DNA from: a virus
Direction: 5' to 3' (one strand)
Length of the DNA stretch: 30,486 nt
Virus record (IMG/VR): IMGVR_UViG_3300027739_000026
Location: 1-30,486 of that record
In this document: one piece after another, positions 1 through 30,486 of the stretch
Layout of the letters: every line of letters starts with the position of its first letter
Position numbering within the stretch: position 1 is the first letter of the stretch
Made by a program: the position numbers and the translations under genes
Notes under the pieces: generated by a model
Database searches by the model: none
Seen by the model: the letters and a program-made list of their open reading frames with translations, nothing else
What the model was told of the DNA's origin: nothing

Positions 1-76
1 GAATTACAAAAGAAAGGATAAATAATACTGATACTACTCCAACAAAAGCATAGGGTAAATATTGTTTAAATTTCAT
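1..76 (-). CDS. Small membrane protein, 5' part only (runs off the window)
   Basis: The ATG is at 76-74 on the minus strand, preceded by a good AAGGAG site, and the frame stays open to base 1 (25 residues visible). After a short polar start (MKFKQYLPY) the rest is hydrophobic (AFVGVVSVLFILSFVI), which suggests a membrane helix or a signal anchor. It lies just downstream of the tRNA-Arg gene in the direction of transcription. No family is recognised and the function is unknown. Confidence 0.6.
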   Translation of the reverse strand, partial: MKFKQYLPYAFVGVVSVLFILSFVI

Positions 77-103
77 AGGTATCTCCTTATAAAATATGAT
101 TAG

Positions 104-177
104 CACCCTTAGAGGGACTCGAACCCACAACCAACAGCTTAGAAGGCTGGTGCTCTATTCCATTGAGCTATAAGGGT
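104..177 (-). tRNA. tRNA-Arg (anticodon TCT)
   Basis: Full cloverleaf on the minus strand: acceptor stem 105-111 with 171-177 (ACCCTTA/TAAGGGT), T loop TTCGAGT, anticodon stem-loop CCAGC-CTTCTAA-GCTGT. No CCA is encoded. It reads AGA, the Arg codon used most in this window's genes. Confidence 0.93.
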
Positions 178-180
178 CTA

Positions 181-254
181 TACCGCTGAGTGGAGTCGAA
201 CCACCAATATACTGGGTCTAAACCAGACGCATATGCCAATTCTGCTACAGCGGC
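181..254 (-). tRNA. tRNA-Leu (anticodon TAG), short variable arm
   Basis: Acceptor stem 182-188 with 248-254 (GCCGCTG/CAGCGGT). The T arm is GGTGG-TTCGACT-CCACT. The anticodon loop TTTAGAC gives UAG, reading CUA. The D region (GAATTGGCA) is Leu-like, but the variable region is only about 5 nt, whereas bacterial tRNA-Leu normally has a long arm. Confidence 0.85.
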
Positions 255-258
255 TTAT

Positions 259-483
259 TTATTTTTCTTTTCTGTGATCCCATTTCCACTTATCTATGTC
301 CCATAAAATATCAGCAATAAATTCTCTAATATTAGCTATTAAAAACACAACAACAAGAACTAAGATAGGAAACCAATAAGGAAATAATATCCATACCCAA
401 TCTACATTGATAACTTCTACTAACTTTAAAATTAGTGCAATAAAATCTATTAGATAAATTACTATTAATAATACTGTGACCAT
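259..483 (-). CDS. Small two-helix membrane protein
   Basis: This 74-residue protein has an ATG at 483 and a strong AAGGAGAA site whose upstream edge touches the end of tRNA-Leu(CAA). Two hydrophobic stretches (residues about 2-22 and 28-50) should span the membrane. The C-terminus is charged and Trp/Lys-rich (DIDKWKWDHRKEK) and probably cytoplasmic. It sits between two tRNA genes and is probably co-transcribed with them. No family is recognised. A role in host membrane alteration or superinfection exclusion is possible but is only a guess from size and topology. Confidence 0.72.
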   Translation of the reverse strand: MVTVLLIVIYLIDFIALILKLVEVINVDWVWILFPYWFPILVLVVVFLIANIREFIADILWDIDKWKWDHRKEK

Positions 484-497
484 TTAAGTTCTCCTTG

Positions 498-572
498 TGC
501 TTATGAGTGGACTCGAACCACCAAAAAGCTAGTTTTGAACCAGCCATGTCTGCCAGTTGCAATCACATAAGC
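498..572 (-). tRNA. tRNA-Leu (anticodon CAA), short variable arm
   Basis: Acceptor stem 499-505 with 566-572 (GCTTATG/CATAAGC). The anticodon arm is GCTGG-TTCAAAA-CTAGC, reading UUG. The T arm is GGTGG-TTCGAGT-CCACT. The D region AACTGGCAGACAT is typical of tRNA-Leu, but the variable region is only about 5 nt (TTTTT). The 3' end of the neighbouring coding gene overlaps the 5' acceptor strand. Confidence 0.85.
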
Positions 573-772
573 AAGTGTTCTATTTCTTTCCACACCAGTC
601 GTTTTCCTTTAGGAATAAAGAGAATACTTTTATCGCTTTTATCCACATAGCACCAACGTTTGAAACCGTCATAGTAATAATATGATGTTTCGTCATCTTC
701 TGTAACATTAACAACATCGCCGGAACAATTACCGAAGCTAGATTTAATAAATACTATACGACCTTTACTCAT
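563..772 (-). CDS. Small hypothetical protein (about 69 aa)
   Basis: The ATG at 772 is preferred over an upstream TTG at 796, because an AGAGGA site stands about 9 nt before it and the TTG falls inside a candidate structured RNA. The 69-residue product starts MSKGRIVFIKSSFGNC and is rich in beta-prone and charged residues, with a YYYYDGFKRW patch. It could be a small beta-barrel (SH3/KOW-like), but this is inferred from pattern only. The stop codon lies inside the acceptor stem of tRNA-Leu(CAA), so gene and tRNA share about 10 bp. Function unknown. Confidence 0.65.
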   Translation of the reverse strand: MSKGRIVFIKSSFGNCSGDVVNVTEDDETSYYYYDGFKRWCYVDKSDKSILFIPKGKRLVWKEIEHLLM

Positions 773-792
773 GTTTCTATATCCTCTGTAGT

Positions 793-930
793 TCAATATA
801 TTATACTGGCATACAACCTCGCTTGATCGGAGAGGGCATCCAGTCCGTATTTATCAGTGCACTTTGATAAATATAAATGTTATTCCTACCCCATGTCATC
901 GTATTTTTGTATGCCACTATAATATATCGA
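793..930 (-). ncRNA. Candidate structured RNA closed by a 24-bp inverted repeat
   Basis: The segments 793-816 and 907-930 are inverted copies. In a minus-strand transcript they would pair over 23 of 24 positions, counting one G-U pair and one G-G mismatch. The 90 nt between them hold a perfect 7-bp hairpin (TTTATCA/TGATAAA, about 850-871) and a smaller CGGA/TCCG hairpin. No coding frame is evident. T4-type phages are known to encode stable small RNAs inside tRNA clusters. A small inverted-repeat element is an alternative, as is a pair of outward promoters, since each arm contains TATAAT. Confidence 0.4.
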
Positions 931-931
931 G

Positions 932-1002
932 CAGTAGCTAGTTGATTCGAACAACTGATGTTCGTTTTGGAGACGAAAGGTTTACCACTAACCTAAGCTA
1001 CT
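932..1002 (-). tRNA. tRNA-Trp (anticodon CCA)
   Basis: Acceptor stem 933-939 with 996-1002 (AGTAGCT/AGCTACT). The anticodon arm TTCGT-CTCCAAA-ACGAA gives CCA. The T arm has GTTG-TTCGAAT-CAAC. A compact cloverleaf of about 71 nt. Confidence 0.9.
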
Positions 1003-1009
1003 ATGTTAA

Positions 1010-1085
1010 GGTTGGGAGATGGGGATTTATTCACAGGCATAGCCCCAATCCACGAAGTGCCTGTTCAGATGCTACCTGCCCAACC
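1010..1085 (-). tRNA. Degenerate tRNA-Pro-like gene (candidate anticodon TGG)
   Basis: This 76-nt segment lies between tRNA-Trp and tRNA-Leu. It has a perfect 7-bp acceptor-type stem (GGTTGGG/CCCAACC) and an anticodon-arm candidate CGTGG-ATTGGGG-CTATG, whose loop would give UGG (Pro). The T arm lacks the TTCRA loop and pairs poorly. A competing 7-bp pairing (ACAGGCA/TGCCTGT) crosses the anticodon arm. It is either a decayed tRNA-Pro or a tRNA-like RNA, and a standard scanner may miss it. Confidence 0.4.
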
Positions 1086-1103
1086 TCTATTGGTAGCCAA
1101 CGA

Positions 1104-1180
1104 GTCCTGGTCGGGGGATTCGAACCCTCACTTGTTCTCCTCTTAAGGGAGATGCATCTGCCAATTGTGCTACACCAGGA
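1104..1180 (-). tRNA. tRNA-Leu (anticodon TAA), short variable arm
   Basis: Acceptor stem 1105-1111 with 1174-1180 (TCCTGGT/ACCAGGA). The anticodon arm TCTCC-CTTAAGA-GGAGA gives UAA, reading UUA. The T loop is TTCGAAT. The D region AATTGGCAGATGC fits Leu. The variable region is only about 6 nt and one T-stem pair is A-C. Confidence 0.85.
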
Positions 1181-1263
1181 GCTTGCTAATCTTACTACAT
1201 AACCATTCCATTATCTCTACATAATGAAATTCAATTTTTAATGTGTCTATTAAGTCTCTAAAC

Positions 1264-1443
1264 TCATTCATATTTTACTACACTTTCTGGTTTTGTCAAG
1301 GGTTGAATATGAGAGAAACATGAGTAAAACTTCTTGGTTGGATGAAAGTAAGCATAGTCACATTCTACGTTATCAATAGACTTATACACTCTTTCTTTCA
1401 GATACACTTTAGGTAATTGATTGAGATTAGTTATTATAATCAC
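1264..1443 (-). CDS. Possible small protein (59 aa, GTG start)
   Basis: This open frame runs from GTG at 1443 to TGA at 1264. Its product contains stretches such as LPKVYLKERVYKSIDNVEC and YAYFHPTKKFY, with a plausible residue mix. The start overlaps the end of the preceding gene (stop at 1427) in another frame. There is no clear Shine-Dalgarno site, so translation would depend on coupling. The 3' part contains a promoter-like sequence. It is the only coding candidate in the roughly 240-bp gap. The function is unknown and it may not be real. Confidence 0.35.
   Translation of the reverse strand: MIIITNLNQLPKVYLKERVYKSIDNVECDYAYFHPTKKFYSCFSHIQPLTKPESVVKYE
1271..1299 (-). promoter_or_regulatory. 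Sigma-70-type promoter reading into the distal tRNA cluster
   Basis: On the minus strand TTGACA (1294-1299) and TAAAAT (1272-1277) are separated by 16 bp. It would drive tRNA-Leu(TAA) and the genes towards position 1. The -35 is perfect and the -10 is one base off consensus. Confidence 0.5.
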
Positions 1444-1618
1444 TATCTGTACCGTGTAGAGGGCACTCTGGATTAATCCAAAAAAGAGGTTTACCGTCTA
1501 TACCGACAAAGGCACCTTCTCCATACTCATTATCTAACACAGGACAAGTACAACCTGTTTTTACGGCATCGTTACTTCCAGGATTCAAGATTGGAACATT
1601 TTGTTTTGTTAGTTTCAT
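1427..1618 (-). CDS. Small conserved phage protein with CTCPVLDN and CPLHG motifs
   Basis: The ATG at 1618 is chosen because GGAG lies 7 nt upstream; longer readings of this frame run through tRNA-Thr. The 63-residue product has CTCPVLDNEYGEGAF in the middle and CPLHGTD near the C-terminus. From memory, this pattern (CxCPVLDN...CPLHG) recurs in small actinobacterial and Bacillota phage proteins of unknown role, and the Cys/His residues could bind a metal. It sits alone between tRNA-Thr and tRNA-Leu(TAA). Confidence 0.7.
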   Translation of the reverse strand: MKLTKQNVPILNPGSNDAVKTGCTCPVLDNEYGEGAFVGIDGKPLFWINPECPLHGTDSDYNN

Positions 1619-1632
1619 TTTGTTTCTCCAAG

Positions 1633-1704
1633 AGCTCCTGAGTGGACTCGAACCACTATTTAACACTTTACAAGGGTGCTGTAATACCATTATACCACAA
1701 GAGC
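1633..1704 (-). tRNA. tRNA-Thr (anticodon TGT)
   Basis: Acceptor stem 1634-1640 with 1698-1704 (GCTCTTG/CAGGAGC, one G-U). The anticodon loop CTTGTAA gives UGU, on a GCACC/AGTGT stem with an inner C-A mismatch. The T arm is AGTGG-TTCGAGT-CCACT. Confidence 0.88.
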
Positions 1705-1711
1705 AAATAGG

Positions 1712-1782
1712 CAGGTAGAACTAGAATCGGACTAATGCCTCAATATTCAAAGTATCGCGTGCTACCATTACACCACCTACCT
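1712..1782 (-). tRNA. tRNA-Gln (anticodon TTG)
   Basis: Acceptor stem 1713-1719 with 1776-1782 (AGGTAGG/TCTACCT). The anticodon arm CGATA-CTTTGAA-TATTG gives UUG, reading CAA. The T arm is ATTAG-TCCGATT-CTAGT. Confidence 0.88.
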
Positions 1783-1786
1783 AATA

Positions 1787-1871
1787 AGGAAGATAATTGA
1801 ATCGAACAATCAACTTTTGACAGTCGGGCATGTTTTCAAGACATGTTGTGAACCATTTCACCCTATCTTCC
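1787..1871 (-). tRNA. tRNA-Ser (anticodon TGA)
   Basis: Acceptor stem 1788-1794 with 1865-1871 (GGAAGAT/ATCTTCC). The anticodon arm CATGT-CTTGAAA-ACATG gives UGA. It has the long variable arm expected of tRNA-Ser, and the T arm ATTG-TTCGATT-CAAT. Confidence 0.92.
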
Positions 1872-1875
1872 ATAG

Positions 1876-1948
1876 TGTACCCGAGTGGGGTCGAACCACC
1901 TACGTCTTGTTCTTCAGACAAGCCCTCTACCAGTTGAGGTACAGGTAC
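1876..1948 (-). tRNA. tRNA-Phe (anticodon GAA)
   Basis: Acceptor stem 1877-1883 with 1942-1948 (GTACCTG/CGGGTAC). The anticodon arm CTTGT-CTGAAGA-ACAAG gives GAA. The T arm is GGTGG-TTCGACC-CCACT. Confidence 0.93.
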
Positions 1949-1952
1949 ATAG

Positions 1953-2039
1953 TGGACAGAACCGGAGTTGAACCAGCCATGTTTCTAATGTGTCGGGTCT
2001 ACAGCCCGATGCAACTCAGCCGATAGTTGCCTTCTGTCC
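1953..2039 (-). tRNA. tRNA-Tyr (anticodon GTA)
   Basis: Acceptor stem 1954-1960 with 2033-2039 (GGACAGA/TCTGTCC). The anticodon loop CTGTAGA gives GUA, on a CGGG/CCCG stem. The long variable arm is as expected for bacterial tRNA-Tyr. The T loop is TTCAACT. Confidence 0.92.
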
Positions 2040-2092
2040 GTGAGGACGGCTCTGAATTTCACAGAATTTTAACGACTTTTACGTGCGCTCTG

Positions 2093-2176
2093 TGGAGATG
2101 GTGGGAATCGAACCCACGTTCCTGTCACGCAAATTTAGATACAAGTGTTTGCGTGCCAGCTTGTCCTTTCATCCCC
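2093..2176 (-). tRNA. tRNA of undetermined isotype with an over-long anticodon hairpin
   Basis: The acceptor stem (2094-2100 with 2170-2176, GGGGATG/CATCTCC) and T arm (GTGGG-TTCGATT-CCCAC) are canonical. The middle instead folds into a perfect 8-bp stem CACGCAAA/TTTGCGTG closing a 14-nt loop (CACTTGTATCTAAA), so no normal 7-nt anticodon loop can be placed. Total length is 84 nt. It may be a variant tRNA, an insertion-damaged gene or an intron-bearing one. Confidence 0.6.
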
Positions 2177-2180
2177 GTAG

Positions 2181-2251
2181 CGAAGGCAGAGGGTTTTGAT
2201 CCCTCGACACTAACTGGACAGGTTAGTATGTTACCATTACACTATGCCTCC
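2181..2251 (-). tRNA. tRNA-Asp (anticodon GTC)
   Basis: Acceptor stem 2182-2188 with 2245-2251 (GGAGGCA/TGCCTTC). The anticodon arm CTAAC-CTGTCCA-GTTAG gives GUC. The T arm is GAGGG-ATCAAAA-CCCTC. The end of the upstream coding gene overlaps its 5' strand by 10 bp. Confidence 0.9.
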
Positions 2252-2499
2252 AAAAATTTTACTTCCACTTTGTAAGGTTCTATTCTTTCTATTTCTTCTG
2301 GATAAAAATTATAATCCAGCAGTACTTGAAGTTGATTTTGCACTAATCTACATTGTATTGCAAAGTCAGGAACACTGTCAACAGACTTAGGAGTTCGTTT
2401 AGCTACGTTCTCAATAAAAACAATGTCCTCTTTTGCTCTTTTAATACAACTAATCAAAAGCTCCCTTATCTTTATTTCCTGCTCAGTCCTATCCTCCAT
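2242..2499 (-). CDS. Small acidic helical hypothetical protein (85 aa)
   Basis: The ATG at 2499 has a strong AAGGAG site. The 85-residue product (starts MEDRTEQEIKIRELL) is highly charged and predicted mostly helical: an amphipathic helix over residues 1-35 and a second over about 48-65 (IQCRLVQNQLQVLLDY). No Cys cluster, transmembrane segment or enzyme motif is visible. The stop codon lies inside tRNA-Asp, so the gene is embedded in the tRNA operon. The upstream 40-residue membrane peptide overlaps its first codons. Function unknown. Confidence 0.72.
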   Translation of the reverse strand: MEDRTEQEIKIRELLISCIKRAKEDIVFIENVAKRTPKSVDSVPDFAIQCRLVQNQLQVLLDYNFYPEEIERIEPYKVEVKFLEA

Positions 2500-2611
2500 A
2501 ATAGCTCCTTTTAATTAAAATATCTATTGATACACTAAGAGATAATAAAATATAAATAGCAAATACAAAATAAATATAAAAGCTTACAATAGAAAAAAAT
2601 ATATCAATCAT
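2489..2611 (-). CDS. 40-residue hydrophobic peptide
   Basis: An ATG at 2611 preceded by GGAG (7-nt spacing) opens a 41-codon frame that ends at TAG 2489, overlapping the start of the next gene by 11 bp. The product is one long hydrophobic helix (residues about 4-28: IFFSIVSFYIYFVFAIYILL) with a short basic tail (LIKRSYYGG). The good ribosome site, the coupling overlap and the uniform hydrophobicity argue for a real gene that length-limited gene calling would miss. Single-helix membrane peptides of phages include toxins, lysis regulators and exclusion factors; nothing here tells which. Confidence 0.55.
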   Translation of the reverse strand: MIDIFFSIVSFYIYFVFAIYILLSLSVSIDILIKRSYYGG

Positions 2612-2623
2612 AAAATCTCCAGG

Positions 2624-2697
2624 CTGCCCCCACTAGACTCGAACTAGTATCTCCAAAGTTAACAGCTTTGCGCTCTGACCAATTGAGCTAGAGAGCA
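2624..2697 (-). tRNA. tRNA-Asn (anticodon GTT)
   Basis: Acceptor stem 2625-2631 with 2691-2697 (TGCTCTC/GGGGGCA, with G-U pairs). The anticodon arm CAAAG-CTGTTAA-CTTTG gives GUU. The T arm is ACTAG-TTCGAGT-CTAGT. It is the first tRNA of the cluster after the promoter at 2713-2740. Confidence 0.92.
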
Positions 2698-2702
2698 GTA
2701 TT

Positions 2703-2740
2703 GATAGGGGCTATTATACCCCTATCTATTAAATTGTCAA
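2703..2740 (-). promoter_or_regulatory. tRNA-cluster promoter with a palindrome over the -10 box
   Basis: On the minus strand TTGACA (2735-2740) and TATAAT (2713-2718) are 16 bp apart, just upstream of tRNA-Asn. The -10 lies in the 8-nt centre of a perfect 8-bp inverted repeat, GATAGGGG (2703-2710) and CCCCTATC (2719-2726). This is suited to a repressor operator or to a hairpin at the RNA 5' end. The start point would fall inside the left arm. Confidence 0.65.
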
Positions 2741-2955
2741 GACACTTTCTTAACTTCTAATTTTCCATTAACCTTTCCATACGCTAGGAACAGATTAACC
2801 AGTGTCAAATAAAAGCTTTTTGGGAAGACAGCCTTCCCGCGGTTCTTGCCTAAGAGTGGAAAAGATAGTCTGAAGAATCTCCTAGAGTTTCTTTTTAGCT
2901 TTGTACGCAGAAAAGCTACGAATTCTTTATTATCCACAACTTTGAAATATTCCAT
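2737..2955 (-). CDS. Small basic hypothetical protein (72 aa)
   Basis: The ATG at 2955 has AAAGGA 6 nt upstream. The protein is strongly basic, with a KLKRNSRRFFRLSF patch at residues 19-32 and further Lys/Arg residues throughout (about residues 37-47 and the C-terminal VKKVS). Nucleic-acid binding is plausible but no fold is recognised. The gene starts 3 nt after the stop of the upstream membrane protein, so the two are probably translated from one message. Its last codons overlap the -35 box of the tRNA promoter. Confidence 0.65.
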   Translation of the reverse strand: MEYFKVVDNKEFVAFLRTKLKRNSRRFFRLSFPLLGKNRGKAVFPKSFYLTLVNLFLAYGKVNGKLEVKKVS

Positions 2956-2957
2956 AA

Positions 2958-3278
2958 TTATCCTTTGTTTGTAAATCTTTGTGTATATTGCTTAAAGGGC
3001 TTGTTAACTAATGTATATGTTGCTAACGAAATAACAACAGATAAGAACCATTCAAGTAAGGATTTCCATTCAATAAACTGACCTTGCCCAATACCAACAT
3101 AATACAGTGCGAGACCCCAAGCTGCTGTAACTAGGGGAAGTGCAACTTTGTAGAAAGTTGGATGAAAGTCAAACTCTTCGCTCTTAACAATAAACTTTCT
3201 AACTAACCACTTAATAAACTCTACTGTAAATGTTGTTAAAGCGCCTGCTGATAATACGGTTGTTACATCACTATTCAT
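2958..3278 (-). CDS. Three-helix membrane protein, possibly holin-like
   Basis: This 106-residue protein starts at ATG 3278, overlapping the upstream stop (TAATG) with GAGGAA upstream. Hydrophobic segments lie at about residues 9-31, 44-64 and 74-92, followed by a basic tail (KPFKQYTQRFTNKG). Size, helix count and a charged C-terminus resemble class I holins. However, no endolysin gene is adjacent and the gene lies in the minus-strand (probably early) block, so a holin role is only one option. An alternative is a small membrane protein that modifies the host envelope. Confidence 0.7.
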   Translation of the reverse strand: MNSDVTTVLSAGALTTFTVEFIKWLVRKFIVKSEEFDFHPTFYKVALPLVTAAWGLALYYVGIGQGQFIEWKSLLEWFLSVVISLATYTLVNKPFKQYTQRFTNKG

Positions 3279-3532
3279 TAGATTATTCTTCCTCTCACCG
3301 ATTTAGGTTCTTGTATAACTTCGACATCTCTAGCTGTAAAAGATGCTTTCTTTTCTTTACTTTCTGGAAAACAAATTTCACATTTTTTTCCAGTAAAAGT
3401 AGATGGAACAAATTCATGCAAACTTGCTGTAACTGTAGATACATTACCACAGGCTGTCAAACCTGATGCAGAATCTACTGTATGCAAAATATGTTCATCA
3501 TCTATGTAGTACAATAAATTTTTTGTTTTCAT
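3278..3532 (-). CDS. Small protein with a Cys/His zinc-finger-like pattern
   Basis: Three start codons lie in a row (GTG 3538, ATG 3535, ATG 3532). The ATG at 3532 has the best spacing from GGAG, giving 84 residues. The sequence holds HTVDSASGLTACG in the N-terminal half and KKCEICFPESKEKK in the middle, together an H/C...CxxC arrangement. Such short metal-binding proteins (an H..C knuckle followed by CxxC) are common phage orphans of unknown function. The gene overlaps the upstream stop (TGATG), suggesting coupled translation. Confidence 0.68.
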   Translation of the reverse strand: MKTKNLLYYIDDEHILHTVDSASGLTACGNVSTVTASLHEFVPSTFTGKKCEICFPESKEKKASFTARDVEVIQEPKSVRGRII

Positions 3533-3534
3533 CA

Positions 3535-3744
3535 TCACTCCGTATTTATCTCTTCTAAAATTCCAACTAAAGCTTTAGGAGATATGATATTATTTTTTAC
3601 CATATAATTTAACAAAATAAGTAAAGTTTCTTTACTTATAATTAAAGAGTCTTCCGTAAGGATAAAAGCATTACTACCTTTATCCTTACGAATTACTAGT
3701 GTATTAGTCCCAGGAAGGGAAAATATTGATACCTTATCCTTCAC
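3535..3744 (-). CDS. Small hypothetical protein (69 aa, GTG start)
   Basis: The frame opens with GTG at 3744, inside the 3' end of the preceding gene (11-bp overlap), and has no later ATG near the N-terminus. There is no strong ribosome site, so translation is probably coupled. The protein begins VKDKVSIFSLPGTNTLVIRK and looks like a short beta hairpin followed by helices (ISKETLLILLNYMVKN, SPKALVGILEEI). No motif is recognised. Its place in a run of overlapping small genes supports it as real. Confidence 0.6.
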   Translation of the reverse strand: MKDKVSIFSLPGTNTLVIRKDKGSNAFILTEDSLIISKETLLILLNYMVKNNIISPKALVGILEEINTE

Positions 3745-4030
3745 TTTTTTCGCTTTCGTTCACACGTTTTTCTAGTTCATCTAGAAATTCTTCAGATGAT
3801 ACATATTGCCCAAGTGATAGCATAACTGTAGCTAACGCACTGTCAATATCGTCATCAAAGCTCTTTACACCTGCTTCAACTTCTCCAAAATGTTCATTGT
3901 CTCTGCTTCCAACTATTTTCAGAGTCCCATTAACATCCCATTCCTTGCCTTCCTTCTTCATAGAAATATCAAATAAAATTCTATGTGAGACTAGTGTATC
4001 TACAAACTTTACATCGGTCTTTTTATCCAT
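3734..4030 (-). CDS. Hypothetical protein (98 aa)
   Basis: The ATG at 4030 has AAGGA about 10 nt upstream and lies within the last 22 bp of the exonuclease gene. The N-terminal two thirds look beta-rich (VKFVDTLVSHRILFDIS, WDVNGTLKIVG). The C-terminus is acidic and helical (SSEEFLDELEKRVNESEKSEG). No catalytic or metal motif is visible. The overlap with the exonuclease gene suggests joint expression, so a partner or regulator role is possible but not shown. Confidence 0.68.
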   Translation of the reverse strand: MDKKTDVKFVDTLVSHRILFDISMKKEGKEWDVNGTLKIVGSRDNEHFGEVEAGVKSFDDDIDSALATVMLSLGQYVSSEEFLDELEKRVNESEKSEG

Positions 4031-5421
4031 TTTGAATAATCCTTTATCCTCTCGTATAATTTCTCTAAAATAATAACATCAAATTTATTATGATCCAAAA
4101 CTTTTGCAATAGCTTTTGGGTCTCCAAACCTTGCTCTAAACCATACATTGTATTCTAGTTTAGTTTTACCAGGAATCCCTAAGAATTTAGTTATGACTTC
4201 TAACGACTTTCGTGATGTTGCGTACAGCCTTCTCACATGAAAAAATAAGTCCCAATGACACATTTCACCAAACTTAGGAAAATCCAATTTAAAAAAGTCT
4301 GCCCTTGCTCTCGAAAATGGGATGTCAAACCCTGTATTATGACTTCCAAAACCCTCAGCTATGTAAGTACCAGCAGAAGTTCCTAACGTAATAATTTCTT
4401 GTTTCCCAGATGGAGTTACAGATACAATAGTGACAGGTTCAAAATTGCTCTGAAACGCACCTAGCTTACATAAATCTGCGTTCTTTAGTAATCTTAGAGG
4501 TCTGACAGAGCCTAAAAACCTTAATCTTTCGGTTTTTCCGCCCAAAATATTAATAGCTCTCATATAAGGATGTTCTCTGTCGTATTGAGTGGATGAACAC
4601 GCAAAACCCAAGTTTTTTAGACAGAAAATAGCTTTATCTAAGACCTCCCCTTCTTTTTGCGTGGCAGTTATTTGAAAACCATGCTCTCCGGGTTTTCTAT
4701 CTTTTTTAAGTGGTTGATTAATTGTACCCTCGCCATCAAAGAAACCTGCTAACCACCCGGCATCATATGTTTTATCTGCATTCCAGACTGTAAGAAGACG
4801 CTTCATTCTGTCTCCTGGTTTTAGCTCAGATGCGGTTTTCCATTGCCACTGGTCTCCACCACTTCCTTTTCTGCATCTCACTAACCATTTATGATCAAGT
4901 GTAGATACAAGCTTTGTACCATCAGATAAAGTAAGTTCACACGTCTCTCTTACATCTCTTCCAGTACCAGTAACTACAGCTTTTTTATACTGTCGTCTAC
5001 CGTTAAATAAAGGCAACTTGTCATCAAAGGCTAAGAGTTCATCACCTACTTTTAGAGTTTCAACAGGCACCCAGGTTAAATCACCTTTTAGAATCCGATG
5101 ACCGGGTGTTAAACAACCGTAATATGTTACTATAATATCATATTTTCTTAGTTCTTGTAGCAATTCGTTTACTATTCTTTTATCAAAAACACCATCAAAA
5201 ATTTCTTTCTTTGTTACAATGCTGTAAGCTATCTTATCACTTCCTAAAGGTTTTATACACCAAGTAAGCATAAAGTCAAAATCAGCTTTTAGACCGGATG
5301 TTTCAATATCTAGAAAACCAATTTTCTTATTCTCCCACCAATCATATCTTATTAAACCTTTCTTAAAACAATTAGGATGTGATTTGATACTGTGTCTATG
5401 TATGCATTTCGGTTCAATCAT
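4009..5421 (-). CDS. RNase H-fold 3'-5' exonuclease interrupted by an intein
   Basis: The 470-residue ORF is two exteins (residues 1-102 and 363-470) around an intein (103-362). Joined, the exteins give a 210-residue DEDD-type exonuclease-like protein, closest to YprB/RNase_H_2 proteins. Exo I is FLDIETSGL (36-44, D39 and E41). Exo II is the region IIVTYYG + TGFDIPF, split exactly at the intein junction (D366). The C-terminal LDHNKFDV (442-449) supplies Exo III-type residues. An N-terminal Cys/His segment (CIHRHSIKSHPNC) may bind zinc. The protein probably acts on DNA or RNA ends during replication. The start overlaps the upstream HTH gene (ATGA). Confidence 0.82.
   Translation of the reverse strand: MIEPKCIHRHSIKSHPNCFKKGLIRYDWWENKKIGFLDIETSGLKADFDFMLTWCIKPLGSDKIAYSIVTKKEIFDGVFDKRIVNELLQELRKYDIIVTYYGCLTPGHRILKGDLTWVPVETLKVGDELLAFDDKLPLFNGRRQYKKAVVTGTGRDVRETCELTLSDGTKLVSTLDHKWLVRCRKGSGGDQWQWKTASELKPGDRMKRLLTVWNADKTYDAGWLAGFFDGEGTINQPLKKDRKPGEHGFQITATQKEGEVLDKAIFCLKNLGFACSSTQYDREHPYMRAINILGGKTERLRFLGSVRPLRLLKNADLCKLGAFQSNFEPVTIVSVTPSGKQEIITLGTSAGTYIAEGFGSHNTGFDIPFSRARADFFKLDFPKFGEMCHWDLFFHVRRLYATSRKSLEVITKFLGIPGKTKLEYNVWFRARFGDPKAIAKVLDHNKFDVIILEKLYERIKDYSKWIKRPM
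4336..5115 (-). mobile_element. Intein with single-motif LAGLIDADG homing endonuclease
   Basis: The 260-residue insertion begins with Cys (CLTPGHRIL, block A) and has block B STLDH (TxxH type, residues 174-178). It carries one LAGLIDADG motif, LAGFFDGEG (224-232). It ends with block G YIAEGFGSHN followed by Thr as the +1 extein residue. All residues for splicing are present: Cys1, block B His, terminal His-Asn, +1 Thr. It therefore looks active. The single endonuclease motif implies action as a homodimer. It sits at the Exo II active-site motif, a typical conserved target. Confidence 0.93.
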
Positions 5422-5792
5422 CTATGTTCCTTTCTAGTCAGAATTGAAATCGAGTCAGATTCCTTATAACCCATCTCTTCAAAAACTTGAATGAGGGACG
5501 GGTCTGAAAAATCTCCACCTAAAATAAACGCAATCCTGTCAGTTATTCTGTTTATAACAGTTAGTATTGTTTTTCTATCAAGAGACAGTAATCTAGATAT
5601 TTCAGAAAAATTAAAACCTTCGAACATGGCAACAAGAACATCTTCCTCTATCTTAGAAATAAGACTGTTCCTCTTCATGTCATTAACACATTTTTGGATA
5701 AGCAAACAGTTATTATAAACATCACTTTCAATGTTTGGTTTAGCCAAAACGTATGGCATGGCTTTAATATATTCTCTAATTATAATGCTCAT
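5418..5792 (-). CDS. Helix-turn-helix protein, sigma region 4-like
   Basis: This 124-residue protein starts at ATG 5792, about 13 nt after the start point expected from the consensus promoter at 5812-5840. Residues 53-87 (AMFEGFNFSEISRLLSLDR and the following helix) have the pattern of a sigma-factor region 4 or LuxR-type HTH. The flanks are helical. Sigma-like or transcription-regulator activity is inferred from the HTH only; no region 2 is present. It is the first gene after its own promoter and overlaps the exonuclease gene by ATGA, so it may control or be co-expressed with it. Confidence 0.7.
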   Translation of the reverse strand: MSIIIREYIKAMPYVLAKPNIESDVYNNCLLIQKCVNDMKRNSLISKIEEDVLVAMFEGFNFSEISRLLSLDRKTILTVINRITDRIAFILGGDFSDPSLIQVFEEMGYKESDSISILTRKEHR

Positions 5793-5811
5793 AGTAGTCT
5801 CTCATAAGTAT

Positions 5812-5840
5812 ATTATACCACATTTTTCAACTCTTGTCAA
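5812..5840 (-). promoter_or_regulatory. Consensus sigma-70/sigma-A promoter for the HTH-exonuclease genes
   Basis: On the minus strand TTGACA (5835-5840) and TATAAT (5812-5817) are separated by exactly 17 bp. Transcription would start about 13 nt before the ATG of the HTH gene. It lies in the 44-bp gap after the gene ending at 5837. Confidence 0.85.
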
Positions 5841-6208
5841 GCATTATCATAACGATCATTAGCGCTTTGTGTTCTCCACACGCCAATCATACTCTCATAG
5901 ATTCTAAAGATATTTTCTTTTGTTCTAAGCTCTCCTGTAGTAGTTGCTATAGCAGTTCTTAAACTTTCTAACTTTGATCTTGTTCCTTCATCAAACCCGT
6001 TAACATGAAAAGTATCTTTTATGTGTGCATTACTCGGAGATTTTTTATCACTTCCCCAATAAGTTGGATTGGTGGTAACAGTCTCTGTAATATCTGCTTT
6101 TAATTGTTCTTGTGTAGCTTCTAATAACATTAGGGATGTCTTTAAACCTCCTATATCATTAGCCAAAGCTACCATATCATCAAAATCGGGTAAATCAACT
6201 TTTTTCAT
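5837..6208 (-). CDS. Hypothetical helical protein (123 aa)
   Basis: The ATG at 6208 overlaps the upstream gene by 14 bp and has GAAGAGG just upstream. The protein is mostly helical and acidic. Residues about 10-45 (MVALANDIGGLKTSLMLLEA and onward) and 78-110 look like coiled-coil helices, separated by a polar loop (TTNPTYWGSDKKSPSNAHIK). No enzymatic motif is seen. The position between an HTH gene and the next promoter suggests a structural or adaptor role in replication or regulation, but nothing specific can be said. Confidence 0.7.
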   Translation of the reverse strand: MKKVDLPDFDDMVALANDIGGLKTSLMLLEATQEQLKADITETVTTNPTYWGSDKKSPSNAHIKDTFHVNGFDEGTRSKLESLRTAIATTTGELRTKENIFRIYESMIGVWRTQSANDRYDNA

Positions 6209-6659
6209 CCTCTTCCATCTCCTCTAGAAACTTTACTATATTTTTGTATTGCAATATATTATTTATAACAGTCTCTAATTCTTTTTTATGCATCTTTATC
6301 GGTGACAGCAATGTATACTCTTCCAAAAAAGCATCGGCTGTCATAGTATCTCTGTAAACAGACAGAGGATTGATGTCCACTGTGATTTCCAAAGGTGTTA
6401 GGCCCCAGAGTTTGGCAGTATCAAACACGTCTTTTGCGGGTATACCAAGCTTTTTAGAAATACTAAATTGAGAATATCCCTCAACAATAAGACGAATCAA
6501 CAGCAAATCAGCTTTTAAAGTAAGAATTAGTTTACTACTATTTTTGGACAATACCTCTACTGCAATGTCCCAAACAGAGTAATACTTTTTATCTTTAGAT
6601 TCCATCAACTCAAGCTGTTTTATAAATATATCTTTTAAGTTAGTTATTTCCTTTCGCAT
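6195..6659 (-). CDS. Helix-turn-helix hypothetical protein (154 aa)
   Basis: Residues 53-87 (LIRLIVEGYSQFSISKKLGI and onward) match a sigma-like or homeodomain-like HTH: hydrophobic helix, turn at GYS, recognition-type helix. Further helical segments flank it, and the C-terminus is acidic (LEEMEEDEKS). The ATG at 6659 overlaps the resolvase-like gene by 20 bp. It is similar in plan to the HTH protein at 5418-5792, so the two could be distant paralogues. Probably DNA binding, target unknown. Confidence 0.68.
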   Translation of the reverse strand: MRKEITNLKDIFIKQLELMESKDKKYYSVWDIAVEVLSKNSSKLILTLKADLLLIRLIVEGYSQFSISKKLGIPAKDVFDTAKLWGLTPLEITVDINPLSVYRDTMTADAFLEEYTLLSPIKMHKKELETVINNILQYKNIVKFLEEMEEDEKS

Positions 6660-7071
6660 AAGTTTTATCTAGCTCTTCTTTCAACTTTTCAATATACGTT
6701 AGCAAAGATTCCCATGCATCTATGTCTAATGCTACAACGTGTCTAACACCTGTTCTCGCTTTTTCAAACTTTAGTAATACAATAGGCATCGCATAATTCT
6801 GGTCTGCTTCTTTTCTAATTTTGTCAAACCATTCTTTATGCACAGACATCTGTGTACCACCATAACCTACCTTTGCCTCCCCAATCATTTTGAAGGGAAT
6901 AAAGTCATACTGCCCCATTAAGTCGCCCTTTAAAATAGGTAAATCCAGTATTGTGCCTATGGCACCCGACCCCGGTATTCTTTTCCATACTGGAGTATTT
7001 CTAGGTGCATTTAATAACTTTACTACATCTCTTTCCCATGTAGTGCCTTTCACTTTCTGTGGGTTTGTCAT
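6640..7071 (-). CDS. PD-(D/E)XK nuclease, Holliday-junction-resolvase-like
   Basis: This 143-residue protein starts at ATG 7071 after GAGGTGAC. The active-site pattern fits Hjc-type resolvases and related PD-(D/E)XK nucleases: E13 (TTWERDVVKLL), D50 (ILKGDLMG), E65-A-K67 (IGEAKVG). The following helix MSVHKEWFDKIRKEAD and strand MPIVLLKFEK also fit. It would cleave branched DNA during phage recombination and packaging. The gene lies immediately downstream of the DnaB gene (1-nt gap), in a replication-recombination run with RecA and SSB. A general endonuclease role cannot be excluded. Confidence 0.78.
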   Translation of the reverse strand: MTNPQKVKGTTWERDVVKLLNAPRNTPVWKRIPGSGAIGTILDLPILKGDLMGQYDFIPFKMIGEAKVGYGGTQMSVHKEWFDKIRKEADQNYAMPIVLLKFEKARTGVRHVVALDIDAWESLLTYIEKLKEELDKTYAKGNN

Positions 7072-7072
7072 G

Positions 7073-8374
7073 TCACCTCAATATTGGCAAGTCATCATCA
7101 TCATAGATATTAACTGTATCTTGAGCAAACCCAAGTGTGATTGTACCTAGACTGGCGTTTCTTGCCTTTCTAATAATAAACTCTACCTTTCCTGCATCTG
7201 GAGAATTGGCTCTATATACTTCGTCTCTGTACATACCGATCATGTAGTCGCCATCTTCTTCCAAGTACCCCGCTTGTCTTAGGTCATACATTTGTGGTCT
7301 TTTATCTTGTCTTTCTTCTAGCTTTCTGTTTAGTTGAGATAAGACTACAGCAGTAATTCCTAACTCAAGCGCCGTTAGTTTTATATTTCTTGACAATCTA
7401 CCCAGTTCATGAGTACTTTCATCCGATCTTTCTACAAGAAGTTGAATATAATCAATTCCTACTACTTTTATACCATGTAATTGATGATACTTCCTAACGG
7501 TTGATAGAATATAGGTTTCTGTTCCTGTCCAGTTATTGTCTATATATAAAGGATATTGCTTTAAATTATTCTTTACAATAGCTAATAATTCCAGATCGTC
7601 TTTGGTCACGTTGCCGTCTCTAATACGGGTATGTGAAATTCCGCTCTCCATAGATAATAAGCGCTCTGTTAAATTTCCAAGATACATTTCTCTGTTAATC
7701 AAAAGAGCAGGATTTCCAGACTTTGCAGTACTTAAAAGGCTCTTAAGTAAGAAAGCTGTCTTTCCCATAGAAGGTCTGGCACCAATAAACCACATTTCCC
7801 CAGGCCCATAACCAGTAGTATGTTTGTCTAGCTTAGAAAAACCTGTAGTAATACCCTGGATTCCTGGGTTCTTACTTCTCTCTACAATTCTCTCTAAGCT
7901 TGTATCTATGACATCACCAAGTAAAACAACATCTTCTGTATTACCACCAGTAACAGATAACTGATTTAAAAACTTAGAAGCTCTTGAGATAGTTGATGTA
8001 GAATCTTGATTGGCTAATTTTTGTAGTCTAACTGCAAATCTTATTAGTTCTCTACGCTTATAATTTTCAACAACTTCATCAACATAAGCAGATAAAGAAT
8101 CTCCAACATTATTACCTTTTATCATTAGATAGTCTATATAGCCATCTCCACCTACAGATGTATATACACCATCTTTTAGTAGTTCATTCTTTAATAATAC
8201 CCTAGATATATCTATTCCATTCTTAGCCAATCTAACCATATATCTAGAAATAACTTGATTAGGTTCTCCATCTAACATTTGAGGAGTAACTTTATCGATT
8301 ATATTATAAATATAATCTCCGTTATGTAATAATATACCTAAAAAGGTTTCATCAACTTCGTTTGTAGCTACCAT
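7073..8374 (-). CDS. dnaB: Replicative DNA helicase, DnaB family
   Basis: The 433-residue protein has an N-terminal helical domain (about 1-110) and a RecA-fold ATPase domain. Walker A is GARPSMGKT (198-206). Walker B is VVGIDYIQLL (304-313, D308). The motif-4 segment LRQAGYLEEDGD matches the DnaB consensus closely. It would unwind the phage replication fork 5'-3' as a hexamer. No primase is visible in the window, so priming may use a gene elsewhere or the host DnaG. The ATG at 8374 has an AGGA site. Confidence 0.95.
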   Translation of the reverse strand: MVATNEVDETFLGILLHNGDYIYNIIDKVTPQMLDGEPNQVISRYMVRLAKNGIDISRVLLKNELLKDGVYTSVGGDGYIDYLMIKGNNVGDSLSAYVDEVVENYKRRELIRFAVRLQKLANQDSTSTISRASKFLNQLSVTGGNTEDVVLLGDVIDTSLERIVERSKNPGIQGITTGFSKLDKHTTGYGPGEMWFIGARPSMGKTAFLLKSLLSTAKSGNPALLINREMYLGNLTERLLSMESGISHTRIRDGNVTKDDLELLAIVKNNLKQYPLYIDNNWTGTETYILSTVRKYHQLHGIKVVGIDYIQLLVERSDESTHELGRLSRNIKLTALELGITAVVLSQLNRKLEERQDKRPQMYDLRQAGYLEEDGDYMIGMYRDEVYRANSPDAGKVEFIIRKARNASLGTITLGFAQDTVNIYDDDDLPILR

Positions 8375-8941
8375 TTACACATCCTGTTGGGATAATTTTA
8401 TAAAGTATTCGTAGGCTTCCTCGACAGTTCTAAATATAACATCTGCCATTTCTAATACAAAAGCATGATTATGTATATTTACGTCAGGAATAACACAAAC
8501 TGTATGTTTTCTAAGAAATGCACCAACGGCTAGTTCTGCCACCATACCTATTGACGTGATATTACCACAATTAGAAAAGTCCATAAAAAGAATATCACTC
8601 TGCTGAACCATCCAGAAGTCTCTCTCACAAATAGCATGATTAGTCGAAACAGGGTTATCATACCCAGACGCTTTGAATACAAGCTCATTTCTAAGATATG
8701 CTTTCCCGGTCATGGGAGAAAATACTTCATATCCACATGCTCGTAAAATAGATTTCTTCTGTTCTAACTCTTGTACAACACTTTCGTAATCTCTACCAGA
8801 TATTGATAACCCTAAGTAAACTTTCATAAGTTTTATAAATTTCCTTTCCTTTTTAGTAAGTATAGTCCACGCTAACCACAACATTCCAACAATACTTCCG
8901 CCACAAAGCAATCCTAATAAAGTCCATTCAATGATAGTCAT
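8375..8941 (-). CDS. Membrane-anchored nucleoside 2-deoxyribosyltransferase-like protein
   Basis: Residues about 4-28 form one transmembrane helix. The rest resembles the nucleoside 2-deoxyribosyltransferase fold: KVYLGLSISGRDYESV at the start, LRACGYEVFSPMTG, DFWMVQQSDILFMDFSN, and SIGMVAELAVGA, whose Glu would be the catalytic nucleophile. These enzymes exchange or hydrolyse bases on deoxynucleosides, and related phage proteins act on nucleotide pools or signals. A membrane anchor is unusual for soluble pool enzymes. The gene overlaps the upstream zinc-ribbon gene (ATGA) and abuts dnaB. Substrate unknown. Confidence 0.72.
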   Translation of the reverse strand: MTIIEWTLLGLLCGGSIVGMLWLAWTILTKKERKFIKLMKVYLGLSISGRDYESVVQELEQKKSILRACGYEVFSPMTGKAYLRNELVFKASGYDNPVSTNHAICERDFWMVQQSDILFMDFSNCGNITSIGMVAELAVGAFLRKHTVCVIPDVNIHNHAFVLEMADVIFRTVEEAYEYFIKLSQQDV

Positions 8942-9180
8942 TTAAACATTCTTTTATGATTAGTTTCACAAGGGTCGTCACCAACTAGTTTTCCAGTTTC
9001 ACAATTAATAAGTACCCAGTGATGACCACTAAAGACTTCATAATGAATAAACTCAAGTTCTTTATTCCCACAACCGGGACATCCTGTTACTTCCTCATCG
9101 TAAAAACATACACCGTTTTGATCTTTTCCATACCCACATTTAGGGCATCTATAAAAACCTGCACTTCCTTTTCCTGTCAT
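8938..9180 (-). CDS. Zinc-ribbon protein (80 aa)
   Basis: The N-terminal half carries two CxxC knuckles, CPKCG (residues 12-16) and CPGCG (34-38), which form a classical zinc ribbon. The C-terminal half (HHWVLINCETGKLVGDD) has a single Cys and no obvious motif. Such proteins in phage replication blocks often bind nucleic acid or regulate transcription. The ATG at 9180 directly follows the upstream stop, and its own stop overlaps the next start (ATGA), so it is part of a coupled trio. Confidence 0.72.
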   Translation of the reverse strand: MTGKGSAGFYRCPKCGYGKDQNGVCFYDEEVTGCPGCGNKELEFIHYEVFSGHHWVLINCETGKLVGDDPCETNHKRMFK

Positions 9181-9345
9181 TTATTCCATCCCATTAAATG
9201 TTTCTACGTCCATCATATCTATAAATTCATCAACAGACGGTACTTCGTCTTCTTCGCATAGCATATCGATTGTAATTCTTACCCACTTATTTATTACTTG
9301 TGACTCACTTTGGGGTAATATTTCATATTTAATAATTATAGCCAT
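9181..9345 (-). CDS. Small acidic hypothetical protein (54 aa)
   Basis: The ATG at 9345 with AGGAG 7 nt upstream is the likely start; the longer frame reads back through the tRNA-like gene. The product (MAIIIKYEILPQSESQ...) starts with a beta-type strand and ends in a very acidic region (CEEDEVPSVDEFIDMMDVET). No domain is recognised. It is the first gene after the tRNA-like element and heads the run zinc ribbon, deoxyribosyltransferase-like protein, DnaB. Confidence 0.65.
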   Translation of the reverse strand: MAIIIKYEILPQSESQVINKWVRITIDMLCEEDEVPSVDEFIDMMDVETFNGME

Positions 9346-9368
9346 GTTAATTCTCCTAGTATCATTTA

Positions 9369-9476
9369 GTAGACGGGCAAGATTCGAACTTGCTCTATTG
9401 GTCAAATTCCGGTATGTTACACTTTGGCGACCAACTCAAAGCGCGCTACCTGGGTGTCCCACCACCTCGCCGTCTA
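9369..9476 (-). tRNA. Over-long tRNA-like gene (about 108 nt), isotype undetermined
   Basis: The two ends are canonical: a perfect 7-bp acceptor stem (TAGACGG/CCGTCTA, 9470-9476 with 9370-9376) and a perfect T arm GCAAG-TTCGAAT-CTTGC. The 76 nt between them are far longer than in any normal tRNA (about 41-53). They contain competing stems TTGGTC/GACCAA, GGCGA/TCGCC and CTTTG/CAAAG (10-nt loop). It could be an intron-bearing tRNA, a tRNA with a giant variable region, or a tRNA-like regulatory RNA. It stands alone between the SSB and zinc-ribbon genes. Confidence 0.5.
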
Positions 9477-9484
9477 TTTATTAA

Positions 9485-10294
9485 TTAGTCTTCGTCTTCA
9501 AAAAACTTGGCTAAAGTGTCTTCAACTTCTGCTGCCAATTTAGTAGGTACTGCAACATTTACTGCTGTTGCTTTACGTGATTCAATAACATCTTGGAATA
9601 GAGCACCTTCCAATAACTTCCAAATTTCATCTTTACCTAGAGTCATAGGTACTTTCTCAAGATCATATAAATCTTCTGGATTGTATTCTACTTTGTCTGA
9701 ATATTGCATAGCAGGTAAAGCAGTGATAACCATTGACTTACCTTTCCCTGTAGCAGTTAAAACAATATCAAAGTTAGTCAAGCCTAATCTAGTGCCTTCT
9801 TCGTCTCTAAAAGAGTCATGAATTGCATTAAGCTGTGAAAATAAAGTTGAACCCCTCTCAAGAACTTCAATTGTATTTAATTGTTTAGCTTTGGTTTCGC
9901 TTAGGTCTACACCTTCGTCAGATACTCTTGGAAATTTACCATCAGAACCTGCATAATAAACAGCTTTGTCTGTAGCTTTAACCGGAGTTCTGTTTAGAAC
10001 GTTAATTAAGAAACGAGTCTGTCTTCCAATAATACCAGGGATTTCGTTATACAAAACTCCTGGATGCGCTTCAACTAGTTTCTTGTTATTCAAGCAAACG
10101 GGGCATTCGTCACCCAAACATACAACACTAATACGTTGCTTGGGTAGGAAATGCTTTACTACCATGTGAGCTGATTCCGTCAAAATTCTGATACGTACTG
10201 GATAGCCAGGAACGATCTTTAGATATTGTACTTTCTTTGTTTTCTTGTCATCCCTGTCATAAACAGGAATTGATGCAAACGGTGTTTCTGTCAT
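9485..10294 (-). CDS. Single-stranded DNA-binding protein, T4 gp32-like
   Basis: The 269-residue protein has the gp32 layout: a short basic N-terminus (DRDDKKTKKVQYLKI), then a core with a zinc site H48-x10-C59-x4-C64-x2-C67 (KHF...VVCLGDECPVC), and a very acidic C-terminal tail (AEVEDTLAKFFEDED) that would contact replication partners. It would coat ssDNA and recruit the polymerase and recombinase. The ATG at 10294 has a strong GAGGAG site. Its neighbours are RecA/UvsX-like and Pol I, and an internal promoter at 10662-10690 allows separate high expression. Confidence 0.82.
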   Translation of the reverse strand: MTETPFASIPVYDRDDKKTKKVQYLKIVPGYPVRIRILTESAHMVVKHFLPKQRISVVCLGDECPVCLNNKKLVEAHPGVLYNEIPGIIGRQTRFLINVLNRTPVKATDKAVYYAGSDGKFPRVSDEGVDLSETKAKQLNTIEVLERGSTLFSQLNAIHDSFRDEEGTRLGLTNFDIVLTATGKGKSMVITALPAMQYSDKVEYNPEDLYDLEKVPMTLGKDEIWKLLEGALFQDVIESRKATAVNVAVPTKLAAEVEDTLAKFFEDED

Positions 10295-10298
10295 AGTA

Positions 10299-10610
10299 TT
10301 ACTCCTCTATATGTGGTTCGTGTAATTTGCCATTTAATAATGCTTTGAGTTTGATGAGTTCTTCTTCTCTGATTAACTCTAGCGCTTCGGTGGCTTTTTC
10401 TAAATCCATAGAATGTGGATATGATGCTACAAGCTGTACATATCTTCTGTATGCAATCTCAAAAGAAATCATTTGTAAGAAACGTAAGCTTGAAGTGAAA
10501 GATGTGTTTAAATAAAGCTCTTGTGGAATATTTGTAATCTCATCCTCCATTGTTGCATATTTGTACTCACCTAATGTATATCTACGGTCTGTTTTAATTC
10601 TGCCTTCCAT
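10299..10610 (-). CDS. Hypothetical protein between SSB and RecA (103 aa)
   Basis: The ATG at 10610 has AAGGA and lies 3 nt after the recA stop. It is the first gene after the consensus promoter at 10662-10690. The protein is helical, with a central segment FLQMISFEIAYRRYVQLVAS and an acidic C-terminal helix. No motif is seen. By position it may be a recombination mediator or helicase-loading factor, since T4-like phages keep such a gene near uvsX and gene 32, but this is inference from context alone. Confidence 0.68.
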   Translation of the reverse strand: MEGRIKTDRRYTLGEYKYATMEDEITNIPQELYLNTSFTSSLRFLQMISFEIAYRRYVQLVASYPHSMDLEKATEALELIREEELIKLKALLNGKLHEPHIEE

Positions 10611-10613
10611 CGT

Positions 10614-11609
10614 TTATTCCTTTCCTTCGGCTAGTACTGGCGGATACTTTATACCAGACATATTATAACACTTTTTTATTATGTTGTCAAGAGTTTCTTG
10701 ATTTTCATGTAGGTAATCTAAAGCTTTAACAACGCCTTGACCTAAAGTTGTCTCTTCAAAAATAAGGTAAGCCCCTCTTGCTTGAATCACTCCAAGCATT
10801 GTTGCAAATTTTATAACATCCCTATAAAAGTCTATCCCTTCCCCATAAATAATATTAGTTTCTGCTTGTCTAAAAGGAACAGCTAATTTATTTTTCTTGA
10901 TAATAAAACTAACATCATTACCTTTGTCTACTCCTTGCACTTCGATAGACTTTCCTTTGGATAGCATAATTCTAAGTGATGTATAATGCTTTAAAGCATA
11001 ACCACCTGGAATTGTATATCCACCCATGTAAGAACCAATATTTGCTCTAACCTGATTTGTAAAAACAAAAACAACTTCGTTTTCCTTAATCTTGTTTCGT
11101 GTTTTCTTTAAGAATTGATTCGTTAATCTAGGCCCTAAAGCAATAGATTGTTTACCATACTCTTTGTCAACTTCCTCCTCAGTAGCGATGGCGGCTACTG
11201 AATCAAAGATAATACAACGAAAACCAGAATCAATTCCAAACTCTGACAAATTAAAAGCGTCCTCTGCTGAATTAGGTTGGACAACAATAATATTTTCTTT
11301 TGTATATAAATCTCCTAAAATACTTCTAGCATAAAATAAATCCAAACTATTTTCAACGTCTACGTACAAACATTTTATCCCCTGTAAAATAGCATTTTTA
11401 CAAATAGATATTGCTAGTGTTGTCTTTCCTCCAGACTCAGCTCCATAGACTTCTGTATATCTTCCTACTGGAATTCCACCTATCCCTGTAGAAACATCTA
11501 TAGCTAGTGAGCCTGTAGAAACTACAGGATGTCCGTCTGGATAGTCCCTTGCCATTATATCACCATACTTATCTGTTAGTTCTTGTATAAAATCTTTTTC
11601 TTTAGCCAT
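10614..11609 (-). CDS. recA: RecA/UvsX-type recombinase
   Basis: This 331-residue protein has the RecA core: GSLAIDVSTGIGGIPVGR (residues 33-50), Walker A GAESGGKTT (56-64), a Walker B-type strand CIIFDSVAAI with a following glutamate pair, and an L1/L2 region FVFTNQVRANIGS close to bacterial RecA. It would form filaments on ssDNA for recombination-dependent replication and repair. It is near RecA in length rather than the longer UvsX, though without the full RecA C-terminal domain. The ATG at 11609 follows AAGGA and abuts the polymerase gene. Confidence 0.93.
   Translation of the reverse strand: MAKEKDFIQELTDKYGDIMARDYPDGHPVVSTGSLAIDVSTGIGGIPVGRYTEVYGAESGGKTTLAISICKNAILQGIKCLYVDVENSLDLFYARSILGDLYTKENIIVVQPNSAEDAFNLSEFGIDSGFRCIIFDSVAAIATEEEVDKEYGKQSIALGPRLTNQFLKKTRNKIKENEVVFVFTNQVRANIGSYMGGYTIPGGYALKHYTSLRIMLSKGKSIEVQGVDKGNDVSFIIKKNKLAVPFRQAETNIIYGEGIDFYRDVIKFATMLGVIQARGAYLIFEETTLGQGVVKALDYLHENQETLDNIIKKCYNMSGIKYPPVLAEGKE
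10662..10690 (-). promoter_or_regulatory. Consensus promoter inside the recA 3' end, for the SSB genes
   Basis: On the minus strand TTGACA (10685-10690), a 17-bp spacer and TATAAT (10662-10667). It lies in the last codons of recA and points to the 103-aa gene and the SSB. SSB is needed in large amounts, which makes an internal promoter sensible. Confidence 0.8.
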
Positions 11610-11610
11610 A

Positions 11611-13491
11611 TTAATCCTTTATCCAAAAAGTACCGACTGAAATGTTGAATGCTGTTGGTATTAATTTCATGAATAACTCTCCTGATCTTTTCATACAGTC
11701 GGCTATAAATTCCTTTGCTTGCTCTAAGATTTCCTGTTTAAATTCTACTACAATTTCATCATGTACTGTTAGAAGCGGTCTAAAGTTTTCTAATCCGAAA
11801 GGATTATTGAAATACATAAAGATCAAAGCTTGCTTAATCATATCTGCTGAAGTACCCTGTGGTAGTGTATTAACAGCTTGTCTAAGGGCTTTGCCTTGCT
11901 CTTTGTATTGTTCTTGTGCAGCGGGATTTAATTCAAAACTTAAGAATCTTTTTCTTCCACCAAGAGTTACTGTGTAGCCTTTATCTAAACATCGCTGTCC
12001 AAACATCTTAAGAAATACAGCTAATACAGGATAAGCATCAAAGTATTTCTTTAGCAACTCCCTTGCTTTATCTAACGGCATATTAAAATTATATGCCAAT
12101 CCTTTAGCCGATGTGCCATAAACAACTGCAAAGTTTAGAGACTTAGCAATCTTTCTTTGTTCTTTTGTTACTTGATCGATTGGTGTGTCAAAGATTAGTG
12201 ACGCTGTTGTTTTGTGTAAATCATCTCCTCGATTAAACGCCTCTATAAATCTAGGCTCTTTACTTGCCTCTCCAATAATTCTTAACTCAATGTTTGAGTA
12301 GTCCGATGTTGCTAATAAATATCCTTCACGTGCAACAAAAGGTTCTCTGTATCTGGGGTCAGCAACAATATTCTGTAAATTAGGAGCGTCAGAGCTGAAC
12401 CTTCCAGTAGCAGCGCCAAGTTGATTATAGTTGGTATGAATAGTGTTAGACTCTGTTCTTACATGTGACAAGAACTCTTCACCAAAAGATGTCTTTCTTT
12501 TTGTGGCCTCTCTATAATCCAGAATATGTTTTATGACAGGGAAGTCATAAGCATACAATCGCATCTCTTTAGCATTGGTTGTTTCTAGTGGTACTCCCAG
12601 ACAATTTAGTACATACTTAGCTTGGACGTAACTAGAAAAGTTAATCATAGGGATGACTGTAGCTTTTATTTCGTCTTCTGTAACAATATTACTTAAACCT
12701 ATTTTGTCAGCTTTTCTTAGTTTTGTCTTTACTGGATACTTTATATTTGTTAAAACATCCAGAGCGTTAGAATATTTTCCACTATATCTTGCAAAGTTTA
12801 TTGCAAGATACTGATTCAAACTTACCAACGCCTGTTCAGCATGTACCTCAGCCTCTTTTGCTAACATCATCCAAGCATTACTATCAAATGCAATTCCAGT
12901 ATATTCCATGAATACAATGACAGGGAGTAACTTCATCTCTAGTTTCGAGATTTTAACTTGACCTCGGGATTTTAACATTTCATCAAGTTTTACTTTTAGT
13001 AATGGTAGAACTTTAACATCTAACTCTGCATAATAAAGCTGCTCTTCTGTAAATTCGTCATCAGTTTTGTCGATAAATTCATTTCTTGTATCCTTATCCA
13101 TGCGTAATTGCAAGTACTTTTTAACTAATTGAGCAAGAGATGGGTACTTTATACCACTGCCTGCAAAACAAAGCACTTCTGCAAGTTGGGTATCAAATAC
13201 ATTTTCAAGGAGTATACCTAAATTATGATAAATAAACTTTAAATCAAACTTTATATTATGTCCTATAACTAATATATTTAGTTCTTTGATAAGTTCAAAA
13301 ATATATTTTAAAACCCTTTTATCAGCTTTGTTATAGTTAATAACATAGGTTTCCTGACCTATAGACAACTGTACTAGGAGAAGACGACTCAAGAAAACAT
13401 TAAGTCCTGATGTCTCTACATCCAACCCTATTGCAATATCTTTTGCATTTTGTACAATTGGTATTAGCTCCTTAACATCATTTACTAACAT
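11611..13491 (-). CDS. polA: DNA polymerase I (family A) with 3'-5' proofreading domain
   Basis: The 626-residue protein has an exonuclease domain, with Exo I LDVETSGL (D24, E26), Exo II GHNIKFDLKF (D83), Exo III YAELD (Y154, D158), and a polymerase domain. The polymerase motifs are ATGRFSSDAPNLQNI, motif A SDYSNIELR (D397), the O-helix RKIAKSLNFAVVYG (R446, K450, F454, Y458), and motif C VHDE (577-579). All catalytic residues are present, with Phe at the ddNTP-selectivity position as in E. coli Pol I. No 5' nuclease domain is present. It is the likely phage replicase. The start overlaps the upstream gene by 14 bp. Confidence 0.96.
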   Translation of the reverse strand: MLVNDVKELIPIVQNAKDIAIGLDVETSGLNVFLSRLLLVQLSIGQETYVINYNKADKRVLKYIFELIKELNILVIGHNIKFDLKFIYHNLGILLENVFDTQLAEVLCFAGSGIKYPSLAQLVKKYLQLRMDKDTRNEFIDKTDDEFTEEQLYYAELDVKVLPLLKVKLDEMLKSRGQVKISKLEMKLLPVIVFMEYTGIAFDSNAWMMLAKEAEVHAEQALVSLNQYLAINFARYSGKYSNALDVLTNIKYPVKTKLRKADKIGLSNIVTEDEIKATVIPMINFSSYVQAKYVLNCLGVPLETTNAKEMRLYAYDFPVIKHILDYREATKRKTSFGEEFLSHVRTESNTIHTNYNQLGAATGRFSSDAPNLQNIVADPRYREPFVAREGYLLATSDYSNIELRIIGEASKEPRFIEAFNRGDDLHKTTASLIFDTPIDQVTKEQRKIAKSLNFAVVYGTSAKGLAYNFNMPLDKARELLKKYFDAYPVLAVFLKMFGQRCLDKGYTVTLGGRKRFLSFELNPAAQEQYKEQGKALRQAVNTLPQGTSADMIKQALIFMYFNNPFGLENFRPLLTVHDEIVVEFKQEILEQAKEFIADCMKRSGELFMKLIPTAFNISVGTFWIKD

Positions 13492-13663
13492 TAGTTGTTT
13501 CCTCCATATAGCGAATTATCTCATCAGCATTATCATTGCTGAGAAATATATGACTTTGACTTATTGATACAACTTTCCATCCAAATGTTGAAAGAAAATT
13601 TAAATGTTTTTCAATAGCTACGGGACCAGCAAAACTAGCTATAGTTAGAACCTTGTAAATCAT
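13478..13663 (-). CDS. Small DUF4177-like protein (61 aa)
   Basis: First gene of the minus-strand replication block. The ATG at 13663 has AGGAG about 9 nt upstream. The layout YKVLTI at the N-terminus, a helix (AIEKHLNFLSTFG), then GWKVVSISQSHIFLS resembles the DUF4177 pattern (YKVV...LN..G.EGW.LVS). The function of that family is not established. It overlaps the polymerase gene start by 14 bp, so the two are co-translated. Confidence 0.6.
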   Translation of the reverse strand: MIYKVLTIASFAGPVAIEKHLNFLSTFGWKVVSISQSHIFLSNDNADEIIRYMEETTNVSK

Positions 13664-13692
13664 GTTATTTTCTCCTATACGTATGACTCTTA

Positions 13693-13714
13693 AGTACTCC
13701 CTTCGGGCTGCACT
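13693..13714 (-). other. 5'-end hairpin of the replication transcript
   Basis: In the minus-strand RNA an AGT...ACT and CCC-GAA-GGG hairpin starts within a few bases of the expected start point of the promoter at 13723-13751. A hairpin at the very 5' end can protect phage mRNA from decay. Confidence 0.4.
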
Positions 13715-13722
13715 GCTTTTTT

Positions 13723-13751
13723 ATTATACTACCGAATCTTTATTTTGTCAA
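13723..13751 (-). promoter_or_regulatory. Leftward consensus promoter of the replication block
   Basis: On the minus strand TTGACA (13746-13751), a 17-bp spacer and TATAAT (13723-13728). It stands about 60 bp upstream of the first minus-strand gene and drives the DUF4177-like, polymerase and recA genes. Confidence 0.88.
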
Positions 13752-13813
13752 GGGTAAATAGATTAAGGTTAGATGAGAGAACTTAAACTACTTTAGAATA
13801 TTTACAAAAGTAC

Positions 13814-13842
13814 TTGACAGTTATAACAATCTGTGATATAAT
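13814..13842 (+). promoter_or_regulatory. Rightward consensus promoter
   Basis: TTGACA (13814-13819), a 17-bp spacer and TATAAT (13837-13842) on the plus strand. It stands about 34 bp upstream of the first plus-strand gene and is back to back with the leftward promoter; the -35 boxes are 62 bp apart. Confidence 0.88.
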
Positions 13843-13875
13843 AGTTATTACACTAAGTTACTGAGGAGTAATACT

Positions 13876-14076
13876 ATGGATAAGTTTGAAGAATATTTAG
13901 TTGGTAGAGTTGAGTTTGTAAAGAATATGCTTAATATTTTTAGTAAAGCGGATACGAGCAACGACGTAAATGCTAAATTCGCAGAAGCTCTTCAAATAGA
14001 GCTTGATACTTTGGAAGTAATTTTACACCACTTTAATCTATTTGTCAAGGGGCAATATGCCAATACCTCACAATAA
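13876..14076 (+). CDS. Small acidic helical protein (66 aa)
   Basis: First gene after the rightward promoter, with GAGGAG before ATG 13876. The sequence (MDKFEEYLVGRVEFVKNMLN...) is helical throughout, with a second helix about 30-55 (AKFAEALQIELDTLEVILHHF). No known motif. Being the first rightward early-type transcript product, it may be a regulator or host-takeover factor, but that is only position-based inference. The 3' end overlaps the next gene by 20 bp. Confidence 0.7.
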   Translation: MDKFEEYLVGRVEFVKNMLNIFSKADTSNDVNAKFAEALQIELDTLEVILHHFNLFVKGQYANTSQ

Positions 14077-14284
14077 GAATACATGTCTCTACTGTGGTAA
14101 GACATTTGCAGACACTACAAAAGCAAGGGAGTGTGAAAACTCCCACGACGTTGTGTTTGTACCACTGATTAGAGAAGACTTAAATAGGCTTGTTAACTAT
14201 ATCGCTACGGGTGATAGAAAACTTTTAACAGATCGCTTATCAAGAACATTATTTCGGTATTTTTCTTCAAAATCACCGAAATAA
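14057..14284 (+). CDS. Small C2-CH zinc-finger protein (75 aa)
   Basis: The ATG at 14057 with AAGGGG 5 nt upstream is chosen over a TTG at 14042. The N-terminal CLYCGKTFADTTKARECENSH makes a compact CxxC...CxxxH finger. The C-terminal half is helical and basic (RKLLTDRLSRTLFRYF). Such single-finger proteins are common early phage genes and may bind nucleic acid. The last codons form part of the hairpin at 14252-14281. Confidence 0.7.
   Translation: MPIPHNKNTCLYCGKTFADTTKARECENSHDVVFVPLIREDLNRLVNYIATGDRKLLTDRLSRTLFRYFSSKSPK
14252..14281 (+). terminator. Hairpin, possible terminator or attenuator
   Basis: TTTCGGT (14252-14258) pairs with ACCGAAA (14275-14281), extended by TTTT/AAAA inside, loop TCTTC. 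It sits at the stop of the zinc-finger gene. The following TAATTCATTTTA is only moderately U-rich, so termination would be partial. The sequence is nearly symmetrical and could work in both directions. Confidence 0.45.
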
Positions 14285-14315
14285 TTCATTTTATGCTATA
14301 ATTTAGGAGAAATGT

Positions 14316-14492
14316 ATGAAAACAGAAGATATTATAAAATATGAACACTTTGTATTTGATTTTCAAAGAGAGAAAGAATATATCCAAACCTTTGATGACA
14401 AATCAAAATGTCCTCTGTGTGGAGAGCCGTTAGTGATTTACGGACATTGCAAAACTTGTTATTCGTGTGGTTGGTCTAGCTGTGATCTTTAG
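14316..14492 (+). CDS. 58-aa zinc-ribbon protein with a reductase-tail-like CKTCYSCGWS motif
   Basis: ATG 14316 has AGGAG 7 nt upstream; the frame ends at TAG 14492. The C-terminal half holds CPLCGEPLVIYGHCKTCYSCGWSSC, two CxxC pairs with HCKTCYSCGWSSC very like the C-terminal Cys-rich tail of B12-dependent ribonucleotide reductases (GxCKTCxxCGxSxC). As a free small protein it may be a zinc-binding adaptor, or a detached redox tail serving a reductase encoded elsewhere. The N-terminal 30 residues are charged and not recognised. Confidence 0.72.
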   Translation: MKTEDIIKYEHFVFDFQREKEYIQTFDDKSKCPLCGEPLVIYGHCKTCYSCGWSSCDL

Positions 14493-14501
14493 GAGAATTT
14501 A

Positions 14502-15200
14502 ATGGTAGGGCGAAAAAGAAAATTTACACCAACAAAAGATAGAATAAGAAATTTAAAACAATATAAAGATTTATCAGAAGATGAATTTGATAAAACCTAC
14601 GAAGCGCTTTTTGTGGATCGAGACTATCAAGAACCCACTTTAGATTATGATCTTGTAGACCTTGAGAGAGAGCAGAAAGAGCGTGTTCAAGCAAGACTAG
14701 ATAAACTAGGCGAAGACTATGATTTATCTGACATGAAATCTAATGACATGATGCAACTAGAATCATTAGCACAAGCGATGATCCAACTAGAAGATTTAGA
14801 GAAAGTTGTTTATAAGCGTAGATTAGATATTAACGATGACAATGTTTTCACACTGGAAAAGTTAAATAAGGTTTTATCAGACTTAAGAGCAGATGTTTCT
14901 AAAATATCAACAGACTTACAATTAACTAAGAAAATTAGAAACCAAAGTAAAGATGTCAGTATAGCCAAACGTTGGGATGAATTAACAAGAAAAGCATACG
15001 AATTTTACAAACAGAAAATGCTCTATATTTTCTGTCCCCAATGTAAAATGCTTTTAGCTACAATTTGGCTTCAATACCCAAATAATACAGGTACAGCTAT
15101 TAGTCTCCACTGCGAAAGATGCGGTAATATTTTCAATCAATCCCTGGCAGGACTCTATGAGACGGGGAATAAGAATTTGGAAGATGTTAGAATTTTATAA
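14502..15200 (+). CDS. Coiled-coil protein with C-terminal zinc ribbon (232 aa)
   Basis: ATG 14502 has AGGAG. The N-terminus is very basic (MVGRKRKFTPTKDRIRNLKQ). Residues about 40-170 are highly charged and helical, probably coiled coil. The C-terminus holds a zinc ribbon FCPQCKMLLA ... HCERCGNIF (about 177-209). Upstream of a terL gene, a basic, helical protein of this size could be the terminase small subunit, but the glycosylation cassette separates the two. A late transcription regulator is an alternative. Neither is shown by a diagnostic motif. Confidence 0.7.
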   Translation: MVGRKRKFTPTKDRIRNLKQYKDLSEDEFDKTYEALFVDRDYQEPTLDYDLVDLEREQKERVQARLDKLGEDYDLSDMKSNDMMQLESLAQAMIQLEDLEKVVYKRRLDINDDNVFTLEKLNKVLSDLRADVSKISTDLQLTKKIRNQSKDVSIAKRWDELTRKAYEFYKQKMLYIFCPQCKMLLATIWLQYPNNTGTAISLHCERCGNIFNQSLAGLYETGNKNLEDVRIL

Positions 15201-15213
15201 GGAACGGTAAAGT

Positions 15214-16449
15214 ATGACAATTTATCAAGAAACTTGCAGGGTATGTAATTCGTCTTTAGTAGATGTTTTAAATTTAGGGAATTTGTATCCATCAAATTTT
15301 GTGGATGTCAAAGAAGTACACATGTTTGAAAAGGCACCACTTGTTTTAGCAGAGTGCGAAAATTGTGGACTTGTACAACTTAGACATACGGTTGATTTAG
15401 ACACTATGTACAGACAGTATTTCTATCAATCATCCCTAAACAAAAGTATGGTCAGATCATTAAGCAATGTTGCAGATGAAATTGTTGAATTTGTAACAAT
15501 AAATCCAAATGACACTATTATTGATATTGGATGTAATGACGGAACATTCTTTTCGTTTTTTCCAGATGATATATTTAAAATAGGCTTTGACCCTGCCTTG
15601 AATTTAAAAAAGTACGCAGAGAAAACATGTGATGTTTTTATCAATGATTATTTCTCAACAAACTTGTTAACTGGAACCAAAGCAAAACTTATTACAGCAA
15701 TCGCAATGTTTTATGATTTACCGTCACCTATTAAATTTGCTAAGGATGTTGTTGATGTGTTAGCAGACGACGGAGTCTTTGTTGTTCAATTCACCGACCT
15801 AAGATCAATGCTAGAAATAAACGCTGTAGATAATCTATGCCATGAACATTTAGAATATTATCGCTTGCAAGATGTAATAAACATTCTAGAACAAGTTGGT
15901 TTAAAAGTATTCCATGTTTCTAGAAACGATACCAATGGTGGAAGTATAAGAATATTTGCATCCAAAGGTAGTTATGATGTTAGAAACAGTGTAGAACTTG
16001 AACTTCAGGAAGAAAAGCACTTTTTCATTCACGATTCAATTAAAAAGTTTTCACACAGGATTAATGCAATTAAAGAGAAATTCATGCAGTTTTTGAGAGA
16101 AACAAATAGTTTTACTATTTACGGACTCGGAGCTTCAACAAAAGGAAACACACTTTTACAATACTTTGGAATAACACCTAGCTACATAGAGAAAATAGGA
16201 GAAGTTAATTCTGATAAATTTGGTAAAGTTACTTTAGGAACTAATATTCCCATTATTCCAGAATCACAAGCTCTCGAAGAAAACCCAACAGCTTTTCTAA
16301 TCCTCCCCTGGCACTTTATTAAGTCGTTTTTAGCATCTAAATCTGACTATATAAACAATGGTGGTATCCTAATTGTTCCATTACCCGAACCTGGATTTTA
16401 CTTTAAGAAAGACAACGAACTAGCATTTGTATCGATTTTAAACCTATGA
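15214..16449 (+). CDS. SAM-dependent sugar C-methyltransferase-like protein
   Basis: The 411-residue layout matches the NovU/TylC3-type family: an N-terminal zinc-binding part (CRVCNSSL at 8-15 and AECENCGLVQL), a Rossmann methyltransferase core with IIDIGCNDGTFF (SAM motif I), and a C-terminal second Rossmann-like part (TIYGLGASTKGNTLLQY, LPWHF). These enzymes methylate a carbon of dTDP-keto-deoxysugars. It heads a coupled cassette with GNAT, DegT-type aminotransferase and glycosyltransferase genes, which suggests a branched amino-deoxysugar. The exact substrate cannot be read. Confidence 0.85.
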   Translation: MTIYQETCRVCNSSLVDVLNLGNLYPSNFVDVKEVHMFEKAPLVLAECENCGLVQLRHTVDLDTMYRQYFYQSSLNKSMVRSLSNVADEIVEFVTINPNDTIIDIGCNDGTFFSFFPDDIFKIGFDPALNLKKYAEKTCDVFINDYFSTNLLTGTKAKLITAIAMFYDLPSPIKFAKDVVDVLADDGVFVVQFTDLRSMLEINAVDNLCHEHLEYYRLQDVINILEQVGLKVFHVSRNDTNGGSIRIFASKGSYDVRNSVELELQEEKHFFIHDSIKKFSHRINAIKEKFMQFLRETNSFTIYGLGASTKGNTLLQYFGITPSYIEKIGEVNSDKFGKVTLGTNIPIIPESQALEENPTAFLILPWHFIKSFLASKSDYINNGGILIVPLPEPGFYFKKDNELAFVSILNL

Positions 16450-16886
16450 ACATAGAGAAATTAACGCATGCAAATTTGGAACAGTTGCATTATTTTCTGA
16501 CTAGAAATGATTTCAGATCAGAAAACTTTTATCCTCATCCATTCACCCTAGACTATTTGGTTTGGTTATTGGTAAGAAGAACAAAAGATTTTTACTGTGT
16601 AATGCGAGATGGAGAAAAAGTAGTCTCTTACGGAATGTTAAGAGGTTTCGAGGAAGGGTTTGAAATTCCAAGTCTTGGAGTAGGTGTCGATAAAGACTAC
16701 AGAGGTAAGGGAGTTGGAAGATTTATGTGCAACTATTTACACTTTGTTGCTAAACTAAAAGGATGCACAAAAGTAAGACTTCGCGTAAATAAAACTAATA
16801 CAACAGCAAAAACTCTTTATGAGTCTTTGGGGTATGTGTTTAGAGACTTTGATGATGAATACTTGGAAGGGTTTATTGATTTATGA
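16446..16886 (+). CDS. GNAT-family N-acetyltransferase
   Basis: The 146-residue protein has the acetyl-CoA loop VGVDKDYRGKGVGRFM (78-93, RGKGVG) and the C-terminal strand-helix TKVRLRVNKTNTTAKTLYES LGY typical of GNAT folds. Start ATG 16446 overlaps the methyltransferase stop (ATGA), and its own stop overlaps the aminotransferase start. In sugar pathways such enzymes N-acylate the amino group set by a DegT-type aminotransferase, which is the next gene. Confidence 0.88.
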   Translation: MNIEKLTHANLEQLHYFLTRNDFRSENFYPHPFTLDYLVWLLVRRTKDFYCVMRDGEKVVSYGMLRGFEEGFEIPSLGVGVDKDYRGKGVGRFMCNYLHFVAKLKGCTKVRLRVNKTNTTAKTLYESLGYVFRDFDDEYLEGFIDL

Positions 16887-17983
16887 AAATCCCATTTGCA
16901 AAACCAGACATACACGAAAGAGATTCTGATTATGTAGTTAATGCGATTAATTCAGGGTGGATTTCCGATGGAGAATATATACATCTTTTTGAAAGTCGTC
17001 TAAAAGATATTCTTAAATCAAAGTATGTTCTTACAACATCTAATGGCACATCGGCACTAAACCTAGCGTTGTTAGCCGTAAAAGACTATACAGACAAGCG
17101 ATCAATTCTTGTACCCGCATTTTGTTTTCATGCAGCAGCCAATGTAGCTTTACAACTAGGCTTTACACCAGTTTTTTATGACGTTGATCCTCATACGATG
17201 CAGGCAGATATTAAATCTTTAGAAAGTAAAGTTGGGTCTTCTACCACTGCTGCTATTGTTGTAGTACATAATTACGGATATGTTTGTAAAGAGGTACCAT
17301 TTTTAGAATTACTAGCAACATATTATAACGATGCTCTCTTGATTGAAGACTGCGCCGAAGCTATTTTTTCTACATACCCCGGAACAGATATTCATGTCGG
17401 GAACAAAGCAGACATTGGAACATTCAGTTTACACGCTACAAAAACATTAACTACCGGAGAGGGCGGACTTATTACAACGCAGCAAACTATCTTAAATGAT
17501 TATTTAATGCTATGCAGAAGTCACGGACTAGAAAAACGAGGTTCTTATAATCACATAATTCCAGGTAATAACTTCAGAATGAGTAACATTCTTGCTGCGT
17601 TTGGATGTGGTCAATTAGATTATTATCCTTATCTGGTAGAAAGAAAACTACACATTCAAAATAGGTACTTTGGATTATTAAATAGTATTGCAGAATTTTT
17701 ACCACCGTTCCAAGAAACTTCCACTATCTGGTCTTTACCCGTTAGAATTACACCAGAAGTGTTTAAGTATTCTAGGGATGATGTTATGTTTATATTACAA
17801 GAACATGGTATAGAAACAAGACCAGGATTTGTATCTTCAAATAAACTTAAGTATTTTGAAAAAAGTGATACACCTGTTGCAGATATTTTATCTGATACAG
17901 TTCTTGTTTTACCTGCCTTTACATCAATACACGATCATGAAATAAAATTTATTTGTGATACTTTGTTATCACTTAGGAGATAA
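16883..17983 (+). CDS. DegT/DnrJ/EryC1-family PLP sugar aminotransferase
   Basis: This 366-residue protein starts MKIPFAKPDIHERD and shows the family hallmarks: TSNGTSALNLAL (52-63, cofactor phosphate loop), LIEDCAEAIF (153-162, D156 to the pyridine ring) and SLHATKTLTTGEGG (182-195, K187 the Schiff-base lysine). It would place an amino group on a nucleotide-linked ketosugar. It is coupled (ATGA) to the GNAT gene before it. The set C-methyltransferase, acetyltransferase and aminotransferase fits final steps of an acylamino-sugar, with the first steps supplied by the host or another region. Confidence 0.93.
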   Translation: MKIPFAKPDIHERDSDYVVNAINSGWISDGEYIHLFESRLKDILKSKYVLTTSNGTSALNLALLAVKDYTDKRSILVPAFCFHAAANVALQLGFTPVFYDVDPHTMQADIKSLESKVGSSTTAAIVVVHNYGYVCKEVPFLELLATYYNDALLIEDCAEAIFSTYPGTDIHVGNKADIGTFSLHATKTLTTGEGGLITTQQTILNDYLMLCRSHGLEKRGSYNHIIPGNNFRMSNILAAFGCGQLDYYPYLVERKLHIQNRYFGLLNSIAEFLPPFQETSTIWSLPVRITPEVFKYSRDDVMFILQEHGIETRPGFVSSNKLKYFEKSDTPVADILSDTVLVLPAFTSIHDHEIKFICDTLLSLRR

Positions 17984-17985
17984 CT

Positions 17986-18219
17986 ATGGGAGCAGAAATT
18001 AAAAGTTTAGGAATTTTGATAGATGATTTAATCACCACAAGTATGAAACTTTGGCATCTACAAGAAATTTATAACAGAGATGTAATAACGGACGAGGAGC
18101 TTGGTCAAGCTTTCAGAAAGATACAGAAATTAAATGTCCGAAGAAACGCTATTATGAATGCTATTGATGAAATTTCTCAGCTTGGTTTATTTTCAACAAC
18201 TGAAAAAACATATAAGTGA
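17986..18219 (+). CDS. Small helical protein of sugar-cassette type (77 aa)
   Basis: ATG 17986 has AGGAG close upstream. The helical sequence includes LGILIDDLITTSMKLWHLQEIYNR, a pattern (short helix, LIDxL...K.WH..) that I recall from small proteins encoded beside glycosyltransferases in phage and bacterial sugar clusters, where its role is unknown. The rest (ITDEELGQAFRKIQKLNVRR) is a charged helix. The stop overlaps the next start. It may be an adaptor for the neighbouring glycosyltransferases. Confidence 0.65.
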   Translation: MGAEIKSLGILIDDLITTSMKLWHLQEIYNRDVITDEELGQAFRKIQKLNVRRNAIMNAIDEISQLGLFSTTEKTYK

Positions 18220-19652
18220 AAATGATTGCAGTTACACACCCAGGAAAGATTGGTGATACTCTTTATTCTTTACCAACCGTAGAAAAATTAAGTGAAATTC
18301 ATAATACAAAAGTAGATTTTTATACTAGTGACTTTTGTAAGAACTTAGAAAGTTTTATTCTTTACCAACCATATATAAATAACTTTTATATCAGCCCAGG
18401 TTATACAATACAGCATATGAGCTGTGGAGTACAACCCTGGCAAATGCCTGTACATGATTTAGGTTACACACAAGTATATCATCTGGGTTTTAAGTCTTTT
18501 CCACATATACCCTTACATGCTTTTATTGCCAGACAAACAGGTGTTGAAGTTACTAGTATTGAATATTTTATTCCAGATTACGAAACATTAAAAGAACCAT
18601 ATATAACATTATGTTGTCATGGGGATGTTCGTTATCTAGATATTTACAAAGAATTTATAGATCACTCTTCTATACCAGTTGTAAATGTTGGGGCAAAGCA
18701 TGAATATTTAGGAATAGGTATTGATAAAACAGGGATGGATTTCTTAGATACAGCAGTGTGGATTTCAAAATCTATTGGCTTTATTGGGGCAGGGGCAACT
18801 TATGTTTTAGCAGAGGGATTTCCAATACCCAAGATTTTACCACATGACGGAAGAAGTTTCGACCTATCACACGTAATACATGATCCATATCACAAATATC
18901 CAATAAACCCAACGTATACAACTTTTATTAAGGAACTAGGATTTATGCATACACTATCAAAAACTTTAAAACCAGATGATTATTCTTATTTGACTAATCA
19001 TGTTCAGCACATCTTAAACATTTTGGATCACTTAAAACACAACAATATTGAACACAGGTTTGAACATGAGCATAGAAAATGGGAATACGGTCTAGCTTAT
19101 AAAGCTGTAGATAGTCCAGATATTAAAACAATTATGGATGTTGGTGGCGGTGGAAGTATCTTTGCACCAGCTATGGGATGGATAGGAAAAGATGTTTTAA
19201 CAGTAGACCCAGGCGATGTAGGTAAATGGATTTCAAACCAGAGTTCAAAAATCGGAAATACTCTTAGATTTGTTCAAGAGGATTTTTCATTTTTTGAAAC
19301 AGAAGAACTATTTGATGCCGTTGTTTCTTTAAGTGTTATTGAGCATGTTTATTATGATTTAGATTTCTTTAAGAAGCTGTTAAAGTTTGTTAAACCGGGT
19401 GGAATTCTTGTACTAACTACGGACTTTCATCCTAGTGGAAATCAAATTGTTGGTGGTCATGTTAGAACATACAATAAAGAAACTTTATTAAATTTAGGAA
19501 ATATTGCTAAAGAATATGGTTTTGATTATTATAAAGGCAATCCAGACTATGAATATTTTGGAGCGCATGTTAATGGATGTGATTTTGCGTCACTTGTTTT
19601 AAGGAGAGGTTTTGATGAAGAAAATAGCACTATGTATCCCAACACTAAATAG
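18216..19652 (+). CDS. Fusion: GT9-like glycosyltransferase + SAM methyltransferase
   Basis: The 478-residue protein starts with THPGKIGDTLYSLPTVEKL, the N-terminal signature of heptosyltransferase-like (GT9) enzymes. Its second half has a class I methyltransferase core: IMDVGGGGSIFAPAMGW (SAM motif I), VLTVDPGD, FDAVVSLSVIEHVYYDL, KFVKPGGILVLTTDF. It may glycosylate a target and methylate the sugar or an adjacent group. The start is GTG 18216 (overlapping the upstream stop) or ATG 18222; neither has a clear ribosome site. The end overlaps the next gene by 38 bp. Confidence 0.8.
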   Translation: MKMIAVTHPGKIGDTLYSLPTVEKLSEIHNTKVDFYTSDFCKNLESFILYQPYINNFYISPGYTIQHMSCGVQPWQMPVHDLGYTQVYHLGFKSFPHIPLHAFIARQTGVEVTSIEYFIPDYETLKEPYITLCCHGDVRYLDIYKEFIDHSSIPVVNVGAKHEYLGIGIDKTGMDFLDTAVWISKSIGFIGAGATYVLAEGFPIPKILPHDGRSFDLSHVIHDPYHKYPINPTYTTFIKELGFMHTLSKTLKPDDYSYLTNHVQHILNILDHLKHNNIEHRFEHEHRKWEYGLAYKAVDSPDIKTIMDVGGGGSIFAPAMGWIGKDVLTVDPGDVGKWISNQSSKIGNTLRFVQEDFSFFETEELFDAVVSLSVIEHVYYDLDFFKKLLKFVKPGGILVLTTDFHPSGNQIVGGHVRTYNKETLLNLGNIAKEYGFDYYKGNPDYEYFGAHVNGCDFASLVLRRGFDEENSTMYPNTK

Positions 19653-20289
19653 ATATGATTTATTAATTAAAGCTTTAGAGTCAGCAGAGAGAGGTAACGT
19701 TATTCCAGATGAATACTGGATTGTAGATAACGGAATGCGGAGTGATCTTCAACTTCTAATACCACCTGAGATTAGACAAAAAGTAACAATTCTACGATTT
19801 GGTTATAACTTAGGTGTAGCTGCTAGTTGGAATCAGTTTCTAAAGTTTGCAGGAACTGGCAAAACTCTAATTATCTGTAACGACGATGTTGAGTTCTTCC
19901 CAGACACTATAGAAAAATTAATAAATAACTACGAAGAGGATTTTGTAATATTTCCAGGTGGAGTACCATCTGCAAACTCTTTCTCTTGCTTTTTAATACC
20001 AGAGAAAGTTTACAGAACAGTTGGGTTGTTTGATGATACCATTTCACCGCAATATGCTTATTTTGAAGACAATGATTACCATTACAGAATGTTACAACAG
20101 GGTTTTGATTTGAAGGGAATTCCTGAATGCAGATTAGGACATGTCGGGAGTGCCACTGTAAACTCTATGCCACACGCAGATCGAATAGCACATCATGGAA
20201 AATTTAAAATAGCGCGAGAAAACTATATCAGAAAATGGGGTGGACAACCCGGCGAAGAGAAGTTCAAAACTCCGTACAATGAGAGCTAA
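19615..20289 (+). CDS. GT2-like (GT-A fold) glycosyltransferase
   Basis: ATG 19615 is chosen over TTG 19612, with AGGAGAGG upstream. The 224-residue protein has the GT-A start KKIALCIPTLNRYDLL, the loop WIVDNGMRS, NLGVAASWNQFL, the DxD-type metal motif ICNDDVEF, and YFEDNDYHYRM in the acceptor region (family 2 ED motif). It would transfer a sugar from a nucleotide donor. It ends directly before the terminase gene, linking the sugar cassette to the structural operon. The acceptor could be a virion protein or DNA. Confidence 0.85.
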   Translation: MKKIALCIPTLNRYDLLIKALESAERGNVIPDEYWIVDNGMRSDLQLLIPPEIRQKVTILRFGYNLGVAASWNQFLKFAGTGKTLIICNDDVEFFPDTIEKLINNYEEDFVIFPGGVPSANSFSCFLIPEKVYRTVGLFDDTISPQYAYFEDNDYHYRMLQQGFDLKGIPECRLGHVGSATVNSMPHADRIAHHGKFKIARENYIRKWGGQPGEEKFKTPYNES

Positions 20290-21834
20290 ATGAGTATACA
20301 AGAAAAAATAAAAGATGAAGAATGGGCTCTTTATGAGGTTCTTAGAAATCCAATTTTATTTGGGGAGTTTTATAGAAATTTAGACATTCCTCCACAAGTT
20401 GATACATTTAAGTATACAGATTACCAAAAAGAATACTTAGGGGACTTCAATCATAAAGTTTCCTTATGTTGTGGTAGAGCTGTAGGTAAATCAGTTACAT
20501 TAACCGATTATATTTTATGGCTTCTTATTACTAATCTTTTTAGAACAGAGTATATTCTATATACAGTCCCTAATAGAGTTCATCTAGAGCCTGTATTTAA
20601 TAACTTAACTAAATACTTGAGAAGTAATACACTGTTGATGAATTTTATAGAACCAAACAAAGGAATTAACTCTGGAAATTATACTATAACTTTGGTTAAT
20701 AGTGCCCAGCTTGTGTGTAGAATAGCAGGCCAATCAGGCACAGGTGCAAATGTTATTGGTTTGCACACTCCAATAATAATAGCTGATGAGGCTGGTTATT
20801 ATCCGTGGGGAACATGGCTAGAGTTACAACCAGTACTAAACAGTTGGGAACCTGGACATAAGATGTGGGTTGCTGGCGTTCCTACAGGCCTTAGAGAAAA
20901 CAATGTTTTATATTTTGCAGATGAAGTAAGTGATGACTACTCTAAGCACCAAACTGCAAGTCACGATAATCCCAGATATTCAGCAGCAGATGACGAAGAG
21001 AACAAAAAGAAATATGGGGGTGTAGATGGTGAAGACTATATCCATATGGTATTAGGAAGACACGGTTCTCCTACTTTTGCTGTATTTGATAGAAGATTAA
21101 TGCAGATTGAAAACTACCCAACATATACTATTTCTATATCCGGGGTAGATTTAACTACATTAGGTGATGTAATAGGAAGGGTTGCTTTATTGCCAAGAAT
21201 GCCAACACATGACATCGGTATAATGGGAATAGATTTAGGCTACACAGAACCAACTAGTATCATGCTTCTGTACGAAAAGAATGGAAAGATTTATGAGCAT
21301 GCAAGAGTCATGCTTTATAAAGTTCAGTACCCAATTCAAGAAAAAGTTATTGATTATTTGGATACTAAATTTAATCCAGAAGTAGTTGGTATCGATGTTG
21401 GTAATGAGAAGGGTGTAACGCAACATCTTTTAGAAGATGATGCTTACTTACACAAAAATTATAAAAGAAAACTGTATCCAGTTGCTTTTGGTTCTTGGTT
21501 AGAATTGGGAGAAAATACAGATGGTGAAATGATTAAAACAAAATTAAAACCATTCTCTGTATCTCTTCTCCAAGAAAAAACAAATGCTCATAATATTATC
21601 TATTCTTCAACAGACCTGGACTTAGTAACAGAGCTAGAAAGAATGACTTATACAAAAACTCAAACGGGGGAAGTTGTTTATAAGACACTTACTCCGAAGG
21701 GTGGTAAACGAGGGGAAGATCACAATACATCAGCCCTTCTTTGTGCTGTGCTTTCGTATTACGTACTTGTAGAAGGACAGCTATTTTCTAAGCGGAAAGA
21801 ACCATTAGCCTTCAGCCATTGGGTATCTTTCTAA
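20290..21834 (+). CDS. terL: Terminase large subunit
   Basis: The 514-residue protein has the packaging ATPase, Walker A CCGRAVGKS (60-68) and Walker B PIIIADEAGY (161-170, D166 E167), then an RNase H-fold nuclease with IMGIDLGYTEPT (D315), VVGIDVGNEKG and a late acidic motif KRGEDHNTSALL. Together they translocate and cut concatemeric phage DNA. It is followed by portal and protease genes in the standard order. The ATG at 20290 directly follows the glycosyltransferase stop, with only a weak ribosome site, so translation may be coupled. Confidence 0.95.
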   Translation: MSIQEKIKDEEWALYEVLRNPILFGEFYRNLDIPPQVDTFKYTDYQKEYLGDFNHKVSLCCGRAVGKSVTLTDYILWLLITNLFRTEYILYTVPNRVHLEPVFNNLTKYLRSNTLLMNFIEPNKGINSGNYTITLVNSAQLVCRIAGQSGTGANVIGLHTPIIIADEAGYYPWGTWLELQPVLNSWEPGHKMWVAGVPTGLRENNVLYFADEVSDDYSKHQTASHDNPRYSAADDEENKKKYGGVDGEDYIHMVLGRHGSPTFAVFDRRLMQIENYPTYTISISGVDLTTLGDVIGRVALLPRMPTHDIGIMGIDLGYTEPTSIMLLYEKNGKIYEHARVMLYKVQYPIQEKVIDYLDTKFNPEVVGIDVGNEKGVTQHLLEDDAYLHKNYKRKLYPVAFGSWLELGENTDGEMIKTKLKPFSVSLLQEKTNAHNIIYSSTDLDLVTELERMTYTKTQTGEVVYKTLTPKGGKRGEDHNTSALLCAVLSYYVLVEGQLFSKRKEPLAFSHWVSF

Positions 21835-21844
21835 TGGAGAACAT

Positions 21845-23341
21845 ATGGAAAAATTAGCAAGAGCTTCATCGGCATATTTATCTACTGCACCTAATTATTT
21901 TCCCTCTGATTTACGTGGAAATGATTACGATGTAGATAAATTATCATTTACACACGATGTCTATGCTAAAGTTATTGAAGATTGTCGTTATTTTTATTTG
22001 AAAGAACCAATCGCATCCACTGTAATTAATAAAATGATAGATATTGCCATCAATGATATTCTAGTATCAAGAAATAAAACAGTATCTAAAACAGAATTTC
22101 AAGTATACGATGCTCTAAGAAAAGATGTTATTAAATTTTTAAAAATAGCGGCTGAAGAGCTTTTAATTACAGGGCTTGTTGTGCCTGAAATAACTTTAAC
22201 TAGACTTACAAAAGAGCAGTTGAGGGAAAAGGGAATCCAAAGATTGGATACATTGCTCTATCCAACAGAAATGTATATTAGAGATTCTGCAACGATTGAT
22301 ATAAAGAGACCTTTTATATCATCACAAGAATCTTACTTCTTACTTGTTCCAGACGATATTATATACTTTGTACAGAACAAAGGTATGTATCCAGACGGAT
22401 CAGAAGATAAAAGACTCTACGAGGAAATTATAAGACTTTATCCTGAGTTTATTAGACTCATATTAAAAGGTGAGACTAAAATATTGCTAGATAATCCACT
22501 TATTATTAAATTCAATAACAAATCTTTTTCTCCATACCCGGTTTCTTACTTATACCCAGGACTAGAATCCTTCAAGCATAAGAGAAACATGAGAAGAATG
22601 GACTATGCCATTGCTGCCAGAGTTATTAGTGCTATTTTACACGTAACTGTTGGGTCTGATGAATATCCATTAACTCAAGATCAGGAAGATGCTTTAATTG
22701 ATTTAGAGCAAAAGTTTAGATGGAGAGAAAATCTTAATCGTGATGATGTTGAACGTGTTTTCACACTTTTTACTAATCATACTGTCGCAATGAAATGGAT
22801 ATTTCCAGATATTACTCCTCTACTTGACGATAAAAAATATACAGAGGTTAACAAAGATATTATCCAGGCTTTGGGATTTCCAAGAGTACTAATTACGGGA
22901 GAGTCAGAAAGATCGTTTGCTGCCGATCCTGAAATAGTTACACTGTCCCCATTGAGCACTTTAAGAGCTATTAGACAAAGATTATTACCGATTATAGATC
23001 ATATCTTCAGAGCAGTTAAAGATAATAATCAAGCAGCATTAAAAAATATACCTGTTTATAAATTCCAACCCATTAATTTAATGAGCTTAACTTTATTCTA
23101 TACAGGTCTTGAAAAATTATATCAAAGCGGAAACCTTTCAAGAGATTCGTATACAGAAGCTTTTGGTTATGATTTCCAAAGTGAAATTGTAAAACGTAGC
23201 GAAGAAAAAGATTTACTAGAAGAACTCGGTATTGAGGAGTTTGCACCATTACCTCATAGCAATACTCCAGGACAAACCAACGATAAAGGCGCACCTATAG
23301 GGAATAGAAACGGGGAACAAAAGGGAAAAACCAAAACATGA
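21845..23341 (+). CDS. Portal protein
   Basis: This 498-residue protein stands directly after terL with GGAG before ATG 21845. It shows portal-like features: a helical N-terminal region with EPIASTVINKMIDIAIND, an alpha/beta wing (LYPTEMYIRDSATIDIKRPF), and a long C-terminal helical region (LSTLRAIRQRLLPIIDHIFRAVKDNN). It also has a polar, Gly/Asn-rich tail (NTPGQTNDKGAPIGNRNGEQ). It would form the dodecameric packaging vertex. The call rests on position, length and general pattern more than on a single motif. Confidence 0.85.
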   Translation: MEKLARASSAYLSTAPNYFPSDLRGNDYDVDKLSFTHDVYAKVIEDCRYFYLKEPIASTVINKMIDIAINDILVSRNKTVSKTEFQVYDALRKDVIKFLKIAAEELLITGLVVPEITLTRLTKEQLREKGIQRLDTLLYPTEMYIRDSATIDIKRPFISSQESYFLLVPDDIIYFVQNKGMYPDGSEDKRLYEEIIRLYPEFIRLILKGETKILLDNPLIIKFNNKSFSPYPVSYLYPGLESFKHKRNMRRMDYAIAARVISAILHVTVGSDEYPLTQDQEDALIDLEQKFRWRENLNRDDVERVFTLFTNHTVAMKWIFPDITPLLDDKKYTEVNKDIIQALGFPRVLITGESERSFAADPEIVTLSPLSTLRAIRQRLLPIIDHIFRAVKDNNQAALKNIPVYKFQPINLMSLTLFYTGLEKLYQSGNLSRDSYTEAFGYDFQSEIVKRSEEKDLLEELGIEEFAPLPHSNTPGQTNDKGAPIGNRNGEQKGKTKT

Positions 23342-23353
23342 GAGGCAGATTAA

Positions 23354-24379
23354 ATGAAAATCACCACATTCAATGTAAATAGTGTAAAATTAATTGTAGA
23401 TGATTTAGAGATAGATCAACTCGCAGCATCTGCTTCAATTTCTCTTAATCCTAATGTCACTTGGCTTAAACTTGTTTTGACTGATGACAAGCCAAACGCC
23501 AATAGACAAAGAATCCCAAAAGAAGAATATGCAAATGTTCTAAGAACGGGAGCTTTTATGCCACTAAAGATGGCATATCATGAAATTTCTGAAGGACATG
23601 AAGGCACTTACCCTCTAGGTGTGTTAGCACACTTAAAAACAGAAGGCGAATCAATTCATGCTTTAGCAGCTTTGTGGGACAGAGAAAGAAATACAGATGT
23701 TGAATATTTAACTAAGAGATATAAAGAAGGTCAACCCATTGATATATCTTGGGAATTAACCTATACTGAAGATCAAATAGAAGAAGATGGCGTAACTGCT
23801 CTACGGGGTGTAGCAATGAACGCAGCAACAATTGTGAGTATGCCAGCTTATGAGGGCAGAACTCCGGTTATTGCAATATCTTCCACATCTTCCAGTAATG
23901 AAGGAGACACAGATACTATGGATACAATTGAGTTGACAGAACATCAAAGATTACTTGACGAACAAAAAGTATCTTACGAAAAGCAGTTACAAGAACTTAC
24001 TAGTTCTCTTGAATCTGTTAAAACAGAGCTTGCAGAACTGCAACCAAAGTACAATGATGTTTTGTCCTTTAAAACAGAAGTTGAAGCTGAAAGAGCCAAA
24101 GCTGAAAAACTAGTCAGTATAAAAACAAAATTTAACGAAGCTGGTTTGAATGTTTCTGAAGAGTATTTTAGTGAGAGAGAACAGGCATTTTTAGCGATGA
24201 GTGGAGAACAAATTGATTTCTTCGTTCAAGAGCTAATTGCCGCTTTCTCTGATAAAAGCGCTGGAGAAAGCTCTGCATCAGTTTCTATTACATCAAAAAC
24301 TAAAATTCCGGCACTCAATGTGCCTGCTGAAGATATAAAAACTTCAGACATTATAGAATATTTAAGAACACAGAAGTAA
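23354..24379 (+). CDS. Capsid maturation protease fused to scaffold
   Basis: The first about 175 residues look like a phage prohead protease: FMPLKMAYHEISEG with a His, and a strand YKEGQPIDISWELTYTE with a Ser in the position typical of such enzymes. Residues about 190-255 are strongly coiled coil (EHQRLLDEQKVSYEKQLQEL onward) and the C-terminus is helical, as in scaffolding domains. Position between portal and capsid genes supports protease plus scaffold. Catalytic residues are proposed, not proven. Confidence 0.8.
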   Translation: MKITTFNVNSVKLIVDDLEIDQLAASASISLNPNVTWLKLVLTDDKPNANRQRIPKEEYANVLRTGAFMPLKMAYHEISEGHEGTYPLGVLAHLKTEGESIHALAALWDRERNTDVEYLTKRYKEGQPIDISWELTYTEDQIEEDGVTALRGVAMNAATIVSMPAYEGRTPVIAISSTSSSNEGDTDTMDTIELTEHQRLLDEQKVSYEKQLQELTSSLESVKTELAELQPKYNDVLSFKTEVEAERAKAEKLVSIKTKFNEAGLNVSEEYFSEREQAFLAMSGEQIDFFVQELIAAFSDKSAGESSASVSITSKTKIPALNVPAEDIKTSDIIEYLRTQK

Positions 24380-24397
24380 AGAGGAGCGATAATAGCT

Positions 24398-24979
24398 ATG
24401 GAAATCAATAAGTATACAGATATTATCGGCGTTATTACTAGACAGGCTATCTACGAAGGAAGAATGGTACTATTAACTGATAATAACAGTGCAGACCATG
24501 ATTTTGGTAGTAGAAGCGATCTTCCAGGCGTGAAGCTTCCTACAAGTGACACAGAAGCCGGAAGAGCAAAATATGTCGTAACTTGGCCTGTTAACAATGC
24601 CAATGCTGAAGGTGCAGTTTCCATGTTCGTGACTCAACCATCATACAGTTGGTCACTAAGACGTGGTGCGTTTGATCAAACTACAAACTTACCATTCAGT
24701 GCAACAGTTTATTTAACTTACCCAGGGAACCAAGAAGGCGTTCAAATTCCTTCTGGTTACTTAGCCCTGGCATTTGCTAGAGGTGTCTTCACAGTTCCTT
24801 CCGGCTCATACGTTTATTCAGCAGATATTATTAACCCTGGTGCTCCACTAGAGGTTTTGAACTCAGGTGATGACGGTGCTTCCGACGCAGGAAAGCTGGC
24901 TTACAATGCAAGCGGTACGATTGCTGTAGTTGAGCGTTATGATTCTAGCGATGGTAGTTTAACATTTAGAACATATTAA
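24398..24979 (+). CDS. Candidate capsid decoration/stabilisation protein
   Basis: The 193-residue protein is rich in Gly, Ser, Thr and Tyr, and beta-prone (FSATVYLTYPGNQEGVQIPS, YLALAFARGVFTVPSGSYVY), with no Cys. It lies between protease/scaffold and major capsid genes, a usual place for head decoration proteins. The segment EGRMVLLTDNNS near the N-terminus is like other phage structural proteins. GAGGAG stands 11 nt before ATG 24398. A role as head fibre or minor capsid protein is also possible. Confidence 0.7.
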   Translation: MEINKYTDIIGVITRQAIYEGRMVLLTDNNSADHDFGSRSDLPGVKLPTSDTEAGRAKYVVTWPVNNANAEGAVSMFVTQPSYSWSLRRGAFDQTTNLPFSATVYLTYPGNQEGVQIPSGYLALAFARGVFTVPSGSYVYSADIINPGAPLEVLNSGDDGASDAGKLAYNASGTIAVVERYDSSDGSLTFRTY

Positions 24980-25002
24980 TCTAAAGGAGCGTACTAATTA
25001 CT

Positions 25003-25917
25003 ATGGCTGATGAAAAAAGAATTCAAGAAGCTATTGCGTCGCTAGTAAAAGACAAGAGCAAAAGAGACGCTTTAGCTCAAATTATCGTGGAATATGTACA
25101 GCCAAATCATATTACAGGCGAGTTCGTTAACGGTTTATTAACTACAAGAAGTTTAAAACCGGGCGATAGCCTTGTGAAAAAGATTAGAAAAGGTATTGAA
25201 GTTAGAACTTTAGTACCCGGTGCTATACATTTAGCCAGCGAAATTACTGTAAGCGAAAGAATGAACTATATCCTAGACGGAGCTGATGTCAAAGTTACCT
25301 ACAATGCGTGGGAAATGGATAGCGGTGAAATCGGTACAGTTCAAGAAATAAAAGCAGAAATGGCTGCAAAGCTAAAAGACTTTTATTACAACAAATTGTT
25401 TACAGCCTTAAGTACAGTTTGGAGTGCAGTAAATACTCCTAGTAACTATACTTCAGTTGGTGGAGCATTAACAGCGACAGCTCTAGAAGCGGCTATTAAT
25501 AGAATCAATCAAACAACAAGTGGCGCAAAAGCTATTGTTGGTATTAGATCATTGGTTACACCTATTACTAAGTTCGGAGCATTCTGGACTGATGGTACAA
25601 ATTATCAATCTTCAGACGCAATCATTAATCAAATTATGGATACTGGAAGACTTGGTAAGTACTACGGAGTACCTATTATAGCGATTGATCAAATCTACAA
25701 CAACCCAGAAGATTATGCAACTATGCTTCCTACTGACAAAGTTCTTATTGTCGGAGAGAGCGTTGGCGAATTCATCACTTATGGTGATGTAAAGACTAAG
25801 CAATGGGAAGACATGAATGTAACTCCTCCTCAATGGATGTTAGAGTTATACCAACAATTCGGTTTAATTCTGGATCGTTGTGAGGGAATCTACGTACTCG
25901 ATAATGTAACTACCTAA
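25003..25917 (+). CDS. Major capsid protein (unspliced reading, tail encoded by the intron)
   Basis: The 304-residue protein lies between decoration and connector genes and has the profile of an HK97-fold capsid: N-arm helices, GVPIIAIDQIYNNPED, VLIVGESVGEFITYGD, and a C-terminal QWEDMNVTPPQWMLELYQQFG segment. Exon 1 proper ends at 25863 (codon 287, Gly). The remaining 54 nt (LILDRCEGIYVLDNVTT and stop) belong to the group I intron. Splicing replaces them with exon 2 (26706-26759), giving 304 residues again. GGAG lies 13 nt before the ATG, an unusually long spacing. Confidence 0.9.
   Translation: MADEKRIQEAIASLVKDKSKRDALAQIIVEYVQPNHITGEFVNGLLTTRSLKPGDSLVKKIRKGIEVRTLVPGAIHLASEITVSERMNYILDGADVKVTYNAWEMDSGEIGTVQEIKAEMAAKLKDFYYNKLFTALSTVWSAVNTPSNYTSVGGALTATALEAAINRINQTTSGAKAIVGIRSLVTPITKFGAFWTDGTNYQSSDAIINQIMDTGRLGKYYGVPIIAIDQIYNNPEDYATMLPTDKVLIVGESVGEFITYGDVKTKQWEDMNVTPPQWMLELYQQFGLILDRCEGIYVLDNVTT
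25864..25917 (+). other. Intron-borne recoded copy of the capsid 3' exon
   Basis: The first 18 intron codons encode LILDRCEGIYVLDNVTT plus TAA, in frame with exon 1. Exon 2 encodes MIIDNAQGIYVLDNVTT plus TAA, the same length. The last ten residues are identical, yet eight of those ten codons differ synonymously; overall 33 of 54 bases match. Purifying selection on the protein best explains this, so the copy is probably translated from unspliced message. Confidence 0.9.
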
Positions 25918-26705
25918 GTATGAAAATTATTTGTAGTAGCTGTCAAAAAGAATTTACTAAAATTAAATCATCAAAAGATGATGGTTTATGCGGTAAATGC
26001 AGAAGTAGTAAAAACTACTTAGCAAATGTAGACAGTTATAGAAAAACAAAAACTTGCCCAATATGCGGAAAAACAATCTTAAAAAACTCTAATTACTGTG
26101 GTTCTTGCTCTCAATATGGAGAAAAGAATCGTATGTACAAAGATGGAAGTAAAGCATCAACAAGAGTTTGTAGTAAATGTGGAAGTAAAATATCAACAGG
26201 TTCTATAAAAGGTTTGTGTAGAACATGCTATTTTATCGAAAGAAAAGAAAACTGCAACAGAATTTACAGCCTAGACCAATATAAGATATGGCGAACTAGT
26301 GTATTTGAAAAATTTAATTATACCTGTTGTATGTGCGGAAAACATGGATACATGAATGCACACCACATTTACCCTAAAAGAGATTTCCCAGAGAAAGTTT
26401 TTGATATAAATAATGGTATTACTTTATGTAGTTCCTGCCATGAAAAAACATATGGCAAAGAGTACGAATATATAGATTACTTTACAAAAATCATAGCCGA
26501 ATTAAAACTCCGTGAACACGGTGAACCCTGGAATGGGAATGCCGTACCAAGCCCTTTATGGGAAGGCGTAGAGACTAGAGGTGAAATAAAATCCTCCAAG
26601 AGCGCGGGGCAACCCTTGAGAAATCAAGAAGAAGACATAGTCCGAGCTTACGGGAAAGATAACCGTAAGAAGTCAAAGATAAAGAGCTTTGACGATAACA
26701 AACTG
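25864..26705 (+). mobile_element. Group I intron (842 nt) in the major capsid gene, with HNH ORF
   Basis: The 5' splice site follows AATTCGGT (25856-25863). The guide GCCGAATT (26496-26503) pairs with it over 8 bp with the required U-G at the cut (P1). AATCAT (26489-26494), just 5' of it, pairs with ATGATT starting exon 2 (P10). Core: P2 26510-26521; GACTA 26573-26577 with TAGTC 26638-26642 (P7); P7.1 26578-26596; P8 CTTGA-GAAA-TCAAG 26615-26628; P9 26647-26669; P9.2 26672-26693; terminal G 26705. P7.1 suggests an IA type. The HNH ORF lies in the P1 loop. Confidence 0.95.
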
Positions 26706-26759
26706 ATGATTATTGACAACGCACAAGGTATTTACGTTCTAGACAACGTAACAACTTAA
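25920..26759 (+). CDS. HNH homing endonuclease, intron-encoded, reading through the ribozyme core
   Basis: ATG 25920 is 2 nt after the unspliced capsid stop with no ribosome site, so translation probably reinitiates after the capsid gene. Residues 1-105 hold three CxxC...CxxC zinc ribbons. Residues 134-175 are the HNH domain (CCMCGKHGYMNAHHI, N165, CSSCH). From about residue 190 the frame runs through the ribozyme core (GNAVPSPLWEGVETRGE is a typical group I core read as protein) and in frame into exon 2. It would cut intronless capsid alleles and is made only from unspliced RNA. Confidence 0.9.
   Translation: MKIICSSCQKEFTKIKSSKDDGLCGKCRSSKNYLANVDSYRKTKTCPICGKTILKNSNYCGSCSQYGEKNRMYKDGSKASTRVCSKCGSKISTGSIKGLCRTCYFIERKENCNRIYSLDQYKIWRTSVFEKFNYTCCMCGKHGYMNAHHIYPKRDFPEKVFDINNGITLCSSCHEKTYGKEYEYIDYFTKIIAELKLREHGEPWNGNAVPSPLWEGVETRGEIKSSKSAGQPLRNQEEDIVRAYGKDNRKKSKIKSFDDNKLMIIDNAQGIYVLDNVTT
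26706..26759 (+). CDS. Major capsid protein, exon 2
   Basis: Eighteen codons, MIIDNAQGIYVLDNVTT plus TAA, joined by splicing to exon 1 in phase 0 (after Gly287). The start is fixed by the P10 pairing (ATGATT with AATCAT at 26489-26494) and the preceding terminal intron G (26705). The same bases also end the HNH ORF in the same frame. Confidence 0.88.
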   Translation: MIIDNAQGIYVLDNVTT

Positions 26760-26770
26760 TTTATAAAACT

Positions 26771-26803
26771 TGATAATGGGGGGAGAAAATCTCCCCCCTA
26801 ATC
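26771..26803 (+). terminator. Very strong G/C hairpin after the capsid gene
   Basis: GGGGGGAGA (26778-26786) pairs with TCTCCCCCC (26790-26798), loop AAA, extended by TGAT/ATCA outside. There is no U-tract, only TAATCAAAATAAGG with the next ribosome site, so it is more likely an mRNA-stabilising or partial-termination structure that sets capsid level above downstream genes. Confidence 0.6.
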
Positions 26804-26819
26804 AAAATAAGGAGATTCT

Positions 26820-27299
26820 ATGAGTGACTACGATATTTTTGCAGCGATGCAAGAGGGTAGGGAACCACTAGCCCGTTATAAGAAAACCATTGTTGGTAAT
26901 GTTCATGTAACGGCTTTAAATCCATTTTCAGATACACCAGAAGGTATTTTATTACATGGTAACGGGTCTGATAAAAGAGACACAATCGAACTTTGGACTA
27001 CTAAACAGATTGTATTTTTTGAGAGAATGAATATACCCCACATTAATGCGGGTAGAATTATTAAAACAACAGTTGCTCCACAACCCCAACCAGTATCACC
27101 TAATCAGGTATCTGATGATGATATTGTAAATTTATTGAATGATAAATTTTTGTCTCTAAAATCTAAGGTTGAAAAATTTACTGATGTAGCTCCATTGTTA
27201 AGAATGATTAATAAAGCTAGAGAGCTTGACAAGTCAGAAAAGATAATCAAGTACTTAGAACAAAGAATGGCTCAGCTTGAGATAGAGAAATACGAATGA
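26820..27299 (+). CDS. Head-module hypothetical protein (159 aa)
   Basis: ATG 26820 has AAGGAG, right after the strong hairpin. The N-terminal half is beta-prone (KKTIVGNVHVTALNPF, GILLHGNGSDKRDTIELWTT) and the C-terminal half helical (VNLLNDKFLSLKSKVEKFTD onward). A proline-rich linker (VAPQPQPVSPNQ) joins them. Genes of this kind follow capsid genes in many phages and their function is not defined. The two-part build suggests a structural protein with a flexible joint. The stop overlaps the next start (ATGA). Confidence 0.75.
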   Translation: MSDYDIFAAMQEGREPLARYKKTIVGNVHVTALNPFSDTPEGILLHGNGSDKRDTIELWTTKQIVFFERMNIPHINAGRIIKTTVAPQPQPVSPNQVSDDDIVNLLNDKFLSLKSKVEKFTDVAPLLRMINKARELDKSEKIIKYLEQRMAQLEIEKYE

Positions 27300-27790
27300 C
27301 AGAAACAACAGATTTAAGCTACTTGTTACCAAAACTACGTTTAAAATTAGGTGATATTGATCCAGCAGCCTATCGTTATTTAGACGAATGGTTACTCTTG
27401 GCATTAGTAGCATCTGTAGAGTCATTACAAAGATGGTGGAACTACAAATATTTAGTAGATGATAGTAATTTAGTATATAGAAACCCAAACATAACCTTTT
27501 TATTTTCAGAACCTCCCGTTGTTGAACGTGGTGATAACTACATAATTATTCTAATGACCGCTGTTATTATAAAAAGTGGCGACTTACAGAATTTTTCATG
27601 GAGCTTAGGTTCTTGGAGAGATGCTGAAATTTCTTACTCAAACATTGAAGGTGGTAGGAGTAAAACAGACCTAATAAAAAGAGATTGGGAAGAACTGATG
27701 TCACTATTGACACCGCCTGTTAAAAAATTATCTTTTGCTCGCAAGAGTCATTTACCAGGATATGTAGGCAACGATTACGAACAAGATTAA
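27296..27790 (+). CDS. Head-tail connector (adaptor-like) protein (164 aa)
   Basis: The helical N-terminal half (LSYLLPKLRLKLGDIDPAAY, DEWLLLALVASVESLQRWWN) and the later helix VERGDNYIIILMTAVIIKSG resemble phage head-completion adaptors (gp6/gp15-like), which bind below the portal. Position after the capsid gene agrees. It overlaps the previous gene by four bases. The family call is from pattern and order, not a single catalytic feature. Confidence 0.7.
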   Translation: MTETTDLSYLLPKLRLKLGDIDPAAYRYLDEWLLLALVASVESLQRWWNYKYLVDDSNLVYRNPNITFLFSEPPVVERGDNYIIILMTAVIIKSGDLQNFSWSLGSWRDAEISYSNIEGGRSKTDLIKRDWEELMSLLTPPVKKLSFARKSHLPGYVGNDYEQD

Positions 27791-27801
27791 GGAAGGATGA
27801 T

Positions 27802-28995
27802 ATGACAAAATATAAAGGATTGGTTGTTGGAGATGCAGTTTCCCCAACAGGATTTGCAAGAGTAATTCACTCTGTTTTAGATAATTTGCCTGATGATAAG
27901 TACGATTTACATCAATTGGGAATCAACTATTATGGAGACCCCCACAATTATAAGCACAAGATTTATCCAGCAGCTTTGGGTGGAGATGTCTACGGTATAG
28001 ATAGAATTCAGAATATGGTTACTGTATTAAAACCAGACTTTGTTTTTCTTGTAAATGACTCTTGGATTATTGATATGTATTTAAGTAAACTAAGAGACTT
28101 AAAAGAAGAATATAAATTTAAAGTTATTGTTTATTTTCCAGTAGATGCAGAAGAACATAGTGGTGGTTTTTATAGAAACTTCGATATTGTTGATAGAATT
28201 TGTGTTTATACAGAGTTCGGAAAGAACGTTATTTTAGCTTCGGGGTCTAAATTTATTACAGAAGATAGAATAAGAATCATTCCACACGGAATTGCTACAA
28301 AGACTTTTTATCCAGTAGACAAAGAAGAAGCAAGAAAAGCCATATACCCTAAAAACAAATTAGAAGAATTTCAAAAAGCTTTTATTGTTCTTAATGGTAA
28401 TCGTAACCAACCCCGCAAAAGAATTGATTTAACTATGTGGGTTTTTAAAGAGTTCCAAAAGAACAAACCCAATGTAAAATTATACTTACACATGGGTGTT
28501 CTTGATATGGGATTTAATATTGCAGAGTTGGCAGTAAGATATAAATACGACCATAAGCTTATTCTTTCTACTACAGAGAACTCAATTCCGGGTGTTACAG
28601 ACGAAAGACTAAATACTATTTATAATGCAACAGATGTTGGTATAAATACAGGAATTGGGGAAGGTTGGGGACTAGTTAATTGGGAACATGCTGCGGCAGG
28701 AAAACTACAAATTCTACCAGATCATTCAGCCCTAACAGAAATTTGGAAAGATAGAGCAATTCTAGTACCAACAGTTATGCCTCAAATGATCGAGAGAGTA
28801 AATACTGTTGGTAGAGTAGTCAGTATTGATGGTATGGTAAGAGCGCTAAATTGGGCTTATGATGATTGGAAGAATAATTCTAGTAAAGAATTAAATGCGT
28901 TAGCTCAAAAAGGTTTTGAATTAACTCAACAGAAAAGATTTAAATGGAGTAGCATTGCAACTCAATTTGATGCTGTATTTAGCGAGGTTTTATGA
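27802..28995 (+). CDS. GT-B glycosyltransferase (GT4-like) within the head module
   Basis: This 397-residue protein has two Rossmann-like halves. The N-terminal half has VVGDAVSPTGFARVIHSVLDNL and VIVYFPVDAEEHS. The C-terminal half has FIVLNGNRNQPRKRIDLTMW and the GT4 donor-site signature INTGIGEGWGLVNWEHAAAGK (ExxxxxxxE type). It would use a nucleotide sugar. The gene lies between connector and head-closure genes and its stop overlaps the next start, so it is transcribed with virion genes. Capsid or tail protein glycosylation is a reasonable guess. Confidence 0.87.
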   Translation: MTKYKGLVVGDAVSPTGFARVIHSVLDNLPDDKYDLHQLGINYYGDPHNYKHKIYPAALGGDVYGIDRIQNMVTVLKPDFVFLVNDSWIIDMYLSKLRDLKEEYKFKVIVYFPVDAEEHSGGFYRNFDIVDRICVYTEFGKNVILASGSKFITEDRIRIIPHGIATKTFYPVDKEEARKAIYPKNKLEEFQKAFIVLNGNRNQPRKRIDLTMWVFKEFQKNKPNVKLYLHMGVLDMGFNIAELAVRYKYDHKLILSTTENSIPGVTDERLNTIYNATDVGINTGIGEGWGLVNWEHAAAGKLQILPDHSALTEIWKDRAILVPTVMPQMIERVNTVGRVVSIDGMVRALNWAYDDWKNNSSKELNALAQKGFELTQQKRFKWSSIATQFDAVFSEVL

Positions 28996-29441
28996 CAATT
29001 TTTTGGCCTAGTGCAAGTGGTTTAAAGACTACTGTAGATGCAATAAGAGCAGTAATTGGTAGAAATATTTATATAATAACTCCATCTTCAGGTATCCCCT
29101 GTTCTGGATGTTCTTTAAATCCAATTACTAATATGTCTACTAATCCCTTTTGTCCTACTTGTAGTGGCTACTATTGGATAAACACTGAGACATCAAATAT
29201 AGTACAAGCTCATGTTACAGACGGAACATTTATTGACAAACCCTGGAGAGTTGCTGGTGGTAATATAGATAAGGGGGATGTAACAATACAAATCGAATAC
29301 ACATCGACTAATGTGACTTTGATAAATACTGCTAATTACTTTACAGTAGACAGTAAAAAATACTTTAAAGATAGAGTATCCTATCGGGGAGTACCAAATA
29401 TAAACAGAATCGTGGTCACATTGAAAGAGCAGGAGAGTTAA
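28992..29441 (+). CDS. Head-closure-like protein with a Cys-rich knuckle (149 aa)
   Basis: The ATG at 28992 overlaps the glycosyltransferase stop. The N-terminal part holds IPCSGCSLNPITN...NPFCPTCSGYYW, two CxxC pairs that should bind zinc. The rest is beta-rich (VTIQIEYTSTNVTL, RIVVTLKEQES). The PCSGCSxxPxTN...FCPxCSG pattern, from memory, recurs in small proteins of phage head-completion modules. A head-closure or stopper role fits the position, but no experimental link is known to me. Confidence 0.7.
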   Translation: MTIFWPSASGLKTTVDAIRAVIGRNIYIITPSSGIPCSGCSLNPITNMSTNPFCPTCSGYYWINTETSNIVQAHVTDGTFIDKPWRVAGGNIDKGDVTIQIEYTSTNVTLINTANYFTVDSKKYFKDRVSYRGVPNINRIVVTLKEQES

Positions 29442-29442
29442 T

Positions 29443-29676
29443 ATGTCAGGGAATATAACAATCGAAGGTTTAGACCTACTTGACGTAGTTGAATTAATTA
29501 GTTCTAAAAAGGATAAATTTATTGCAATTATGCTAAGTAATTTGGAACTTAAATTTCCAAAAGGAAGTAAAGAATATACCTATATGAGAAAAATAATTCT
29601 AGATGGAATGAATGATTATACACGCTCATTTCTTAGAGTTCTTTTTGGTGATATAGAAGGTTTGATTATGAAATAA
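29443..29676 (+). CDS. Small hypothetical protein in the structural operon (77 aa)
   Basis: ATG 29443 follows a GGAGAG site. The protein starts MSGNITIEGLDLLDVVELIS and is helical afterwards (KFIAIMLSNLELKFP, EYTYMRKIILDGMNDYTRSFLRVLFG). No motif is recognised. The position between head-closure and a larger structural gene suggests a head-tail joining or tail-completion function, which is not proven. Confidence 0.7.
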   Translation: MSGNITIEGLDLLDVVELISSKKDKFIAIMLSNLELKFPKGSKEYTYMRKIILDGMNDYTRSFLRVLFGDIEGLIMK

Positions 29677-29677
29677 A

Positions 29678-30486
29678 ATGGCTACAGAAATAACAGAAAT
29701 CTATGAATTTGCTAATAGACTTACTAGAAATACTAAAAGAATCATAGCTGAGATTGAGGCAGCGAAGCAAGATTTTCAATCCCTTACTACAGAAAAAAGC
29801 ACTTCGATGAAGCTCGATCCTGAGAATGTATTAAGAAATATACTACCTCAAGCTAGGGAGATTTTTGAAGAAGAAGTAAAAAATGCTATTGACATGAATA
29901 GAGAATATTCAGGTTTGCCAATCTTTCAAGAAAACTTAACAAATATTCTTGTAGATAATGCATTTTGGATACTGTTTAATTTCTTAGTTTTAAACGAAGG
30001 GATTTCATCAGCTTATGCACAGATGGAATATTATGCAGGGGATATAGATGAGTTTTATAGTGGAGTTTTACACGCTAGAGAAATATTAGAAGAAGAGTCA
30101 GAGAGCACAAAGAAGTTAACTCTTACTCAAAAAGCAGCATATTGGGCAAACTTCGTTTGGCCTACAGATTTGTACTCCACAACTATTCAAATGCGCTTTG
30201 AAGAGTGGAAGGATAAAGCTCCGTATTGGATATTCTTGGAAGATGGAAATTCTTCTTACTCATTGGCATATCCGAATTTTTATGGTACACACTTCTTTCG
30301 CCAATCACTAGTTAAAATACAAACTCTTTACCAAGCTGCATTCTACGAAGCTAATGTAGCTCAAGACGAAGATAGCACACAAGACGATGCTTTACTTCTA
30401 CAAAGAGCAGTTGAAGAAGCAACTACTGAGTTCTTAAATAACCCAGACGCTTATCAACCTGGAGAAGTAGTAAGAAGATTCTACGA
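29678..30486 (+). CDS. Hypothetical structural-module protein, 5' part (runs off the window)
   Basis: ATG 29678 stands 1 nt after the previous stop with no ribosome site, so translation is probably coupled. The frame is open to the window end (269 codons). The visible part is helical and acidic at first (EITEIYEFANRLTRNTKRII), with aromatic-rich stretches such as KAAYWANFVWPTDLYSTTIQ and APYWIFLEDGNSSYSLAYPN, and a later acidic linker (AQDEDSTQDDALL). The YWIFLEDG segment is like minor head or tail-completion proteins that bind the head-tail joint. The exact role is unknown. Confidence 0.75.
   Translation, partial: MATEITEIYEFANRLTRNTKRIIAEIEAAKQDFQSLTTEKSTSMKLDPENVLRNILPQAREIFEEEVKNAIDMNREYSGLPIFQENLTNILVDNAFWILFNFLVLNEGISSAYAQMEYYAGDIDEFYSGVLHAREILEEESESTKKLTLTQKAAYWANFVWPTDLYSTTIQMRFEEWKDKAPYWIFLEDGNSSYSLAYPNFYGTHFFRQSLVKIQTLYQAAFYEANVAQDEDSTQDDALLLQRAVEEATTEFLNNPDAYQPGEVVRRFY

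Follow-up and report, generated by a model that had tools for sequence, protein, structure and literature searches.

A probable mobile group I intron in the last part of a phage capsid gene, carrying a recoded copy of the coding sequence that it displaces

The DNA analyzed here, called the window, is a virus contig of 30.5 kb (30,486 nt; IMGVR_UViG_3300027739_000026). Its capsid gene lies downstream of the terminase, presumed portal, and scaffold-like genes, and is interrupted by an intron (Table 1). Just upstream of the terminase gene (15214 to 20289) are methyltransferase-, acetyltransferase-, sugar aminotransferase-, and glycosyltransferase-like genes, perhaps a surface-sugar island. On the minus strand are a cluster of nine tRNA genes (104 to 2697) and an exonuclease-like gene (RNase_H_2; 4009 to 5421) with an apparent intein that has LAGLIDADG motifs and extends from CLTPGHRIL... 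to ...GSHN-T.

Table 1. Features in and around the capsid gene of the window
Feature	Position(s)	Strand	Basis
Terminase gene	20290		Terminase PHROG match
Presumed portal gene	21845		Position only
Scaffold-like gene	23354		Scaffold PHROG match
Ribosome-binding site AAGGAG of the capsid gene	24984..24989	+	Read in sequence
Major capsid gene, exon 1 (287 codons), with CAATTCGGT at its end	25003..25863	+	ORF, PHROG, Foldseek
ATGAATGTA (M-N-V) before TPPQW in exon 1; V where 76/77 ordinary copies have P	25813..25821	+	Comparison with relatives
842-nt group I intron, preceded by U (25863) and closing with G (26705)	25864..26705	+	Guide pairing, Rfam, core fold
Tail 1, intron-borne substitute exon, LILDRCEGIYVLDNVTT + TAA, in frame with exon 1	25864..25917	+	Translation, protein-conserving divergence from tail 2
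HNH endonuclease frame	25920..26759	+	ORF; Pfam HNH_2 8.5e-7, HNH 2.5e-6
P10 strand AATCAT, pairs with exon 2 ATGATT	26489..26494	+	Guide pairing
Internal guide GCCGAATT, the P1 strand; its partner in exon 1 is AATTCGGT, with G.U at the splice junction	26496..26503	+	Guide pairing
Ribozyme core, P3 to P9.1; P7 AGACTA (26572-26577) and GAAGACATAGTCC (26631-26643)	26504..26705	+	Rfam, fold, read in sequence
Exon 2 = tail 2, MIIDNAQGIYVLDNVTT + TAA, family-consensus capsid end	26706..26759	+	Translation, comparison with relatives
Terminator-like GC-rich hairpin 3′ of the capsid gene	26778..26798	+	Read in sequence

The capsid protein matched the PHROG major head protein (E = 1.6e-6), and the top Foldseek matches of its AF2 model were HK97-fold capsids and encapsulins at probability 1.00 (model pLDDT 65, moderate). 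From the PHROG profiles and this AlphaFold model of moderate confidence, we identified the gene product as a predicted HK97-fold major capsid protein. The protein matched no Pfam family, a search of the INPHARED phages gave no match and no annotated relative, and a PDB sequence search with the capsid profile returned nothing credible. In the predicted model the last 28 residues form two long strands (277 to 291 and 296 to 303), and thus a truncated capsid protein would be expected to misfold.

The preliminary description of this locus had proposed an 842-nt intron with both borders fixed by a single guide. When we checked these claims by guide pairing, Rfam, and the core fold, every coordinate held. 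The intron interrupts the capsid gene 17 codons from its end and contains, in order, tail 1 and its stop codon, the HNH gene, the guide, and the ribozyme core; exon 2 follows. The guide (AATCAT-A-GCCGAATT, 26489 to 26503) pairs over 8 bp with exon 1 to form P1, whose splice-site pair is U.G, and over 6 bp with exon 2 to form P10. No other exact match occurs anywhere in the window, and the second-best P1 anywhere in the intron has 4 bp. The ribozyme matched Rfam Intron_gpI with a score of 29.8 bits (E = 2e-5), below the gathering score of 50. The lowest free-energy fold of the 212 nt from the guide onward (26494 to 26705) has stems in the order expected for P3, P4, P5, P6, P7.1, P8, P9, and P9.1 (z = −2.3), the stem names being our own assignment.

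Read through without splicing, the capsid open reading frame (25003 to 25917) continues beyond the 5′ junction (25863) into intron sequence, where it terminates with LILDRCEGIYVLDNVTT and a stop. Translation bore out the earlier statements that this tail is in frame, has the length of exon 2 (17 codons plus a stop), and shares its last ten residues, and that unspliced and spliced RNAs both encode a capsid protein of 304 amino acids. A DNA repeat search of the window for the tail duplication found nothing. The tail copies are too diverged as DNA, and so the duplication is visible only at the protein level: 21 of 51 nt differ, giving 5 amino acid changes versus 12.0 expected at random (P = 0.0005).

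We used the capsid family to search IMG/VR for relatives. The majority lack an intron, and their capsid proteins end as exon 2 does, with QQFG-MIIDNAQGIYVL... The preliminary description had named intronless relatives with ends unlike both tails as grounds for refuting it, and this comparison thus came out in its favor. Five further distinct elements of the same design were present, four of them LAGLIDADG introns and one an HNH-bearing intron. The four (in L004, L018, L049, and L099) share site A, ∼17 codons upstream of the window site, between the T and the G of the ATG codon before N-P-T-P-P-Q-W, and each has a LAGLIDADG gene. The fifth (in L294) is at a third site, site C, at LEL(Y), about five codons before the window site. 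There are thus six distinct elements, three insertion sites, and two endonuclease families. An assembly chimera was considered and rejected: the elements are on six contigs, with differing sequences and sites.

The unspliced and spliced lengths are equal in all six elements (304/304, 304/304, 307/307, 300/300, 303/303, and 248/248, the last for the part read). In each, tail 1 falls in the P1 loop, with the 5′ splice site before it and the guide after it, and the guide lies between tail 1 (or the HNH gene) and the core. The hallmarks of group I introns, a 3′ U of exon 1 paired to a G of the guide and a terminal G of the intron, are likewise present in 6/6. All six matched Rfam Intron_gpI (E = 7.5e-13 to 2.4e-5), with only L294 above the gathering score (53.9 bits). 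At site A the P1 pairing covaries between guide and exon 1 (GACAU with GUGUC, GAUAU with GUAUC), and the guide directly precedes a P2 hairpin whose stem differs in each sequence and whose loop is a GNRA in each. Of the five elements outside the window, four have a weak P10 or none, and the P1 of L099 is only 4 bp. It is mainly the five further elements, with their two other sites, the two endonuclease families, and the exact length match, that support the earlier proposal that capsid synthesis would not depend on splicing.

Introns in the first third of the same capsid gene are ordinary and have no tail. L032 and L033 (3165 to 4005) and, as a second intron, L294 (about 2165 to 3000) share one site, where each has a group I intron with a LAGLIDADG-type gene; in L032 a stop comes soon after the 5′ splice site. 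A substitute end was found only where it is short. Near the start of a different capsid-like gene, L101 has a related LAGLIDADG group I intron (1180 to 1920), also without a tail. A pattern scan gave at least 124 phage group I cores; among the 124 listed, a test for duplicated ends of at least 12 amino acids recovered only the two already known capsid contigs, from which we estimate that the substitute-tail design is rare. The other matches in the survey were rejected as tandem introns, unrelated endonucleases, or low complexity.

The endonuclease genes are of two families. The ATG of the window HNH gene is two bases 3′ of the tail 1 stop and has no ribosome-binding site of its own, which suggests coupled reinitiation; the site-A LAGLIDADG starts have their own GAGGT motif. 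Residues 5 to 176 of the window protein contain a double zinc ribbon and an HNH motif with zinc-binding cysteines (PHROG HNH, 1e-13). It has no close relatives in IMG/VR, and its best INPHARED matches are 27 to 49% identical. Pfam LAGLIDADG_3 was found in 3/3 of the site-A endonucleases tested. The window HNH frame is open through the ribozyme core and exon 2, and the L049 endonuclease frame (4990 to 5541) is also open through its core; these frames could possibly produce a fusion protein. L294 has an HNH remnant homologous to the window HNH (3677 to 4251), without a start codon or the N-terminal half, yet both of its tails are intact. The design may therefore outlive the endonuclease.

Both tails appear to be under selection as protein. 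Within each genome, comparison of tail 1 and tail 2 gave pS values of 0.70 to 1.10 and pN values of 0.10 to 0.20, and amino acid changes were well below those expected from the same number of random changes for every pair (P = 0.0005 each). The tail 1 sequences of the four homologous site-A introns, compared with one another, gave pS values of 0.81 to 1.13 and pN values of 0.04 to 0.21. Tail 2, which is capsid coding only after splicing, is intact and consensus-like in 6/6. Because both tails are conserved as protein and tail 2 is usable only once spliced, translation of both RNAs into capsid protein is the most economical interpretation. Synonymous recoding beyond saturation was not significant (82 versus 74.4 expected, z = 1.4); synonymous divergence is at saturation, not above it, and thus does not demonstrate selection for recoding as such.

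Conservation of tail 2 also bears on whether the ribozymes are alive. Each element could instead be an endonuclease gene with a replacement C terminus and a dead ribozyme, capsid protein being made only with tail 1 and the core and exon 2 being remnants. Tail 1 is intact in 6/6, the window Rfam score is below gathering, and in fungal hybrids the native atp6 and cox2 tail was not found in mRNA (PMC3630166). However, in 6/6 tail 2 is uninterrupted and in phase, and tail 1 is no closer than tail 2 to the family consensus; guides match and covary with exon 1, and the cores fold. We therefore judge a dead ribozyme to be unlikely.

Alternatively, these could be ordinary spliced introns whose tail 1 goes unused, having simply been brought along when a related phage recombined with this one. 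Tail 1 could then have been conserved in the donor before capture, and 65 of 82 relatives are indeed closer to the window tail 1 than the window tail 2 is. We give this very little credence, given that the four homologous site-A introns keep tail 1 open and protein-conserved with saturated synonymous sites (the pS and pN ranges above), that lengths match exactly in 6/6, and that among 124 other phage group I cores listed there was no case beyond the two known contigs. The final residues of tail 1 and tail 2 are alike within each phage (DNVTT/DNVTT, DNVTT/DNVTA, GGLS/GGLT, LKVA/IKVA, DVTTLA/DVTSLA, and DITSLA/DITSLA). Such likeness to the resident tail 2 would be expected under co-conversion of the intron and adjacent exon 2, or under joint inheritance.

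Tail 1 and tail 2 might also specify two purposeful capsid isoforms that work differently in the shell, splicing setting their ratio; two intact, slightly different ends are, after all, kept per genome. Equal lengths, the mostly conservative nature of the changes (23/29 with BLOSUM62 scores of 0 or more), and the fact that intronless relatives manage with one end make this quite unlikely.

The changes between the tails are not evenly spread. Over the six elements, 16/42 of the first seven codons have amino acid changes versus 13/128 beyond (Fisher P = 1e-4); this cutoff was picked after inspection of the data, and a cutoff-free permutation gave P = 0.002. The P before TPPQW, conserved in 76/77 ordinary copies, is replaced by V in three of the site-A tail 1 sequences and by C in the fourth, i.e., altered in 4/4 versus 1/77 (P = 3e-6). 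In the tail 1 at site C, the Y, Q, and G of YQQFG are changed, whereas ordinary copies have Y and G in 77/77 and Q in 71/77 (R in the rest). Since exon 1 plus tail 1 would otherwise rebuild the uninterrupted target, the likeliest cause of the junction changes is immunity from the element's own endonuclease. They could alternatively reflect RNA constraints or relaxed selection. Specifically, tail 1 begins immediately after the 5′ splice site, where the guide can reach it, and the changes might prevent misfolding of P1 or competition between tail 1 and exon 2 for guide pairing. This explanation, a rival to the immunity part only, is possible but less likely: the invariant P codon at site A, a few bases into the intron, is changed in 4/4 elements although 3/4 have little or no P10.

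The same V occurs outside introns. Exon 1 of the window reads NVTPPQW, not NPTPPQW, and this V is probably the scar of a former site-A element. The intronless L020 (4793 to 4906) has as its only copy a V-type end, otherwise seen only in element tails, probably an intron-loss scar; if the L020 phage is viable, the V-type end is functional. L022 has a further V-type sequence, with the contig end falling inside its tail.

We consider it quite likely that the window contains a mobile group I intron in the 3′ end of an essential capsid gene, its P1 loop filled with a recoded copy of the displaced coding sequence. The anatomy, the equal lengths, the protein-level conservation of both tails, the recurrence, and the concentration of changes at the junction can all be read in the sequences. 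The mechanism that we propose would combine splicing, use of both products, coupled HNH translation, and self-immunity. On the primary transcript, ribosomes would finish exon 1, enter the intron, read tail 1, and stop before the ribozyme, producing full-length capsid protein; in the window, reinitiation at the HNH start, two bases further on, could follow. In folded transcripts, the guide would pair with exon 1 and exon 2, and splicing would restore the native tail. Capsid protein would thus come from both RNAs, and the endonuclease from unspliced RNA at no cost in capsid. Alteration of tail 1, greatest at the junction, would shield the element from its own endonuclease, and divergence of the tails elsewhere would reduce recombination between them that would delete the element.

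The usual view is that survival of the host requires its group I introns to be spliced efficiently, and that an early stop keeps ribosomes out of them. If capsid protein is made from spliced and unspliced RNA alike, splicing efficiency would no longer be a matter of life or death for the phage. By bringing along the coding sequence that it displaces, the element would have freed itself from the need to splice and so could occupy the structural gene with the highest expression and have its endonuclease made from unspliced RNA. These elements make testable both the competition between splicing and translation and the way in which a homing element spares its own copy. They also carry a warning for annotation: gene finders will call a complete capsid gene and overlook the intron and exon 2.

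Among known systems, the phage group I introns that contain HNH or LAGLIDADG genes (T4 td, SPO1, LittleE capsid) have the same ribozyme core, endonuclease ORF, and insertion into a conserved gene. Capsid-gene introns such as that of LittleE exist in phages, but no such tails have been described there (PMC3706429). A stop codon soon after the 5′ splice site is usual in group I introns (PMC3073962), and the unspliced product is then truncated, whereas here the stop follows a complete substitute end. In keeping with the preliminary description, which knew of no phage group I intron of this kind, we found no phage intron described in open-access text as carrying a substitute exon that can be translated. 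ShiLan-type insertions similarly indicate that host protein can still be made from a phage gene that has taken up an HNH element, but they are read through in frame, with no intron found and no duplicated end (PMC11855218).

The nearest relatives in design are mobile endonuclease ORFs of fungal mitochondria that have inserted C termini, in Allomyces atp6 and in Glomus atp6, atp9, cox2, and nad3 (PMC3630166), with further examples in Phlebia atp6 and cox2 (PMC4019555). As here, an endonuclease gene near the 3′ end of an essential gene brings an in-frame replacement C terminus, the native end is displaced downstream, and the proteins are similar while the DNA has diverged (PMC3630166). The fungal parallel drawn at first reading is thus real, except that splicing does not restore the native tail there: the inserted end, which is donor-like, replaces the native end, the native atp6 and cox2 ends were not found in mRNA, and no ribozyme that removes the element and inserted tail has been described (PMC3630166). 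In the phage elements, by contrast, the tail is in a group I P1 loop, and the native tail 2 is conserved too. With an inserted C terminus, an endonuclease, and a displaced native end, together with a core and guide, the window element works like a fungal replacement-C-terminus ORF but is not a member of that group.

On balance, we favor the view that these are splicing-optional phage group I introns, natural counterparts of recoded-rescue gene drives with a cleavage-resistant copy, which originated in a single capsid gene on three or more occasions. Home-and-rescue designs are one type of recoded-rescue drive. Cleave and Rescue is another (PMC7951863). As proposed for the phage elements, such drives pair a nuclease with a cleavage-resistant recoded copy of essential coding sequence that guards against gene conversion; they are engineered, Cas9 based, and without splicing, and so the likeness is by analogy only. 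The phage elements would join the recoded-rescue strategy of fungal mitochondria and engineered gene drives to a ribozyme still able to restore the native end.
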